The notes under the pieces: model-generated
The model's database searches: none
Told to the model about the DNA's origin: nothing
What the model saw: the letters and a program-made list of their open reading frames with translations, nothing else
Origin: Rhodothermus profundi
Lineage (GTDB): Bacteria; Bacteroidota; Rhodothermia; Rhodothermales; Rhodothermaceae
DNA length: 64,000 nt
Direction: 5' to 3'
Assembly: GCF_900142415.1 (NCBI RefSeq)
Contig: NZ_FRAU01000002.1
Coordinates: forward strand, 248,001 to 312,000
Position numbers and translations under genes: made by a program
In this document: in pieces, positions 1 to 64,000 of the stretch
Numbering within the stretch: the first letter of the stretch is position 1
How the letters are laid out: each line of letters begins with the position of its first letter

Positions 1-2
1 AC

Positions 3-3000
3 GGCAACAACGTCCGCGCAACGATCACAAACTGGCTCCAGACGGCCCAGTCGGGTAACCCGGGCGACTTCTGGTACGAGTGGCCCAAAAACACGCGCCG
101 CATCTACGTATCGCTCACCCAGCTCTGGGTCGGTGCCCAGGTAAAGGCCAACGTGGGCAGCAATCCGGGCCAGACCCTCTACATCGTCGATGTGGCCGAC
201 TTTCGGCAGAACCGCTTTGGCGGTACCAATTCCTGGACGTTTGAACCCATTAAGGGCTACGTCAATCCGGCTGGCAGTGAATACGGCATTGCCCAGAGCG
301 ACGATCCGGAAAGCTGGCCACCGTTCTGGCCAGACAAGCTGGCCGATCAGAACGACCCGGGCTGGCGCGGCTCCTGGAATGGCTTCTTTGGCAAAAACAT
401 TTTCAACGCGGACCAGGAATTCTTCTTTAAGGCCGGCGACGACCAGTACGACCGCTACCTGAATGCCTACCGACCTGACTCGACTGATCCAACACGGGGC
501 GGCCTGGGGCTTGTCGTCGAAGCCCGCTACATGGCCTGGACTCAAATTCTGATTGACGATGTGGTCTTCTTGCTCTATGAAGTCAAAAACGACGGGACCG
601 AAGACCTTGAGCGCGTAGGCTTTACGGTCTGGCTGGCCGACTGCGTAGGCGGTGATTGCGGCGATGATATCCCCTTCTTTGACATCCTGGAAGACGTCGC
701 GTTTATGACCGACCGCGACGGCGTGGGCGACCAGAACTTTGGTCCGGACCCTGTCGGCGTAGCCGCCATCACCTTCCTGGAAACACCCGGGAATGGCATC
801 GACCGGATCGATAACGACGCGGATGGATCGACCGGCAACCCGGACTGCAGCGTGGCCGAGTGCAACAGTCCGGTAGTGCCAGAGGCTTTTCTGGTAGGCG
901 AAAACCCGCTGAATGGCATCGACGACAATGGCAATGGACTGATCGACGAAAACGCTTCGCACGTGCCTTTCCAGGCCGAGCAGGGATCCAGCCCCGGAGT
1001 GGGCTACGCGGATTTCATTGACAACGATGGCGATGGGGAACTAAACAGTCCGGTCGTGACGGAAGCCATGGTGGCGGCCGCGGCGGCCGACGTCTGGAAC
1101 CGCTGGCCGCCCAATCCGGAGGCTGATTCGCTTCAGCAGCGGGCGGACGGCCGACCCATCGTGCACCTGATCGGAGTAGGACAGGAAGATATCGGGCGCG
1201 GCTTTAAGGATGGGATTGATAACGACAACACCTGTGATGCAGAAGGACACATCCTGGCCGAGCCGGGCTCGCCGCGGGTCACGCAGGAGATGATCGATGC
1301 GGCGGCGTCGGATCCCTACCGTCGCTACCGACTCCCTGGCACCGATCTCATCCTTTATGACGTGGGGCCCGAAGATCTCGGTAAGTGCTATGCAGATGGC
1401 GTGGATAACGACGGGGATGGCGCCGTGGACGAAGGCATCGACGAGGGCATTGACGAAATGATCGATGAGCGCCGCGACGATGGCCTGGACAACGACGGCG
1501 ACTGGAATCCGCTTCGGGACGACACCGGCCTGGATGGCGTGCCGTATTCCGGGGACCCCGGCGAGGCGGACGGGCTCCCCACCAGCGGCGCCGGCACGCC
1601 CTTCCCCGGGGAACGCAACATTGATAAAACTGATGTGGCTGAGTCGGACCAGATCGGCATCACCAACGTGCAGGTCTTTCCAGCAGGCTCGCTGAACCTG
1701 ACGCAGACGGCCGATCAGACGCTCTTTAACACCTTCATGCTGCCCGGCGAGCTGGAGCTTGAGCGGCCGCCGGCCGGCGACAACGACCTGGCAGTCTCCA
1801 GCGGACTTTTTCCGCTACGGGCCGGGCAGATCGAGCGTATCTCCCTGGCCGTCGTGCTGGCTACCGGCCGAGAGGAGGCGCTGCAAGGACGTGACTATGC
1901 GCTGAGCGCCTACGCCGAAGACTACCAGTTTGCGCAGGCTCCCCTGACGCCGACCGTTGTGGCCGTGCCGGGAGACGGCCGCGTCACGCTCTACTGGGAT
2001 GCGAAAGCAGAAGAGTCCGTGGACGCCTATCTGGAAAGCATCGGGCTAAATGGCCGCGATTTTGAAGGCTACCGGATCTATCGGGCGACCGATCCGGCCT
2101 TTCTCGATGCGCTCGTCATCACCGATGGCTTTGGCAACCTGACCTTCCGCAAGCCTATTGCTCAGTTCGACCTGAAAGATGGCATTACGGGCTTCCATCC
2201 TGTGGACATCAATGGCATCAAGTTCTATCTGGGTAACGACAGTGGAATCCGGCATGTGTTTGTCGACACAACGGTCACAAACGGCATCACCTATTACTAT
2301 GCGGTAACGGCCTACGATTTTGGAGCAGCTGAGGCGAACATTGCTCCCACAGAAACACCCATTCGGATCCGGCGGCTGCCCGACGGTACCATCGAGACCG
2401 GCCCGAACGTGGTGCGCGTGACGCCTACCGCTCCGGTGGCCGGCTACCAGAACGCCGAGCTGGAGAACGTGGAGGGCTTTCTTCCACGCGTGCAGGGCTT
2501 TACAACCAGCCGCATCGGCTATCAGATCATCGATCCGCGCGCCGTGCGCGATGGGGCCCGCTACCGCATCGTCTTCGAAGACACGTTGATTCCCGGCACG
2601 CGTACCACGCCCGACACGCTGACTACCAAGAACTTCTCGCTGATCGACATCACGGATCCAGACAATCCTGACACCCTCCTGCACCGCTCCACAGCCTTCA
2701 AGCCCGGGCGCGAGGTGCCCGTGGTGGATGGTTTTCAGCTCATCTTTTTCCCGGATCCGTACGTGGTGCAGGACCGCAACCAGTCGGGCTGGAATAACCC
2801 GGACGTATATGATCCGGTCATGGAGCCGTTTGTGCAGCCGCCCTTTATCAAGGGACTCCGCAACCCGGCCGACTATCGGGTTGAGATCGTGGCCGATGGT
2901 TCGGTCATGTCCGAGCCGCTTCAGATCGGGCCCCAGCTTATTCCAGCGCGGCCCACGAACGTTCGCGTGGTCAATGTATCAACAGGGCAGGAAGTAAAGT

Positions 3001-3644
3001 TCGCTTTTCTGGACCGGGACAACACCGATGGCGGTGTCTTTGCCGATACGCCTGCTCGGTTTACGGCCAGTCCTGAAGCCACGCCTCCGGCCAGCGATTA
3101 TCTGATTCTGATTGAGCCGCTGCCTGGCGGTGGCGAAGGCGTCACCTGGCGTATTTCGCTGGACATCACGCAGACCGGACGGCGCAATCCGCAGCAGGGC
3201 GATGTGGCCACCCTGGTCACCCGCAAGCCGTTCCTTTCGACCGACGTGTTTGAGTTTACGGCCCGGGGACCAACGGTGGACCGCGAAAAGGCCCGCTCGC
3301 TGCTCGACCAGATTCGCGTGGTGCCCAACCCCTACATTGCTACGAACCGCTTCGAGCAGCAAAATCCCTTCGCGACAGGACGAGGGCCGCGGGCCATTCA
3401 TTTTATTCATCTGCCGCCGCAGGCTACCGTGCGCATTTTCACGATCAGCGGCCGCCTGGTGCGCACGCTCCATCTGAACCAGGGGGCAAACGATGGACTC
3501 GACGCGGCCTCGCTCCTGAACGGCACGCTCGTGTGGGATCTCCTCACCGAAGACGGACTGGAGGTCTCCTACGGCGTCTATCTCTACCACGTGGAAGCCC
3601 CCGGCATCGGTGAAAAAACCGGAACCTTTGCCATCATCAAATGA
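3..3644 (+). CDS. Large secreted T9SS cargo protein, 5' end outside the window
   Basis: The frame is open from base 3 without a start codon that looks like an N-terminus, so the protein begins upstream and about 1213 residues are visible. Roughly bases 795-1500 encode several Asp/Asn/Gly-rich repeats of the type DNDGDG, which resemble calcium-binding thrombospondin type 3 or dockerin-like loops. A fibronectin type III-like domain lies at about 1955-2330 (ends in a TYYYAVTAYD-like strand). The last 80 residues form a sorting-domain-like module with the pattern VRIFTISGRLVRTL followed by YGVYLYHV, as in C-terminal domains of proteins exported by the type IX secretion system. It overlaps the following PorV-like gene by 4 bases, so the two are probably translationally coupled. 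Its substrate or role is unknown; a surface-anchored structural or adhesive protein is an inference. Confidence 0.85.
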   Translation, partial: GNNVRATITNWLQTAQSGNPGDFWYEWPKNTRRIYVSLTQLWVGAQVKANVGSNPGQTLYIVDVADFRQNRFGGTNSWTFEPIKGYVNPAGSEYGIAQSDDPESWPPFWPDKLADQNDPGWRGSWNGFFGKNIFNADQEFFFKAGDDQYDRYLNAYRPDSTDPTRGGLGLVVEARYMAWTQILIDDVVFLLYEVKNDGTEDLERVGFTVWLADCVGGDCGDDIPFFDILEDVAFMTDRDGVGDQNFGPDPVGVAAITFLETPGNGIDRIDNDADGSTGNPDCSVAECNSPVVPEAFLVGENPLNGIDDNGNGLIDENASHVPFQAEQGSSPGVGYADFIDNDGDGELNSPVVTEAMVAAAAADVWNRWPPNPEADSLQQRADGRPIVHLIGVGQEDIGRGFKDGIDNDNTCDAEGHILAEPGSPRVTQEMIDAAASDPYRRYRLPGTDLILYDVGPEDLGKCYADGVDNDGDGAVDEGIDEGIDEMIDERRDDGLDNDGDWNPLRDDTGLDGVPYSGDPGEADGLPTSGAGTPFPGERNIDKTDVAESDQIGITNVQVFPAGSLNLTQTADQTLFNTFMLPGELELERPPAGDNDLAVSSGLFPLRAGQIERISLAVVLATGREEALQGRDYALSAYAEDYQFAQAPLTPTVVAVPGDGRVTLYWDAKAEESVDAYLESIGLNGRDFEGYRIYRATDPAFLDALVITDGFGNLTFRKPIAQFDLKDGITGFHPVDINGIKFYLGNDSGIRHVFVDTTVTNGITYYYAVTAYDFGAAEANIAPTETPIRIRRLPDGTIETGPNVVRVTPTAPVAGYQNAELENVEGFLPRVQGFTTSRIGYQIIDPRAVRDGARYRIVFEDTLIPGTRTTPDTLTTKNFSLIDITDPDNPDTLLHRSTAFKPGREVPVVDGFQLIFFPDPYVVQDRNQSGWNNPDVYDPVMEPFVQPPFIKGLRNPADYRVEIVADGSVMSEPLQIGPQLIPARPTNVRVVNVSTGQEVKFAFLDRDNTDGGVFADTPARFTASPEATPPASDYLILIEPLPGGGEGVTWRISLDITQTGRRNPQQGDVATLVTRKPFLSTDVFEFTARGPTVDREKARSLLDQIRVVPNPYIATNRFEQQNPFATGRGPRAIHFIHLPPQATVRIFTISGRLVRTLHLNQGANDGLDAASLLNGTLVWDLLTEDGLEVSYGVYLYHVEAPGIGEKTGTFAIIK

Positions 3645-4690
3645 GCCTTATGCGTGGATATAGATCCATTGGAATGGCTCTCTGGCTCCTGGGGCTGGTC
3701 GTCGGACCGGCGCAGGCGCAGTTTGCCAGCCAGACGCGTACGGTCACGCGTGCCGGTACGGCCGCAGCCGAGTTTCTGAGCATTCCGATCGGGGCGCGGG
3801 CTACCGCTATGGGCAGTGCCGTCAGCGCAGCTATCGACGACCCGACGGCCATCTACTGGAATCCGGCAGGACTGACTGGGTTGACACGGGGGACGTTTAC
3901 GGCTGAATACGCGCAGTGGCTGGCGGGCATCTCGGTGAATTACATGGCGGTTGCAGTGCCTCTGGGTGCGGGCGCGGTAGGCGTAGGGGTGACGGCCGTG
4001 CGCACGCCCGAAATGGAAGAGACGACCGTTGAGCAACAGGAGGGAACCGGACGCACGTTCACGGCCGCCTCGTACGCCATCGCGCTGAGCTATGCGCGCG
4101 CGCTTACCGATCGGTTCTCGGTGGGCGGCTCGGTCAAATACATCACCGAACGCATCTCCTACTCAACCGCCAGTGGACTGGCGCTCGACATCGGGACGCT
4201 GTTCGTGACGCCGTTCTGGGGCATTCGCCTGGGGGCGGCCATCACAAACTTCGGTACCAAAATGCGGATGCGCGGTGATGATCTGTTGACGATTGTGGAT
4301 ATTGATCCAAACAGCCGGGGCAACAACATAAGCAACCGGGCAGAGCTGCGCACGGATCCGTTTGATCTGCCACTGACCATGCGCATCGGACTGGCCGGCG
4401 AAGTCTGGCAACGTGATGGCTACCGTCTGACGCTGGCCATCGATGCGCTCAGCCCGAGCAACAGCAGTCAGTACGTGAACCTGGGCGCTGAGCTGGGACT
4501 GCTGGGTGACCTGATTCTGCTGCGCGGCGGCTACAGCGAACTGTTTCTAACCGACAGCGCCCACACCTTCTCCCTGGGAGGGGGCCTGCGCTACCGGTTC
4601 GGCTCCTTCTACGTCACCTTCGACTACGCCTACGAAGGATGGCGCTACTTCAACGGAGTTAACCGCTTTACGCTGATGGTTGGCTTCTAA
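3641..4690 (+). CDS. PorV/PorQ-family outer-membrane protein
   Basis: This 349-residue protein has a signal peptide ending near AQA and then the family signature FLSIPIGARATAMG followed by DDPTAIYWNPAGL, typical of PorV/UPF0164 proteins. The rest alternates short amphipathic strands and ends in a phenylalanine, as expected for an outer-membrane beta barrel. PorV in Bacteroidota carries T9SS cargo from the translocon to the attachment complex; members encoded beside a single cargo gene may be dedicated partners, which is an inference here. The start codon overlaps the stop of the cargo gene in an ATGA arrangement. A second ATG lies three codons downstream and is nearly as plausible. Confidence 0.85.
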   Translation: MSLMRGYRSIGMALWLLGLVVGPAQAQFASQTRTVTRAGTAAAEFLSIPIGARATAMGSAVSAAIDDPTAIYWNPAGLTGLTRGTFTAEYAQWLAGISVNYMAVAVPLGAGAVGVGVTAVRTPEMEETTVEQQEGTGRTFTAASYAIALSYARALTDRFSVGGSVKYITERISYSTASGLALDIGTLFVTPFWGIRLGAAITNFGTKMRMRGDDLLTIVDIDPNSRGNNISNRAELRTDPFDLPLTMRIGLAGEVWQRDGYRLTLAIDALSPSNSSQYVNLGAELGLLGDLILLRGGYSELFLTDSAHTFSLGGGLRYRFGSFYVTFDYAYEGWRYFNGVNRFTLMVGF

Positions 4691-4731
4691 CCATACACTC
4701 GACCCCCCACAACCAAACCCATAAACCCGCC

Positions 4732-6786
4732 ATGGTAAGCGCTACCACAAAACTCGGCGGCCGCCTGGGCCTGCTGCTCATGGCAGCGGTGTTGATGGCT
4801 GGCCAGGCGCTGGCGCAGCGCACGGTTACGTTGCGCCTGAACACGGCTACGCTGCCCGACACAACGGGCACGGCCGATGGCCTCATCCAGGTACGCGGCC
4901 AGATTACGAATCAGAACTGGCCCTTTACGTTGCCGGATGGCAATGTGATCTCCTGGGATGATCAGACCACCCTCAAACCCAGAAATGTAGGCGGGGACTA
5001 CTGGGAGATCAGTTTCCAGATCCCCGACAACGAAGAGTTGCAGTTCAAATTCTTCTCCACCCAGGCCGATCAGATCCAGGGACTGGGTGGCTGGGAGGAC
5101 GGCAACAACCATGTGCTGGCTGCCGGCACAGGCGACACGACGCTGGTGCTCCACTTCTTCGAGAAAGGGGGTGATTTTGCCTATGACTGGCGGCCCTGGC
5201 AGCAAAAGCCCGATACCATTGCCGTCTGGTTCCGCGTCTACGTGAGCACGGAAGAAGGGGCGGCGGACGGCTACGACCCGAACGCCGATAGCGTCGTGGT
5301 GGGCGTGCGGGGCGATCCCCTCAACGGCGCCGGTCCGCTGGACTGGGGATCGACCAAGGTGATTCTTCGGCGCGAATCCAGTGACCAGGCGCAGCCCGGC
5401 TATCACCTGTTTTCGGGCGTTGCCTACTACCCGGCCTCGCTGGCAGGGACCGAGCAGCAGTACAAGTTCTTTATCGAGCCCAACGGCTGGGAGGAGGGCA
5501 ATCTGACCGGGAACCGGTCGTTCATTATCCCCGACAAAGACACGACGCTGCACTGGGTCTACTACGGCAATACCAAACCCGTAGATCTGCTGGGACAGCA
5601 GCGGGTAACGGCGCAGGTGATCTTTACGGTGGACATTGATCCGCTGGTGAATGCCGGGTTGTTCGATAAACAGCGGGGCGACACGATCATTGTGCGGGGC
5701 GACTTCAACGGATGGGGCAACTGCCTGGACGCCGGGAATCCGGATGACTGCGCGCTGTTCGAGTCGGTGGATCCAACCCAGTACACGACCTCGATTCCGC
5801 TCACTTCCTTCCCGAACACAGAGTTCAACTACAAATTCTACGTGGACTATGCGCCCGCGGACTGGCCGGAAGGCTGGGAAGAGCCCCTGGATTACGGAGG
5901 CAGCAACCGCCGGTTCATTTTCACGGGTGACGATCCGTTGAACCTGGGCGTCCAGTTCTTCAATGATGTGCGCGCCGGCAACGTGATTCCGCAGGGCACC
6001 CAGATCAACGTGACCTTCCAGGTGGACATGAGCCCGGCCCTGAACTTCCAGGTAAAGCGGGCCTTCGATCCGCAAAAAGATAGCGTCTATGTGGTTTTTG
6101 AAGACCCGCTCTGGCGGCTGACGCAGGCGCGTCCGCTCGGGCTGAACGATCTGGATCCGCTGCTGCTTTCGGATCCGGATGGCGACCTGATCTACACCGG
6201 TACGCTCACGGTCACCGGTCCCACCTACAACGGGATTGGCTTCCGCTATCGCTACGGCAATACCGTGGATGGCTTTGTAGATGAGGGCGACGGCGGTTTT
6301 GCCCCGGGCCGGCGGCGCTACCAGTATATCCTGCCCTCGGCGGCCAAGAACTGGCCGACCGACTACACCATGCCGCTGGTGCAATTCCAGGAAAAGGGAG
6401 CGCTGCCGTTCGAGTGCAATCCAACCGCCGATGTAGCCTCGCTGCCGCAGGACGTGCAGGATCTCTGCTATCCTGCCGGCACCTCGCCCACGGCTGTCGA
6501 GCTGGTGGACGGAACGCGGCCAGAGCAGTTTACGCTGAGCCGTAACTACCCGAACCCATTCTCAGACCGCACGACCTTCGAGTACACGCTGCCCGAAACG
6601 CAGCCGGTGCGCGTGCGCGTCTATGACCTGCTGGGCCGGGTGGTGGCTACCCTGGTCGACGAGGTGCAGCCGGCCGGTACGTACCGGGTCGTCTTCCGCG
6701 CCGACGGCCTCTCCAGCGGCATTTACGTCTACCGCCTGGAGACCCCGGCGGGCGTCTATGCGCGCAAGATGATGATTGTCCGATGA
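4732..6786 (+). CDS. Secreted carbohydrate-binding-type protein with T9SS sorting domain
   Basis: The 684-residue product starts with a signal peptide (hydrophobic stretch ending in GQALAQ). Several beta-sandwich units follow with motifs such as VRGDFNGWG and FNYKFYVDY, which resemble starch-binding modules of CBM20/CBM48 type or SusE/SusF-like outer-membrane starch binders. The C-terminus has the T9SS pattern NYPNPFSDRTTFEYTLPE, then VRVYDLLGRVV, and ends KMMIVR. It is followed by a strong terminator and then two GH13 amylase genes, so a role in holding starch or maltodextrins at the cell surface fits the context. I see no catalytic motif. Binding specificity is inferred, not shown. The start at 4732 is 41 bases after the PorV-like gene. 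Confidence 0.8.
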   Translation: MVSATTKLGGRLGLLLMAAVLMAGQALAQRTVTLRLNTATLPDTTGTADGLIQVRGQITNQNWPFTLPDGNVISWDDQTTLKPRNVGGDYWEISFQIPDNEELQFKFFSTQADQIQGLGGWEDGNNHVLAAGTGDTTLVLHFFEKGGDFAYDWRPWQQKPDTIAVWFRVYVSTEEGAADGYDPNADSVVVGVRGDPLNGAGPLDWGSTKVILRRESSDQAQPGYHLFSGVAYYPASLAGTEQQYKFFIEPNGWEEGNLTGNRSFIIPDKDTTLHWVYYGNTKPVDLLGQQRVTAQVIFTVDIDPLVNAGLFDKQRGDTIIVRGDFNGWGNCLDAGNPDDCALFESVDPTQYTTSIPLTSFPNTEFNYKFYVDYAPADWPEGWEEPLDYGGSNRRFIFTGDDPLNLGVQFFNDVRAGNVIPQGTQINVTFQVDMSPALNFQVKRAFDPQKDSVYVVFEDPLWRLTQARPLGLNDLDPLLLSDPDGDLIYTGTLTVTGPTYNGIGFRYRYGNTVDGFVDEGDGGFAPGRRRYQYILPSAAKNWPTDYTMPLVQFQEKGALPFECNPTADVASLPQDVQDLCYPAGTSPTAVELVDGTRPEQFTLSRNYPNPFSDRTTFEYTLPETQPVRVRVYDLLGRVVATLVDEVQPAGTYRVVFRADGLSSGIYVYRLETPAGVYARKMMIVR

Positions 6787-6802
6787 GTGCGGGCGCGTAA
6801 AC

Positions 6803-6863
6803 CGGGCGGAGTCGGAGCAAATGCATTCCATAGGTCCGGCAGCTCCGGCTCCGCCCGCTTTTT
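6803..6863 (+). terminator. Intrinsic terminator after the carbohydrate-binding protein gene
   Basis: A 16-bp stem (6803-6818 with 6842-6857, one G-T wobble) encloses a 23-base loop and is followed by five T residues at 6859-6863. It ends the transcript of the first three genes. Confidence 0.85.
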
Positions 6864-6930
6864 AACCAGGGATCGGCATGATCAGGTATTCGATCGGGTG
6901 CGCCCGCGCCCCTCAAAATTCAGCGTACTG

Positions 6931-9903
6931 ATGCGCAGGTTGTGGTTTTTCGCTTTACTCCTCTGGAACGGAGTGGCCATTGTTCGGGCCCAGGTCGTCT
7001 GGACCGATCCCGCTGTTGTGCGCGTGGATCGACCCGTTACTGTTTACTTCAATGCGAAGGAGGGGACCGGCGGTCTGGCCGGCTACACCGGTGATGTTTA
7101 TGCCCATACAGGGGTGATCACCAATGAAAGCCGCACGGACACCGACTGGCGCTATGTAAAGGCAGACTGGGGAGAAAACCGGGCGGACATCCGCATGGAG
7201 CGCATCGGGGAAGACCTCTATCGGCTGCACATTCCGGATATTCGGGCCTATTACCAGGACTATTCCGGCACGCCACCCTCCAACGCGCCACCATGGGATA
7301 ACATCTACGACGAGCAAATCCGGAAGCTGGCCTTTGTTTTCCGCAATGCGGATGGCTCGCGGGAAGGCAAGGACGTGGGCGGCCGCGACATTTTTGTGGA
7401 CGTGGCGCCTCCAGGGGTGGCCGTTACGTTTATGGCCCCAGGCGTGTCGCCGTTGCGACCGCTCATTGCGCCGCGCGATACCAGCGTGGAAGTTGTGGCC
7501 GTGGCGGATCCGGGTGCCGGGGCGATGCTGGTGGCTTTCCGGCTGCTGGTCAACGGCCAGGAAGTAGCGCAGACAACCGAGGACACGCTCCGCTACACGC
7601 TGACGCTGAATGCGCCCGGTCGCTTCGACGTATGGGCCGTTGCAGAAAATACGCTGGGAGAGGTTGACACGGCAGCTTTTTATGCGGTTCGCAATCCCCC
7701 GATCGTTGACCAGCCGCGCCCGCCCGGCATTGAAGATGGCATCACCTACGATCCGAACGATCCCTCCCGCGTCACACTCTCGCTCTACGCGCCCGGCAAG
7801 TCGTTTGTCTACGTCATTGGCGACTTCACGAACTGGGAAGTGGACCCCGCCTACTTCATGCGCCGCGATGCCCCGCGGCCCGACAGCGTGCACTGGTGGA
7901 TTACCATCGAAGGGCTTACGCCCGGTCAGGAATATGCCTTTCAGTACTTCATTGATGGCACGTTGCGTCTGGCCGACCCATTTGCGCACAAGGTGCTCGA
8001 CCCCTGGCACGATCCGTTCATTCCAGCCAGCACGTATCCCGATTTGAAGCCCTACCCGACGGGCAAGACCGAAGGCATTGTGGCCGTGCTCCAGCCCGGC
8101 GCCTCGCCGTACGAATGGCAGGTGACCGATTTCGAGCGACCGCCCGCGCACGAGCTGGTCATCTACAAACTACTCGTGCGCGACTTCATCGCCCGGCATG
8201 ACTATGCTACGCTGATCGACACGCTTGATTACCTGGAACGTCTGGGCATCAATGCTATTGAGCTAATGCCGGTAGCCGAGTTTGACGGCAACATTAGCTG
8301 GGGGTACAATCCGGCTTTTCACCTGGCGCCCGACAAGTACTACGGGCCGGCCAGCGATCTCAAGCGCTTCATTGACGAATGCCACCGCCGGGGCATTGCT
8401 GTTATCCTCGATGTGGTCTACAATCACGCAACCGGCAACTCCCCGCTTGTGCAGCTCTACGGTCCTACGCCAGACAATCCCTTCATCAATATTCCTGCTC
8501 GCCATCCCTTTAATGTTTTTTACGACTTAAATCACGAGCACCCGTACATCCAGTACTGGCTGGATCGGGCCAATCGCTACTGGCTGGAAGAGTTTCGCGT
8601 GGACGGTTTTCGGTTCGATCTGTCCAAGGGCTTTACGCAGAAGGACACCGACAACGATGTGGAGGCCTGGAGCGCCTACGATGCTTCTCGCATCCGGTTG
8701 CTCAAGCGCATGGCCGATGCCATCTGGGCCGTCGATTCTACCGCCTACATTATTCTGGAGCACTTTGCAGATAATCAAGAAGAGAAAGAACTGGCCGAAC
8801 ATGGACAGCAGCGCGGTCGCGCCGGCATGCTGCTCTGGCATAATCTGAACCGCGCTTTCAGCCAGAGCGTGATGGGCTACCTGAACGATCCGAACTTTTC
8901 CTCCGACCTGACTACGATCTATTACAAGAACCGCGGTTTTCCTACGCCGAACCTGGTGACTTATATGGAGAGCCACGATGAACAGTGGCTGATGTACCGG
9001 ATGCGGGCCTACGGGGCGCGCCGGGGAGCGTACGATGTGCGCAGCCTGCCGGTCGCGCTTGATCGAATGAAGCTCGCCGGGGCATTTTTCTTCACAGTGC
9101 CTGGCCCCAAAATGATCTGGCAGTTTAGCGAGCTGGGCTATGGCTATGGCGAGCGCGGCGAGCAATGCTTGCGAGGAACAGGCGATAGCTGTCCGTCCAT
9201 TGCGCCGGGCCGCACCGATCCCAAGCCCATCCGATGGGACTATCGCAACGATCCGTTGCGCATGAAGCTCTACAAAACCTGGGCCGAGCTGCTCCGGCTT
9301 CGACGCGAGCATGCCGTGTTTCGGAGTCCGGAGACGCGGGTGCGCATGCGCCTGCAGCACGGCAGGCCGGGGCGGTGGATCTCGCTGGAGCATCCGGAAC
9401 TCAGCGCAGTGGTGGTAGGCAACTTTGGCCTGGAGCCCCTTGTGGTCACGCCTACGTTTCCGCAGACAGGCACCTGGTATGACTACTTCAACGGCGACTC
9501 GCTGGGGGTCGACAATCCGGAGACGGCTATCGAGCTTCTTCCCGGCGAGTTCCGGCTGTACACGAACCGGTATATCGGCCGGGCCGAGCCCGGATTGATC
9601 ACGGTGGGCATTGCGCCGGACGCAACGCCTGCGCCTCCGACCTCGTTGCGTCTGGAAGCCCCCTTTCCGAATCCGTTTCGCACGGCTGTCACGGTGCGCT
9701 ACACCCTGCCGGCGCCGGCGCATGTGCGAGTGGCGATCTATGATGTGCTGGGGCGCCGCATTGCGCTGCTGGTAGATGGGCTACAGTCGGCCGGCGAACA
9801 TGTGACCACGTGGAAGCCTACCACCCTGGCGGCCGGCCTGTACCTGGTGCGGCTGGAAGCTGCTGGTCGCTCGGAAACCTACCCGCTGCTCTTTGCACCA
9901 TGA
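6931..9903 (+). CDS. GH13 alpha-amylase-family enzyme with CBM48 and T9SS sorting domain
   Basis: About 990 residues. The start at 6931 was chosen because it gives a clean signal peptide (MRRLWFFALLLW...RAQ) and lies after the terminator, although the frame is open further upstream. After N-terminal beta domains comes a CBM48-like module (VYVIGDFTNWEVD) near residue 300. The GH13 barrel has region I DVVYNH, region II with the nucleophile Asp in GFRFDLSKG, region III with acid/base Glu in IILEHFAD, and region IV ESHDEQ. All three catalytic carboxylates are therefore present. The C-terminus (PFPNPFRTAVTVRYTLP, VAIYDVLGRRI) is a T9SS sorting domain. The enzyme should cleave alpha-glucans at the cell surface; exact specificity (amylase, pullulanase or related) cannot be read from sequence alone. 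Confidence 0.9.
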   Translation: MRRLWFFALLLWNGVAIVRAQVVWTDPAVVRVDRPVTVYFNAKEGTGGLAGYTGDVYAHTGVITNESRTDTDWRYVKADWGENRADIRMERIGEDLYRLHIPDIRAYYQDYSGTPPSNAPPWDNIYDEQIRKLAFVFRNADGSREGKDVGGRDIFVDVAPPGVAVTFMAPGVSPLRPLIAPRDTSVEVVAVADPGAGAMLVAFRLLVNGQEVAQTTEDTLRYTLTLNAPGRFDVWAVAENTLGEVDTAAFYAVRNPPIVDQPRPPGIEDGITYDPNDPSRVTLSLYAPGKSFVYVIGDFTNWEVDPAYFMRRDAPRPDSVHWWITIEGLTPGQEYAFQYFIDGTLRLADPFAHKVLDPWHDPFIPASTYPDLKPYPTGKTEGIVAVLQPGASPYEWQVTDFERPPAHELVIYKLLVRDFIARHDYATLIDTLDYLERLGINAIELMPVAEFDGNISWGYNPAFHLAPDKYYGPASDLKRFIDECHRRGIAVILDVVYNHATGNSPLVQLYGPTPDNPFINIPARHPFNVFYDLNHEHPYIQYWLDRANRYWLEEFRVDGFRFDLSKGFTQKDTDNDVEAWSAYDASRIRLLKRMADAIWAVDSTAYIILEHFADNQEEKELAEHGQQRGRAGMLLWHNLNRAFSQSVMGYLNDPNFSSDLTTIYYKNRGFPTPNLVTYMESHDEQWLMYRMRAYGARRGAYDVRSLPVALDRMKLAGAFFFTVPGPKMIWQFSELGYGYGERGEQCLRGTGDSCPSIAPGRTDPKPIRWDYRNDPLRMKLYKTWAELLRLRREHAVFRSPETRVRMRLQHGRPGRWISLEHPELSAVVVGNFGLEPLVVTPTFPQTGTWYDYFNGDSLGVDNPETAIELLPGEFRLYTNRYIGRAEPGLITVGIAPDATPAPPTSLRLEAPFPNPFRTAVTVRYTLPAPAHVRVAIYDVLGRRIALLVDGLQSAGEHVTTWKPTTLAAGLYLVRLEAAGRSETYPLLFAP

Positions 9904-11756
9904 ATGCGCCGTTACATGCCATGTATCAACGCGTTCTGTTGATCTTACTGCTGGCCGGATGTGCGGCCGAGCGCTCAACCGGCCCGCACGTGCCGGACTG
10001 GGCAGCCGATGCCGTCTGGTATCAGATTTTTCCTGAGCGATTCTGGAACGGCGACCCCACAAACGATCCCACGCGGGCTTCGCTCGAATATCCACCTGCT
10101 CTGCCCGAAGCACCGCCCTCATGGCGGTTGTCGCGCTGGACTGCCGACTGGTACGCGCGCGACGACTGGGAACGGGAGATGGGAGACGACTTCTACGAGA
10201 GCTATGCGGTCTTTCACCGACGCTATGGGGGTGATCTGCAGGGCGTAATTGACCGACTCGACTATCTGCAAGAGCTCGGCATTACGGCTATTTACTTCAA
10301 CCCCGTCTTTTATGCACGCTCGCTGCACAAGTACGACGGGAACACCTTCCACCACATCGACCCGTATTTTGGACCGGATCCGGAGGGCGATCTGGCCCTT
10401 ATGGCCCAGGAGACCGAGGACCCGAACACCTGGCACTGGACTGCCGCTGATCGGCTGTTTTTGCAACTGATCCAGGAAGCGCACGCTCGGGGCATGCGCA
10501 TCATCATTGATGGCGTTTTCAACCATACCGGCCGTGACTTTTTTGCCTTTGCCGACCTGCGCCGCCGCCAGCAGGACTCGCCCTACAAGGACTGGTATAT
10601 CGTCTACAGCTTCGACGATCCAGCGACCCCCGATACCAACGAATTCGACTATGAAGGCTGGTGGGGGGTCAAGACCCTGCCGGTTTTTGCAGACAATGAA
10701 GACGGCACCGACCTGCATCCTGGACCCAAGCGCTATATCTTCCACGCTACAGCTCGCTGGATGGACCCCGACGGCGATGGAGACCCGTCTGACGGCATTG
10801 ATGGCTGGCGGCTGGACGTGACGAACGAGGTACCTGTAGGCTTCTGGGCAGACTGGAACGCCTATGTGCGGGAGCTGAACCCGAACGCCTATACGGTTAC
10901 CGAACTCTGGCAGGATGCCAGTGAAATGATTGTGCAGGGCGGTTTTTCGGCAACAATGAACTACTTTGCCTTTGCCTTTCCGGTTAAAGCATTTCTGATC
11001 GACTTTGGACTGGACGCTTCTGCCTTTGCCCGGCTGCTTGACGAGCGGCGCAACCGGTATCCAGAAGCTGTGCAATATGCCCTGCAGAACCTGATTGACT
11101 CACACGACACCGACCGGCTGGCCTCCATGATCGTCAACCGGAACCCGGCCGACGTCCACCAGGATCAGTTTGGCTACGACCGGGACGTCTCGCCGCGTCA
11201 CAACCCGAGCTACGATGTGCATGCGCCTGATGCTACCGGACGGGCTATCCAGCGGCTAGTGGCGCTTTTCCAGATGACCTACGTGGGCGCACCCATGATC
11301 TACTATGGCACGGAAGCCGGAATGTGGGGAGCGGATGACCCAGACGACCGAAAGCCCATGGTCTGGCCCGAGCTGACCTATGCCGACGAAGCCTCTGACC
11401 CACTGGGACGACCTCGCCGGCCGGACCCGGTACGGTTCGATAGTTCTCTGTTTCGCTTCTATCAGCAGATCATTGCGCTGCGCAGGCAATCGGCTGCCTT
11501 GCGCCGGGGCACGTTTTCGGTGTTGACGGCCGATGGCGGCCTGTTTGTGTTCCGCCGAACGCTCGGCGACGAACAGGTGCTGGTGGCGCTCAATCGTGAG
11601 GAAACGGCACGGAAGCTCGCGCTGCCGCTGGCTGAAGCAACGCGCTTCCAGGTTCGCCTGGCGACGGTAGCTGAAGGATATGCGGTGACGTCTGCTGCTG
11701 ACACGCTCCATCTAACGCTTCCATCGCTGAGTGGCCTGGTGCTGGTGCGAGAGTGA
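9900..11756 (+). CDS. GH13 alpha-glucan hydrolase lipoprotein (neopullulanase/cyclomaltodextrinase-like)
   Basis: About 618 residues. The start at 9900 overlaps the previous stop in ATGA; an internal ATG at 9921 gives a tighter lipoprotein signal (MYQRVLLILLLAGC), so either could be used. The lipobox LAGC predicts a lipid-anchored protein. The barrel begins with VWYQIFPERFWNGD and shows region I DGVFNHTG, region II GWRLDVTNEV, region III VTELWQ and region IV LIDSHDTDR, so the Asp, Glu and Asp catalytic residues are intact. The long insert between strand 2 and region I is like neopullulanase or periplasmic amylases. Together with the upstream T9SS-exported amylase it suggests stepwise starch breakdown, first outside the cell and then at a membrane-anchored enzyme. 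Confidence 0.9.
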   Translation: MNAPLHAMYQRVLLILLLAGCAAERSTGPHVPDWAADAVWYQIFPERFWNGDPTNDPTRASLEYPPALPEAPPSWRLSRWTADWYARDDWEREMGDDFYESYAVFHRRYGGDLQGVIDRLDYLQELGITAIYFNPVFYARSLHKYDGNTFHHIDPYFGPDPEGDLALMAQETEDPNTWHWTAADRLFLQLIQEAHARGMRIIIDGVFNHTGRDFFAFADLRRRQQDSPYKDWYIVYSFDDPATPDTNEFDYEGWWGVKTLPVFADNEDGTDLHPGPKRYIFHATARWMDPDGDGDPSDGIDGWRLDVTNEVPVGFWADWNAYVRELNPNAYTVTELWQDASEMIVQGGFSATMNYFAFAFPVKAFLIDFGLDASAFARLLDERRNRYPEAVQYALQNLIDSHDTDRLASMIVNRNPADVHQDQFGYDRDVSPRHNPSYDVHAPDATGRAIQRLVALFQMTYVGAPMIYYGTEAGMWGADDPDDRKPMVWPELTYADEASDPLGRPRRPDPVRFDSSLFRFYQQIIALRRQSAALRRGTFSVLTADGGLFVFRRTLGDEQVLVALNREETARKLALPLAEATRFQVRLATVAEGYAVTSAADTLHLTLPSLSGLVLVRE

Positions 11757-11762
11757 AGCGAG

Positions 11763-11779
11763 GCCGCCACGATGGCGGC
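11763..11779. terminator. Short hairpin between convergent genes
   Basis: A 7-bp perfect stem (11763-11769 with 11773-11779) with a 3-base loop lies in the 53-base gap between two convergent genes. There is no T tract, so termination activity is doubtful. Confidence 0.3.
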
Positions 11780-11809
11780 GACCCGCTGCAGGGATGCAGT
11801 GGGGAAGCA

Positions 11810-13528
11810 TCAGGAGGGGAGTACCTTCAAAATGACCAGCGTAAAATCGTCGTCGGCATTGGCAGGGCGGTTTGTAAACTGCTCGACGGCCTGTTGCACG
11901 GCAGTTACGATAGCGTGAGCGGACTGATGGCGATGAGCTTGCAGACAGGTCAGGAGTCGGTCTTCCCCAAAAGGCTCATGGTGGGGGCCCATTGCTTCGG
12001 TGACCCCATCGGTGAAAAGTACGAGCAAATCGCCGGCGTTCAGCGACAACCGTTCGGCTTCGTAGCGAGCCTCTGGTAACACGCCCAGGAGCAGGCCTCC
12101 ATGGCTTAGCCGTTCCACTTGGCCAGAAGCGCGAAGTAAAAGCGGGGGATTGTGCCCGGCATTCACATAGGTAAGCTGGTGGGTAGAGGGAGTATAGCGA
12201 GCTTGAAAGAATGTGATGAACTGGTCGGGTTCGGTGTTATCGCAGATGACCCGGTTGATCTGGGCCGTGCTTTGTTCCAGCGTGCTTTCAAGGGGCAGGA
12301 GCACGTGCAGACAGGCCTGCAGGTTGGCCATGAGCAGGGCAGCGGCCATCCCTTTGCCGGCCACGTCGGCAATGGCCAGCCGCAGGCTCCCATCGGATTC
12401 ATAGAGCACGTCGTAGTAGTCGCCGCCCACATCCTGGCTGGGCAGGGCACATGCGGCCAGTTGCACACCGGGCGCTTCGGGCAACCGTTGCGGCAGCAGG
12501 CGCTGCTGGATCTGGCGAGCCCGTTGCAGTTCGCGTTCTAAGTGTTGGCGTTCAATCTGGGCCTCGATCAGAAACGTGTTGCGGATGGCCGAGGCGGCCA
12601 GGGTGCCCAGGGCATAGAGAAACTCAATTTCACCCGGACCGTAGGCGGCTCCGTTGATGCGCCGGCCCAGTCCCAGTACGGCTTGCGTAACGCCCTGCTG
12701 CCGAATGGGCAGTACCAGATACAGATGAAAGGCGCGCAGCCAGTCCCAGGTAGCAGACGCCTCTTCCAGGAGCAGGGGGTGTTCCAGGCGGCCCAGTTGC
12801 GCTGCACGTTCGGGGGGGAGGGTTGCAGGCAGGCCTCGGCTGGCGAGCACTTCAAAGGAGGCGGTTCCATCCGGCGCTTCCACGCGCACCAGGAGCAGAT
12901 AGCGGTTGATCAGGAGCTGGCCCATTAAGGCCAGCGAAAGCAGATGAGCCAGTCGATCCCGGTCGATGGTAGCATTGAATTCCTGGGACAGCTCAAACAA
13001 CGTGTCGAGCTGTTGCAATCGAAGGTCAAGGTCTCGGTTGGCCTGTTGCAGCTCTTCAATCAGGAGGGCGTTATGCAGCGCCGCAGCCGAAAGCGTGGCC
13101 AGAGCCTGCGCGAATTCCAGTTCCCGTTTTGAGAAAGGCTGGCCTGTTGCCTTGCGGCCCAGCGCAAGGAGGCCCAGCAGCCGATGTCGAAACATCAGGG
13201 GAACAACCAGGCATAGCCCGTGCGCGCGTAGTGCGTCAGGTACCTCGGCATCATGGAGCAGATGGTCTGAAGGCGGCAGGGGTAAGTCCAGCGTCGTGCC
13301 GGGCGTCAGATCTACGGGGCCTCGCGCATCGGCTACCCGGAAGCGCTGGGCGAGTGGATCAAACAACAACACAGCACCTCGTGTAACCAGCAGCTTGCTG
13401 AGCGTTGAAAGCAGCAGGTTGCGCACCACGGCTTCTCGGTCATCCGACGTGCTCAGCAGGCGGCTGGCCTCGTAAAGGGCGCGCAGATCAAAACGGTCGG
13501 TGGGTTTGGCTGTCGCGTGATCGCTCAT
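11810..13528 (-). CDS. GAF-domain SpoIIE/RsbU-type serine phosphatase
   Basis: The 572-residue protein has two GAF-like domains (about residues 15-170 and 185-340), a short helical linker (LERELQRARQIQQRLLPQ) that is typical just before the phosphatase, and a C-terminal PP2C-like SpoIIE domain. In the last part IADVAGKGMAAALLMA and LVLFTDGVTEAM carry the metal-binding aspartates. Such proteins dephosphorylate an anti-sigma-factor antagonist in partner-switching stress systems, but no antagonist or anti-sigma gene is visible next to it, so its partner is unknown. Its start overlaps the stop of the upstream phosphodiesterase gene by 4 bases, so the two form one unit. There are no transmembrane segments, so it is cytoplasmic and the GAF domains probably sense a small ligand. 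Confidence 0.88.
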   Translation of the reverse strand: MSDHATAKPTDRFDLRALYEASRLLSTSDDREAVVRNLLLSTLSKLLVTRGAVLLFDPLAQRFRVADARGPVDLTPGTTLDLPLPPSDHLLHDAEVPDALRAHGLCLVVPLMFRHRLLGLLALGRKATGQPFSKRELEFAQALATLSAAALHNALLIEELQQANRDLDLRLQQLDTLFELSQEFNATIDRDRLAHLLSLALMGQLLINRYLLLVRVEAPDGTASFEVLASRGLPATLPPERAAQLGRLEHPLLLEEASATWDWLRAFHLYLVLPIRQQGVTQAVLGLGRRINGAAYGPGEIEFLYALGTLAASAIRNTFLIEAQIERQHLERELQRARQIQQRLLPQRLPEAPGVQLAACALPSQDVGGDYYDVLYESDGSLRLAIADVAGKGMAAALLMANLQACLHVLLPLESTLEQSTAQINRVICDNTEPDQFITFFQARYTPSTHQLTYVNAGHNPPLLLRASGQVERLSHGGLLLGVLPEARYEAERLSLNAGDLLVLFTDGVTEAMGPHHEPFGEDRLLTCLQAHRHQSAHAIVTAVQQAVEQFTNRPANADDDFTLVILKVLPS

Positions 13529-14037
13529 GGCGCCGAGGCTTCAGGGATTTCATCGAGGTGTACCACTTCCGCCTGACGGGTGCGGCCCTGTGCCAGGTGC
13601 AAGCGCACGCAGGTTTTGATGCGATGCAAGCCTTCGCGTCCGGCTGCTCCAGGGTTCAGGTACAGCATACCGTTTAGCGACGAAACGCGTTCGATGCGAA
13701 GAATATGGCTGTGGCCGCAGATAAACACATCGGGTCGTTGCTGGCGTAGTCGCGAAGCAATGCCGGGCGCCCAGCGTCCGGGGCGCCCTCCGATATGGGT
13801 CATCCAGATCCGCACCCCTTCCAGCATGAGCGTAAGCTCTGCGGGAAGGCGCCGGCGCAGCTCAGGCCCGTCAATGTTGCCATAAACGGCATGGACGGGC
13901 GCCAGGGTTTTGAGCCGTTCGAGCACGTCAATCGAACCAACGTCGCCGGCATGCAAGATCAGGTCCACATCTGCAAACGCTTCCGGCAGCGCTGGATGGA
14001 AAAAGCCATGCGTGTCTGAGAGAATGCCCAGAATCAT
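13525..14037 (-). CDS. MJ0936/YfcE-family metallophosphoesterase
   Basis: The 170-residue protein contains the full calcineurin-like motif set: SDTHG near the N-terminus, HAGDVG, YGNIDGPE, THIGG and GHSHI. These residues bind two metal ions. Members of this small family act on phosphodiester bonds in vitro; the natural substrate is usually unknown. The length is normal for the family. It is the first gene of a two-gene unit with the GAF/SpoIIE phosphatase, overlapping it by 4 bases. Confidence 0.88.
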   Translation of the reverse strand: MILGILSDTHGFFHPALPEAFADVDLILHAGDVGSIDVLERLKTLAPVHAVYGNIDGPELRRRLPAELTLMLEGVRIWMTHIGGRPGRWAPGIASRLRQQRPDVFICGHSHILRIERVSSLNGMLYLNPGAAGREGLHRIKTCVRLHLAQGRTRQAEVVHLDEIPEASAP

Positions 14038-14132
14038 AACGCCATGCGGCGTGTCACACCGTCGCTGATTGGCAGAGAAAATACGACGCCCGCCGGTGGC
14101 ATCAAAAATGGAGGGTTCGCAATGGCCAGTCG

Positions 14133-15125
14133 TCAGCGAAGCGTCAGGCGCAATCCGGCCTGCACCCGCGGCGCAGCTTCTTCCGTTTCAGAGGACCAGA
14201 AGAGCAGGGGCAGGCCTACGAACGGCAAAATCTGATAGGAGGGGCGATTGTATTCCAGGCCGCTCTGCACCCAGACAATTCCGCCGGTATACGTGCGCTC
14301 CCACGTCGCTGCTGCATCGGCGCTACGCTTGCCAGCCCCTTCAGCCATGGTACGGGTTTCTCGCGCCGATTCGATCAGGTTGTAGTAGCGGGCTGTTCCC
14401 GTCAGGCTGACAAAAACATTGCTGCGGGCGGGATTAAGCAGCAATGCGTAACGCACGAGCAGGTGCAGCTCCCATCCAAAGGCTTGCTGATAGGTAATTT
14501 CAAAGCGAGGCGGCGGATCGGCGGTTGTGAAAGCAGCATCTGAAGCTGTTTCGGGCTCTTCCAGGGGCGTCCAGCGCTCGTAGCCTGTGCGCACGCGGCG
14601 CAGGCCAACGGCGTAGTTGGCTACCACAAACGGCGATAGCAACGATGAGGTAAGAAGAGCCACATCGATTTGAGGAAAACCGAGCATGCCATCCATGGCC
14701 GGATCGACAGCCAGTCGGAAGGCATAGCTGTCCTTTTCGGAAGCCTGGTAGAATTTGAGAAGAATCCAATCAATGGCCAGCGTACGGCCAGTAGTTCCGC
14801 CACTGGCGTTGAGAACGACGCCGAGATCAAGCTGATCTCCCAGCGCATAGTTCAGGTGGAAGCGCAGCCCTAAAGGCAGGCCGAACAGTCCACTACTGGC
14901 TGGGCCACTTTCCTGGCCCAATGTGCGAGCACAGCAGAATAGCTCGGTTCCCACCGCATAGCCATCAAAGAAACTGCGGCGGGCCGTTTCGCTATGATAG
15001 AGCCCATCATTGAGCTGAGCGGGCGTCTGCGCTCTGGTCGGATCGCTTAAACCGGCGCCCAGCAGCAGTAACATACTGCCGGTGCGGGCAATCCGACGTA
15101 GCGCCTGGAAGCCTGCGCCTCGCAT
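14133..15125 (-). CDS. Hypothetical exported protein
   Basis: About 330 residues from the ATG at 15125. The frame continues upstream to 15185, but that stretch overlaps a hairpin and reads unlike a protein N-terminus. A signal peptide is likely (MLLLLGAGLSDPTRAQ). The rest is rich in aromatic residues and alternating strands (for example LRFHLNYALGDQLDLGVVLN and ending LQAGLRLTLR), so an outer-membrane beta-barrel of about 12-16 strands is a fair guess. I do not recognise a family. It has its own promoter upstream and no operon partner. Confidence 0.7.
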   Translation of the reverse strand: MRGAGFQALRRIARTGSMLLLLGAGLSDPTRAQTPAQLNDGLYHSETARRSFFDGYAVGTELFCCARTLGQESGPASSGLFGLPLGLRFHLNYALGDQLDLGVVLNASGGTTGRTLAIDWILLKFYQASEKDSYAFRLAVDPAMDGMLGFPQIDVALLTSSLLSPFVVANYAVGLRRVRTGYERWTPLEEPETASDAAFTTADPPPRFEITYQQAFGWELHLLVRYALLLNPARSNVFVSLTGTARYYNLIESARETRTMAEGAGKRSADAAATWERTYTGGIVWVQSGLEYNRPSYQILPFVGLPLLFWSSETEEAAPRVQAGLRLTLR

Positions 15126-15153
15126 GGTGGGGGATCGATGGTGAAAAATAAAC

Positions 15154-15174
15154 GGTACGGGATCGGACCGTACC
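15154..15174 (-). terminator. Hairpin with T-rich tail between the UPF0173 gene and the hypothetical barrel gene
   Basis: A perfect 7-bp stem (15154-15160 with 15168-15174) is followed on the minus strand by GTTTATTTTTC. It could end the UPF0173 transcript. It also lies downstream of the promoter of the next gene, so it could act as a leader attenuator instead. Confidence 0.5.
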
Positions 15175-15182
15175 TTTCTGTA

Positions 15183-15212
15183 CAATTTAACAATTTAAAA
15201 ATTATCTGCAAG
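15183..15212 (-). promoter_or_regulatory. Bacteroidota-type promoter for the hypothetical barrel gene
   Basis: On the minus strand CTTG (15209-15212) is separated by 19 bases from TAAATTG (15183-15189), in line with the TTTG / TAnnTTTG pattern. Transcription would start about 55 bases before the 15125 start codon. Confidence 0.5.
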
Positions 15213-15224
15213 AAGTCCAGCCTC

Positions 15225-15908
15225 TTAGAGGGTCAGGCTTTCTCCTGGCTTCATTACCTGCACCTTGAATCCTTCCTGCTCCAGACGCTTGCGGCACTGC
15301 TCAATATCGATCTGGATGGGCGGAAACGTGTTGTAGTGGATGGGAATAATCAAGCCAGGTTTGAGCATCCTGGCAGCCCGAACGGCTCCTTCAACGCCCA
15401 TGGTGAACAGATCGCCTACCGGCATCAGGGCGACGTCAATGTTATAGTCTTCGCCATACCAGGCCATTTCGGCGAAGGGGCACGTGTCGCCCAGGTCATA
15501 GATAACCTTTCCTTCGATTTCGAGCAAGTACCCATTGGGGTTACCACCATAGGTGCCATCGGGGAATGAGGAGGAGTGCCGGGCATAGGTCTGCGTCACA
15601 CGGCCCCACGGAAATTGCCAGGAGCCTCCTGTGTTCATAGGGTGCACGTTGTTGTGCCCATGCTTCTGGGCATACTGAGTGATTTCAAAGTTGGCAATCA
15701 GCAGGGCACCGGTGCGGCGTGCAATGTCCAGGGTGTCGCCCCAGTGGTCGCCATGGGCATGCGTCAGTAGAATGACATCAGGCTGCAACTGATCAGGTGT
15801 GACTACCCCCTGCGTGTGCGGATTGCCCGTGATAAAGGGGTCGAAAAGGAGCGTGGTCCCGTTTGTCTCAATCTGGAAGGCCGAATGTCCGAAATAGGTG
15901 AGCTTCAT
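15225..15908 (-). CDS. UPF0173 metal-dependent hydrolase (metallo-beta-lactamase fold)
   Basis: 227 residues from the ATG at 15908, which gives the standard N-terminus MKLTYFGHSAFQIE; a longer frame upstream is not supported by the family. The metal-binding motif HAHGDHWGD and later PMNTGG, DLGDT and PIHYNTFP are all present, as in the UPF0173/UlaG-like group of the metallo-beta-lactamase superfamily. The substrate of this group is generally not known. The length is normal. It is separated from the downstream barrel gene by a hairpin and a promoter. Confidence 0.88.
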   Translation of the reverse strand: MKLTYFGHSAFQIETNGTTLLFDPFITGNPHTQGVVTPDQLQPDVILLTHAHGDHWGDTLDIARRTGALLIANFEITQYAQKHGHNNVHPMNTGGSWQFPWGRVTQTYARHSSSFPDGTYGGNPNGYLLEIEGKVIYDLGDTCPFAEMAWYGEDYNIDVALMPVGDLFTMGVEGAVRAARMLKPGLIIPIHYNTFPPIQIDIEQCRKRLEQEGFKVQVMKPGESLTL

Positions 15909-16009
15909 GGCTATCCCTGGTTTAATTGGACCGGATACGCCTGTCGTAATAAACAAGAAGCCAAGCGTTTTTGCCAGTCGAAGGTACCGGGGTGCTTGTT
16001 ACGATTCGG

Positions 16010-18001
16010 CTACGTGCGGGCTACGCGATACAGCCAGTACACAAAGCCAAGGAAAACGAGCACGCCCAGTCCGTGGGCGATGGGCGTAAAGCTGTCAGGT
16101 ACCAGGCGCAGCACATCGGTGCTCTGGGCCAGCGCAAACGGAATGGCGAGCAGAATGCCCACCAGGGCTTCGCCAGTAATTAATCCGGAAGCGAAGAGCA
16201 GTCCGCGCGACGACTCCGACCGTCCGCCCAGGGCGCGCCCGGCTGCGTAGGACACGAGTCCGCCCACGAAGATGGGCACCGACAGCTCCAGGGGCAGGTA
16301 AATACCCACGGCAACCGCTAGCACAGGCATTCGGAAACTGCTTCCTCGAGCCTTCAATACCTGATCTGCTGCAATGATCGCAACGGCAATCAGGGCTCCG
16401 ATACCGATAATTGACCAGTCCAGACTACGGGCGAAGACCCCCTGCGCAACCGACTGCATGAGGCTGGCCTGCGGCGCTGCGAGCATCTGGGAGGGGTCCA
16501 TGCCCTCTCGGGGAAAGACGCCGCCCAGGCCGTACGCATTGAACAGCAGTTCCAGCACCGGAGCCAGCACCAGCGCAGCGGTTAGCACGCCGATCATTTG
16601 CATGATCTGCTGCTTGTAAGGCGTAGCCCCTACCAGATGGCCGGTTTTTAGATCCTGCATGTTATCGCCCGCAATGGCCGCTGCCGAACAGACCACGGCA
16701 CCGATCAGAATCGCCGTGGCCGCGGCGGCTGTTGCCCGTTCCGGATTGACCTGCAGGTCAAGCTGGCTGCCCAGCAGCACCAGCAAGAGCAAGGAAGCCG
16801 TCAGGATGGTCGCAATGGTAACGCCAGAGATTGGATTGTTCGAGGATCCTACCAGACCTGCCATGTAGCCGGCCACGGAGGAGAACAGAAAACCGGCGGT
16901 GAGGGCAAACAGGACACCGAAGGCTATCGTGGCCGCATAGGTGTCGTCCGACACGCCCAGATGCGGCTGATCGATCACGTGTAAAAACACGAATACGAGC
17001 GGAAGAGCCAGGGCCAGCGTACCTGCCAGCACAAAGTGAATGGGCGTGTCGCGCTCCGTGCGAGGAATGGTGCTCTGGTATCCTTTGCGGGCCTCGCGAA
17101 CAGCCTGCCAGGAAGCCCGCACGCCATCCCGAATGGGACGGATAAGCGACAGCAGGGCCCACAGGCCTCCTACGGCCATGGCGCCCACGCCCAGGTAGCG
17201 GATCTTGGTGCTCCAGATCTGCAGGGCCGCCTCATAGCCTTCGACGCCTTCCGGCAGGCCGTGCAGGGCGGTGTAAATGGGAATGCCGAAAAGCCACGAA
17301 ATCAGCCCTCCGGCAAAAACAAGCGTCGCAATGCGCAGGCCGACGATGTAGCCTACGCCCAGCAACGCCACACCCAGCTCGCTGCCAAAGCCAAACAGTG
17401 CGCGTCCGGCCTGCACAGCTCCTTCCACCGTGCCGGCCAGCACGCGGAAGCCGGTCTGGGCCAGTTTGACCAGGCCACCGGCAATGGCTGCTACCGCAAT
17501 GTCGCGTACGCCTCGGCCGCCCTCATCGCCTGCAATGAGCACTTCGGCCGTCGCGATGCCTTCGGGAAAGCGCAGTCCCCCTTCCAGGATGAGCGCCCGC
17601 CGCAACGGGATTGTAAACAACACGCCCAGCACGCCACCGGCCGCTGCCACGGCAAGGGTGTCGATGTAGGGAAAGCCGCGCCAGTACCCCAGCAGGATCA
17701 GAGCGGGCAGGGTAAAAATCACGCCGGCTGCCAGCGACTCCCCGGCTGAAGCAGCCGTCTGCACAATGTTGTTCTCCAAAATGTTGGACCGGCGAAACAG
17801 CCGTAGCACCCCCATCGAAATGACAGCAGCCGGAATGGAAGCCGACACGGTCATGCCTACCTTGAGCCCCAGGTAGGCATTTGCTGCTGCCAGCACCGCC
17901 GCGAGAATTACGCCCAGAATGAGCGCTTTGACCGTTATTTCCGGAAGCGACCTGTCAGGGGGTATGTAGGGACCCGTTGTAACCGAAGCCGGACGTTCCA
18001 T
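16010..18001 (-). CDS. OPT-family oligopeptide transporter
   Basis: The 663-residue protein is almost wholly hydrophobic with about 14-16 membrane segments. It begins PDRSLPEITVKALILGVIL and contains the conserved AANAYLGLKVGMTVSASIPAAV and a NNIVQTAASAGES motif, which mark the OPT family (bacterial branch). These proteins import small peptides or metal chelates by proton symport; the actual cargo cannot be told from sequence. It lies 4 bases downstream of the LamG/T9SS protein gene on the same strand, so co-transcription is likely, but no functional link is obvious. Confidence 0.9.
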   Translation of the reverse strand: MERPASVTTGPYIPPDRSLPEITVKALILGVILAAVLAAANAYLGLKVGMTVSASIPAAVISMGVLRLFRRSNILENNIVQTAASAGESLAAGVIFTLPALILLGYWRGFPYIDTLAVAAAGGVLGVLFTIPLRRALILEGGLRFPEGIATAEVLIAGDEGGRGVRDIAVAAIAGGLVKLAQTGFRVLAGTVEGAVQAGRALFGFGSELGVALLGVGYIVGLRIATLVFAGGLISWLFGIPIYTALHGLPEGVEGYEAALQIWSTKIRYLGVGAMAVGGLWALLSLIRPIRDGVRASWQAVREARKGYQSTIPRTERDTPIHFVLAGTLALALPLVFVFLHVIDQPHLGVSDDTYAATIAFGVLFALTAGFLFSSVAGYMAGLVGSSNNPISGVTIATILTASLLLLVLLGSQLDLQVNPERATAAAATAILIGAVVCSAAAIAGDNMQDLKTGHLVGATPYKQQIMQMIGVLTAALVLAPVLELLFNAYGLGGVFPREGMDPSQMLAAPQASLMQSVAQGVFARSLDWSIIGIGALIAVAIIAADQVLKARGSSFRMPVLAVAVGIYLPLELSVPIFVGGLVSYAAGRALGGRSESSRGLLFASGLITGEALVGILLAIPFALAQSTDVLRLVPDSFTPIAHGLGVLVFLGFVYWLYRVART

Positions 18002-18005
18002 AAGC

Positions 18006-19643
18006 TCAGCGGACCAGGATCATTTTGTGCGTCTGCACGCCTTCGGGCGTTTCCAGGCGAAGAAAATACGTACCGCTGGGTAAATCTGCAGCGTCAAAGA
18101 TGAGGGTATACTGTCCGGCCGGTTGCAGGGCGTCGATGAGCACGCGCACCTCATGGCCAGAAAGATCCCAGATGGATAACCGAACCGGCATGGGCTGGTG
18201 CAGTTCGTACTGAATCGTGGTCCGTCCCTGGAATGGATTGGGGAAATTGCCCAGCAGCAATGCGCGGCTGGGCTGCACCGGTCCCAGCCCCAACTTGAGC
18301 ACAGCCGAGGGGTAAAGGATATCGTCTTCAAATTTCTGCTGAATGCGATAGTAAAGCACCGGAGCACTGGGAGGAGCAGGATCGCGAAAGCGGTAAGGCA
18401 GGCCTTCACAGGCAGCTGGCAACTGCGCAATGGTGGTAAAGGTGCGGCCGTCTGTAGAGCGTTCGACTACAAACGCCTGCGTCTGCCGGTCGGTGCAGAT
18501 CCAGCTCAGCAGCACGTGCTCTTCGTCGGCGCGCAGCACCCGAAGCTGGCGCAGGGGCTCAAAGAAGAACAGATCGGCGCGGCGGCGGGATAGCCCGTGT
18601 TCTGCCTGAAAAGAGGCCGTCTCAAAATCCAGGCGCAGACCCTCAACCGGAGGATCGGGTTGCCGATAGATGCGGCGAATCCAGGTGGCCGACCAGGCAC
18701 GCCGGTCCAGCACGAGCATGTCCAGGTAGCCTGCAAAGCTTGTGGCGCGTTGGCCTAGACGTCCTCCGATAGTCAGCATTGATGGCGGATTGATGGGGAG
18801 AATGTCCGGCGCAAAAAGGGAGTCGGCCGCCAGGCCATCGAGGTAGAGATAGCTCCATCCTGAGAGGGGATCATACGTTAGCGCGATGTGGTGCCAGCTA
18901 CCATCTGCGACAGGACGAGGTGTAATCAGCGCTTGATGCAATCCGGGGCGGCCTCGGTAAGCCCGCAGAAAGCCTGCCGCGTCCAGCACCAGTTCCAGCG
19001 GATAGCTTTGCTGCTCGTCGCCACTCCAGGTAGAGAGCACCACAGCATTACGCGTAGTGCTTTTGAGCCAGAGAGCCAGCGTGAACGGATGCTGCAGGTC
19101 CAGCCGGTGCAGCAGCGAGTCGGTTACCGGTAACGGGCGGGCGCCCGTCTGCACTTCCAGTACATAGTTGCGAGGGTTTTCAGTGTCAGCGGATTGCACG
19201 AAAAGCGGACGGCGTTGCGTGCTGGCAGGGCGTGGCACCGGGTGCTTTGAGGAGATATCGGCTGAAGCAAGCGGGGTGAGCTGCCAGAACGCAAGGCCCG
19301 AACCCGCCGGGGTAACCGTGATGCAAAGCATCACGGCCTCGCGAATTGGCTGCGCGGGTTGAAGATAAAACCGCCCCTGCGCGAGCGTATCAATGCGCAG
19401 CACGACAGGAGGACGACCCGTGCGCACGGCCCAGGCCTGATGCACAGACCAGTCAGCGGGCACTTCCAGTTCGACGCCATGAAACGGCTCCTGGGCTTCC
19501 CAGCGGGCAAATAGATTCGCTGGCTGCCCGGCCCGCAGCCGCTCACCGCTCCAGAGCGCTTGCAATTGCGCCCGCGCTGCGCCTGCGCGCAGACAGGACA
19601 TCAGCAGCACGGCCCATACCAGAATACGCGCCCGCCTTTCCAT
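18006..19643 (-). CDS. LamG-domain secreted protein with T9SS sorting domain
   Basis: 545 residues. It has a signal peptide (hydrophobic stretch ending GAARAQ) and a concanavalin/LamG-like domain at about residues 170-330 (FTLALWLKS, GSWHHIALTYD, YLYLDG). A short fibronectin-like part follows (FVVERSTDGRTFTTIAQLPA). The C-terminus is a T9SS sorting domain with NFPNPFQGRTTIQYELH, LSIWDLSGHEV and a KMILVR end. It is therefore predicted to be exported and attached to the surface. LamG domains often bind sugars or proteins, but the ligand is unknown. A clear promoter of the Bacteroidota pattern sits about 50 bases before the start. Confidence 0.87.
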   Translation of the reverse strand: MERRARILVWAVLLMSCLRAGAARAQLQALWSGERLRAGQPANLFARWEAQEPFHGVELEVPADWSVHQAWAVRTGRPPVVLRIDTLAQGRFYLQPAQPIREAVMLCITVTPAGSGLAFWQLTPLASADISSKHPVPRPASTQRRPLFVQSADTENPRNYVLEVQTGARPLPVTDSLLHRLDLQHPFTLALWLKSTTRNAVVLSTWSGDEQQSYPLELVLDAAGFLRAYRGRPGLHQALITPRPVADGSWHHIALTYDPLSGWSYLYLDGLAADSLFAPDILPINPPSMLTIGGRLGQRATSFAGYLDMLVLDRRAWSATWIRRIYRQPDPPVEGLRLDFETASFQAEHGLSRRRADLFFFEPLRQLRVLRADEEHVLLSWICTDRQTQAFVVERSTDGRTFTTIAQLPAACEGLPYRFRDPAPPSAPVLYYRIQQKFEDDILYPSAVLKLGLGPVQPSRALLLGNFPNPFQGRTTIQYELHQPMPVRLSIWDLSGHEVRVLIDALQPAGQYTLIFDAADLPSGTYFLRLETPEGVQTHKMILVR

Positions 19644-19694
19644 AGAGAAGCGCCGGCGGAGCGGCGATTGGTGGGGAATCTGTTTACTAATCCG

Positions 19695-19726
19695 AAAAGA
19701 TAGGCGCGGACCCTTCCTCTGTCAAA
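19695..19726 (-). promoter_or_regulatory. Bacteroidota-type promoter for the LamG/T9SS gene
   Basis: On the minus strand TTTG (19723-19726) is followed after exactly 20 bases by TATCTTTT (19695-19702), close to the TTTG-N19/21-TAnnTTTG consensus of the primary sigma factor in this phylum. Confidence 0.6.
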
Positions 19727-19772
19727 TGGGGTTGACATGCAAAACGCTCGAAACCAGTCCGTTTCTTTTCCT

Positions 19773-20900
19773 ATGGCTCGACGATTACGAATCGGCTTGC
19801 TGACCGGCGGAGGCGATTGCCCGGGGATGAATGCGGTCATCCGGGCTGTTACCAAAAGCCTGATTCTGCAGGCTAATGCCGAGGTAATTGGCTTTGAAGA
19901 TGGATATGAAGGGCTCATTGAAGGACGCTTCCGAACGCTTGAGTACCGGGACGTAAGCGGCATTCTGACGCGAGGGGGCACCATTCTCGGAACAAGCAAT
20001 CGGGCTAATCCCTTCCGCTACTACCGGCGCGGTGAAGCCGATGTATCGGCAGAGGTTATTGCGCTGTATCGTGAGCTGGAGCTGGACGGCATTGTGGTGA
20101 TTGGAGGAGATGGGACAATGACGATCGCCCATGGACTTTCAGAGCGGGGACTGCGTTTTATCGGGGTGCCTAAAACGATTGATAATGACCTCTGGGGCAC
20201 CGAGCGCACGTTCGGGTTCGACACGGCCGTGCATATTGCTGCCGAGGCCATTGACCGGCTGCATACCACAGCGCAAAGCCATCACCGCGTGATGATCTGC
20301 GAAACCATGGGGCGATACGCAGGCTGGATCGCTCTGTATGCTGGTGTGGCGGCCGGGGCCGACGTCATTCTGATTCCGGAGTTGCCTTTTGATGTGGAAG
20401 TGGTGGCAGAGGTATGCCGCGAACGGGAAAGCGATGGGCGACGCTTTACGATCATTGTGGTCGCCGAGGGCGCTCGGCCGGAAGGAGGGACGTTCCATGT
20501 GCGGGAGCATGTCCCTGAAAGCCCTGATCCTATCCGGTTGGGCGGCATTGGCTATGAACTGGAACGCCAGCTTCGCGACCGGCTGCGTAGTGAAGTCCGA
20601 ACGACGGTACTGGGCCATGTGCAGCGGGGAGGCACGCCTACAGCGTACGACCGAAATCTGGCCTCGGCGTTTGGCGCCTATGCAGCGGCTATGGTACGGG
20701 CCGAACAGTACGGATGTATGGTAGCGCTTCGAGATGGGCGATTGACGGCTGTGCCGCTGGCGGAAGTGGCCGGACGCACGCGCACGGTGCCACGCAATGC
20801 GCCCATGCTGGGAGCCGCCCTGGCCGTAGGAACCTCCCTGGGCGTTCGAACGCTGAGTTCGCCCCTGGTGGGAGATGCCCCAACGATGCCGCTGGCGTAA
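19773..20900 (+). CDS. pfkA: 6-phosphofructokinase
   Basis: 375 residues from the ATG at 19773 (MARRLRIGLLTGGGDCPG); an in-frame ATG at 19737 would add 12 residues without family support. The enzyme phosphorylates fructose 6-phosphate in glycolysis. Visible motifs are GGGDCPGMN, GGDG at residues 111-114, PKTIDND at 133-139, MGRYAGWIAL and HVQRGG. The phosphoryl-donor residues are mixed: Gly114 is as in ATP enzymes, while Lys134 replaces the Gly found there in E. coli and is common in pyrophosphate-using or group III enzymes. The donor, ATP or pyrophosphate, is therefore open. It is followed by an epimerase-like gene 33 bases downstream, possibly co-transcribed. Confidence 0.92.
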   Translation: MARRLRIGLLTGGGDCPGMNAVIRAVTKSLILQANAEVIGFEDGYEGLIEGRFRTLEYRDVSGILTRGGTILGTSNRANPFRYYRRGEADVSAEVIALYRELELDGIVVIGGDGTMTIAHGLSERGLRFIGVPKTIDNDLWGTERTFGFDTAVHIAAEAIDRLHTTAQSHHRVMICETMGRYAGWIALYAGVAAGADVILIPELPFDVEVVAEVCRERESDGRRFTIIVVAEGARPEGGTFHVREHVPESPDPIRLGGIGYELERQLRDRLRSEVRTTVLGHVQRGGTPTAYDRNLASAFGAYAAAMVRAEQYGCMVALRDGRLTAVPLAEVAGRTRTVPRNAPMLGAALAVGTSLGVRTLSSPLVGDAPTMPLA

Positions 20901-20933
20901 ACCACCACTGCGGCACAACCCTGCGTTTGCCCT

Positions 20934-21854
20934 ATGAAAGTCTATCTAACCGGAGCTACCGGGTTTGTCGGACGCTATGTTCTGCGGGCGCTGCGAACGG
21001 CAGGACATCAGGTCCGCTGCCTGGTTCGACAACCCGACCGACCGCTTCCTGTTGAGGATGAAGGAGTCGAAAAAGTCGCCGGAGATTTGCTCCGGCCGGA
21101 GACGTTCGCAGGTACGCTTGAAGGCTGTGAGGCCGTTGTGCACCTGGTGGGTATCATTGCCGAAAAGCCTCGGCAGGGGATTACGTTCGATGCAGTGCAT
21201 CGCCGGGGAACGTTGCACATCGTAGAAGCCGCTCAACAGGCAGGTATTGCACGCTTTATCCATATGAGCGCCAACGGCGCTCGCCCCGACGGCATAACCG
21301 CCTATCAGACAAGCAAGTGGGAAGCTGAAGAGATTGTGCGGCGGGCTGGCTTTGCACACTGGACTATCTTTCGACCGTCGGTCATCTTTGGGGACCCCCA
21401 GGGCGCTCCTATGGAATTTGTTACGCAACTGGCTCGTCGGCTTGTCCGGCCCTTTCCTGTTTTGCCTGTGTTTGGGGACGGTCGGTACCAACTGCAGCCC
21501 GTAGCTGTCGACGTGGTAGCCAGTGCCTTCGCGCAGGCGCTAACCAGAGAAGCAGCGCACGGGCAGACCTACTGTGTGGCCGGGCCCGGCCCGCTGTCCT
21601 ACGATGAAATTCTGGACATAATTGCCCGGGCGCTTCGCGGAAAACCCCGGCCCAAGCTACATGTGCCGCTGGCGCCCATACAGGTATTGGTCAACACGCT
21701 GGGACGCGTAGGTCTGCTGCCGATTACGCCGGAGCAGCTCGCCATGCTCGTTGAGGGCAATACGTGTGATCCTACGGCTTTTTATCGCGACTTCGAAGTT
21801 CCACAGATCCCCTTTACGCCGGAAACCATTGCCTACGTGCGTCGCGTCGCTTGA
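20934..21854 (+). CDS. NAD(P)-binding epimerase-like protein (complex I NDUFA9-like)
   Basis: 306 residues with an N-terminal Rossmann fold (GATGFVGRYVLRAL) and the atypical short-chain dehydrogenase features of the group related to the 39-kDa complex I subunit. The active-site Tyr-x3-Lys appears as YQTSK. Typical later parts are FRPSVIFGDP and PVAVDVVASAF. The function of bacterial members is not settled; quinone or lipid-linked reductase roles have been suggested for the group. Its 3' end overlaps the oppositely oriented small membrane protein gene by 22 bases. Confidence 0.85.
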   Translation: MKVYLTGATGFVGRYVLRALRTAGHQVRCLVRQPDRPLPVEDEGVEKVAGDLLRPETFAGTLEGCEAVVHLVGIIAEKPRQGITFDAVHRRGTLHIVEAAQQAGIARFIHMSANGARPDGITAYQTSKWEAEEIVRRAGFAHWTIFRPSVIFGDPQGAPMEFVTQLARRLVRPFPVLPVFGDGRYQLQPVAVDVVASAFAQALTREAAHGQTYCVAGPGPLSYDEILDIIARALRGKPRPKLHVPLAPIQVLVNTLGRVGLLPITPEQLAMLVEGNTCDPTAFYRDFEVPQIPFTPETIAYVRRVA

Positions 21855-22177
21855 AGCCGGCGCCAGTGCGTCCGATAGATCAGGCCGGCAAGCAGCACCA
21901 GCACAAGGTTAATCAGCAAGCCCCGAAGCGCCCGCCGCCGCATGCGGAGCTGTTCGGTCTGCTGCCATGCCTGCTCGTAAAGCAGGGGCGTTCTGGTCGC
22001 AGGCAGCGCATGGGTTGTATCGGAAGCGACAGGGGCAGGCCCGAGGATGGGGGGCGGATCGGGCAGCAACAACTCTACCCCATGGCGCACGCTCTGCACG
22101 CTGCCTACAATCAGGAGAATCAGGGTGACCAGACACACCAGCGACAGGTACAATTCGCGAAGATCCAGTGTAGCCAT
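21833..22177 (-). CDS. Small two-helix membrane protein, unknown function
   Basis: 114 residues with two strong hydrophobic segments, residues about 9-29 and 84-103, separated by a proline-rich and charged stretch of roughly 55 residues that would lie outside or inside as one loop. The C-terminus is strongly basic. No family is recognised. It overlaps the end of the convergent epimerase-like gene by 22 bases and is divergent from the deoxynucleoside kinase gene. The clean membrane pattern and start codon make it more likely real than chance. Confidence 0.6.
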   Translation of the reverse strand: MATLDLRELYLSLVCLVTLILLIVGSVQSVRHGVELLLPDPPPILGPAPVASDTTHALPATRTPLLYEQAWQQTEQLRMRRRALRGLLINLVLVLLAGLIYRTHWRRLQATRRT

Positions 22178-22204
22178 GAGCCGCTTAGCATTCTGAGACG
22201 CGCC

Positions 22205-22228
22205 AAAAGATAGCCTTGTCGTATCTTG
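22205..22228. promoter_or_regulatory. Two facing -7-like boxes in a divergent intergenic region
   Basis: The 89-base gap between the small membrane protein and the kinase holds TATCTTG on the plus strand (22222-22228) and TATCTTTT on the minus strand (22205-22212). Neither has a good TTTG box at 19-21 bases, so these are weak calls. Confidence 0.3.
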
Positions 22229-22266
22229 AGGCCGGTTGCGTAAGATGATACGAATCGAACAGGCTT

Positions 22267-22920
22267 ATGGCTGAACGTGCAGCGTCTTCCCGAAAAAAAC
22301 ATATAGCCATTGCAGGCAATATCGGGGCCGGGAAAAGCTCGCTGACCCGTGTATTGAGTGAATACTTCAAATGGGAAGCTGTTTATGAACGCGTAGACGA
22401 CAATCCTTATCTGGCTGATTTTTACAACGACATGCGTCGCTGGTCCTTTAACCTGCAGATTTTTTTTCTGTCCAGCCGCTTTCGGCAGCAGCGTCAGATA
22501 GAAGCATCGCCCCATTCCGTCGTGCAGGACCGGTCGATTTATGAAGACGCCGAAATTTTCGCCCGTAACCTGTACGAAATGGGCCTGATGTCCCAGCGCG
22601 ATTACGAAAACTATGTGGCGCTTTTCGAAATCATGACGTCGTTTCTGAAACCGCCGCACCTGCTGATCTATTTGCGCGCGTCGGTGCCGACGCTTGTGCG
22701 GCATATCCAGGCGCGCGGGCGGCCTTACGAAACAGCCATTCGCATCGAATATCTGGAACGGCTCAATCGACACTACGAAGACTGGATTGCCCGTTACAAT
22801 CTGGGGCCGAAAATGATTATCGATGTGGACGAGCTAGACTTTGTCAATAAGGAGGAGGACCGGCGAGAAGTCATTCGTCGCGTAGAAAGCCGACTGTTTG
22901 GCCTGTTTCCCGATGAATAA
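22267..22920 (+). CDS. Deoxynucleoside kinase
   Basis: 217 residues. The P-loop GNIGAGKSS, the ERVDDNPYLADFY substrate loop, the DRSIYED motif and the LIYLRASVPTLVRHIQARGR segment with the lid arginines identify the deoxyadenosine/deoxyguanosine kinase family. It phosphorylates salvaged deoxynucleosides using ATP. Exact base preference cannot be read. The stop codon overlaps the start of the next gene (22913), suggesting co-translation, though the two products have no obvious link. The start at 22267 gives the expected short N-terminus. Confidence 0.9.
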   Translation: MAERAASSRKKHIAIAGNIGAGKSSLTRVLSEYFKWEAVYERVDDNPYLADFYNDMRRWSFNLQIFFLSSRFRQQRQIEASPHSVVQDRSIYEDAEIFARNLYEMGLMSQRDYENYVALFEIMTSFLKPPHLLIYLRASVPTLVRHIQARGRPYETAIRIEYLERLNRHYEDWIARYNLGPKMIIDVDELDFVNKEEDRREVIRRVESRLFGLFPDE

Positions 22921-24832
22921 GCGGACGTTGTGGATTGGGCTGGCACTGCTGGTACTGCCGGCTGCGGCGCAGGCTCCGGCCGATACCGCCGGTGGACGTC
23001 CGCCTGTAGGGTTCAGGCAAATATCCTGGGGGACTGCTGTGAGCGACACGTTGCCGGCCCGTCTGGCACTCCTGCACCTGACGGATCTGCTGGGACGCTT
23101 GCCGGGTACGTTTACCTATGCGTTTCGGCTGCTGGGCTGGCCCGAAGGATGGAGCCCAGACGGCCTTCCGCCCCATCTGGTTGGTCTGCGCCTGGACGGG
23201 CACCCTTTCAATGATCCCGTTACGGGCCGGCCAGCCTACGAGCTGCTGCCCCTTTTTTTTCTCAGTCCTGTTCGGATGGGAGCCGCTGTTGACCAGGCAC
23301 CGCTCACCGTCTTTACCGAGCTGCGTCCTTATGGAGTGCCGCGCCCTCTAACGGAGCTTCGTTACCGAACAGGCGGCGACGGCCTGCAGAGCATCATGGC
23401 ACTCCACGTGCAAAACCGAAGGCAGTCGCTGAGAGGAAGACCGGGACTGCTGCAATTGCTTTTCGGCTATGGAGGGCATGCCATGCAGGGCGCCTACCCG
23501 GGCAGCCGCCTGCGTCGAGGACGCCAGGTCCTGGTGCGACTGCGCTACCAGCAGCACGACTGGGCGTTGACGCTGATAAATCTGCATAACCGCTCGCGGG
23601 TAGGAGCACATGGCGGCGTGCTGCCGCATCCAGGCCAGGCCTTTGAGACCATTTATGAACCCTTTGGCGCGGCCGTTCGCTACCCGTCCGCGCGGCGCCA
23701 GACAATCCGCAACGATCTGGCGGTAACGCTGCGCGTTCGCACGGGCCTGACACGCGCACCTCTGACTGTCTCCGCCTACTGGACAGCGCAAACCTTCCGC
23801 TATCGCAATCCTGAGCTGGATACCGTTGCGGCTCATACAGATCGCTATGGCTTTTATCTGGAGCAGACGCTTGCCGGAATCATCTGGCGGCTGGAAGGGG
23901 TCTGGGACTGGCTGCGCCAGCCTCAAGCTACGGCAACTGATGCCCGGTGGACCCGTGCCCGTATGCGGTTGCTGGCTGCCGACACGCTCTGGCAGCGCAC
24001 CTGGTATCTCGCATGGAATGGCCAGGTATTTCGACAGGAAAAGCGCATAGGCGCCGAGGCGACGCTCGCACTGGGGCGAGCGAAAGGACGTTGGCGTCCT
24101 CTCCTGCAGATGGGGCTGCATCATCCCGAGCCGCCCTGGGTGTTTCGCACAGGCTGGGGCGAATTGCTCCAGCCCTGCGTCGCGTGCTCGGGCGGACGCG
24201 TGGTCCGGATAAAACTGGGCGTGCAGCACGCGGTCGGTTCGTTCCGGGGCCGCGTCGAAGGTTTCATGATGCGGCTGGAAGAGGTGCCAGACCTCTACGC
24301 CGTGGGGAGGGGCGACACAGTGCAGGTGCAGGCGCTCAAAGCCGGATTGGTGCACGGAGGAGTGACGGTTGGTTTTGAGTGGCGGCGTGCAGCCCGGCGC
24401 GGTCCGTATGCCCGGGTACAGGCCACGACGTTTCGGACGTTCAATGCCGCAGCTTCAAGCCTGCATCGTCGCCAGGCAGCGGCGTTACCCGCGCTGCTTT
24501 TGCACGTACGGTTAGGGGGGCGGTTGCTCCTGTTTCAGGAACTGGATACGGATCTGTATCTGCTGGGGCGTTACTGGACCTCCTTTCGGAGCCGCCTGCT
24601 GCATGCAGCTACAGGCCTGCTGGCGCTCCCTGAGCGAGGCGCTCGCCGCTTCGGACCGGCAGGTACGCTGGACCTTTATGTAGAGGCCGGCCTGCGAACA
24701 GCTAAGCTGTTTCTGGTGTGGGAAAACATTATCAGCGGCACTGTCCTCCAGCCGGGCGTCCTGCTCGTTCCCATCTATCCACTACCGGCTCGCCGTTTGC
24801 GCTTTGGCGTGTACTGGCCTATCTGGGATTAA
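22913..24832 (+). CDS. Exported outer-membrane beta-barrel protein with plug-like N-terminus
   Basis: About 639 residues from the ATG at 22913, which overlaps the kinase stop codon and gives a clean signal peptide (MNKRTLWIGLALLVLPAAAQ). Residues about 40-110 look like a small TonB-receptor plug (LLGRLPGTF, LRLDGHPFNDPVTG). The remainder is made of alternating strands with many aromatic and arginine residues, as in a 14-22-strand barrel. No TonB box or family signature is certain. It may be a putative porin of Bacteroidota; the cargo is unknown. Confidence 0.72.
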   Translation: MNKRTLWIGLALLVLPAAAQAPADTAGGRPPVGFRQISWGTAVSDTLPARLALLHLTDLLGRLPGTFTYAFRLLGWPEGWSPDGLPPHLVGLRLDGHPFNDPVTGRPAYELLPLFFLSPVRMGAAVDQAPLTVFTELRPYGVPRPLTELRYRTGGDGLQSIMALHVQNRRQSLRGRPGLLQLLFGYGGHAMQGAYPGSRLRRGRQVLVRLRYQQHDWALTLINLHNRSRVGAHGGVLPHPGQAFETIYEPFGAAVRYPSARRQTIRNDLAVTLRVRTGLTRAPLTVSAYWTAQTFRYRNPELDTVAAHTDRYGFYLEQTLAGIIWRLEGVWDWLRQPQATATDARWTRARMRLLAADTLWQRTWYLAWNGQVFRQEKRIGAEATLALGRAKGRWRPLLQMGLHHPEPPWVFRTGWGELLQPCVACSGGRVVRIKLGVQHAVGSFRGRVEGFMMRLEEVPDLYAVGRGDTVQVQALKAGLVHGGVTVGFEWRRAARRGPYARVQATTFRTFNAAASSLHRRQAAALPALLLHVRLGGRLLLFQELDTDLYLLGRYWTSFRSRLLHAATGLLALPERGARRFGPAGTLDLYVEAGLRTAKLFLVWENIISGTVLQPGVLLVPIYPLPARRLRFGVYWPIWD

Positions 24833-25152
24833 ACCCTGTTCAAGCAGACCATACCGTGGCGTCAGCGGCCAGCGCTATCTGTACTGGTCTGCGCGCGCCT
24901 ATTCCTCCGGGCAGGATGATTCGGAAATGCAGCCTGTGCAGACTCCAGTCCAGGCAGTCCGGGGCCGACGTTGAGGCTGTCTGGTCCGTCCGGCGAGAAG
25001 TAGGGCAAGAGCGCTGTTCAGGCGTCTGGGACGTTTTCTCAGGGGATACTTTTGCCTATCTTGTAACGCCGAACCGATGACGCACCCCAGCAGCCGGTGC
25101 AGCTCGGGCGGCCTTTCTGTAAAACGACGCTCCCAACGGCTACGCAGGCTGT
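24833..25152. other. 320-base gap without a supported gene
   Basis: Short open frames here have no family pattern, start signal or conserved motif. The only feature I see is the promoter at 25034-25063 for the antiporter gene, leaving an untranslated leader of about 80 bases. Confidence 0.6.
25034..25063 (+). promoter_or_regulatory. Promoter for the cation/proton antiporter gene
   Basis: TTTT (25034-25037), 19 bases, then TATCTTG (25057-25063) fit the Bacteroidota promoter pattern. The distance to the 25153 start codon is about 90 bases. Confidence 0.45.
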
Positions 25153-27711
25153 ATGGAATCCATTGTACTAGGTATTGTTGCAGTGCTGGTGCTGGGCGTA
25201 GGGGCTCAGTGGCTGGCCTGGCGCTTCCGCCTGCCCTCTATCTTGTTGCTGCTCACCTTTGGGTTTATTGCCGGGCCGGTAACCGGGCTGCTGCCGCCCG
25301 AGGCATTGCAAGGGGATTGGGTGTTTGCGTTTGTTTCGCTTTCCATTGGCATCATCCTGTTTGAGGGCGGGCTGAACCTGCGTCTGTCGGAATTGCGAGA
25401 AGTCGGGAAGGCCGTTCGCAACCTGATCACCCTGGGGGTGCTGGTTACCTGGGTACTGGCCGGGTTGGCTGCTTACCATATTGTCGGGCTGAATCCGAGC
25501 CTGTCTGTGCTGGTGGGGGCCATTCTGACCGTGACCGGACCAACGGTCGTCATTCCCCTGTTGCGTCACGTGCGGCCTTCTGGACGCGTGGGGGCGGTGG
25601 CCAAGTGGGAAGGGATAACTATTGATCCCGTCGGGGCCATTCTGGCGGTGCTGGTACTGGAAACCATTCTGTTACTGGAAGCAGCTCCGGGCGCTGCCGA
25701 AAGCCTCAGTGAAGCGGTATGGCATGCCCTTGAAGGGTTATTGCTGACGATTACGATCAGCGTGGGCATCAGCGTACTCGGAGCCGCGCTGCTGATCCTG
25801 CTGCTCTACCGACGGCTTATCCCCGACTATCTGCAGAGTCCGATAGCCTTGATGATTGTAGTGGCCACGTTTGCCCTGTCGAATGTATTGCAGGAAGAGT
25901 CGGGGTTGTTGGAAGTAACGCTGCTAGGCATCATCCTGGCGAATCAGCGATATGTGCCGGTGCGTCGCATTACAGAATTCAAAGAAGATCTGCAGGTGCT
26001 GCTCATCTCGAGCCTCTTCATTGTGCTGAGCGCTCGGCTGGAGCTTGAGACGCTGCGCTACATTGAACAGCGGGCTCTGGTATTTCTGGCGGTACTGGTT
26101 CTGGTGGTACGGCCGGTTGCGGTATGGCTGTCAACGCTGGGAACGAATTTGAACTGGCGTGAGAAGGTGTTTTTATCCTGGCTGGCGCCTCGAGGCATTG
26201 TGGCGGCGGCAGTAGCCTCGCTGTTTGCTTTTCGCATGGAGTCGCTTTACCCGGCCCAGGCCCAGGCCATGGTGCCGCTCATTTTTCTGGTCATTGTGGG
26301 GACGGTAGCGCTCTATGGCTTGACGATTGCGCCGCTGGCGCGTTCATTGAAGCTGGCTGATCCTAATCCGCAGGGCGTCTTGATTCTGGGAGCGCATCTC
26401 TGGGCGCGGCGGCTGGCAACGGTGTTGCGTGACCTGGGCTTCAAGGTGCTGTTGATCGACTCGAATGCCGACAACATTGCTCGGGCGCGTCGCGCCCGGC
26501 TGCAGGCGGCTCGGGTAAATGCGCTTTCGGAAGAAGTGCTGGATGAGTTGGATTTGAGTGGCATTGGCTATTTTCTGGCCCTGACGCCCAACGATGAGGT
26601 GAACGCACTGGCCGCCCTGCACTTTGCCGAAATTTTTGACAGCACCTCGGTTTTTCAGCTCGCTACTCGCACCGAGGGAAGTGAGCAGGATCTGCCTGCG
26701 CATCTGCGAGGCCGTCCGCTTTTTGGCGGCAAAGTAACCTACGCGACGCTCACCGAGCGCTTCAACCAGGGCGGTGAAATCCGGGTCGTAGAGCTTTCCG
26801 AAAAGATGCCCTACGAGGCGCTGCAGGAGGCTTACGAGGGGGATCTGATCCTGCTTTTTGTAGTGCGCGGTAGTGAGCTGCTCATTCATGCCGAAGAGGG
26901 CCAGTTGACGCCGCAGCCTGGAGACAGGGTTGTCGTATTTCTGCCGCCGCAGGTTCGGGAAAAAGAAGAGGTAGAGGCTGTTTCGTTCGAGCAACTTGTT
27001 ACGCGAGCCTTTGTGCGCGATCTGGAGCAGTGCGCTCCTTTCAACGAACTTGTCGAGGACGTATCGGGGCTTCTGGCGCAGCGGCTGCCGGTGACTGCGG
27101 CTCGTCTGGTTCGGGGATTCCTGGACGGCGCTCGCTATGGACTCATGCCCATTACCCATGGGGTAGCGCTGGCGCATCTGCGCGTGCCCGAAATTGACGA
27201 ACCCGAGCTGGTGCTGGTGCGCTGCCGTCAAGGCGTGCAGATTACGGTAGATGGCGAGGCGGTGGAAGCATCTGCGTCGGAGCAGCCTGAAACAGTTTAT
27301 GCGATCCTGTTTCTGGTCAGTCCTGAAGAAAACCCGGGCAAGCATCTGCGCACTCTTGCATACCTGGCCTCGCGCATCGATGAACCCGACTTTCTGGATC
27401 GATGGCGCAGTGCTTCTGAGGAGCTGGAGCTAAAGACAACGCTCCTGGATCCCGAACACTTCCTCTTGCTCACGTTGCGCTCTGATGACGAGACGGCGGT
27501 CTGGATCGGACAGGATGTGGGCGAGCTGGAATTGCCCGCTTCCTGCCAGGTGGCCCTGGTGCAGCGTGAGCAAAAACGCTTTGTGCCGACGCCCTACACG
27601 CGGTTGCAAGAGGGAGACCGGCTGATCCTGATCGGGGAAACAGCGGCTATTCGAGCCCTTCGCCAGCGTTTCCCGACAGGCCGGCCGGTCTCCCCCACGG
27701 CTCCGCAATGA
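25153..27711 (+). CDS. CPA1-type cation/proton antiporter with RCK and EIIA-like domains
   Basis: 852 residues. The first 400 form about 12 membrane helices with antiporter motifs (FEGGLNLRLSEL, LTVTGPTVVIPLL, WEGITIDPVGA), placing it in the NhaP-like monovalent cation/proton antiporter group. A TrkA-N/RCK domain follows at about 405-520, although the nucleotide loop reads GAHLWAR and not GxGxxG. A TrkA-C part lies at about 545-605. Residues about 615-760 resemble a PTS EIIA type 2 domain: THGVALAHLR places His675 where the phosphorylated histidine of EIIA sits, and FLVSPEENPGKHLR matches its later motif. A second TrkA-C-like end follows. It probably exchanges Na+ or K+ for H+ at the inner membrane with cytoplasmic regulation. 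Confidence 0.85.
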   Translation: MESIVLGIVAVLVLGVGAQWLAWRFRLPSILLLLTFGFIAGPVTGLLPPEALQGDWVFAFVSLSIGIILFEGGLNLRLSELREVGKAVRNLITLGVLVTWVLAGLAAYHIVGLNPSLSVLVGAILTVTGPTVVIPLLRHVRPSGRVGAVAKWEGITIDPVGAILAVLVLETILLLEAAPGAAESLSEAVWHALEGLLLTITISVGISVLGAALLILLLYRRLIPDYLQSPIALMIVVATFALSNVLQEESGLLEVTLLGIILANQRYVPVRRITEFKEDLQVLLISSLFIVLSARLELETLRYIEQRALVFLAVLVLVVRPVAVWLSTLGTNLNWREKVFLSWLAPRGIVAAAVASLFAFRMESLYPAQAQAMVPLIFLVIVGTVALYGLTIAPLARSLKLADPNPQGVLILGAHLWARRLATVLRDLGFKVLLIDSNADNIARARRARLQAARVNALSEEVLDELDLSGIGYFLALTPNDEVNALAALHFAEIFDSTSVFQLATRTEGSEQDLPAHLRGRPLFGGKVTYATLTERFNQGGEIRVVELSEKMPYEALQEAYEGDLILLFVVRGSELLIHAEEGQLTPQPGDRVVVFLPPQVREKEEVEAVSFEQLVTRAFVRDLEQCAPFNELVEDVSGLLAQRLPVTAARLVRGFLDGARYGLMPITHGVALAHLRVPEIDEPELVLVRCRQGVQITVDGEAVEASASEQPETVYAILFLVSPEENPGKHLRTLAYLASRIDEPDFLDRWRSASEELELKTTLLDPEHFLLLTLRSDDETAVWIGQDVGELELPASCQVALVQREQKRFVPTPYTRLQEGDRLILIGETAAIRALRQRFPTGRPVSPTAPQ

Positions 27712-27736
27712 TTACACGTTACGCGCGGTAAGCCTG

Positions 27737-30061
27737 TCAGGGAACCGTTGCCGCCACGCGCGCTCTCCATCGCCGCGCAGCTTCGACCATATGGCGCAGG
27801 GCTGGTTCCACTTCGGTCCAGCGCCGCGTCTTCAGGCCACAGTCGGGGTTTACCCAGAGCCGTTCGGGCGGGATAACGGCCAGGGCGCGCTCCAGCAGCG
27901 TTTCCATCTCTTCGACCGACGGCACGCGCGGCGAATGAATGTCGTACACGCCGGGCCCAATAGCGTTTGGATACTGAAAGCGCTGAAAGGCCTCCAGCAG
28001 GGCCATGCCCGAGCGGGCTGCCTCTATGGAGATCACGTCGGCGTCGAGTGCTACAATGGCTTCCAGAATGTCCTCGAAGTCGGCATAACACATGTGGGTG
28101 TGGATCTGCGTATCATCGCGCACAACGCTGGCCGTCAGGCGGAAGCATTCAACGGCCCACTCAAGGTAGGCTGGCCAGTCCCGACGACGCAGCGGCAGTC
28201 CCTCGCGAAGGGCTGGCTCGTCGATCTGGATCACGGCGATGCCGGCGGCTTCCAGATCCGCCACTTCGTCCCGGAGCGCCAGAGCGATCTGGCGACACGT
28301 GTCAGCCCGCGGCTGATCGTCGCGTACGAACGACCACTGCAGCAACGTGACGGGGCCGGTCAGGATGCCCTTGACTGGCCGCTCGGTGCACTGCTGCGCG
28401 TAGGTAATCCAGCGGACCGTCATGGGGCCGGGCCGGGATACATCGCCGTATAGAATGGGGGGACGTACGCACCGCGTTCCGTAGCTCTGCACCCAGCCGT
28501 TGCGCGTAACCAGAAAGCCCTGGAGTTGCTCGGCGAAATATTCGACCATATCGGTGCGTTCAGGCTCGCCATGCACAAGCACGTCCAGTCCGAGAGCTTC
28601 CTGGCGGGCAATTGTATCCGCAATGGTGCGTTCCAGAAACTGTTCGTATGCTTCGCGAGCAAGGTCTCCCCGGCGTAGGGCCGCCCGTTTTTTGCGCAGT
28701 TCCTCTGTTTGAGGGAACGAGCCAATGGTCGTGGTAGGCAGCAAGGGGAGCTGCAGTCGGGCGCGCTGGCGTTCATAGCGTTCGGCAAACGGACGCTTTC
28801 GACGCGCCATATCAGGCGAGAGATGGGCCAGGCGCTGACGCACTGCTGGATTCGTGCGGCGCGGTGAGGCCAGACGCTCAGCCCGTGCCCTGCGGGCTGC
28901 CTCGAGCTGGTCGCGCACAGCTGCTTCGCCCTCATTGGCCAGCCGCTTTAACGTAACCAGTTCCTCCAGCTTCTGACGGGCAAAGGCCAGCCAGGGACGA
29001 ATTTCCGGATCAAGATCCGGCTCGGCGTCCAGGTCGATGGGCACGTGCAGGAGCGAGCAGGAAGGGCCAATCCAGACTCGATCCGGCCCCAGCGCTTCAA
29101 GGGCGCGTTTTAGCAGCGCAGCGGCTGCGTCGAGATCGGTGCGCCAGACGTTGCGGCCGTCCACCAGACCCAGTGAGAGCATCCGATCTGCGGGAAGGTG
29201 CGCCAGGGCTGGCTCAAGCTGTTCCGGTGCGCGCACCAGATCGAGATGCACCGCCGCTACAGGGAGCGAAAGCGCCAGCGACAGATTGTCTTCCAGCCCG
29301 CCGAAGTACGTCGTCAACACCAGGGCTGGATGATCGGAATGGTTCAGCGCAGCGTAAGCTTGCTGGTAGGCCTGGCGTGCTTCGGGTGTCAGGTCGCTTA
29401 CCAGACAGGGTTCGTCTATCTGGACGTACCGGGCGCCCGCAGCTTTCAGGCGACGCAATACTTCGGCGTAGACAGGCAGGAGGCGGTCGAGCAGCGTCAG
29501 CGGATTGAAGCCGGGTACCGTTGCGCGTCCCAATAACAGGAAAGAGACGGGTCCTAGCAACACCGGCCGCGTTTCAATGCCCAACGATTTTGCCTCCAGG
29601 TACTCGTCGATGGGTTTGGTTGAAGCCAGCCGAAACGTCTGCTCTGGATAAAATTCGGGCACCAGGTAATGGTAGTTGGTATCGAACCATTTGGTCATTT
29701 CCAGGGGAAGGACCCCGGTACCTTCCAATCCCCGGGCTTCCAGTTCTTTTTCCTGAACGCCCCGAGCCATCGCAAAGTACGTTGCCAGGTCAACGACCTC
29801 GCCCTGCCAGCCGAAGCGTTCGGGTACGGCGCCTACGAGCGCGATAGTATCAAGCACATGATCATACAACGAGAAGTCGTTTGAGGGAATCTGGTCGAGC
29901 CCGGCTGCTTGCTGCCAGCGCCAGTGACGGGTGCGGAGTTGACGGGCAGTGTCCGCCAACGCCTCCTCCGAGACGCGGCCGGCCCAGTAACCCTCAACCG
30001 CCCATTTCAATTCCCGTTGCAATCCGATGCGCGGAAAACCCAGATTTGTCGCCTGAACCAT
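27737..30061 (-). CDS. metE: Cobalamin-independent methionine synthase
   Basis: 774 residues, the normal length for MetE. The enzyme moves the methyl group of 5-methyltetrahydropteroyl-polyglutamate to homocysteine with a zinc centre and no B12. The start (MVQATNLGFPRIGLQRELKW) is the standard MetE N-terminus. The zinc ligands are visible in HTHMCYAD (His and Cys) and NPDCGLKTR (second Cys) near the C-terminus, with the substrate-binding IQIDEPALREGLP upstream of them. It lies 39 bases after nrdB on the same strand with no terminator seen between, so it is probably transcribed from the nrdA promoter and shares its cobalamin riboswitch. That fits, since metE is a common target of B12 repression. 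Confidence 0.95.
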   Translation of the reverse strand: MVQATNLGFPRIGLQRELKWAVEGYWAGRVSEEALADTARQLRTRHWRWQQAAGLDQIPSNDFSLYDHVLDTIALVGAVPERFGWQGEVVDLATYFAMARGVQEKELEARGLEGTGVLPLEMTKWFDTNYHYLVPEFYPEQTFRLASTKPIDEYLEAKSLGIETRPVLLGPVSFLLLGRATVPGFNPLTLLDRLLPVYAEVLRRLKAAGARYVQIDEPCLVSDLTPEARQAYQQAYAALNHSDHPALVLTTYFGGLEDNLSLALSLPVAAVHLDLVRAPEQLEPALAHLPADRMLSLGLVDGRNVWRTDLDAAAALLKRALEALGPDRVWIGPSCSLLHVPIDLDAEPDLDPEIRPWLAFARQKLEELVTLKRLANEGEAAVRDQLEAARRARAERLASPRRTNPAVRQRLAHLSPDMARRKRPFAERYERQRARLQLPLLPTTTIGSFPQTEELRKKRAALRRGDLAREAYEQFLERTIADTIARQEALGLDVLVHGEPERTDMVEYFAEQLQGFLVTRNGWVQSYGTRCVRPPILYGDVSRPGPMTVRWITYAQQCTERPVKGILTGPVTLLQWSFVRDDQPRADTCRQIALALRDEVADLEAAGIAVIQIDEPALREGLPLRRRDWPAYLEWAVECFRLTASVVRDDTQIHTHMCYADFEDILEAIVALDADVISIEAARSGMALLEAFQRFQYPNAIGPGVYDIHSPRVPSVEEMETLLERALAVIPPERLWVNPDCGLKTRRWTEVEPALRHMVEAARRWRARVAATVP

Positions 30062-30100
30062 GACGTCTTCGTTGTTTTCAGGAGTGAATGCCGTTTTACT

Positions 30101-31144
30101 TTACTCATCCCACGACAGGGCAGCAGCCTGTTGATATTCGGTAACCCGCGTTTCGAAAAAGTTCTTTTCTTTGAGTAGATCAATCGTTTCGCTCATCCAC
30201 GGGAACGGATTTTTCGAGCCGTAGCGTGCCTTGAGGCCAATGCGCTCCAGGCGTCGATCGGCAATGTACTGCACATATTCCCGGAACATAGGGGCGGTCA
30301 GGCCCAGCACGCCGCGGGGGAGACAGTCGTACGCATAGGCCACTTCGAGTTCGACAGCTTCTTCGATCAATTGTTGCACTTCGCGCTGGAATTCAGGAGT
30401 CCACAGCTCCGGATTTTCGGCTTTGATGCCGTTGATCAGATCAATGCCAAAGTTCAGATGGATGGTCTCGTCGCGCAGGATATATTGAAATTGCTCGCCA
30501 ATGCCGGTCATTTTATTCTGGCGGTGGAAGGAGAGGATCATGGCAAAGCCGCTGTAGAAGAAGATCCCCTCCATGATTACGTAATAACCGATCAGGTTTT
30601 TCAGAAAGGCCTGGGCTCCTTCGATGGTGGCCGTGGTAAAGTCAGGGCGCAGCACTTCCCGCGTTAATTCCATTTCGAACTCGTCCTTGCGGGCCACGGA
30701 CGGAATTTCGCGGTACATGTTAAAGACCTCGCCTTCGTCGAGCCCCAGGCTTTCGACGATGTACAGAAAAGCGTGGGTGTGAATAGCCTCTTCAAAGGCC
30801 TGGCGGAGCAGGTATTGGCGGCACTCGGGGTTGGTAACGTGGCGGAAGATGGCCAGTACGATGTTGTTGCCGACCAGGCTTTCGGCCGTGGCAAAAAAGC
30901 CCAGGTTGCGCAAAATGACCAGGCGTTCATCGTCGGTCAGTTTATTGGAACGCCACAGCTCAATATCCCGGGCCATGGGGATTTCATTGGGCATCCAGTG
31001 GTTTTTGCAGCCGTTGAGGTAATGCTCCCAGGCCCAGGCGTACTTGATCGGCATGAGCTGGTTGACATCTACTTCGTGACAGTTAATCAGGCGCTTGTCT
31101 TCGACGTTGATGCGGCGCGCCCCAAAAGCAGGCAGCTCCATCAT
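30101..31144 (-). CDS. nrdB: Ribonucleotide reductase small subunit, class Ic-like
   Basis: 347 residues. It supplies the radical-generating metal site of class I ribonucleotide reductase and pairs with NrdA. By comparison with known R2 proteins the metal ligands are Glu88, Glu119, His122, Glu192, Glu226 and His229. The radical tyrosine (Tyr122 in E. coli, four residues after the first ligand histidine) is Phe126 here, in the segment EAIHTHAF. Glu at position 88, where E. coli has Asp84, is also as in Chlamydia trachomatis R2. These are marks of class Ic enzymes, which use a Mn/Fe cofactor and no tyrosyl radical. The C-terminal tail should bind NrdA. The gene follows nrdA after 52 bases. Confidence 0.93.
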
Positions 31145-31196
31145 GGCAGGTACGGGGTTTGGGGTTGAACAAAAGAGATTTCTAGGGAATGCGCAT

Positions 31197-33977
31197 TTAC
31201 TGGCAGGCTTCGCAGCTTTCGTCGTCGGGCGAGCAAGCAGGGCCGTCGCGGCGGACGATGATGTCGCTGGAGGGAGAGCGGCTTTTCATCCAGCGCGGCT
31301 GGATGCCCCGCCGGTTAATGTCAAGCGTGGACTTTTCGATCTGGGTGGCGGCCAGCGCCCGCAGGTAGTAGGTCGTTTTCAGGCCGAGCTGCCAGGCCAG
31401 CAGGTACATCTCGCTGAGCTTGCGACCGCTGGGCTCGGCCAGATATAGATTGAGCGACTGGCTCTGGTCGATCCATTTCTGGCGACGAGCAGCGCACTCA
31501 ATGAGCCAGCGCGGTTCTATTTCAAAGGCGGTGCGGTAGCGTTCTTTGAGTTCCGGGGGGACGCGGTCGATTTCTTGCACCGAGCCGTCATAGTACTTCA
31601 GGTCGTCCAGCATCGCTTCGTCCCAGAGGCCCAGGGCCTTCAGGTCGCGTACCAGGTAGGGATTGAGCTGGGTAAATTCGCCGGAGAGATTGCTTTTGAC
31701 GTAAAGGTTTTTGTAGGTGGGTTCAATGGACGGGCTGACGCCACAGATGTTGGCAATCGTAGCCGTGGGGGCGATGGCCAGCACGTTTGAATTGCGCAGT
31801 CCCTGGCGGCGGATCTTTTCGCGCAGCGCGTCCCAGTCGAGTCGAGCAGTGCGAGGTACCGGGATCGGCTCGCCCCGTTCGGCTTCGAGCAGGTCCAGCG
31901 TGTCGAGCGGCAGCAGGCCGCGATCCCATTTAGATCCCTTGAAGGTCGCATAAGCGCCCCGTTCAGCGGCCAGGTCTGCCGAGGCTTCGTAGGCATAATA
32001 GGCGATTCGTTCCATAAGCTCATCGGCAAATTCCACGGCCGCCTGGCTGGCATAGGAAAGCTTACGGCGGTAGAGCACGTCCTGAAAGCCCATCAGGCCC
32101 AGTCCGATGGGGCGATGCCGCAGATTAGAAGTGCGAGCCTCCGGGATCGGGTAAAAGTTGAGATCAATGACGTTGTCAAGCATGCGGACGGCCGTGCGGA
32201 TTGTCTCGCGAAGCTTTTCCCAGTCGGGCTCCCCCTGGTCGTTTACATGGGCCACCAGGTTGATCGAGCCCAGGTTGCAGACGGCTACCTCCTCAGGCGA
32301 CGTGTTGAGGGTGATTTCGGTGCAGAGATTAGAGGAGTGAACAACGCCTACGTGATCCTGAGGGGATCGGATATTGCAGGGATCCTTAAAGGTGAGCCAG
32401 GGATGACCGGTCTCAAAAAGCATGGAGAGCATTTTGCGCCAGAGCGTCAGGGCGTCGACGCGGCGCCAGTTCCGGATGCGGCCGGCTTCGGCCTCGCGCT
32501 CATAGTGCTCGTAGCGTTCCTGGAAGGCCCGACCGTACAGCTCGTGCAGGTCCGGCACTTCGTCAGGGGAAAAAAGCGTCCAGTGCTTGCGCGCGCGCAC
32601 GCGTTGCATGAACAGGTCAGGGATCCAGCAGGCCGTGTTCATGTCGTGCGTGCGGCGACGCTCGTCGCCCGTGTTGCGGCGCAGTTCCAGAAACTCTTCG
32701 ATGTCCAGATGCCAGACCTCCAGATAGGCGCACACAGCCCCTTTGCGTTTGCCGCCCTGATTGACGGCAACGGCCGTGTCGTTGACGATCTTGAGAAAGG
32801 GGATGACGCCCTGGCTGCGACCGTTGGTGCCCCGAATATGAGCGCCCAGCGCACGGACTGGCGTCCAATCGTTTCCCAGGCCGCCAGCCCATTTGGAGAG
32901 CAGGGCATTGTCGCGAATGGCTTTAAAGATGGCGCCCAGGTCGTCCTGCACGGTGGTCAGGTAGCAGGAAGAAAGCTGCGGGTGAGGCGTGCCTGCATTG
33001 AAGAGCGTGGGCGTGGAGTTCATAAAGCGAAAGCTGGAGAGCAGCTCATAGAACTGGATAGCTCGGGTGGTGGGGTCGTCTTCGTGGAGGGCAAGCCCCA
33101 TGGCCACCCGCATCCAGAGGTACTGGGGAAGTTCAAAGCGACGGCCTGCGGCATCGTGCAACAGGTAGCGGTCATAGAGTGTTTGCAGGCCCAGGAAGGT
33201 GAACTGACGGTCGCGCTCAGGATGCAGAGCGTCGGCCAGGCGGATTGGATCGAACGTTTGCAGCAGACGCTCGTCGAGGCGGCCCAGGCGGAGTCCCTGC
33301 TCCAGGTAGCTATGGAACCCGGTGCGGCAGGCCTCGGCCTGTTCGTCCGGCGCGATAGCGCGGCCAAATACTTCTCGGTAGAGGCTATCCAGCAAGAGAC
33401 GCGCGGCCACGTACGTGTAGTTCGGCTCTCGCTCGATATGCGTGCGTGCGGCCAGCGTGAGCGCGCGGTCCAGTTCATCTTCGGGAATGCCCGGATAAAC
33501 GGTGCGAAGTAGTTCCTGGTAGACCTGTTCGGGATCGACGTCTTCCAGGCCGGCGCAGGCTGCTTCAATGCGTTGGCGGATGGCCTGGTGGGGAAACAGG
33601 GCCTCGGTGCCGTCGGCTCGTCGATAGGTAAGCTGCTGGCGGCGGCGTGCTTCGGCGCGGGCTTCGCGGTAGAGAATGTAGCGGCGTGCAACGGCGTAGC
33701 GTCCAGCCCGCATCAGCGTGCGCTCCACTTCGTCCTGAATCTCCTCAACAGACACTTCGGAGCGGTTGCGGCACCAGTGCACCACGGCACCGGTGAGCGC
33801 TTCAATTTCTGCGGCCAGTTCTACGGAGAGCGAGGTTTCGGCCGGCAGGTTAAGCGTTGCGCGAAAAGCCTTTTCGAGCGCGCGCCGGATGCGGTTGGCG
33901 TCGAACGCTACGCGCCGGCCATCCCGCTTGATAACGGTAGGCAGCGTGTCGGGTGCGAGCGTCTGCAAGGCGGCCAT
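31197..33977 (-). CDS. nrdA: Ribonucleotide reductase large subunit
   Basis: 926 residues from the ATG at 33977, preceded by GAGGGA five bases upstream; an ATG at 34004 in the same frame is an alternative, while sequence further upstream belongs to the riboswitch leader. An ATP-cone domain occupies about residues 15-105 ([20 protein letters not shown]). The catalytic barrel shows [30 protein letters not shown] with its cysteines, and [17 protein letters not shown]. The C-terminus ends [12 protein letters not shown], giving the thiol pair that receives electrons from thioredoxin. It reduces ribonucleoside diphosphates for DNA synthesis together with NrdB. It is the first gene of the nrdA-nrdB-metE unit. 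Confidence 0.95.
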
Positions 33978-34118
33978 GGTGGTCCCTCGGGTTTGGTGAG
34001 ACATCTGAGGTCGAGGTCCCCCGCGGCCAGAAGGTGGAGAAGGGCAGCAGCAGCCGATGCGAACGGCGACGGGTGTCGCCCGAAAGGTCTGCACCTGAAC
34101 GCAGCAGCCACTTGCAGC

Positions 34119-34180
34119 CGATCACCACCCTGTGACGCGCAGGGTGTGCCAGCAATCCTTATGGGCGCTGGCTGTGATCG
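34119..34180 (-). promoter_or_regulatory. Three-way-junction element directly 3' of the riboswitch aptamer
   Basis: Three perfect helices are seen with no unpaired gap to the aptamer: 34119-34125 with 34174-34180, 34126-34132 with 34140-34146, and 34148-34153 with 34167-34172. The loop of the last helix contains GGATT (plus-strand 34154-34158), which can pair with AATTC in the aptamer's L5 (34228-34232, one wobble). This matches the L5-L13 kissing interaction of cobalamin riboswitches and suggests P13 plus the expression platform. Confidence 0.6.
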
Positions 34181-34309
34181 CACTTCCGGGCGGGCATTCG
34201 GGCTTTTACCGTTGCGCGACAGCGCCGGAATTCCACCGGCTTCCCCCGTGACGCCGCCTCGGCATCGGAGAGGCGGCCGCCGTGCCACGACAGCACGGCC
34301 CCGGAAGTG
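34181..34309 (-). promoter_or_regulatory. Cobalamin riboswitch aptamer controlling nrdA-nrdB-metE
   Basis: On the minus strand the closing helix P1 is a perfect 10-bp pairing of 34300-34309 with 34181-34190. The conserved core GGGAAGCCGGTGGAATTCC (34227-34245), the segment GCGCAACGGT (34208-34217) and a B12-box-like AGCCCGAATGCCCGCC (34189-34204) follow in the canonical order. These match the adenosylcobalamin/B12 element. It lies between a promoter and the nrdA start. The likely effect is to lower expression of the operon when cobalamin is plentiful. Possible translation control: bases 33985-33989 next to the nrdA Shine-Dalgarno can pair with 34012-34016. Confidence 0.88.
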
Positions 34310-34325
34310 GCAGGGCCTGTGGCCT

Positions 34326-34357
34326 CAAGTATAGCGTGCTGCCTGGGCGATCACAAG
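34326..34357 (-). promoter_or_regulatory. Promoter of the nrdA-nrdB-metE operon
   Basis: On the minus strand CTTG (34354-34357), 20 bases, then TATACTTG (34326-34333). It sits just upstream of the riboswitch, so transcription would begin at about 34319 and include the whole aptamer. Confidence 0.6.
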
Positions 34358-34384
34358 GGGTGTGGAAAAAATCTGGATTGTATT

Positions 34385-34459
34385 TCCGTTATGCGCGATG
34401 GCATAGCAAATTTTCCACGGTCTGTGGGAGGCGTGTGAAATCTAGATGTCCGTTATGCG
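34385..34459. repeat. Direct repeat upstream of the nrd promoter
   Basis: The 11-mer TCCGTTATGCG occurs at 34385-34395 and again at 34449-34459, exactly 64 bases apart, between the nrd promoter and the divergent YceI gene. It could be a binding site for a regulator; it does not match the NrdR box. Confidence 0.4.
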
Positions 34460-34614
34460 TCACTCTGTAGGCACTTCCCTGACAACGCACCAGGCAATTA
34501 CCGGACAATGAAGCGCATCTCCTGCCTACACAACGCATCAGGATTTGCTCTCCTCCCGAAAGCGGTCGGCTTCGTTGCTTAAAGGTGCACCCTGAAAGCA
34601 CGAGCGAGGCGGCC

Positions 34615-35247
34615 ATGGCGGAAAATCGAGGGGGCAGCAACAGGGGAAGGCTGCGCATGGTGGTGGGACTGCTGATGATAGGGGCCGGAGTCGCGCAGGC
34701 GCAGCCGGTTACGCTGGCCCTGCAGTCTGAGGGAAGCTCTTTTGAAGTCAGGGGGACTTCGACGTTGCACGACTGGACCTGCACGGTGACAGACTGGCAA
34801 GGGACGGTCTCGCTGGAAACGTTCGGGGATTCAGTCTGGGTGCAGGCAGCCGTGGTTGTAGTGCCGGTAACAGCCCTTGCGTGTGGAAACGGTGCGATGG
34901 ACCGCAAGCTGCGGCGTGCGCTAAAAGCCGACGTGTATCCGGAGATTCGGTTCGTGCTGACGCAGGTCGATTCCGTGGAGCGCATACCTGAAGGGTATCG
35001 GCTCTACGTGCAGGGCCAGTTGACCGTGGCCGGCGCAGAACGTGCGGTCAGACTGCAGGTGCTGGCTCGAGCCGAGAAAGCAGGCTGGCGCTTTCAGGGC
35101 ATGCTGCCGCTATCCATGCGCGCCTTTGGCATCAAGCCGCCTACGGCAATGCTAGGGGTGTTGCGGACAGGAGACCAGGTTGTGGTGCGGTTTGAGGTGG
35201 GGGCCCGTCCGGTCTCTGGAACTCCGAAAGCGCCAGGGAGGGGATGA
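34615..35247 (+). CDS. YceI-like periplasmic lipid-binding protein
   Basis: 210 residues from the ATG at 34615; the frame extends 10 codons upstream without better support. A signal peptide (MVVGLLMIGAGVAQAQ) precedes a YceI-like lipocalin domain: FEVRGTSTLHDWTC near the start, MDRKLRRALKADVYPEIRF in the middle and FGIKPPTAMLGVLRTGDQV near the end. YceI proteins bind long isoprenoid or similar hydrophobic molecules in the periplasm. A long gap with several hairpins and then a porin gene follow on the same strand. Confidence 0.88.
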   Translation: MAENRGGSNRGRLRMVVGLLMIGAGVAQAQPVTLALQSEGSSFEVRGTSTLHDWTCTVTDWQGTVSLETFGDSVWVQAAVVVVPVTALACGNGAMDRKLRRALKADVYPEIRFVLTQVDSVERIPEGYRLYVQGQLTVAGAERAVRLQVLARAEKAGWRFQGMLPLSMRAFGIKPPTAMLGVLRTGDQVVVRFEVGARPVSGTPKAPGRG

Positions 35248-35718
35248 TGCATGGGATCGGTCTGATGAACACGCTGCTGACGCTGGAGGAGCAGGGCACC
35301 GAAAGCATCTGGTATGTGCCGGATTCGGGGCGCAGCCGAATCCGGCACAAGGAGCGTTGGGCTGCAAGCTGCTTCACCGGCAGGACGGGGCGGGTCGTCG
35401 GGAAGGGGCAGATGGCCATGAACCGTGATCTGCGATGGGTCAGCGTAACAGGGGCCCTGACCATTGCCGGAAGTGCCCCGAGGGTGTGGCTTGATAGGGG
35501 CCGTCGTCAAATGGAGACCGGACGGGCCCGTCTAGTCAGGTCGCTGTCATTGCGGTTGTGTGACTGCCACGGGTTGCCACCGACAGCGCTGGGGAAGGTG
35601 AGTCAGAAGCGCGATCAGATCGCACCGCGATCTGATCGGATCGTGCAACCAGCGGCAGCACGGTGTCAGGCGGCCGATACAGGATCCCATTGAACAACCA
35701 AAAGGGGAGGGAATAGCC
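35248..35718 (+). other. 470-base gap with strong inverted repeats, possible structured RNA or leader
   Basis: No convincing gene is present. An open frame of about 149 codons starts at 35244 but has basic, low-information sequence and no family. Instead there are striking pairings: a perfect 13-bp stem with 7-base loop (35316-35328 with 35336-35348), a perfect 12-bp palindrome (35521-35532), a 7-bp long-range stem (35542-35548 with 35582-35588), and a perfect 12-bp stem with 3-base loop (35612-35623 with 35627-35638). None has a T tract after it. They could fold a 5' leader of the porin gene or a small RNA. Confidence 0.45.
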
Positions 35719-36987
35719 ATGCGTGCGCTAACAAAAAGCTTCCTGGCCCTTATCGTGCTGCTACTCGGAGCATTGCCAGCGCGGGGCCAGGAAAAAACAA
35801 CACCGAACGATGAAGGACCGGTGGTGCATGGTTTCCTGCGCCCGGACTGGGTCCTTCAGAAGGTGGACGATCCGTTTCGGGATGATTGGCGGGCCTACCA
35901 TTTTCTGACGCGAACGCGAATTTATGTAAAAGGTACCTATGCGGGCGTTCGCTATCGGGTGGAACTGGGGCTGACCGGACCGGAAGCTGAAATTCCGGTC
36001 TCGCGGGTAGGCTTCTGGGGCATGCCGCAGATCGTGCAGGATTTCTATGCGGATGTGCCTTTCCCGGGCACAGAGAATGTCTACGTGCGGCTGGGGCAGT
36101 TCAAGGTGCCGGCCGGTGCGGAAGGGCTGACCTATTCCGCGTACCTGCCCTTCGTCGAGCGCTCCATTGTCCAGAAGTTTGTGGGGTTGCTTCGGGATTA
36201 TGGTGCGGCCTTGCACGCCTATCCCGGTGAGAAGGTCTCGCTGGCACTGGCCGTTCAGACGGGGCTGGGTCGAAGCATTCCCAATCGTTATCTGCCGGAA
36301 GTCTTCGGTTTCCCGATGGTGACAGTCCGCGTGCAGCTCGGACCTAACAAAGGGCATGATCTGTTCCGGCTAAAGCCCAGTCCCGTTGGCGAGGCATTGG
36401 AAGTCCGGTTAGGAGCTAATGTGACCTATTACAAAGATGTGCTGGCCGGCCATTCCAGTGCGCTGAACGTCTGGAACAAGGAAAAGCCCATCTTGCTGCA
36501 CAGCGCATGGAATCCGTACATCGGGCGGCGACCGCTCAAAGCGGGTGAACTGCTCATCGGAGGTAGTGACGTGGCGCTGGGCTATCCAACCGAACAGGGG
36601 GTGCTCTGGCTGGAAGGGCAGATAACCTATGGGCAGTTCAAAAATGACTATGGCGATGCATCGATTACGGCATTTCGCGCGCAGGCTACCTACAGGATGA
36701 AGACCGTGGCTTTCGGGCTGCGTTATGCACTGGTGCAACTGAAACAGCTCGGGACGGAGCAGCTCGGCGATGATCCTATTCACGAGGTCTCCCCGATGTT
36801 CAGCTACCGGCTCCGGAGCAACGTCCAGCTTATCCTGGACGGCAGCTTGCTGCTGGATGTGCCGGTAGGAATTGAGGATGGCATGGGCGTCTATGTGCTG
36901 ACAGATCATCCAGAAGAAGTGGGACTGGAGACCATTGAGCGGCAGCAGGTAGTCAACCTGCGGGCAGCGGTGCAGATTTACTTCTAG
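35719..36987 (+). CDS. Porin O/P-like outer-membrane protein
   Basis: 422 residues with a signal peptide (MRALTKSFLALIVLLLGALPARGQ). The barrel strands (TRTRIYVKGTYAGVRYRVEL, VYVRLGQFKVPAGAEGLTYS, FVERSIVQKF) resemble the phosphate-selective porin O/P family. The chain ends in Phe, as outer-membrane barrels usually do. The natural solute cannot be told from sequence and phosphate selectivity is only a family name. A GGAGGGAAT segment just upstream of 35719 is a plausible ribosome-binding site. Confidence 0.82.
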   Translation: MRALTKSFLALIVLLLGALPARGQEKTTPNDEGPVVHGFLRPDWVLQKVDDPFRDDWRAYHFLTRTRIYVKGTYAGVRYRVELGLTGPEAEIPVSRVGFWGMPQIVQDFYADVPFPGTENVYVRLGQFKVPAGAEGLTYSAYLPFVERSIVQKFVGLLRDYGAALHAYPGEKVSLALAVQTGLGRSIPNRYLPEVFGFPMVTVRVQLGPNKGHDLFRLKPSPVGEALEVRLGANVTYYKDVLAGHSSALNVWNKEKPILLHSAWNPYIGRRPLKAGELLIGGSDVALGYPTEQGVLWLEGQITYGQFKNDYGDASITAFRAQATYRMKTVAFGLRYALVQLKQLGTEQLGDDPIHEVSPMFSYRLRSNVQLILDGSLLLDVPVGIEDGMGVYVLTDHPEEVGLETIERQQVVNLRAAVQIYF

Positions 36988-37023
36988 GGGCTTTCAGAGG
37001 TAGAGGGGCCTCGGCTGCAATTG

Positions 37024-37082
37024 CCGGGGCCCCGGGCCGTTCATAAAGATACCCCGGCGATTTCGGGGGACAATCGCCGGGG
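37024..37082. terminator. Palindrome and hairpin between convergent genes
   Basis: A 12-bp GC palindrome (37024-37035) precedes a perfect 11-bp stem (37052-37062 with 37072-37082, 9-base loop). On the minus strand the stem is followed by TATCTTT. It may end transcription of the porin and PorQ genes from both sides, though the T tracts are weak. The rest of the gap to 37234 shows nothing else. Confidence 0.5.
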
Positions 37083-37234
37083 TAAGGAGCACGTCCCAGG
37101 GGGGTGAGGCGCGAAGCCCACAATAAGGCATTGGAAGGGTTTCGTCAAGAGAATGGGCAAGATGACGCACTCAAAACGCGTCGGTTACCCCTTTTTTGCA
37201 GGGAAAGAGGCGCATGCGGGACAGGTGATCTGGA

Positions 37235-38200
37235 TTATAGCCGGGTCTGGACCGTCAGATAATGCAGCGTGCCCAGTGTGGACCAGGAACTGAAGGCGTA
37301 GTCGAAATGCAATCCAACAATGCGCAGGCCAAAACCTGCATTAAACCCGGCCAGGTCCAGGCGGGGGCGTATCTTCAGCATCTCGTGGCGGCGATAGCTG
37401 TAGCCGAAGCGCAGTTGAAACGACCGGCTGGCCCCTAGCTCAGCCCCGAAGTTCAGGTAATAGAACAGGCGGCCCAGCCAGGTCTGATTCTCGGGCAGCC
37501 GCCCCAGGTGCGGCAGATCGTACAGCGTAACGGTAAGCTGCAGGGGGAGGTACCGCAGCCTTTTGCGCAGGCTCAGACGCACGTCGAACGGCAGGCGGTC
37601 GGGCATGGTGCCCAGCGACTGCAACGTAAGGCCCAGATAGTGCAGGCTACCACTGAGCGTCAGCAACTGATTAGGAATTTCATACCGAATACCTGCATCC
37701 AGGGCAACGGCTGTAGCTTGCCGTTCAGCCAGAGTGGAGTGGATCAGGTGCAGGTTGACCCCATAGTAAAGGGACGTATGGAGGGTGCGTCCGAGACCGA
37801 CCGTTAATGCCAGGTCTAGGGGCCGAAATGTACCGTTCCGATTCCCTTCCGGATCGGCTTCGTCGATAGCGCCCCAGTCCAGAAAGCGCAGGGCCAGGCC
37901 AAGCGTCCCGCTGTTTTCCTGATGCCAGGCATACGCAACCGTGCCGGCGCGAATGCCCCCTACATGGTTCAGGTAGCTTACTTGAAACTGGCGATGTTGC
38001 CCGGTGTGCAGTAAGGCGGGATTCAGCAGGAACAGGGCCACGTCATCGTCGGCGACGGCCAGGGGCGTTTCGCCAAGCGCGGCCACGCGAGCCGAACTCG
38101 GCAAACGGAGAAAAGCAAACCCCCCCAGCGGAATCTCCTGCGCCCGCGACGGAGGGACCACGCACAGCCAGAGCACCGGCAGGAATCGCCACATCTTCAT
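37235..38200 (-). CDS. porQ: PorQ-like type IX secretion protein
   Basis: 321 residues from the ATG at 38200 (a GTG two codons upstream is possible). The signal peptide ends near PSRAQ and is followed by the PorQ/PorV family start GGFAFLRLPSSARVAALGETPLAVADDD and FLLNPAL. The rest is a beta-barrel. PorQ in Porphyromonas is part of the T9SS attachment complex with PorU, PorV and PorZ. Four sorting-domain proteins in this window need that system, so a PorQ gene fits, though no other T9SS core gene is close by. It is divergent from the small membrane protein gene. Confidence 0.85.
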   Translation of the reverse strand: MKMWRFLPVLWLCVVPPSRAQEIPLGGFAFLRLPSSARVAALGETPLAVADDDVALFLLNPALLHTGQHRQFQVSYLNHVGGIRAGTVAYAWHQENSGTLGLALRFLDWGAIDEADPEGNRNGTFRPLDLALTVGLGRTLHTSLYYGVNLHLIHSTLAERQATAVALDAGIRYEIPNQLLTLSGSLHYLGLTLQSLGTMPDRLPFDVRLSLRKRLRYLPLQLTVTLYDLPHLGRLPENQTWLGRLFYYLNFGAELGASRSFQLRFGYSYRRHEMLKIRPRLDLAGFNAGFGLRIVGLHFDYAFSSWSTLGTLHYLTVQTRL

Positions 38201-38456
38201 CGGCACGCTTACTTACTCGGCATGTCGAAACGTCACTTCCGTAGCAATTGCTTCGCTTTCCTGCCGGGCTGGTGAACTGAATTCTCGCTCCAATATAGCG
38301 CAGCAGAAGCCCAAAAGCGAGCCCTCATGGCCGTATCCAGAAACGCCTGGTAAATGCGCCAAATCTGCCATAAAAAGTGCGGTGAAGCTGCTATGGCGTC
38401 AAGCTGCAAACCGCTAACCTGTTCTTAAACGTTGTTGCACCAGCTATTTGTGTGCC

Positions 38457-38735
38457 ATGCGCCGGTGGCAGGTTGTCAGCTTACTACTTGGATGGCATCT
38501 CGGGGTGGTTACCGGACTGGTAGCTCTTTTGAGTTATCTGCTGGGTACCGGTCTGCCTCTGGCAGAAAGCATGCTGGTGGCTATCTGGACGCTTCCTTTA
38601 TCTGCCTTTGTCGCCTGGTTTATCGGGTATGATTTGCTGCAGTTCCTGATGCAGCGTTCTCTGCTGCGGCCGGCCATGGTACATTTGCTGCTGTTGGTCC
38701 TGGTGCTGTTGGTATGGGCAGCCGTTCCTTTTTAG
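38457..38735 (+). CDS. Small three-helix membrane protein
   Basis: 92 residues with three hydrophobic segments (about 5-26, 34-56 and 71-90) and few charged residues. The ATG at 38457 is chosen because it begins MRRWQVV, a positive-inside start; an ATG at 38448 is possible. No family is recognised. It stands alone between the divergent porQ gene and xylB. The strong, regular hydrophobicity supports a real gene. Confidence 0.6.
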   Translation: MRRWQVVSLLLGWHLGVVTGLVALLSYLLGTGLPLAESMLVAIWTLPLSAFVAWFIGYDLLQFLMQRSLLRPAMVHLLLLVLVLLVWAAVPF

Positions 38736-38821
38736 GCATGCAGTGATTACATTACCAGGCAGTTGCTTTATTTCCTTTCTAAAGGAAGCGTTTACTACGG
38801 GGAGGCGCCAGGCAGACCTGC

Positions 38822-40315
38822 ATGCTACTGCTGGGGTTTGATATAGGCAGCTCCTTCATTAAAGGGGCCCTGGTGGAGGCAGAAAGCGGGCGTCTTTGCG
38901 CTTCGGTGGCGGTTCCGGAGCAGGAACTGAAGATTACGTCGCCCTGTCCCGGCTGGGCCGAACAGGATCCGGCGCAGTGGTGGCAGGGCATGCAGCAGGC
39001 CGTAGCGGCGCTGCGTCGGCAATATCCTTTTGCCCCTGAGGCAGTTGGTGGCATCGGCCTTTCCTACCAGATGCACGGCCTGGTGCTGATTGACCGGCAG
39101 GGACGGGTGCTGCGTCCGGCCATCATCTGGTGCGACAGTCGGGCCGTATCGATCGGGGCTCGGGCTTTCCAGACGCTGGGAGTGGAGCGATGCCTGCGCC
39201 GTCTGCTAAACAGTCCAGGCAACTTTACCGCCACCAGACTGCGCTGGGTGCGCGAAAACGAACCCGCATGCTATCGGAAGGCTTACAAATGGCTGTTGCC
39301 AGGTGACTATGTGGCTTTTTGCCTGACCGGCGAACCCACAACTACCGTTTCCGGGCTCTCGGAAGGTATCTGCTGGGACTTTCTGGAGGAGGCACCTGCC
39401 TACTGGCTGCTAGATTACCTGGAGATCGACCGGTCCCTGATGCCGCGCCTGGTGCCCACGTTTGGACTCCAGGGTGAGCTGACGCGAACGGCTGCCGAGG
39501 CGCTGGGCCTCAAGCCGGGCACTCCGGTCGCCTACCGGGCGGGCGATCAGCCCAACAACGCCTTCTCGCTGGGCGTGCTGCATCCCGGTCAGGTTGCCAC
39601 GACCGCCGGCACCTCGGGCGTCATCTATGCCGTGGACGACACGCCGCGCTACGATTCCCAGACGCGCGTCAATACGTTTGTCCACGTCAATCACTCATCG
39701 GAGCAACGACGCTATGGGATATTGTTGTGCCTGAACGGCACGGGGATTCTCTATCGCTGGCTCCGAGAAGTTTTCGGGGGCACGCTGAGCTATGCAGCCA
39801 TGAACGAAGAGGCGTCTGCTGCACCGGTCGGGTCCGACGGCCTCTGCGTGTTGCCTTTCGGCAATGGCGCTGAACGCATGCTCCGCAACCAGACGCTGGG
39901 CGCCTCCATCCATGGGCTTGATTTCAACCGCCATGGGCGGGCGCATCTGCTGCGGGCTGCTAAAGAGGGGATTGCCTTTGCGCTGGCCTACGGCCTTGAG
40001 ATAATCCGCCGGATGGGGCTGACAGTTGAGAAAGTGCGAGCGGGCCGCGCTAACCTCTTTCTGAGCCCTCTGTTCTCGCGAATTTATGCCACCGTTAACC
40101 GCACGGTCGTGGAGCTATATGATACCGAGGGAGCCGTCGGTGCAGCTCGCGGAGCAGGTGTCGGGATTGGGCTCTATGCGTCCCCGGAGGCTGCCCTGCA
40201 GGATATGGCTCCAGTGGCAACGGTTGAACCGGAGCCTACCTGGGAGGGACCCTACCAGGAAGCCTACCAGAACTGGTGCGACATTCTGGTCCGTCAACGG
40301 CAATCTGCAGCGTAA
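38822..40315 (+). CDS. xylB: Xylulokinase (FGGY family)
   Basis: 497 residues, the normal length. The N-terminal GFDIGSSFIKGALVE phosphate loop, IGLSYQMHGLVL with the Met-His pair, PAIIWCDSR, LLPGDYVAFCLTGE and the C-terminal GAARGAGVGIGL match D-xylulokinases of the FGGY family. It makes xylulose 5-phosphate using ATP for the pentose phosphate pathway. The next gene, three bases downstream, is a xylose isomerase-like enzyme, so the pair looks like a xylose operon. No regulator or transporter gene lies beside it. Confidence 0.9.
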   Translation: MLLLGFDIGSSFIKGALVEAESGRLCASVAVPEQELKITSPCPGWAEQDPAQWWQGMQQAVAALRRQYPFAPEAVGGIGLSYQMHGLVLIDRQGRVLRPAIIWCDSRAVSIGARAFQTLGVERCLRRLLNSPGNFTATRLRWVRENEPACYRKAYKWLLPGDYVAFCLTGEPTTTVSGLSEGICWDFLEEAPAYWLLDYLEIDRSLMPRLVPTFGLQGELTRTAAEALGLKPGTPVAYRAGDQPNNAFSLGVLHPGQVATTAGTSGVIYAVDDTPRYDSQTRVNTFVHVNHSSEQRRYGILLCLNGTGILYRWLREVFGGTLSYAAMNEEASAAPVGSDGLCVLPFGNGAERMLRNQTLGASIHGLDFNRHGRAHLLRAAKEGIAFALAYGLEIIRRMGLTVEKVRAGRANLFLSPLFSRIYATVNRTVVELYDTEGAVGAARGAGVGIGLYASPEAALQDMAPVATVEPEPTWEGPYQEAYQNWCDILVRQRQSAA

Positions 40316-40318
40316 ACC

Positions 40319-41458
40319 ATGGCTCATGCACAGACCTACCATAGCATCTGCCGTTGGACGTTCCATGCAGGCAAGGGGGGCTTCGTTCCGGCCCATATGC
40401 GGCCATCCTGGGCGGCCGATCGTTTTCAGACGGTCGAATTTATCTATCTGGTCAAGGAGAAAATCGCCCCGCGCCTGCCCGATACGATCACGCTGGGTGT
40501 TGAGCTGCACTACGACAACGAAGTCAATGAGCAAAATGCGGAAGCGGTCGCGCGGGCCCTGGCCGATACCGGTTTGCATCTGGCAATGATCACCCCAGGC
40601 GCGCATGTTCATTTTGCCTATGGAGGGCTCTGCTCGCTGGATCCGAAGGAGCGGGCTGCTGCGGAGGCGTTAGGACAACGCACGGTCGCGCTGGCTTATG
40701 GGCCGCTGCGGTCAGCCTGGCACCCGGATCCTGAAAAAGCACCTACGCTGGTAATCTGGAATGGCTCGTTTGGCTACGACCTGGCCACGATAGGCGTGCG
40801 CCAGATGTACCGCAACCTGAAGGAGAGCCTGGCCCGGCTCTGCCAGTTCGAGCAGGCACAAGGGGGAGCCCTGTACATCGGTATTGAGCCAAAGCCGAAC
40901 GAGGGACATCCTGCCATGCTGCTGCCGACCGTGGCCAGCGCGCTGCTCTTCTGGCGTCAGCTAGCCGACGAGTACGGGATTGACCGAACTCGGAAAGGGG
41001 TAAACATGGAGATCGGTCACTCAGAAATGATCGGTCTTGATACCGTCTATGATGTGGTCGAGCAGCTCGAAGAGCAGGCCATAGTGCATTTTCATCTAAA
41101 CAGCCAGGGCTACAACGACGGCATCATTCTGGGCGGACCGGGCCGCTACGACATCGACCACGGCGTGCGCATCAACGGGATCAACATCGTGCTGGCCGGT
41201 CTGCTGAAGCAGGCAGGCTATAGCCGCTGGCTTGGGCACGACATGCAGCCCCGGCCCTACGACAACGAAGCGCAGGCCATCGACCGTGTGGTGCGTAGCG
41301 TTCTGAGCTGGGAGGCCTGCCGCCGCGCTGCCGAACAGCTAGACGAAGCGGAATTGCTGGCATGGCTGGCCCGTCGGGAGACGGCACGGGCCGAAGACCT
41401 GATGCGAGCAGCGCTGGTCGAAGCGCAACGTCAATTTGATATGCTCTATGAGCCCTGA
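40319..41458 (+). CDS. Xylose isomerase-like TIM-barrel protein
   Basis: 379 residues. The motifs IEPKPNE, NMEIGHSEMIGLD and LNSQGYNDG line up with the metal and substrate residues of xylose isomerase (Glu181, Glu217, His220 and the Asp region of the Streptomyces enzyme). Some positions differ: the Asp of HIDLN in classical enzymes is His here (HFHLN), and the KYDQD pair is changed to GYNDG. The catalytic-His segment is also different (RWTFHAGKGG). It is therefore a divergent member, either a xylose isomerase of an unusual type or an isomerase for a related sugar. Linkage to xylB favours xylose or a sugar giving xylulose. Confidence 0.78.
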   Translation: MAHAQTYHSICRWTFHAGKGGFVPAHMRPSWAADRFQTVEFIYLVKEKIAPRLPDTITLGVELHYDNEVNEQNAEAVARALADTGLHLAMITPGAHVHFAYGGLCSLDPKERAAAEALGQRTVALAYGPLRSAWHPDPEKAPTLVIWNGSFGYDLATIGVRQMYRNLKESLARLCQFEQAQGGALYIGIEPKPNEGHPAMLLPTVASALLFWRQLADEYGIDRTRKGVNMEIGHSEMIGLDTVYDVVEQLEEQAIVHFHLNSQGYNDGIILGGPGRYDIDHGVRINGINIVLAGLLKQAGYSRWLGHDMQPRPYDNEAQAIDRVVRSVLSWEACRRAAEQLDEAELLAWLARRETARAEDLMRAALVEAQRQFDMLYEP

Positions 41459-41871
41459 ACATCAGGACTGAAAGCAGCGGTTGAGGGGGGGCCGTAATGC
41501 TGGCTTCTGGAGAGCCTGTCAGATCAGTGTCCGCAGAAAAATGGTGGGGCTGAGGGCGCGCCAGGGCGCTGAAGCCAGTCATAATGTCTGGTGAAGGCTG
41601 GGGGTAGCATACCGTTTTTTTCTTGCTGCTGGGAAGGGTAACATCTCGGGTTGGCCTGTCGCTCCCAGATTGCTTCCTGGGGGGATGAGTCTACGGCTAT
41701 GTTGACGGCCCAGAGTCAGTCCGCGGTAACTCAGCCAGCAGGCTAGCGCAGGAGACTTCTCGCTGTGCCGGAAGCGCAAAAAGACCCGAAGCACGCGCCT
41801 GGCTGGTCGAACTACCCACTGGTCCTGTTCAGAGAGGAAGTGGCGTTAGCGCCGTAGTAGCGGATCCCTTT
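41459..41871. other. 413-base gap, no supported gene
   Basis: A frame of about 71 codons on the minus strand (41579-41794) is arginine-rich and shows no recognisable family. No tRNA, repeat or clear terminator was found. It could be remnant sequence between the convergent xylose and Bat operons. Confidence 0.5.
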
Positions 41872-43575
41872 TCAGGTAAGAGCCTTTCCGTTGAGATATT
41901 GCAGTAGTTGGACCGCCTCTCGGTGGTGACAAAGCGTCTGCGCCGGGTCGGGAGGAGTCGGCGCGTAGCAGGCCGCCTCGCAGGCAGCCAGCAGCCGGGC
42001 CATCCGAACTACTTCTGCTTCAGGCAGGCCCTGCTGGCGCAGGCGTTCGCATAGGTGGGAGCGCGTCAGGCCACGTGCATCCTGGCCCAGGTAGCGTCCC
42101 GCAGCTTGCCGCAGCGCTTCCTCCAGGCGTCGGTAGAACAGGCGGGGCTCCAGGGTGGAGGGGGGCAGCGTCGCGGCCTGCGTGGCCGAAGGGCGCACCT
42201 GGGGGCTGGCTCCTCGACGTCGCCATATCCAGAGCAGGAAGGCCAGGAGCAGCAGGCTACCACCGGCATAGGGCAGCAGGCGGTACCAGCGGAAAGGGGC
42301 AGCTTCTGGCGAAGAGGTAGCGACCGGAGAGGCCGGGGAAGAGACCGGAGCCGGGCGCACGACCAGCGCGGGAAGGGAAGCGGTCAGCGTGCGGTAGGCA
42401 CGGGCTTCTGGATCAAAGTAAGTAAAGCGCACAGGGGGTAGCGTCAGCCGGTCAGCCTGGTGCGGCACGAGCACGTAAGTCAACGTGCGCGTGCCACTCA
42501 GGCGAGGGCCGCGACGGTCAAGGACTAGCGCGTCGTCGGCCGGATAGACGGCAAAGCTGGAGTCCAGATGGAGACGGGGCGGGGTCAGGGTGGGCAGGTT
42601 GCCGGTGCCGGAAAGTCGGAGCGTGATGGTTACCGGCTCCCCGACGCTGACGGCTGTCGGCGCTGCTGCTGCTTCCAGGCGAAACTGCCCCACGGCGTCG
42701 ATAAAGGCAGGCGGGGCGCCTTTGGGAAGCGGTCGTACCGACACGGCAAGCGCCGGGGCGGCAATGCGCCGCGGCTCGCTCTGGCTTGGATGCAACAGCG
42801 TGGCAAAGGGGTCTAGGGGATCTGGCTGCACAGAGACTTCGCTTTCAATGGTGAGTGGATCTATACGTAGCGTGCCGCTGCGCGTAGGAAATAGCGCAAT
42901 GCGCTGCAAGACGAACGTGTAGTACGGGATGCCGTGGCGCAATACGCGCTCGGGCAGTGGCCGGTCTTCAACTTTGAGCTCTTCGCGCCAGAAGCCTTCG
43001 GTCTCCCAGGAGCCGACAAGGCGACTGCGCCAGACCTGCAATCCTTCTCGAAAGAACAGTCGGTACTCCAGGACGGTCTGTTGCTGCTCGTAGGGCGTAG
43101 TGGGGCGCAGGGTTGCTTCAATGAACAGATCGGGAGCAGAAGCCACTGCCTCCGGCAGGGCTTCGGCGGGTGGTGCTGTGGGCGCGTCGTAAATGGTGAG
43201 TTCAATCGGGTCGGTGGTCAGGATCTGGTCGCCCACCTGGAGCTGGAAGGCGCCGATGCGGGCTTTGCCCGGGCGCACCGGTCGGAAGCGCCAGCTGTAG
43301 CGAATGCGCTGCTGGATGCGTCCGCCAGTCAGTGAATACTGGCGATGGACAGTCGGCATCGGGTAGACGAGGGCCAGTCCTTCGGTGGGAGGGGGCTCTG
43401 GCATGCGAAGGGCGCTGGGAAGGGTGCCGATTACTTCGACCGTGTAGACGACCGTTTCCCCCATGCCGATCTGGGTACGGCTGACACGCGCCTGAAGCTC
43501 TACCGTTTGTTGCTGCGCGGCTCCAGAGGTTGTCCAGGCGCCTATCAGCAGGAGCAGAAGGATCCCTCGCCTCAT
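41872..43575 (-). CDS. batD: BatD-family membrane protein
   Basis: 567 residues. A signal peptide (MRRGILLLLLIGAWTTSGAAQ) is followed by a long beta-rich periplasmic part with repeated immunoglobulin-like strands (VELQARVSRTQIGMGETVVY, VGEPVTITLRLSGTGNLPTLTPP), one membrane helix near residue 430 (LLPYAGGSLLLLAFLLWIW) and a cytoplasmic C-terminal helical tail. This matches BatD, associated with oxygen tolerance in Bacteroides and Leptospira. It is the last gene of a run with batA, batB and a TPR gene, six bases downstream of the TPR gene. Confidence 0.88.
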   Translation of the reverse strand: MRRGILLLLLIGAWTTSGAAQQQTVELQARVSRTQIGMGETVVYTVEVIGTLPSALRMPEPPPTEGLALVYPMPTVHRQYSLTGGRIQQRIRYSWRFRPVRPGKARIGAFQLQVGDQILTTDPIELTIYDAPTAPPAEALPEAVASAPDLFIEATLRPTTPYEQQQTVLEYRLFFREGLQVWRSRLVGSWETEGFWREELKVEDRPLPERVLRHGIPYYTFVLQRIALFPTRSGTLRIDPLTIESEVSVQPDPLDPFATLLHPSQSEPRRIAAPALAVSVRPLPKGAPPAFIDAVGQFRLEAAAAPTAVSVGEPVTITLRLSGTGNLPTLTPPRLHLDSSFAVYPADDALVLDRRGPRLSGTRTLTYVLVPHQADRLTLPPVRFTYFDPEARAYRTLTASLPALVVRPAPVSSPASPVATSSPEAAPFRWYRLLPYAGGSLLLLAFLLWIWRRRGASPQVRPSATQAATLPPSTLEPRLFYRRLEEALRQAAGRYLGQDARGLTRSHLCERLRQQGLPEAEVVRMARLLAACEAACYAPTPPDPAQTLCHHREAVQLLQYLNGKALT

Positions 43576-43581
43576 CGGGTA

Positions 43582-44319
43582 TTACCAGTCTTTTTGTACC
43601 TTGCGCGGCGTAGTAGGCAGCCGAAGGGCACGTCGGAGCGCTTCCTGTTCCTGGCGTTGCAGGGCCTCAAGAAGGCGGGCGGCTGCTTCGGGCGAGAGCT
43701 GTGAAGGGGGAGGCGGTGCACCGGGCTTTGTAGACGACGGTTGTTGCGGCTTTGCCGCATCGCTCTGGGAGTCGGACGGGTTGGCGTTTTCGCGTGAGCC
43801 TCTGTTTGCCAGGCCCCGACCCGGCGTGTTCCGGGCGGAGGCGTTGTTCGGGTCGTTGTGCGTTGCGCTACCGCCTGAGGGAGAGGGTGGGGGGGAGGAG
43901 GGTAGATGACGCAGCACGTATTCATAGTTGAAGCGGGCGTCCTCAAAGTCGGGGTCGGCCAGCAGGGCCATACGATAGTAGTACAACGCAGCCTGCAGAT
44001 CCCCTTCTGTGAAAGCGGCGTTGCCGGCATTATAGGCAGCGCGTGCGCGCTCGGTATGGTTGGAGGCCAGGCGGAGCGCGGCGTCGAAGGCGGCGCGGGC
44101 GGCCCCTGCTTCCCCTAAGCGAAGCAGCGCGGCTCCCAGATTATACTGCAGTCCAAAGCGTACCGCCGGATCCTGCGTCAGAAGCAATCCCTGGCGATAA
44201 AGCTCGGCCGCTTCGGCGTAGCGTTCGGCCCGGTAGGCGGCGTTTCCGCGACGTCCCTGGCGGGCGCCGTCGTCCGCCAGCAGCAGCCACAGCAGCGCGA
44301 TTCCAAGCACAAGCCGCAT
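43582..44319 (-). CDS. batC: TPR protein of the Bat cluster (BatC-like)
   Basis: 245 residues from the ATG at 44319, which gives a signal peptide (MRLVLGIALLWLLLAD); an upstream extension overlaps the previous gene. TPR units run from about residue 25 to 125 (AYRAERYAEAAELYRQGL, YNLGAALLRLGEAGAARAAF, AYNAGNAAFTEGDLQAALYYY). After that the chain is Pro/Ser/Asn-rich and disordered, ending in a Gln/Arg helix. It probably scaffolds the other Bat proteins in the periplasm or at the inner membrane. The gene lies between batB and batD with gaps of 4 and 6 bases. Confidence 0.83.
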   Translation of the reverse strand: MRLVLGIALLWLLLADDGARQGRRGNAAYRAERYAEAAELYRQGLLLTQDPAVRFGLQYNLGAALLRLGEAGAARAAFDAALRLASNHTERARAAYNAGNAAFTEGDLQAALYYYRMALLADPDFEDARFNYEYVLRHLPSSPPPSPSGGSATHNDPNNASARNTPGRGLANRGSRENANPSDSQSDAAKPQQPSSTKPGAPPPPSQLSPEAAARLLEALQRQEQEALRRALRLPTTPRKVQKDW

Positions 44320-44323
44320 GCGT

Positions 44324-45343
44324 TCAGGCGGTCTGAAGGGTTCGACGTCGCTCAGGCAAGAGGGCCTCCAGCGCCAGCAACAGCAACGCCAGCGCCAGCG
44401 GCCACTGGTAGCGTTCGGCGTAGGTTTCGAACGTCTCGGTTGCCATCGGGGTCCGGGCAAAACCTTCCAGCCGTTTCAGCAACAGGGACACAACGCTGCC
44501 GGTGCGTCCCAGGTGGAGGTACCCGTCGGGTTCAGCCAATGCCTGCAGGGTAGCCGGCTCCAGACGTGTATGCACAACGCGGCCTTCAGTGTCGCGCCGA
44601 AAACCTGTGCGACGTCCGTTGCGATACACGGGGATCGGGGCGCCTTCGGGTTCGCCCACGCCGATGGCCAGTCGTTCGATGCCCGCCTCTTTCAACTGCT
44701 GAAGGGCCTGCTCAAAGCCGGCCGCATGGTTTTCTCCATCCGAAACAACCAGCAGCACACGGCTGCGTGGCGTTTCTTCCGGCTGCGGCGTCTCAAACGC
44801 CTGCAGGGCCACCTGGAGCATCCGAACGTAGTCGGTGCCGGGCGTGGGAATCAGGGACGGATCAGCCACGTCTAGAAACAGCCGTACGGCTCCGTAATCG
44901 GTGGTGAACGGGCACTGCAGGAAGGCGTCGCCCGCAAACAGAATCAGGCCCACGCGGTCCCCTTCGAGCCGCTCGAGCAGGTGGTACAGCTCGTAGCGGG
45001 CACGGGCCAGGCGGCTGGGCGCTACGTCTTCGGCCAGCATAGAGGCCGATACGTCCAGGGCGATCAGTAGATCGAGGCCTCGGCGTTCTACGGGGCGTGG
45101 TTGCAGCCCGGTGCGGGGACCGGCCAGGGCCAGGCTGAGCAATGCAAGGGCCGAAAGCAGCAACGCTGCGCGCAGGCGGGCGCGACCGGGCGCGGGCGCA
45201 GTGAGCCGGCCAATCAGCGCGGGATCGCCCAGGCGGTGCAGGTCGCGCTGGCGGCGGCGCGCGGCCCACCACCATAGCAGGGCCATGCCGGGCACGGCAG
45301 CCAGCGTCCAGAGTCCTTCCGGATGGAGCCAGTGCAGGTTCAT
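44324..45343 (-). CDS. batB: VWA-domain membrane protein (BatB-like)
   Basis: 339 residues. Two N-terminal hydrophobic segments (LWTLAAVPGMALLWWWAA and LLLSALALLSLALAGP) precede a von Willebrand A domain with the metal site DVSASM and a later LLVVSDGENH. A final membrane helix (WPLALALLLLALEALL) ends the chain. This is the Bat A/B architecture, with the VWA domain in the periplasm. The gene starts 4 bases into the end of batA, showing coupling. Confidence 0.88.
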   Translation of the reverse strand: MNLHWLHPEGLWTLAAVPGMALLWWWAARRRQRDLHRLGDPALIGRLTAPAPGRARLRAALLLSALALLSLALAGPRTGLQPRPVERRGLDLLIALDVSASMLAEDVAPSRLARARYELYHLLERLEGDRVGLILFAGDAFLQCPFTTDYGAVRLFLDVADPSLIPTPGTDYVRMLQVALQAFETPQPEETPRSRVLLVVSDGENHAAGFEQALQQLKEAGIERLAIGVGEPEGAPIPVYRNGRRTGFRRDTEGRVVHTRLEPATLQALAEPDGYLHLGRTGSVVSLLLKRLEGFARTPMATETFETYAERYQWPLALALLLLALEALLPERRRTLQTA

Positions 45344-46329
45344 GTGACGACCAGTCGGCGAAGCCGGGTAGTACGGAGTACGACTTCCAGCAGGAGTAGC
45401 AGCAGGGCCGGTCCCAGAAAGACGGCGTAGCGTTCCCGGACCGTTTCGTAGCGGGTAACCGCGACCGGACTCTTCTCGAGGCGATCGATCTCTGCGTAAA
45501 TGGCTTCTAAGGTGCGGGCGTCGGTGGCGCGGAAGTAGCGACCGCCGGTTTTTTCGGCCACGTCGCGCATCATGGCCTCGTCAATCTCAACGGGTACGGG
45601 CTGCGGCCGGGTGCCGGAAGGCGTCTGTCTTGGATAGGGGGCCTCGCCCCGGCCGCTGAGACCGATGGTGTAGATGCGAATGCCTGCCTGGCGCGCCAGC
45701 TCGGCGGCAGTAGGCGGATCGATCTCGCCCCGGTTGTTTTGGCCGTCGGTCAGTAGAATGATCACCTTGCTGCGAGCCTCGGTGTTTTTCAGCCGGTTGA
45801 CGGCCGTGGCAATGGCGGTGCCGATAGCCGTTCCATCTTCAAGGCGCCCGACCTGAAGGCGCCGCAGCATGGTCAGGAGAAAACGATGGTCCAGCGTAGG
45901 GGGCACCTGCGTGAAGGCCTGTCCGGCAAAAACGACCAGTCCGATCCGGTCGACCGGGCGGCCCTGCACAAACTGGATGGCGGTGCGGCGGGCCACTTCA
46001 AAGCGACTGGGCGTGAAATCCTGGGCCAGCATGGACGACGACAGGTCGAGCACCAGCATCAGATCACGCCCCTCAACGGTGCGCTTTTCGAAGACATGTG
46101 GCTGCTGAGGGCGGGCCAGTGCCAGGATACCCAGCGTCAGCGTAGCCAGTCGGAGGGCGAAGGGAAGGCCGCGGAGACGGCTCCAGAAAGTAGCGGGCAC
46201 TTGGTCCACCAGCGCCGTGCTGCTGAAGAGCAAATCCCCGCTTTGACGCCTCGTGTGCCACCAGCGCACGAATGCCAGGAAGGGGACCAGCACCAGCAAC
46301 CAGAGCCACTGTGGCTGCGCAAAGGTCAT
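45340..46329 (-). CDS. batA: VWA-domain membrane protein (BatA-like)
   Basis: 329 residues from the ATG at 46329 (MTFAQPQWLWLLVLVPFLAF); an ATG ten codons upstream is less typical. Two N-terminal membrane segments, a VWA domain with VLDLSSSM and ILLTDGQNNRGE, and a C-terminal helix (YAVFLGPALLLLLLEVVL) define the BatA type. BatA and BatB are thought to form a complex with MoxR-type ATPases and DUF58 proteins. The DUF58 gene of this cluster is 4 kb upstream, beyond a sirtuin gene and an inserted opposite-strand cassette. Confidence 0.88.
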   Translation of the reverse strand: MTFAQPQWLWLLVLVPFLAFVRWWHTRRQSGDLLFSSTALVDQVPATFWSRLRGLPFALRLATLTLGILALARPQQPHVFEKRTVEGRDLMLVLDLSSSMLAQDFTPSRFEVARRTAIQFVQGRPVDRIGLVVFAGQAFTQVPPTLDHRFLLTMLRRLQVGRLEDGTAIGTAIATAVNRLKNTEARSKVIILLTDGQNNRGEIDPPTAAELARQAGIRIYTIGLSGRGEAPYPRQTPSGTRPQPVPVEIDEAMMRDVAEKTGGRYFRATDARTLEAIYAEIDRLEKSPVAVTRYETVRERYAVFLGPALLLLLLEVVLRTTRLRRLVVT

Positions 46330-46617
46330 CAAACCGCAGGTAGATTGCAAAATCTCCAACGCAACGTCTCACGAGCAGAGGGGAGGAGGGTTTCAACCGA
46401 GGCCGGCCCGAGCGTCCTTGTAACGTAGTCCAGCGCTGGCACCTTGCTGGATGCATCCAGACGTTCCGGGCAACCTGGCGCCGGCGCAAACACACCTGCC
46501 CCCGACCGCGCGCCGCAAGCGACAAGCTACCTGCGCCCATCGTACCCTGTGGTCCCAGCGACCCGGCATTTCTGTATCCCCCAGCTTTTCCCACAGACCC
46601 ATCCAGACAGCAGCTAT

Positions 46618-48006
46618 GTGCGCTACGGGACCGGTCTGCTGTTGCTGAGCCTGTTGTTGCTGGGCTGCGAGGCGGAGCGCGTGCTGGGGCCGTTGCCGCC
46701 GGCCTCGTTGCCAAAGGAAGGGCCTGCGCCGTTGCCGTCGGTCTCGTCAGGAGCACTGCCGCAGGTTTCGGGGGACCGGTGGGCGGAGGTGGCCTGGTTG
46801 CAGCAGGTGCGGCGGGCGCTGGGGGCGCCGTATGTGGCGTTTGTAAGCTGGCGCGACGAGGCGGGTCGTTGGCGGTATCGGTACGTGGTGTTGCGGGTGC
46901 CGCGGCGGTGGGTGCGGGAAAGTGGAGGCCGGGAGCAGGTGTACTGGTTTCGGAGGGAGTGGGGGTGCTCTGGGGGCAGGTGTTGGCGTGGGTGCCGTCG
47001 CATGAGCGGGTGTTGTGGGCGTTGCGTTAGTGGGTAGGACGCAGGGGTTCGTCGTCGGGTTCGGCGGTGGTGCAGGGGAATGACTGTGCGGTCAGCGGGG
47101 GTGCGTCGTTCATGTACGTGCCTTCGTGTGGGTGTTATGTGTTTGAGGAGGTGGAGGTGGTGTGTTCGGCAGCTGGGGGCGGGGGGAGTTGGCCGCCGAC
47201 GCAGGAGGATCCGCGGTGGTGGCAGCAGGAGGGGGGAGTAGGGGACTGTGCGGATCTGTGGTGTGAGGAGCCGCGGAGTGGTGGGGGAGGTGGGGGCAGT
47301 GGTTCGGGTTCGGGGGCGCCGGAGGAGGCGTGCACGGAAGATGCGCTGACGTGCGAGGAGAGTTTCCCGCTCTGGGGCAAGGCGGTCCGGTTGGGCAAGC
47401 GGTTGCTGGAGCTGGCCCGGAAGGGGGAGGATTTGCTGGATGTGCAGACGTGGAAGCGGTTGGCGCGGGAGGAATGGGACGAGCTGCTCAGTTGCGGTAT
47501 TGATGCGGTCCGTGTGGTCGGTGGGGACAGCGGGGCGTTATTCGGGGTGTTGGACTGTGCGGCGCGGTTGCTGGTGGGGGTGGATTTTCTGGAGATGGTT
47601 CGGGGGTTGAAGCTGGCCGATCGTCTGGGGGTTTCGGCGTACCGGGAGTTGCTGGGTTTCATCAAGCAGTCGCGTTTTGCGTCGGCGTTTGCCAATCGGA
47701 TAGACGATCTGGAACTGTTAGAGGATTATGGCCGCCTGGATATGGATAAAAGATTATGACGTTCTGCGGATATTTGAGGCGAATTCGGAGGTTGTCGCGG
47801 ACAATTTTTTGCAGAAGTGGGGCAATCCACCGAAGATTCCGCTTTCGAACAAGCCGGCGGGGTCGTGGAGGGTACAGGCGCCTGACGGGACCTGGCTTAC
47901 GCGCTATCCGTCGACAAAAGGGGATCCGGGACGATGGACGTTACGGTTTCAACTTCCCGATGGAAAGGTTGTTAAGGTTCGGTTTGGAGATCGGGTGGAG
48001 AATTAA
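46618..48006 (+). pseudogene. Broken lipoprotein-anchored toxin-like gene
   Basis: A GTG at 46618 opens a lipoprotein signal (LLLLSLLLLGC). The frame reads sensibly to about 46955 (YVAFVSWRDEAG, RYVVLRVPRRW, REQVYWFRRE). There a shift by one base at a G5 run would continue as GVLWGQVLAWVPSHERVLWALR, then meets TAG at 47028, then continues in the same frame as a Cys- and Gly-rich region (DCAVSGGASFMY, a Gly/Ser linker near 47280-47310) and a helical part up to 47759. A second shift near an A4 run (about 47738) leads into a C-terminal domain (47728-48006) with KPAGSWRVQAPDGTW and RWTLRFQLPDGKVVKVRF. Long carrier plus small C-terminal domain plus small downstream gene is the layout of polymorphic toxins. 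The toxin class is not recognised. The pieces could also be separate genes or sequencing errors. Confidence 0.55.
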
Positions 48007-48018
48007 CTGGAGAAGACG

Positions 48019-48588
48019 ATGGGGCTGAGAAAGTACCGAAGTGCTTTTTTGTCCAGAGAGGATTTTGAGCGGGTGTGGCGTGTTCAGTTTGAGCGGTTGT
48101 TTTATGTGGATTCGGAGACGGGTTTGCCGGTCTGGTTTCCCCATCAGATTTTTCGGATCCATGGAAAGTTTCTGTTTTATACGCCTTCGTATAGCTTTTT
48201 GAGTTCTGACTATGCTCGTTTTGAGGAAGTACTTTCGCACTATGAAGAGAAAGAGTTTGTTGTTGTTGATGTAGAATTATTAGAATCGAATTCAGAAAAT
48301 GTAGGGATTATTTTTCAATTAGGATGTGATTATGAAGGTTTAAATATTGATTATTTAGAGTGGATTCCCTTTGAGTTTTTGATATTTGGGAGGAGGCATG
48401 ATTGGGCTTTTGTAAGTTCTGATGGTTATAATATTATGGTTTTGTGTGCGGAGGGTGCGCTGTGGGATGCATTTTCGAAGGTATATCCAGGGGTAAGCCG
48501 AGCTAGGTTGGAAGAGTATTTAAGTCATTGTCCGGATGATTATCGTGATTTGTTTGAGATGAATTATTTGAGGAGGGAGGGGGATTAG
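48019..48588 (+). CDS. Candidate immunity protein, unknown family
   Basis: 189 residues, acidic and rich in aromatic residues (FERVWRVQFERLFYVD, YLEWIPFEFLIFGRRHDW), without signal peptide or membrane segment. It begins 12 bases after the toxin-like C-terminal domain and is intact, whereas the preceding gene is broken. Its middle (about 48240-48440) is far richer in A and T than anything else in the window, suggesting acquisition from another genome. Position, size, composition and acidity fit an immunity protein to the toxin-like domain, but no sequence family was recognised, so the role is inferred. A following frame at 48589 does not look like a gene. Confidence 0.6.
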   Translation: MGLRKYRSAFLSREDFERVWRVQFERLFYVDSETGLPVWFPHQIFRIHGKFLFYTPSYSFLSSDYARFEEVLSHYEEKEFVVVDVELLESNSENVGIIFQLGCDYEGLNIDYLEWIPFEFLIFGRRHDWAFVSSDGYNIMVLCAEGALWDAFSKVYPGVSRARLEEYLSHCPDDYRDLFEMNYLRREGD

Positions 48589-48797
48589 ATGGGTAAAGAG
48601 GGGGCACATGATCCATTTGCTCAGGGATTAGGCGGGGGTTTCGCTTTTGTTTGGAGGAAATGCGGTGGGTTGGATGCGGCGCACGATGGGGCGTCGTGGG
48701 TAGGTGGTCTTCAGGTCTTTGAGGGTTGGTTGGGCGCACGTTGGGCTGGTAGGATAGGAGATCGTTCAGGTGCAAGACAGGAAGCGGGCGCAGGATT
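48589..48797. other. G/T-rich stretch after the immunity-like gene, no supported gene
   Basis: This 209-base piece continues the G/T bias of the cassette. An open frame starts right after the previous stop and runs antisense into the sirtuin gene; its sequence is Gly/Trp/Arg-rich with no family pattern, so it is not called as a gene. Confidence 0.45.
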
Positions 48798-49568
48798 TCA
48801 GGAGGAGCCGCGGGCCTGCCGGACCGTTTCGACCAGTGCCGGTAGAAGCTCGCCGGCTTTGCCCAGCAACAGGGCATCTACTTCGTCGGCGATGGCACTG
48901 GGGTGCAGGTTGATTTCGGCCACGTAGGCACCTGCCCGTTTGGCTTCGAGGGGCAGCCCGGCCGCCGGATAAACCACGGCGCTGGTCCCGATGCTCAGGA
49001 AAACCTCGGCCCGCTCGCAGGCCGCGTACGCTTCGGCCAGCGCATTTTCTGGCAGCATTTCGCCAAACCAGACCACATCGGGGCGAATCAGCCCCCCGCA
49101 GGCAGGACAACGGGCAGGCCGGCCCTCTGCGGCCGCTTCCAGGTCCACTTCCTCGGCCGAGCGGCCGCAGTCGATACAGTAGCTGCGCAGCAGGTTGCCA
49201 TGCAGCTCCACGACGCGTCGGCTGCCGGCTCGTCGATGCAGGTTGTCGACGTTCTGCGTGATGAGCGTGAAGTCAGGTACCAGGCGCTCCAGTTCCACCA
49301 GCGCATAATGCCCGGGGTTGGGCGCTACTTCGCGCACGAGCCGGCGGCGGTAGGCGTACCAGCGTTGCACCAGGTCGGGATTGCGCAGGAAGGCTTGCAC
49401 ATTGGCCAGCTCTTCGGGACGAAACTGCTCCCAGAGACCCCCAGGGTCGCGAAACGTCGGCACCCCGCTTTCGGCACTGATTCCTGCGCCGGTCAGCACG
49501 GCCACCGAACGCGCACGTGCGAGGCGCTCGATCAGCGCAGGCGGGAAGGCGATGGTTTCACGGTGCAT
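48798..49568 (-). CDS. cobB: Sirtuin NAD-dependent protein deacylase
   Basis: 256 residues from the ATG at 49568; the frame upstream overlaps the previous gene. The motifs TGAGISAESGVPTFRD, TQNVDNLHRRAG, the catalytic His in VELHG, the zinc cysteines (YCIDCG and RCPACGG) and GTSAVVYPAAGLP are all present, as in the SIR2/CobB family. It removes acyl groups from lysines using NAD. It starts 4 bases after the end of the small BatD-like gene and may be co-transcribed with the DUF58 unit, though its link with the Bat proteins is not obvious. Confidence 0.93.
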   Translation of the reverse strand: MHRETIAFPPALIERLARARSVAVLTGAGISAESGVPTFRDPGGLWEQFRPEELANVQAFLRNPDLVQRWYAYRRRLVREVAPNPGHYALVELERLVPDFTLITQNVDNLHRRAGSRRVVELHGNLLRSYCIDCGRSAEEVDLEAAAEGRPARCPACGGLIRPDVVWFGEMLPENALAEAYAACERAEVFLSIGTSAVVYPAAGLPLEAKRAGAYVAEINLHPSAIADEVDALLLGKAGELLPALVETVRQARGSS

Positions 49569-49572
49569 AAGG

Positions 49573-50532
49573 CTACAGTCGGGTCGAGTGGGTTGTAAGC
49601 GTATCAGGCTGTATCGAAGTGCCAACCCGGCCGCTCAGTTCCAGCCGTTCGATCAGGGTGCGGGTAACGCTTAGCACCTGGCGGTTGTAGTCGGGCGGAT
49701 ACGTGCGACCGGCGAACTTGGCCAGGTCGGCCGTTTCGAGCACCTGGCGAATCGGAGTGGCCAGTCCGGCAATAGGCCGGGAGGGATGTTGCGCAAGGCG
49801 GGTGGTAAGCTCACGCGTGGTCATTCGACGGGCCGGCAGTTGCAGGCGGTCTTCCAGATAGCCGCGCAGCACATCGGCCAGCGCTATATAAAAGCGTCTG
49901 GAGGAGGACTGCGCCGTTACCGCTTCCAGTTCCTGCAATCGTTGCAGGGCGAGGCGGTAAGGATCGGGACGGGGTTCGGGGGGAGGAGGCGGAAAAGGGG
50001 GCGATGAAGGGCGACGGCGAAACCAGAGATAAGCGGCCAGTCCGAGCAGCAGGGCCAGCAGGGCCGCGCCGGCCAGCCAGGGCCAGCGGGCGGCCGGAAA
50101 TGCCACGATGGGCGCCAGGTCGCGAATGCCCGTCGCATCGGGGGGAACGACAGAGCGAACGATCACCTGGAGGGGAGGGGTTGTCAGGGTGTGCTGCTCG
50201 GTTTCGGTATGAAGCACCAGCGGCAGTGGGGGCACCCGCGCCGAATCGAGCACAAACGTGGTCACCCGGTAGACGATGCTGTCGCGCAGGCGGCCTGCGT
50301 CGAGAGGGCGGCTATAGCGCAGGGGGCCTTCGATTACCTGCAGGTCTCCCAGCAGGCTGTCGGTGGGCAGTTTCAGCCGAGCAGCTGCCGGGCGTTCGAG
50401 GAGCAGCGTCAGCGTAAAGCGTTCGCCAATGGCCACCGTGTCGGCCGACAGGCGTGCTTCCAGCCGCGTCTGTCCAGAGGCGATCGGAAAGGGGCCGAGC
50501 ACAAGCAGCAGCCCGAACAGCAGGCGGTTCAT
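49573..50532 (-). CDS. BatD-like/DUF4381-type membrane protein
   Basis: 319 residues from the ATG at 50532. A signal peptide (MNRLLFGLLLVLGPFPIASG) leads to a beta-rich part (LSADTVAIGERFTLTLLLERP), a membrane helix near residue 185 (WPWLAGAALLALLLGLAAYLWF), a proline-rich linker and a helical cytoplasmic tail (ARRMTTRELTTRLAQHP, ADLAKFAGRTYPPDYNRQ). It matches the small membrane protein that usually sits between the DUF58 gene and the VWA genes of Bat clusters. Its start overlaps the DUF58 stop by 4 bases. Confidence 0.82.
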   Translation of the reverse strand: MNRLLFGLLLVLGPFPIASGQTRLEARLSADTVAIGERFTLTLLLERPAAARLKLPTDSLLGDLQVIEGPLRYSRPLDAGRLRDSIVYRVTTFVLDSARVPPLPLVLHTETEQHTLTTPPLQVIVRSVVPPDATGIRDLAPIVAFPAARWPWLAGAALLALLLGLAAYLWFRRRPSSPPFPPPPPEPRPDPYRLALQRLQELEAVTAQSSSRRFYIALADVLRGYLEDRLQLPARRMTTRELTTRLAQHPSRPIAGLATPIRQVLETADLAKFAGRTYPPDYNRQVLSVTRTLIERLELSGRVGTSIQPDTLTTHSTRL

Positions 50533-51410
50533 CGGCGGCGACGGTTCCGGCGGTGGAAGAAGGCCAGCAGCGGTTCCACGTAGTCGGCGTCGGTGCGCAG
50601 GCGCACGTGGTCGATCTGCAGGCGGCGGAAACGGGCTTCCAGCCTGGCCTGCTGCTGCCGGGCGTGCTGGGCCAGCCAGCGGCGCACACGCTTGCTGCGC
50701 GTGTCGAGCCAGCACCTGCGGCCCGTTTCCGCATCGACCAGCGCGACAAGCCCGACGTCGGGCCAGGTCTGTTCGATAGGATCTTGAAGCTGCAGGGCCA
50801 CGACGTCGTGGCGGCGGGCCAGCGCCCGCAGCGGGCGCTCAAAATCTGGCATATCCAGAAAGTCGCTCAGGAGCAGGATAATCGCGCGGCGGCGCTGCAC
50901 CCGGATCAGGTAGTCGAGCGCCACGCGCAGATCCGTGCGGATCGACTGCGGCTGGCAGGCATAGAGATCGCGCACGAGCCGAAGCACGTGCCGGCGACCT
51001 TTGCGGGGCGGTACGAATCCTTCGATCCGATCTGAAAAGAGGAGCAGCCCGACCCGGTCGTGGTTGCGCAGCGCGCTGAAGCCGAGCACAGCACAGATCT
51101 CAGCGGCCAGTTCGCGTTTGGTGCGCCCGCGCAGCCCAAATCCCTGAGAGCCCGACACGTCGACGACCAGCAGCAGCGTCTGTTCGCGTTCCTCCTCGAA
51201 GAGCTTCACGTAGGGCGTGCCCATGCGGGCCGACACGTTCCAGTCGATGGTGCGCACATCGTCGCCGATCTGGTAGGGCCGCACTTCGGCAAACGTAATG
51301 CCCTGCCCTTTAAAAGCCGTGTGATACTCGCCTCCAAACAGGCTATCCACCAGCCCGCGCGTGCGGACCTCCAGCCGGCGAATTTTCTGAAACAGTTCGC
51401 GCGGAATCAT
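50529..51410 (-). CDS. DUF58 protein with VWA-like domain
   Basis: 293 residues. The N-terminal part has FGGEYHTAFKGQGITFAEVR and the family signature GDDVRTIDWNVSARMG, followed by a VWA-like fold with DVSGSQGFG (metal site) and LLLLSDFLD. DUF58 proteins are partners of MoxR AAA ATPases in Bat-like clusters. No MoxR ATPase gene is present upstream or anywhere in this window, which is unusual for such a cluster. It is the first gene of the unit and is preceded by a 130-base gap with nothing recognisable. Confidence 0.9.
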   Translation of the reverse strand: MIPRELFQKIRRLEVRTRGLVDSLFGGEYHTAFKGQGITFAEVRPYQIGDDVRTIDWNVSARMGTPYVKLFEEEREQTLLLVVDVSGSQGFGLRGRTKRELAAEICAVLGFSALRNHDRVGLLLFSDRIEGFVPPRKGRRHVLRLVRDLYACQPQSIRTDLRVALDYLIRVQRRRAIILLLSDFLDMPDFERPLRALARRHDVVALQLQDPIEQTWPDVGLVALVDAETGRRCWLDTRSKRVRRWLAQHARQQQARLEARFRRLQIDHVRLRTDADYVEPLLAFFHRRNRRRR

Positions 51411-51540
51411 GCAGAATAACCGAGCACCTGTTTGCCTACGGCAACGCCCTGCCCACCAACCTGTTCACAGAAGAATGTACATCGTTTGCAGGGGCTGCAA
51501 GACGGCCGGTGCTGGTGCGCCGGATATACGATTTTGTGAA

Positions 51541-52578
51541 TTATTCAACGTTTTGTTCAGGGTCTGGTAGGGCGTTTTGAGAGAGGGGGACGGCGTGCAA
51601 GGCCTGGAGGAAGGCGCGGGCGGTTGCTTCGAGGTGGTCGGCCGCTTCCAGCTCGCGGCGCCAGGCTTCGGGAAAGGCGTGCCAGCCGTGACGGGCTCCC
51701 AGCAGGGCCCCGACCATAGCTCCTATGGTGTCGGCGTCGCCGCCGACGTTGATGGCCGATAGCAGCGTTGCTTCCAGCAGGTCGGGGTTGCGCGCGAACA
51801 TGGCCACGGCAAAAGGCCAGCTTTCGTCGGCCCGGGCACTGGTGCCGTGGCAGAGATCCTGGAGGTCCAGCGGAAAATCGTGCAGGTGGTCGCTCAGCAG
51901 TTGCAGGCGGCGAGAGCAGGCAGCCGAGGCATCGCCCAGGGCTGCTTCGGCTTGCTGGACGACCTTGAGGAGGCGTTGCCAGAAGACCATAGGGGCAAAC
52001 GCTTCTGGCGGGGTGCGCAGCACCTCGGCCACGGCAAAAGCCTGGCCGATACCAGCTACCAGGGCCGTGGGATGGCGATGCGTGAGGCCCAAAACCGCCT
52101 GGAGAAACGTCAACGCCTGATCGAACGAAACTGCAACGGTAGCCCACCAGAGGCCCAGCGGAGCCGCCCGCATGGCCGCGCCATTGGACGGGTGCGTTGC
52201 ATCGCCCGCTTTGGTCCAGGGGATGCCCTGCGCCAGGCGCTCGATAGCGGTTCGGCTGGTGGGCCCCCAGCGCCGGGCCCGGGGGCGCAGCGCCACGTAG
52301 GCGACGGTCAGCTGTTCGGCCAGGGTACGGTCGAAATGGGCCGGGTGATCGGTCGCGTGCAGCCATTCGGTCAGCGCTTCGGTCAGGGCAAACGTGAACT
52401 GCGTGTCGTCGGTCCACTGGCCGGCCGCCAGATCGCGGCGGTGCCGGTCGGGTTCGTACTGCTTGATCCCTCTGTAATAGGTGCGTACGTTTGTGTGGCT
52501 GAGGCCTTCGACAGGCATGCCCAGCGCATCCCCTACGGCCGTGCCCAGCAGGGCACCGAGCATTCGGTCTTCGGTCAT
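51541..52578 (-). CDS. ADP-ribosylglycohydrolase family protein
   Basis: 345 residues. The motifs GTAVGDALGMPVEG, GQWTDDTQFTFALTEAL and NVGGDADTIGAMVGALLGA bind the two magnesium ions of the DraG/ARH family. These enzymes remove ADP-ribose from proteins or small molecules. The target here is unknown; no toxin with ADP-ribosyl transferase motif is in the window. The gene stands alone, divergent from the ccm genes. Confidence 0.9.
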   Translation of the reverse strand: MTEDRMLGALLGTAVGDALGMPVEGLSHTNVRTYYRGIKQYEPDRHRRDLAAGQWTDDTQFTFALTEALTEWLHATDHPAHFDRTLAEQLTVAYVALRPRARRWGPTSRTAIERLAQGIPWTKAGDATHPSNGAAMRAAPLGLWWATVAVSFDQALTFLQAVLGLTHRHPTALVAGIGQAFAVAEVLRTPPEAFAPMVFWQRLLKVVQQAEAALGDASAACSRRLQLLSDHLHDFPLDLQDLCHGTSARADESWPFAVAMFARNPDLLEATLLSAINVGGDADTIGAMVGALLGARHGWHAFPEAWRRELEAADHLEATARAFLQALHAVPLSQNALPDPEQNVE

Positions 52579-52608
52579 TTCTTCGGCGGATTTTCTCGGG
52601 CGGACCTG

Positions 52609-52616
52609 TATCTTTG
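52609..52616 (+). promoter_or_regulatory. Candidate -7 box for the ccm operon
   Basis: TATCTTTG is a perfect match to TAnnTTTG, 26 bases before the ccmB start. No good TTTG box is found at 19-21 bases upstream. Confidence 0.4.
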
Positions 52617-52641
52617 GACGTAGGCAGTAGGAAGGTACGAA

Positions 52642-53331
52642 ATGGTCCCTTGTATGAAAGCCTGGCTGCGTGGATTCTGGGCGGTCTTCGAAAAGGATAT
52701 TAAGCTGGAACTGCGGGCCCGCTACGCCATCAACATGCTGTTGCTGTTTGCGCTGGGCGCGCTAGTAGTGATGGCGTTTGCGGTGGGGCCCACGCCGCTG
52801 AGCGCGCGCGTGCAGGCTGCGCTGCTGTGGACAGTCCTGTTGTTTGCGGCGGCTGTGGGGCTGGGCCGGGCTTTCATCAGCGAGGAAGAGCGGGGCACGA
52901 TGCTGCTTTTGCAGCTTAATCTGCGGCCGGGTGCGGTTTATGCCGGGAAGTTGCTGGTGAATTTTGTGCTGCTGCTGGCGCTGAATCTGGTTGCGGTGGG
53001 AGCGTTTACCGTGTTACTGCGAGTGAAAATCGCCTGGCCGGGGCTGCTGATGCTGACGCTTGTGCTGGGGTCGATCGGACTGGCAGGGGCAACAACCCTG
53101 CTGAGCGCGCTGATTGCCCGGGCGGCAGGAGGGCGGGGTGCCTTGTTGCCCGTGTTGCTGTTTCCAGTGCTGGTACCGCTATTGCTTTCGGCCGTTGAGG
53201 CGACACGCAGCGCGTTGCTGGTGGCTGAGGGATGGGCAACAGCGGCCGATGAATTGCTGACGCTCGTGGGGTTTGGAGGAGCTGTCATTACAGCAGCCGT
53301 GCTCCTGTTTGAGTATATCTGGCTCGACTGA
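52642..53331 (+). CDS. ccmB: Haem exporter permease CcmB
   Basis: 229 residues with six membrane helices. The start (a second ATG at 52654 is equally possible), the early FEKDIKLELRARYAINMLLLFALGAL and the FISEEERGTMLLLQLNLRPGAVYAGKL segment match CcmB, the membrane part of the CcmAB ABC transporter in cytochrome c maturation (System I). The ATPase CcmA is not encoded next to it. It overlaps nothing and ends 4 bases before ccmC. Confidence 0.9.
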   Translation: MVPCMKAWLRGFWAVFEKDIKLELRARYAINMLLLFALGALVVMAFAVGPTPLSARVQAALLWTVLLFAAAVGLGRAFISEEERGTMLLLQLNLRPGAVYAGKLLVNFVLLLALNLVAVGAFTVLLRVKIAWPGLLMLTLVLGSIGLAGATTLLSALIARAAGGRGALLPVLLFPVLVPLLLSAVEATRSALLVAEGWATAADELLTLVGFGGAVITAAVLLFEYIWLD

Positions 53332-53335
53332 AACC

Positions 53336-54064
53336 ATGACCGAACCAACTGCCCCTGTGAATCTGCGGCGTTACCGGCGTATTCGGAATGCCGTAGTGGT
53401 GTGGCTGACGCTCGTCATCGTGGGCGCTTTCCTGTTGCGCATTCCACGCATTCATATTCTGGAGCATACCGCGCGTAACCTGTATTTTCATGTGCCGATG
53501 TGGTTTACGCTGATGGCTGCGGCGCTGGTATCGGCCTATCATTCGTTGCGCTACCTGCAATCAGGCGATCCGATTCGGGATTTGCGGGCACGTGAGGCGG
53601 CGCGGGTCGGAATCGCTTTTGGTCTGCTCGGGCTGGCCACTGGAATCGTCTGGGCGCGCTTTACCTGGTATCTGGGCACGTCACTCTGGTGGAATTTCGA
53701 CCCCAAACAGTCGTTTGTGGTCATTCAACTCCTGATCTACGGCGCGTATTTTGTGTTGCGGGGGGCGGTGGAAGATCCGGAAAAGCGTGGGCGCGTGGCG
53801 GCTGTCTACAACCTGTTTGCCTGTGTGACCATGCCCTTTTTGCTGTACGTGTTGCCGCGCCAGATGGAAAGTCTCCATCCGGGCGCCGAAGGTAGCCCGG
53901 CGTTCAGTGACATTACGCATCCGATCATGCGGCTGGTATTCTACCCGGCGGTGATCGGATTCATCGGGTTGTTCTGGGTGCTCTACACGCAACGGGTGCG
54001 GCTGGCGCTGCTTGAGCGGCGTCTGGAAATGCTGCAAGCCACCATGCTGGAGGCCAAGTCATGA
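53336..54064 (+). CDS. ccmC: Cytochrome c assembly membrane protein CcmC
   Basis: 243 residues from the ATG at 53336. It has six membrane helices and the tryptophan-rich haem-handling motif as TSLWWNFDPKQSF. The two external histidines are likely His in LYFHVPMWF and in ITHPIM. CcmC loads haem onto CcmE. The start codon follows the ccmB stop by 4 bases and the stop overlaps the next gene by 4 bases. Confidence 0.9.
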   Translation: MTEPTAPVNLRRYRRIRNAVVVWLTLVIVGAFLLRIPRIHILEHTARNLYFHVPMWFTLMAAALVSAYHSLRYLQSGDPIRDLRAREAARVGIAFGLLGLATGIVWARFTWYLGTSLWWNFDPKQSFVVIQLLIYGAYFVLRGAVEDPEKRGRVAAVYNLFACVTMPFLLYVLPRQMESLHPGAEGSPAFSDITHPIMRLVFYPAVIGFIGLFWVLYTQRVRLALLERRLEMLQATMLEAKS

Positions 54065-54333
54065 ATCTGCGAGCCCTGAGCGATACAACCGAAACAGGCC
54101 TGGCCACACCCTATGATACGGTCTGGGCCACAGCGTCCGTGCCGACAAAACCTCCAGAGGGCATTGAGCGCGTGATGCTGGCCGAAGACAAGCTTTACGT
54201 GGTGCTGGCCGTTGTGCTGATTATCTGGTTCGGATTGATCTTCTTTGTGTTCCGGACCGATCGGAAACTTGATCGGCTGGAACGCACGTTGCAAGAACGT
54301 ATTCCGGAAGCAAACGCAGGCCTTACGCCATGA
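54061..54333 (+). CDS. CcmD-like small membrane protein
   Basis: 90 residues with one membrane helix (LYVVLAVVLIIWFGLIFFVF) near residue 45-65 followed by a charged cytoplasmic-type tail (RTDRKLDRLERTLQER), the topology of CcmD. CcmD helps release haem-loaded CcmE from the CcmABC complex. The N-terminal 40 residues are longer than in classical CcmD. Position between ccmC and ccmE, with 4-base overlaps on both sides, supports the call. Confidence 0.78.
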   Translation: MNLRALSDTTETGLATPYDTVWATASVPTKPPEGIERVMLAEDKLYVVLAVVLIIWFGLIFFVFRTDRKLDRLERTLQERIPEANAGLTP

Positions 54334-54767
54334 ACAAGCGCTTGATAAAAACCCTGGTAGGAGTAACCCTGCTGGGCGGCTTTTTTACCATGGTGATGCT
54401 GAGCTTTGGAGAAAAGGTGGGCGGTTACATGAGCTTTGAGGAAGCGGCTGCCAGCGGGGCCGAAGCCCACGTGGTGGGCCAGTGGGTGCCAGAGCGGCCC
54501 GTGCATTACGATCCGGCCCGGAACGTGTTTAGTTTCTACATGCGGGATGCGGAAGGGGTAGTGCGCCGCGTCGAATACCCCAATCTCAAGCCGGCCAACT
54601 TTGAAGATGCCGAGCAACTGGTGGTGATGGGACGTATGGAGGGGGAGGTGTTTCATGCGCGGGAGATTTTGATGAAGTGTCCCTCCAAGTACAATGACAT
54701 GCGCGCGCTGGAATCCTCCGGCACACCTTCCCGCACAACCCGCATGCCGACTCTTCCCAATGAATAA
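54330..54767 (+). CDS. ccmE: Haem chaperone CcmE, CxxxY variant
   Basis: 145 residues with an N-terminal membrane anchor and the small CcmE beta-barrel (FYMRDAEGVVRRVEY, QLVVMGRMEGEVFHAREIL). In E. coli CcmE haem binds covalently to His130 in an HxxxY motif. Here the same place reads MKCPSKY, so Cys117 replaces the histidine and Tyr121 is kept. CxxxY CcmE proteins are known in archaea and some sulfate reducers (System I*), which also lack CcmH. No ccmF, ccmG or ccmH genes are visible nearby. The gene is last in the run and ends at a strong terminator. Confidence 0.9.
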   Translation: MNKRLIKTLVGVTLLGGFFTMVMLSFGEKVGGYMSFEEAAASGAEAHVVGQWVPERPVHYDPARNVFSFYMRDAEGVVRRVEYPNLKPANFEDAEQLVVMGRMEGEVFHAREILMKCPSKYNDMRALESSGTPSRTTRMPTLPNE

Positions 54768-54796
54768 GGGGAAACGGATCTGAGCAGTTGCCATGC

Positions 54797-54826
54797 GCGG
54801 GCTCTTGTGCAGAGCCCGCTTTTTTT
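54797..54826 (+). terminator. Intrinsic terminator of the ccm operon
   Basis: A perfect 9-bp stem (54797-54805 with 54811-54819), 5-base loop and seven T residues (54820-54826). Confidence 0.92.
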
Positions 54827-54853
54827 AGGCTGGTGATTTTTTTCGGAAGGGCT

Positions 54854-54861
54854 TACATTTG
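54854..54861 (+). promoter_or_regulatory. Candidate -7 box for the sortilin-type gene
   Basis: TACATTTG is a perfect TAnnTTTG match 31 bases before the start codon at 54893; the upstream box is not convincing. Confidence 0.4.
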
Positions 54862-54892
54862 GCAGGAACCTTCACCAGCCTTCGATCCGGCC

Positions 54893-57800
54893 ATGCGCTA
54901 CTTACTGCTCCTGCTAGCCTTCCTCTGGATTCCGGGATGGAACGGGCAGACGCAAACGATCCCGACGCCTCCTCATGGGTATGACCCGGCCCTGTTCGAC
55001 ACGCTTCAGTTTCGCATGATTGGCCCCTTTCGAGGGGGACGCTCAACAGCTGTTACAGGAGTGCGCGGCCAGCCACTGGTGCACTACTTTGGAGGAACAG
55101 GAGGTGGAGTCTGGAAGAGCACAGACGGCGGACAGACGTGGCAGAACGTTTCGGATGGCTTTTTTGGCGGATCGATCGGGGCTATTGCCGTCAGTGAATG
55201 GGATCCCAATGTAATCTACGTGGGAGGAGGAGAGGAGTCGATTCGCGGAAACGTCTCCCATGGATACGGCATGTGGAAATCAACCGATGCCGGCAAAACG
55301 TGGACGTTTATCGGACTGCCAGACAGTCGGCACATCGGCGACATTGTGATTCATCCGCGCAATCCTGATCTAGTGTATGTGGCCGTTATGGGGCACGCTT
55401 TCGGTCCCAACAAAGAGCGCGGCGTTTATCGGAGCAAAGACGGGGGCAAGACCTGGGAGCAGATCCTGTTTGTAAATGAAAACACAGGGGCCGTTGATCT
55501 GGCAATGGATCCTACCAATCCCCGCATCCTGTACGCGACGTTCTGGCGGTTCCGGCGCACGCCGTATAGCTTTGAAAGTGGGGGGGAAGGCTCTAGCCTC
55601 TGGAAAAGTACCGACGGAGGCGATACCTGGGTGGAATTAACGCACAACCCGGGCATGCCCGAGCCGCCCATCGGAAAAATCGGCATCACCGTTTCGGCCG
55701 ATCCCAACCGGCTGTACGCCATTGTCGAAGCACACGAAGGCGGGGTCTTCCGCTCAGACGATGGCGGCAAAACCTGGCGGCGCGTGAACGACGACCGTAA
55801 CCTGCGCCAGCGGGCCTGGTATTACAGCCATATCGTGGCCGACCCGAAAGACCCGGACGTCGTCTACGTGCTGAACGTCGGCTTCTGGAAGTCAAAGGAT
55901 GGCGGCCGCACCTTCACGCGCATCCGCACGCCGCACGGCGACCACCACGACCTGTGGATCGACCCGGACAACCCCCAGCATATGATTATCGCCGATGACG
56001 GCGGGGCGCAGGTAACCTACGACGGCGGAAAGAACTGGACCACCTACTACAACCAGCCCACAGCCCAGTTCTATCGGGTCACCACCGACAACGTCTTCCC
56101 CTACCGCATCTATGGCGCCCAGCAGGACAACTCAACGGTGCGCATCTACAGCCGCTCGGACGGTCCCGGCATTTCCGAACGCGACTGGGAACCGACAGCA
56201 GGGGGAGAAAGCGGCTGGCTCGCGCCCGATCCGAAAGATCCCGAAATTGTGTACGGCGGCTCGTACGGAGGCTACCTGGAACGTTACGACCACCGCACCC
56301 GCCAGCGACGGCGCGTAGATATCTGGCCCGATAACCCCATGGGACATGGGGCTAAAGACCTGAAATATCGTTTTAACTGGAACTTCCCCATTCTCTTTTC
56401 GCGGCACGACCCCAACGTGCTGTATGCGGCTGCCAATGTACTGTTTAGAACCACCAACGAAGGACAGAGCTGGGAACAGATCAGCCCAGATCTTACGCGC
56501 AACGACACGACTAAGATGGGGCCATCGGGCGGTCCCATCACCAAAGATAACACCAGCGTAGAATACTACGGGACAATCTTCGCGCTGGCCGAGTCGGTGC
56601 ATGAACCCGGCGTGATCTGGACCGGATCGGACGATGGCCTGATCTACCTGACGCGCGACGGGGGCAAAACCTGGACGAACGTGACGCCGCCTCCGTCGAT
56701 CATGCCCGAATGGATTCAGATCAATAGCATCGAACCGGATCCCTTTAATCCAGGTGGCCTGTACGTCGCAGCCACTATGTACAAGTGGGACGACTTTCGT
56801 CCCTATCTCTACAAAACAAAAGATTATGGCCGCACCTGGGAGAAAATCACCAATGGGATTGCCGAGGATCACTTTACCCGGGTCATCCGGGCCGATCCGG
56901 AACGTCCCGGACTCCTCTTTGCCGGTACCGAAAGCGGCCTGTACGTCTCCTTCGACGATGGAGAACACTGGCAGCGATTCCAGCTCAATCTGCCGATCGT
57001 GCCCATCACGGATCTGGCTATCAAGGGTACAGATCTGATTGTGGCCACGCAGGGACGGAGTTTCTGGGTGCTGGATCATCTGGAAGTGCTCCGTCAGCTT
57101 ACGCCTGAGCTGGCCCGCCAGGAAGTTATTCTGTTTAAACCCAAAGATACCTATCGGCTGCGCGGAGGGTTCAGGCGGCGCCCGCCCGGCGGACTGGGCG
57201 AAAACCCACCGGCCGGCGTGGTCATCTTTTTCTATCTGAAAGAAAAACCGGACACGGCTACCGTCGTCAAGCTGGAAATCCTGGAGGAAGATGGCGATGT
57301 GATCCGGACGTTTGCGACCAATGCGAAAAAAGAACGGGATCGCTTGAAGGTGCGGGCCGGTAGCAACAAGTTTGTCTGGGATATGCGCTATCCGGACGCC
57401 GAGGGCTTCGAAGGGTTGATCCTGTGGGCAGCCAGTCTGCGCGGACCGATGGCCCCGCCGGGCACTTATCGGGTACGCCTCACGGTAGGCGACCAGGTGC
57501 AAGAGCAGACCTTCCGTTTGCTCAAAGATCCCCGGAGTAAGGCCACCGATGAAGACCTGCAGGCGCAGTTTGCCTTCCTGATGGAAGTGCGGGATAAGCT
57601 TTCGGAAGTGCACCGTACGATAAAGCACATTCGGGAAATTCGGCAGGACATTCGACGGGTGCTCCGGCGCCTGCCAGACGATTCCACCGGCATGGCCCTG
57701 CGTCGCCAGGGGCGTGCCATTGTTCAGAAATTGACCGAGGTTGAAGAAGCGCTGTACCAGACCAGGAACCGGGCACCGCAGGACCCGCTGAACTTCCCGA

Positions 57801-58024
57801 TCCGGCTTAACAATAAGCTGGCCGCCCTCATGGGCGTGGTCGGTACAGGCGATTTTCGACCCACGGATCAGGCTGTTGCCGTGAAGAACGAACTGGTGGC
57901 CCAGATCGATGACTGGCTGGCCCGCTACCGGGATGTCGTTGCCCGCGAGCTGGCCGCCTTCAATGAGGCGGTGCTGGCGCTGCGGCTGCCCCCCGTGGCT
58001 GTGCCGGCCGCCTCTGAAGAATAA
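54893..58024 (+). CDS. Exported sortilin/VPS10-type BNR-repeat protein
   Basis: About 1043 residues from the ATG at 54893, which gives a signal peptide (MRYLLLLLAFLWIPGWNGQ). At least ten Asp-box (BNR) repeats of the type S/K-x-DGG-x-TW are seen (for example KSTDGGQTW, RSKDGGKTW, RSDDGGKTW, KTKDYGRTW), building one or two beta-propellers as in VPS10/sortilin and some sialidase- or xyloglucanase-like families. A helical domain follows at about 890-1040. No T9SS sorting domain is present. Catalytic residues cannot be picked out, so binding or hydrolase function is open. It is bounded by terminators on both sides. Confidence 0.85.
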   Translation: MRYLLLLLAFLWIPGWNGQTQTIPTPPHGYDPALFDTLQFRMIGPFRGGRSTAVTGVRGQPLVHYFGGTGGGVWKSTDGGQTWQNVSDGFFGGSIGAIAVSEWDPNVIYVGGGEESIRGNVSHGYGMWKSTDAGKTWTFIGLPDSRHIGDIVIHPRNPDLVYVAVMGHAFGPNKERGVYRSKDGGKTWEQILFVNENTGAVDLAMDPTNPRILYATFWRFRRTPYSFESGGEGSSLWKSTDGGDTWVELTHNPGMPEPPIGKIGITVSADPNRLYAIVEAHEGGVFRSDDGGKTWRRVNDDRNLRQRAWYYSHIVADPKDPDVVYVLNVGFWKSKDGGRTFTRIRTPHGDHHDLWIDPDNPQHMIIADDGGAQVTYDGGKNWTTYYNQPTAQFYRVTTDNVFPYRIYGAQQDNSTVRIYSRSDGPGISERDWEPTAGGESGWLAPDPKDPEIVYGGSYGGYLERYDHRTRQRRRVDIWPDNPMGHGAKDLKYRFNWNFPILFSRHDPNVLYAAANVLFRTTNEGQSWEQISPDLTRNDTTKMGPSGGPITKDNTSVEYYGTIFALAESVHEPGVIWTGSDDGLIYLTRDGGKTWTNVTPPPSIMPEWIQINSIEPDPFNPGGLYVAATMYKWDDFRPYLYKTKDYGRTWEKITNGIAEDHFTRVIRADPERPGLLFAGTESGLYVSFDDGEHWQRFQLNLPIVPITDLAIKGTDLIVATQGRSFWVLDHLEVLRQLTPELARQEVILFKPKDTYRLRGGFRRRPPGGLGENPPAGVVIFFYLKEKPDTATVVKLEILEEDGDVIRTFATNAKKERDRLKVRAGSNKFVWDMRYPDAEGFEGLILWAASLRGPMAPPGTYRVRLTVGDQVQEQTFRLLKDPRSKATDEDLQAQFAFLMEVRDKLSEVHRTIKHIREIRQDIRRVLRRLPDDSTGMALRRQGRAIVQKLTEVEEALYQTRNRAPQDPLNFPIRLNNKLAALMGVVGTGDFRPTDQAVAVKNELVAQIDDWLARYRDVVARELAAFNEAVLALRLPPVAVPAASEE

Positions 58025-58050
58025 ATCATAGTGGATTTATGGCAGATCGC

Positions 58051-58087
58051 AGCCGGGATGCGTATCTTGCCGCATCCCGGCTTTTTT
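58051..58087 (+). terminator. Intrinsic terminator after the sortilin-type gene
   Basis: A perfect 12-bp stem (58051-58062 with 58071-58082), 8-base loop and six T residues (58082-58087). The loop itself contains TATCTTG, which resembles the -7 box of local promoters. Confidence 0.9.
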
Positions 58088-58114
58088 ATGGACAATGCCC
58101 ATTCGGGGAAGATC

Positions 58115-59092
58115 ATGTCCAGAGAACGTGACGTTGCGCTGGCGGCTGTCCGGGAAGCGGCCGCCTTATGCCAGAATATCCAGGCAGCTATTGGACCGGA
58201 CGTTTTAGAGAAACGCGATCGGAGTCCGGTTACGGTAGCCGACTTTGGCAGCCAGGCACTTATTTGCCGCCGACTGGCTGCGGCATTTCCTGATGATCCG
58301 ATTATGGCCGAGGAGGACAGTACGGCGCTGCGTGAACCGGCCCAGGCGCCTCTCCTGGAGCGGGTGGTTGCGGAAGTGCAGCGGTTAGCGCCGGAGGCAA
58401 CAGCCGAGACCGTGTGTGCGTGGATCGATCGGGGTAACCTGGCCACGTATCGGCCTCGCTTCTGGACGCTGGACCCAATCGATGGCACGAAAGGCTTCCT
58501 GCGCGGAGATCAGTATGCCATTGCCCTGGCGCTCCTTGTCGAAGGACGCGTGCGGGTGGCGGCGCTGGCCTGCCCGAACCTGCCGCTTACGCCTGCGACG
58601 GAATCGCCCCGCGGGGTGGTTTTTGTAGCGGTGCAGGGGGAGGGGGCCTGGGCCTACCCATTGGAGGAAGCTGGTACTCCCCTGCGCATTCAGGTGAGCG
58701 CTACGAGTGATCCGGCCCAGGCGCAGTTCTGCGAGTCCTTCGAATCGGCGCACAGTGCGCACGACGTAGCTGCTGAGGTGGCGCAGCGGCTGGGCATTAC
58801 AAAGCCGCCCCGACGGCTTGACAGCCAGGCCAAGTATGCGCTGGTAGCCCGCGGAGAAGCCGACCTGTATCTGCGGATGCCCACGCGGCCCGGCTACGTG
58901 GAGAAAGTCTGGGATCATGCGGCCGGCGCGCTGATTGTCGCCGAAGCCGGTGGGCGCGTTACGGACATCCACGGGCGACCTCTGCGCTTTGACCAGGGAA
59001 CAGCACTTGCTGAAAACCGAGGCGTGGTGGTCTCGAACGGCCTGTTGCATGCAGCCGTGCTAGAAGCTATTGCGGGAGTTGGCGTTACGTAA
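58115..59092 (+). CDS. 3'(2'),5'-bisphosphate nucleotidase (HAL2-like)
   Basis: 325 residues from the ATG at 58115, preceded by GGGGAAGATC; an ATG at 58088 touches the terminator and is less likely. The metal-binding motifs AEEDS, LDPIDGTKGFLRGDQYAIAL and VWDHAAGALIV are those of the Li+-sensitive phosphatase superfamily, and DGTKGFLRG is typical of the HAL2 type. It should hydrolyse 3'-phosphoadenosine 5'-phosphate in sulfur metabolism. It is convergent with the HAD gene, with a gap of only 3 bases. Confidence 0.88.
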   Translation: MSRERDVALAAVREAAALCQNIQAAIGPDVLEKRDRSPVTVADFGSQALICRRLAAAFPDDPIMAEEDSTALREPAQAPLLERVVAEVQRLAPEATAETVCAWIDRGNLATYRPRFWTLDPIDGTKGFLRGDQYAIALALLVEGRVRVAALACPNLPLTPATESPRGVVFVAVQGEGAWAYPLEEAGTPLRIQVSATSDPAQAQFCESFESAHSAHDVAAEVAQRLGITKPPRRLDSQAKYALVARGEADLYLRMPTRPGYVEKVWDHAAGALIVAEAGGRVTDIHGRPLRFDQGTALAENRGVVVSNGLLHAAVLEAIAGVGVT

Positions 59093-59095
59093 CGT

Positions 59096-59869
59096 TTACG
59101 GGTGCAGCGCAGCTACCGTATCGATCACCAGGTCGGGCTGCACCGATCCATCAAGATCCGAGGGGCGAAATTTACCGGTTCGGACAAGCACGCCGCGCAG
59201 GCCCGCCTGCATGGCGGCTTCCACATCGGTGCGGATGTCGTCGCCTACCATGGCGACATAGGCAGGGGAGAGGTTCAGTAGGGTGCAGATCTGAGCAAAA
59301 AAGCGACGATCCGGCTTGCCAAAGATCAGAGCTGGTCGGCCAGTGGCATATTCGAGCGCCGCAATGAAGGGGCCGGCGTCAAGCTGCAGTCCGGTATCAG
59401 TCTGCCAGTAGCGCGTGCGACCCAGGCCGATCAGGCGAGCGCCCCGCTCCTGAATAAGGCGAAACGCCTGATTGAGGCGTTCAAAGGTCCAGGCAGGTCC
59501 CAGATCGCCTACGACGACGAAATCTGGATTTACGTCATCTCGCCGAACCCCCGCAAAGTCTTCGTAGGCGGCTTCCGGCACGAGCAGGTAGGCAGACGCC
59601 CCCTGTTCCCTCAGAAAAGTGCCGGCCAGGGCAGGAGGACTGAAGACCTGAGCGGGGGAAGCGTCGAACCCCAGGCGCTGGAGTTTTTCAACCAGTTGCC
59701 GCCGGCTTCGGGTTGTAGTGTTAGTGGCAAAGCATACCGCGTAGCCGGCTGCTTGCAGCGCCTGCACGGTTTCGGCGGCGCCGGGCAGGGCCCGGTCCCC
59801 CTGATACAGGGTGCCGTCCAGGTCGAACACAAAGGCCTGAATGTGCTGGAGGACGTCCGGAAGGGGCAT
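59096..59869 (-). CDS. HAD-IIA family phosphatase (NagD-like)
   Basis: 257 residues. Motif I FDLDGTLYQGD, motif II FATNTT, the cap VVVGDLGPAWTFERLNQAF and the C-terminal MVGDDIRTDVEAAMQAGL are all present, giving a HAD-IIA (NagD/AraL/4-nitrophenylphosphatase-like) phosphatase. The substrate is unknown; sugar phosphates or nucleotides are usual. It lies 7 bases downstream of the racemase gene, so the two are probably co-transcribed. Confidence 0.9.
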   Translation of the reverse strand: MPLPDVLQHIQAFVFDLDGTLYQGDRALPGAAETVQALQAAGYAVCFATNTTTRSRRQLVEKLQRLGFDASPAQVFSPPALAGTFLREQGASAYLLVPEAAYEDFAGVRRDDVNPDFVVVGDLGPAWTFERLNQAFRLIQERGARLIGLGRTRYWQTDTGLQLDAGPFIAALEYATGRPALIFGKPDRRFFAQICTLLNLSPAYVAMVGDDIRTDVEAAMQAGLRGVLVRTGKFRPSDLDGSVQPDLVIDTVAALHP

Positions 59870-59876
59870 GGCGATG

Positions 59877-60641
59877 TCAGAGCGGTTTAAGCTGTTCCGG
59901 ATAGGTTTCGCGGATTAGTGCCCGCGCCAGGGCCAGCGATGGATCAATGATAGGCAGACCGTCGAGTTCCATTTCGGGGATGGCCAGCGGCAGCTCGGTG
60001 CAGCCCAGCACCACCGCTTCTACGTTTTTCTGGCGCAGATGCTCAATCGCTGTCAGCACACTCTGGCGCGCGATCTTGGAGACGGGATGACTCTGGGCTT
60101 TGATGCCATAGGAAGCGTCAAAAATGGCTCGGTTGACGATGGTCTCCTGCACACTTTCGTCAGCCATTACCGCTTCGTACCCCGCTGCTTCCAGCGCCTG
60201 GTGATACAGGCCAAGCCGGTAGGTAGCCAGCGTGGAGAGCACGCCTACGCGTCGTACGTCCGGATAGTGCTCGCGCAGGAAGCGCACGGTCTCGTCAATA
60301 AGGTGCAGCAGCCGCACGCGGCTTCCTGCCCGAGCTAGCGTCTCCTGAATTACCTGGAAGATAGGGGGCGCGTGGGCCGTGTTGCAGGGGATCCCGACGA
60401 CTACGGCCCCGACCGATTCAGCCAGTCGAATTTGCTCGGCAATGGCGCGGCCCGGATTTTCAGGGGTCTTGCCAAAAAGAAAGGCGCTCCGGTCGGGTAC
60501 CCGGTCGCCCATTGAAAACAACACGACGGGCAGGTGCTCCTGGTCTGAGGCGGCAAGGGTCTGGTCAAAAATGTGGTGCACCAGGGCCAGCCCTGCGTAG
60601 GGGCCCATTCCGCCAATGACGCCAATAATTTTATCTTTCAT
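59877..60641 (-). CDS. Aspartate/glutamate racemase family protein
   Basis: 254 residues. The two catalytic cysteines are in GIPCNTAHA and LGCTELPLA. GVIGGMGPYAGLALVHHI begins the protein, as in the aspartate racemase branch rather than MurI. It interconverts L- and D-forms of an acidic amino acid, or a related hydantoin-type substrate. The start codon at 60641 gives a normal N-terminus (MKDKIIGVIGGMG). It is divergent from the P1 peptidase by 35 bases. Confidence 0.87.
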   Translation of the reverse strand: MKDKIIGVIGGMGPYAGLALVHHIFDQTLAASDQEHLPVVLFSMGDRVPDRSAFLFGKTPENPGRAIAEQIRLAESVGAVVVGIPCNTAHAPPIFQVIQETLARAGSRVRLLHLIDETVRFLREHYPDVRRVGVLSTLATYRLGLYHQALEAAGYEAVMADESVQETIVNRAIFDASYGIKAQSHPVSKIARQSVLTAIEHLRQKNVEAVVLGCTELPLAIPEMELDGLPIIDPSLALARALIRETYPEQLKPL

Positions 60642-60676
60642 CGATCACCGTTTCCTACAAGCCGGGGGACAAAACA

Positions 60677-61858
60677 ATGAGAGTATATTCAAAAATCAGT
60701 CGCTTCGTCAAACGATCCCTTTGCAAAACAGTTTGCGGCATGTTGATGCTGGGGTGGGTGGCCGGAGGATGGGCCCAGGGACAGGAGCGGCCGCGGGCGC
60801 GAGATCTCGGGGTGGCGCCGGGTATATTCCAGCCCGGACCGCTCAATGCCATTACCGACGTCCCGGGGGTGCGGGTGGGACACGTTACGCTGATCTTAGG
60901 AGACACGATTCGCACCGGGGCTACGGCTATTCTGCCGCATGGGGGAAATCTATTCCAGGAAAAGGTGCCGGCTGGAATTGCAGTAGGCAATGGCTTTGGA
61001 AAGCTGATGGGCAGCACGCAGGTTATGGAGCTGGGGGAGATTGAAACGCCCATTGTGCTGACCAACACGCTTTCGGTGCCCCAGGCCGCCGAGGCGATCC
61101 TGACCTGGACGCTCCGCCAGGCGGGTAACGAGCGGGTGCGCTCCGTCAATCCCATCGTGGGGGAGACGAACGATGGATTCTTGAATAATATTCGCGCACG
61201 GGCGCTGCGGGCAGAGCACATCCTGCAGGCTATTGAGCAGGCGCAGACGGGGCCCGTGCCCGAAGGAAACGTGGGGGCGGGGACGGGCACGATTGCATTT
61301 GGCTGGAAGGGGGGCATTGGCACCAGCTCACGCGTGCTCCCCGAAGCGCTGGGAGGCTATACCGTAGGCGTGCTTGTGCAGGCGAACTTTGGTGGCATCC
61401 TGCATATCTTAGGAGTTCCGGTAGGGCAGGAGCTGGGCCGCTATTATTTAAAGGACGTCGTTGAGGACACCACAGCGGATGGCTCTATTATGATTGTGAT
61501 TGCCACCGATGCCCCGCTTTCGGATCGTAATCTGACGCGGCTGGCCCGGCGTGCTTTCCTGGGCGTAGCGCGAACGGGCTCGCCCATGACAAATGGCTCC
61601 GGCGACTATGCCATTGCCTTCTCTACTGCGCCCGAGGTGCGACGCACTCCAGAGCGGCGAGCAGGTGTCGGTACGTATCGAGAATTGTCCAACGATCGCA
61701 TGTCCCCGCTTTTTCAGGCGGTGGTTGAGGCCACGGAAGAGGCTATCTACAACGCCCTGTTTCGTGCTGAAACCATGGAAGGCTATCGAGGGCGGGTCGA
61801 AGCGTTGCCGCTGGATCAGGTGCAAGAGGTGCTCCGTCGGTACGGACGTCTCCAGTGA
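60677..61858 (+). CDS. P1-family (DmpA-type) aminopeptidase, exported
   Basis: 393 residues with a signal peptide (VCGMLMLGWVAGGWAQ). ITDVPGVRVGHVTL near the start, GAGTGTIAFGWKGGIGTSSR in the middle and the self-processing site ATDAPLSDRNLTRLARRA (the nucleophile Ser follows DAPL) mark the peptidase S58/P1 family. Members cleave N-terminal residues, often D-amino acids or beta-peptides, after autocatalytic splitting into two chains. Linkage to an Asp/Glu racemase makes D-amino-acid handling a tempting but unproven idea. Confidence 0.88.
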   Translation: MRVYSKISRFVKRSLCKTVCGMLMLGWVAGGWAQGQERPRARDLGVAPGIFQPGPLNAITDVPGVRVGHVTLILGDTIRTGATAILPHGGNLFQEKVPAGIAVGNGFGKLMGSTQVMELGEIETPIVLTNTLSVPQAAEAILTWTLRQAGNERVRSVNPIVGETNDGFLNNIRARALRAEHILQAIEQAQTGPVPEGNVGAGTGTIAFGWKGGIGTSSRVLPEALGGYTVGVLVQANFGGILHILGVPVGQELGRYYLKDVVEDTTADGSIMIVIATDAPLSDRNLTRLARRAFLGVARTGSPMTNGSGDYAIAFSTAPEVRRTPERRAGVGTYRELSNDRMSPLFQAVVEATEEAIYNALFRAETMEGYRGRVEALPLDQVQEVLRRYGRLQ

Positions 61859-61895
61859 AAGCCCTACGAAAGCGGATCCCCTCGGACTTCAAAGC

Positions 61896-61927
61896 GTTGA
61901 CTGCACCGCCACAGGCGGGTTAACTTG
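61896..61927 (+). promoter_or_regulatory. Promoter for tRNA-Gln
   Basis: GTTG (61896-61899), 21 bases, TAACTTG (61921-61927), about 36 bases before the tRNA. Confidence 0.5.
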
Positions 61928-61962
61928 TATATTCTCAGAGGCAGGTAACCTGCCCGGCATGT

Positions 61963-62036
61963 TGCCCGGTCGTCTAACGGTAGGACAGCGGCCTTTGGAG
62001 CCGTATGTGGAGGTTCGAATCCTCCCCGGGCAGCCA
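61963..62036 (+). tRNA. trnQ: tRNA-Gln (anticodon TTG)
   Basis: The acceptor stem TGCCCGG (61963-61969) pairs with CCGGGCA, followed by G and an encoded CCA (62034-62036). The anticodon loop CTTTGGA carries TTG, reading CAA/CAG. D and T arms (GGAGG TTCGAAT CCTCC) are normal. Confidence 0.96.
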
Positions 62037-62066
62037 GGCTGTGCTGCGTGGCACAGCAGTAGTTTC

Positions 62067-62091
62067 CCTGCACCTGCGGTGCAGGTTTTTT
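62067..62091 (+). terminator. Terminator after tRNA-Gln
   Basis: A perfect 8-bp stem (62067-62074 with 62078-62085), 3-base loop and six T residues (62086-62091). A second hairpin (62038-62044 with 62051-62057) lies just before it. Confidence 0.85.
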
Positions 62092-62140
62092 GTTGAAGTT
62101 GAAAAATCTGGCGAAACTGATAAGCGCCCATCCCTGCCCT

Positions 62141-63091
62141 ATGCTACCGAGCTACCGGCACGAGCGCCCCATCGCCCTGTTTGCCGGACGGTCGAATCCG
62201 GCGTTGGCTCGCCGCATTGCGGAGGCCTACGGTCAGGAGCTGGGTCAGGTGACCATCAAGAACTTTTCGGACGGGGAGATTTACGTTCGCTACGAAGAGT
62301 CGATCCGAGGGGCCGACGTCTTTATCATTCAGAGTACCCATCCGGGGGCAGAAAACTGGATGGAGCTGCTGCTTATGATTGATGCGGCCCGCCGGGCTTC
62401 GGCCGCTCGGATTACGGCGGTCATTCCCTACTTTGGATATGCCCGCCAGGAGCGCAAAGACCAGCCGCGCGTCTCGATTGCTGCCAAGCTGATGGCTAAT
62501 ATGCTTACGACGGCGGGCATCGACCGGCTGCTGACGATGGATCTGCATGCTCCGCAGATCCAGGGCTTTTTTGACGTGCCGGTCGATCACCTTTACGGCT
62601 CCGCCGTCTTTACCGAATACGTGCAGCAGCTGAACATTCCGAATCTGGTGGTTGTGGCGCCCGACGTTGGGGCGCTCAAAATGGCGCGTTCTTATGCCAA
62701 GCGGCTGCAGGCCGAACTGGCCTTTATTGATAAGCGTCGGCCTCGCCAGAATGAGGCCGAGGTGGTGAACATCATTGGGGAGGTGGAGGGGCGGAATGTA
62801 CTGCTGATTGACGACATTGTGGACACGGCTGGTACGCTGACCAATGCGGCCTGGGCGCTTCGGGAAGCGGGAGCCCGGGAAATTTACGCTGCCTGCACGC
62901 ATGCCTTGCTTTCAGGCCCCGCCTACGAGCGCATCGAGTCGTCGGTGCTAACCAAGCTGGTCGTAACCGATACCATCCCGCTTAAACGGCCTTCCGAAAA
63001 GATCGAAGTGGTCAGCGTGGCCGAGATCTTTGCCGACGCAATCCGACGCATTTACACAGACGAGTCAGTTTCGACCCTTTTTGTGGAATAA
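62141..63091 (+). CDS. prs: Ribose-phosphate pyrophosphokinase
   Basis: 316 residues from the ATG at 62141, which gives the usual length and N-terminus (PIALFAGRSNPALARRIAE); an earlier start would overlap the terminator. FSDGEIYVRYEESIRGADV, YFGYARQERKDQPR and the PRPP loop VLLIDDIVDTAGTLTNA are complete. It makes PRPP from ribose 5-phosphate and ATP for nucleotide, histidine and NAD synthesis. The genes prs-rplY-pth follow one another, a common bacterial order. Confidence 0.96.
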   Translation: MLPSYRHERPIALFAGRSNPALARRIAEAYGQELGQVTIKNFSDGEIYVRYEESIRGADVFIIQSTHPGAENWMELLLMIDAARRASAARITAVIPYFGYARQERKDQPRVSIAAKLMANMLTTAGIDRLLTMDLHAPQIQGFFDVPVDHLYGSAVFTEYVQQLNIPNLVVVAPDVGALKMARSYAKRLQAELAFIDKRRPRQNEAEVVNIIGEVEGRNVLLIDDIVDTAGTLTNAAWALREAGAREIYAACTHALLSGPAYERIESSVLTKLVVTDTIPLKRPSEKIEVVSVAEIFADAIRRIYTDESVSTLFVE

Positions 63092-63112
63092 AAACGCTAA
63101 CCGAGATAAACG

Positions 63113-63730
63113 ATGGCGATCATTACCATTGAAGCCAAGCCGAGGGAGACCGGCAAACGTGCGGCAAAAGCGATCCGGCGCCAGGGATGGGTTCCCTGTA
63201 TTCTCTACGGGCACCATGTGGAGCCTGTCCCTTTCCAGATTCCGGAGCTGAAGCTGCGGCCGCTCATTTATACGACCGAGACGCACCTGGTCAAGCTCGA
63301 ACTGAATGGTCAGACCTGGGACTGCATTCTTAAAGACGTAGAATTCCATCCGGTAACCGACCGGCCCATTCATGCCGACTTCCAGGTGCTGCGGACCACA
63401 GAAAAGATTACGGTTACGGTGCCGGTTCGGATTGTAGGAACCGCTATCGGTGTGCAGCGCGGTGGCGTGCTGCAACTAGTAACCCACGAACTGGAGGTCA
63501 CCTGCCTGCCCAAAGATATTCCTGCCCATATTGATATCGACGTCACGAACCTGGACATTGGCGACGCGCTGCACGTAGGTGATCTCCAGTTCGAAGGACT
63601 GGAATTTGAAGAGGCGCCGGACCAGACCGTTGTGGTTATTGCCGCTCCGCAGATTGGCGGCCTTGAGGAAGAAGAAGGTGCCGAAGGCGAAGCAGGAACG
63701 GCTGAAGCAGGGAGCGGCACAAGCGCCTGA
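63113..63730 (+). CDS. rplY: 50S ribosomal protein L25/Ctc
   Basis: 205 residues: an L25 5S rRNA-binding domain (TIEAKPRETGKRAAKAIRRQ, CILYGHHVEPVPFQI, LHADFQV-like IHADFQVL) followed by the C-terminal TL5/Ctc beta domain (LEVTCLPKDIPAHIDIDVTNL) and an acidic tail. It binds 5S rRNA in the large subunit. It lies 21 bases after prs and 17 bases before pth. Confidence 0.95.
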   Translation: MAIITIEAKPRETGKRAAKAIRRQGWVPCILYGHHVEPVPFQIPELKLRPLIYTTETHLVKLELNGQTWDCILKDVEFHPVTDRPIHADFQVLRTTEKITVTVPVRIVGTAIGVQRGGVLQLVTHELEVTCLPKDIPAHIDIDVTNLDIGDALHVGDLQFEGLEFEEAPDQTVVVIAAPQIGGLEEEEGAEGEAGTAEAGSGTSA

Positions 63731-63747
63731 ACCGGCCGGGCAGTTTC

Positions 63748-64000
63748 ATGGCGGCACGTGCCCTGATCGTTGGGCTGGGCAACCCGGGCGCGCGGTACGC
63801 GACCACGCGGCACAATGTCGGGTTTATGCTGGTCGATCGCCTGGCCCAGCAGTATGGTATTGCCTGGCGCTCAGAGCGAGGGCCGTCGCTACTGGGATGG
63901 GGACAGCTTGAAGGCTGTCCGGCCGGCCTGATGAAGCCGCTCACCTACATGAACCGTAGTGGTGCTGCCGTTTCCGAAATTGTTCGCTATTATCGCATCC
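63748..64000 (+). CDS. pth: Peptidyl-tRNA hydrolase, 3' end outside the window
   Basis: The first 84 residues are visible. LIVGLGNPGARYATTRHNVGF contains the conserved Asn and the catalytic His, and MKPLTYMNRSGAAV is the next family motif. The enzyme frees tRNA from stalled peptidyl-tRNA. The gene runs off the end of the window in frame. Confidence 0.94.
   Translation, partial: MAARALIVGLGNPGARYATTRHNVGFMLVDRLAQQYGIAWRSERGPSLLGWGQLEGCPAGLMKPLTYMNRSGAAVSEIVRYYRI

Follow-up and report, generated by a model that had tools for sequence, protein, structure and literature searches.

A cysteine-type CcmE in a dispersed System I cytochrome c maturation pathway of Rhodothermus profundi

Gene content of the ccmBCDE locus

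The window analyzed here is a stretch of 64,000 nucleotides from Rhodothermus profundi (contig NZ_FRAU01000002.1, positions 248,001 to 312,000) and contains a cluster of four cytochrome c maturation genes, ccmBCDE, at positions 52642 to 54767 (Table 1). The last gene of the cluster encodes a CcmE of 145 aa, and the ccmC/ccmD and ccmD/ccmE junctions are overlaps in which an ATG lies over a stop codon. We placed the start of ccmC at an in-frame ATG, the open frame itself beginning at a TTG at position 53273. All four genes, as well as ccmF (located elsewhere in the genome), are open frames without breaks. The gene directly following ccmE, at positions 54788 to 58024 of the same strand, encodes a large Sortilin-Vps10/BNR-repeat protein.

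Table 1. Features of the ccm cluster and their coordinates in the window
Feature	Coordinates	Strand	Remarks
ccmB, haem-exporter permease subunit	52642..53331	+	PF03379, 81.6 bits (cutoff 24.9)
ccmC, WWD-family haem-handling protein	53336..54064	+	PF01578, 64.1 bits (cutoff 29.9)
ccmD, small membrane protein	54061..54333	+	PF20077 (CcmD_alt), 40.8 bits (cutoff 23.5)
ccmE, haem chaperone with CPSKY	54330..54767	+	PF03100; start overlaps ccmD stop
CPSKY codons	54678..54692	+	Cys117 (predicted haem attachment) to Tyr121 (predicted axial ligand)

The assignments of CcmB through CcmF rest on Pfam matches, structure, and gene order, and all five proteins score under the cutoffs of the curated NCBI models: 39.7 bits for ccmB against TIGR01190 (cutoff 156.2), 67.7 bits for ccmC against TIGR01191 (cutoff 186), and 23.8 bits for ccmD against TIGR04391, which is barely under the cutoff of 24. 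CcmE passes the Pfam model at 48.5 bits (cutoff 24.6) and remains below all NCBIfam CcmE models (the best, NF009727, gives 36 of the 126 bits required); these equivalog models appear to cover narrower groups.

Motif and predicted fold of CcmE

The C-terminal sequence of CcmE reads ...HAREILMKCPSKYNDMRALESS... and contains both Cys117 and Tyr121. When aligned through profiles, Cys117 falls on His130 of the Escherichia coli protein (1sr3/8ce8, ...LAKHDENY) and Tyr121 on Tyr134, and Cys117 likewise falls on the cysteine of Desulfovibrio vulgaris CcmE (2kct, ...TKCP). The sequence-only reading, which had Cys117-Pro-Ser-Lys-Tyr121 standing in place of the HxxxY motif, is thereby confirmed. A profile search of all contigs returned this single CcmE and no second, HxxxY-bearing copy. 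Similarity to E. coli CcmE is weak in a single-sequence comparison (E = 8e-4), and the profile scores (26.4 bits for E. coli and 26.2 bits for Desulfovibrio) place the protein at a nearly equal distance from the histidine- and cysteine-type representatives.

An AlphaFold2 model of CcmE, built from the single sequence and of moderate confidence (mean pLDDT, 69), has a membrane helix at residues 3 to 27 and six strands, the last of which stops at residue 116, just before Cys117. Among the six top-ranking PDB entries that match this model, five are CcmE structures (8ce8, 1lm0, 1j6q, 1sr3, and 2kct, with E-values of 2e-5 to 1e-3), the fifth-ranked match being a nuclear-pore protein. The N-terminal membrane anchor and OB-type beta-barrel expected of a CcmE are thus predicted to be present, at the moderate confidence of the model. 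The literature that we searched yielded no biochemistry on the R. profundi protein.

Distribution of the cysteine form in the order and phylum

The cysteine was present in the CcmE of every one of the 228 genomes of the phylum in which we read the motif (109 from the same order and 119 from other orders), so the CPSKY motif is not a chance occurrence. Of the 114 genomes in the order, 109 encode a protein matching CcmE; among genomes with a completeness of 90% or more and a contamination of 5% or less, the figure is 77 of 77. The first four residues, C-P-S-K, are invariant in these 109 proteins and the full CPSKY is found in 108; the remaining frame, in a partial genome (G060, L121), departs after CPSK, owing to a frameshift or an assembly error. 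Another genome of the order (G002) has two CcmE genes separated by about 8 kb (C115:15294 and 23325; L011 and L161), both with CPSKY.

Outside the order, 118 of the 119 proteins read have CPSKY and one has CPSRY. These 119 genomes comprise 68 from a search of a phylum sample (in which 270 of 392 genomes have a CcmE), 2 others, and 49 from one family, whose fiftieth match (G509) was under the cutoff and was left out. The 68 consist of the 27 best-scoring genomes and others scoring lower among the matches listed (E-values up to about 1e-12); weaker matches were left out of the motif count, including those of f18, the family with the most genomes of the same class outside the order. A further 80 named loci, from Rhodothermus sp. 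(84% identical), Pedobacter, Sphingobacterium, Chitinophaga, and others, also have CPSKY, and we exclude them from the 228, as they were found by the pattern ILxKCPSKY and could show nothing else. Judging by these named relatives, the phylum is Bacteroidota.

As far as its sequences have been read, then, the cysteine form is general in the phylum, and R. profundi CcmE represents a known variant in typical form. The lineage is not unusual for this variant, and the finding in the window adds little by itself. The phylum has many cultured members, and with only the cysteine form seen, it offers many natural test cases. The sequence-only reading gave archaea and some sulfate reducers as the known carriers of the CxxxY form; a 2011 review names the delta-proteobacteria, chloroflexi, and firmicutes in addition to archaea (PMC3601427). 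It also places on record the cysteine-type CcmE, System I*, covalent haem binding, and activity in E. coli when CcmH and CcmG are missing (PMC3601427); a second source on the subject is PMC3884852. Searching by titles and the beginnings of abstracts, with partial coverage of the literature, we found no paper dealing with which type of CcmE occurs in Rhodothermus or Bacteroidota.

The change from histidine to cysteine could have occurred independently in this phylum rather than being shared with other System I* proteins, as the near-equal scores against E. coli and Desulfovibrio would allow. We consider this improbable: the same pentapeptide recurs across the phylum, in a Metabacillus plasmid, and, by the count in the 2011 review, in 25 of 36 genomes (PMC3601427). 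A common origin or transfer would better fit a motif so widely found.

Maturation genes elsewhere in the genome

The R. profundi genome (3.14 Mb in 18 contigs, 99.7% complete) was searched for ccmA, ccmF, ccmG, and ccmH, as the sequence-only reading had proposed; with this contig number and completeness, there is a small chance that a gene was missed. Only two proteins match PF01578, namely, CcmC and, on another contig, CcmF, from which it follows that there is no CcsA, the PF01578-type protein of System II. CcmF (818 aa) has the Thermus thermophilus CcmF structure 6zmq as its only PDB match (E = 1.7e-48) and matches the NCBI CcmF/NrfE models under their cutoffs. Its residues H191, H278, H322, and H538 align to H173, H261, H303, and H491 of E. 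coli CcmF, which we take, following the CcmF literature, to be the key haem-handling residues; these four histidines, together with W257, W259, and D260, are kept in at least 95% of 58 aligned CcmF proteins.

CcmA, the least certain of the ccmA–F assignments, is an ABC ATPase of 214 aa, encoded on a third contig, with a score of 143.2 bits against TIGR01189, slightly over the cutoff of 131.6. It shares 38% identity with a CcmA that is encoded in a ccmABCDEF cluster elsewhere in the phylum (L180), and a CcmA match at E ≤ 1e-25 occurs in 59 of 60 genomes of the order, G033 being the only one without. Two other candidates were rejected. The first, an ABC protein at C1:322911, scores about at the TIGR01189 cutoff (130.6 to 131.8 bits) and sits between NosD-like and NosY-like genes. 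It belongs to a nos-type cluster at C1:319000–325300 (L073, 1–6289), of which only the ATPase was profile-scanned; the other members, presumably reductase-like, NosD-like, permease/NosY-like, and NosL-like, are named from gene order. The second is a ccmA-like fragment just upstream of ccmF (C1:716073–716390; L071, 10074–10391) that covers only profile positions 7 to 113, contains an in-frame TGA, and follows a permease-like gene; as such, it has the appearance of a decayed gene for an unrelated ABC ATPase.

For CcmG (TIGR00385), there are six thioredoxin-like matches in the genome, all under the cutoff (the best with 46.7 of 123.15 bits). Candidate clients are present in the form of six PF13442 matches, five of them over the cutoff, with one CXXCH per frame.

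The expectation that ccmA, ccmF, ccmG, and ccmH would not be adjacent to the cluster was borne out: two separate contigs carry ccmF and ccmA, CcmH is unmatched, and all CcmG-like proteins fall under the cutoff. Of the further suggestion of a "reduced or scattered" system, the second half stands, and the first does not as far as the core is concerned: CcmA, CcmB, CcmC, CcmD, CcmE, and CcmF are all found, and so the system is scattered but not broken. All 17 neighborhoods examined from the order have ccmE, ccmD, and ccmC together, 15 of them also have ccmB, and no ccmA or ccmF was seen inside any of the 17 stretches. In the six genomes of the order that consist of one contig and appear in both the CcmE and the CcmA match lists (G015, G019, G035, G038, G112, and G113), more than 0.5 Mb separates ccmE from the best CcmA match. 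Dispersal thus characterizes the order and does not reflect decay in the R. profundi genome. In three neighborhoods from the phylum outside the order, ccmF follows ccmE, and one of them (L180) is ordered ccmABCDEF.

Were Cys117 no haem ligand at all, and CcmE a remnant or a protein with another task, cytochromes c would have to be matured by other means. This we regard as hardly credible, given a cysteine kept in all 228 genomes, no CcsA to serve a System II, the presence of CXXCH cytochromes, and unbroken frames for ccmBCDE and ccmF.

CcmH in the genome, the phylum, and Metabacillus

The Pfam CcmH model (PF03918) found no match in the R. profundi genome, including among seven first-look candidates that were scored, whereas the positive controls (E. 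coli, Caulobacter, Thermus, and Deinobacterium) were matched. The two genes downstream of ccmF encode a TolB-like and a thioredoxin-like protein, neither of which is a CcmH. Among the 392 genomes of the phylum sample, 379 are without a match; the other 13 match weakly (6 of them over the cutoff), and none of the 13 belongs to this order or class.

A diverged CcmH could still escape the Pfam model, in which case the system would be an ordinary System I with CcmF and CcmH and a cysteine-type CcmE. Such combinations exist: about one third of bacteria with a cysteine-type CcmE keep CcmH, according to the review (PMC3601427). On plasmid pB218 of a Metabacillus sp. (L371, Bacillota), a CPSKY-bearing CcmE is encoded close to a gene annotated as CcmH that is itself divergent, its cysteines not being in the form of LRCxxC, the CcmH motif as given in PMC12285233. 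Segments resembling CcmH also occur in some genomes of the phylum: eight of the 13 weak matches, read by eye (L074 to L081), lack LRCxxC but show CxCGxC...CxC or similar segments, several of them behind a zinc-ribbon-like start. Against these points stand the unmatched R. profundi genome with its working controls, the 379 unmatched genomes of the phylum, and the identity of the genes downstream of ccmF, and we judge an overlooked CcmH to be unlikely. Among the weak matches, L074, L075, L078, L079, L080, and L081 each combine the zinc-ribbon-like start with one or two CcmH-like segments.

We consider it highly probable that the cysteine-type CcmE of R. profundi works in a System I that is complete but has no CcmH. 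The name System I* fits this set, with its cysteine-type CcmE, ccmA–F found, and CcmH unmatched. The more general claim, that CxxxY goes with the absence of CcmH, was too strong, as is evident both from the one third of such bacteria that keep CcmH in the review cited above (PMC3601427) and from the Metabacillus plasmid, which has both.

Proposed route of haem

In R. profundi, haem appears to be loaded onto cytochromes by a chaperone that holds it on a cysteine and not on the textbook histidine. The covalent bond, the axial tyrosine, the order of the steps, and the need for the cysteine are carried over by analogy from work on E. coli, Desulfovibrio, and Methanosarcina. On this basis, CcmA (encoded elsewhere in the genome) together with CcmB, CcmC, and CcmD would load haem onto CcmE, where a haem vinyl group would form a covalent bond, probably a thioether, with Cys117, and Tyr121 would serve as an axial ligand. 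ATP hydrolysis by CcmA would then release holo-CcmE, from which CcmF would take the haem and attach it to the CXXCH motifs of exported apocytochromes without the help of CcmH. The apocytochrome thiols may be held in the reduced state by thioredoxin-like proteins encoded away from the cluster. The Desulfovibrio cysteine-type CcmE binds haem covalently and its operon yields holocytochrome in E. coli (PMC3601427), the CcmE cysteine is required in Methanosarcina acetivorans (PMC9084895), and Tyr134 is proposed as the axial ligand in E. coli (PMC10457321). How the covalent cysteine-haem bond is undone, and how CcmF works without CcmH, are named as open questions in the 2011 review (PMC3601427).

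An enlarged CcmF

R. profundi CcmF (L071:10662–13118, corresponding to about 716661–719117 of C1) is 818 aa long, versus 647 aa in E. coli, and most of the roughly 170 additional residues lie in the last extracytoplasmic region (residues about 553 to 790). The 57 other complete CcmF proteins encoded beside CPSKY-type CcmEs in the named loci, measured from the start of the match, range from 755 to 1,021 aa, with 27 being 809 or 810 aa; because many are from Pedobacter, they are not independent. One of the long proteins (L344) is from a Thermochlorobacteriaceae genome. Outside the group, the comparison covers three CcmF proteins and leaves out that of Desulfovibrio: besides the E. coli protein, these are the T. 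thermophilus CcmF and that of the CcmH-containing Metabacillus cluster, each of 660 aa. The Pfam CcmF_C domain nearly reaches the end of the E. coli and Metabacillus proteins, whereas its best stretch ends at residue 555 of 818 in R. profundi CcmF, where a second stretch also passes.

To judge from modeling, the additional residues appear to form a second extracytoplasmic beta-domain beside an ordinary one. The extracytoplasmic part of Chitinophaga terrae CcmF was modeled with AlphaFold2 (25 sequences; mean pLDDT, 81; pTM, 0.54). In the model, two successive groups of strands are followed by the last membrane helix, and the second group superposes on residues 510 to 609 of T. thermophilus CcmF (Z = 11.3; rmsd, 2.2; 95 residues aligned), ahead of CcsBA (Z = 9.4 and 7.5) and unrelated entries from Z = 6.5 downward. 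This list of structural alignments barely tests the first half of the region, on which the sequence alignment places the domain of E. coli CcmF, in disagreement with the structural aligner, which matched the second half. A Foldseek search with the region gave no PDB match at E ≤ 0.001 (the best was CcsBA 7s9z, at 0.0055) and returned CcmF 6zmq at E = 0.084 with a probability of 1.00. Tandem duplication of the two halves was not seen by sequence profile comparison (hhalign probability, 5%, over 23 columns).

The enlarged CcmF is a concrete candidate for a replacement of CcmH, and, as a hypothesis, it may compensate for the missing protein. Compensation would not extend to thiol chemistry, as the extra part is without CxxC in all 58 proteins (the CxxC of L356, at residue 478, lies ahead of it); a docking role is speculation. 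Rather doubtful, in our view, is the proposal that the Bacteroidota standard is a CcmH-less, cysteine-type System I in which the second beta-domain of CcmF takes over the role of CcmH (or CcmH and CcmI), for example, in apocytochrome docking. The link between long CcmF proteins and the loss of CcmH is a correlation within one group.

Comparison with known systems

The System I* of Desulfovibrio resembles that of R. profundi in having a cysteine for the histidine, ccmA–F, CcmH unmatched, and no CcmG over the cutoff. The two differ in that R. profundi has its ccmBCDE, ccmA, and ccmF apart; R. profundi CcmF also has the putative extra beta-domain, the Desulfovibrio protein lying outside that comparison. 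In M. acetivorans, as described in PMC9084895, CcmABCEF likewise combines a CxxxY-type CcmE with no CcmH and with genes that do not form one operon, but R. profundi has CcmD and a single-chain CcmF in place of the archaeal CcmF1/CcmF2. With the System I of E. coli, encoded by a ccmABCDEFGH operon, R. profundi shares homologues of CcmA through CcmF and the CcmF histidines and WWD residues, and it departs from it in the cysteine at the position of His130, an unmatched CcmH, no CcmG over the cutoff, the longer CcmF, and genes outside a single operon. The ccm genes of Metabacillus plasmid pB218 have the CPSKY-type CcmE in common with R. profundi and, unlike those of R. profundi, form one cluster, which includes the annotated CcmH, a TlpA-family protein, and the shorter CcmF.
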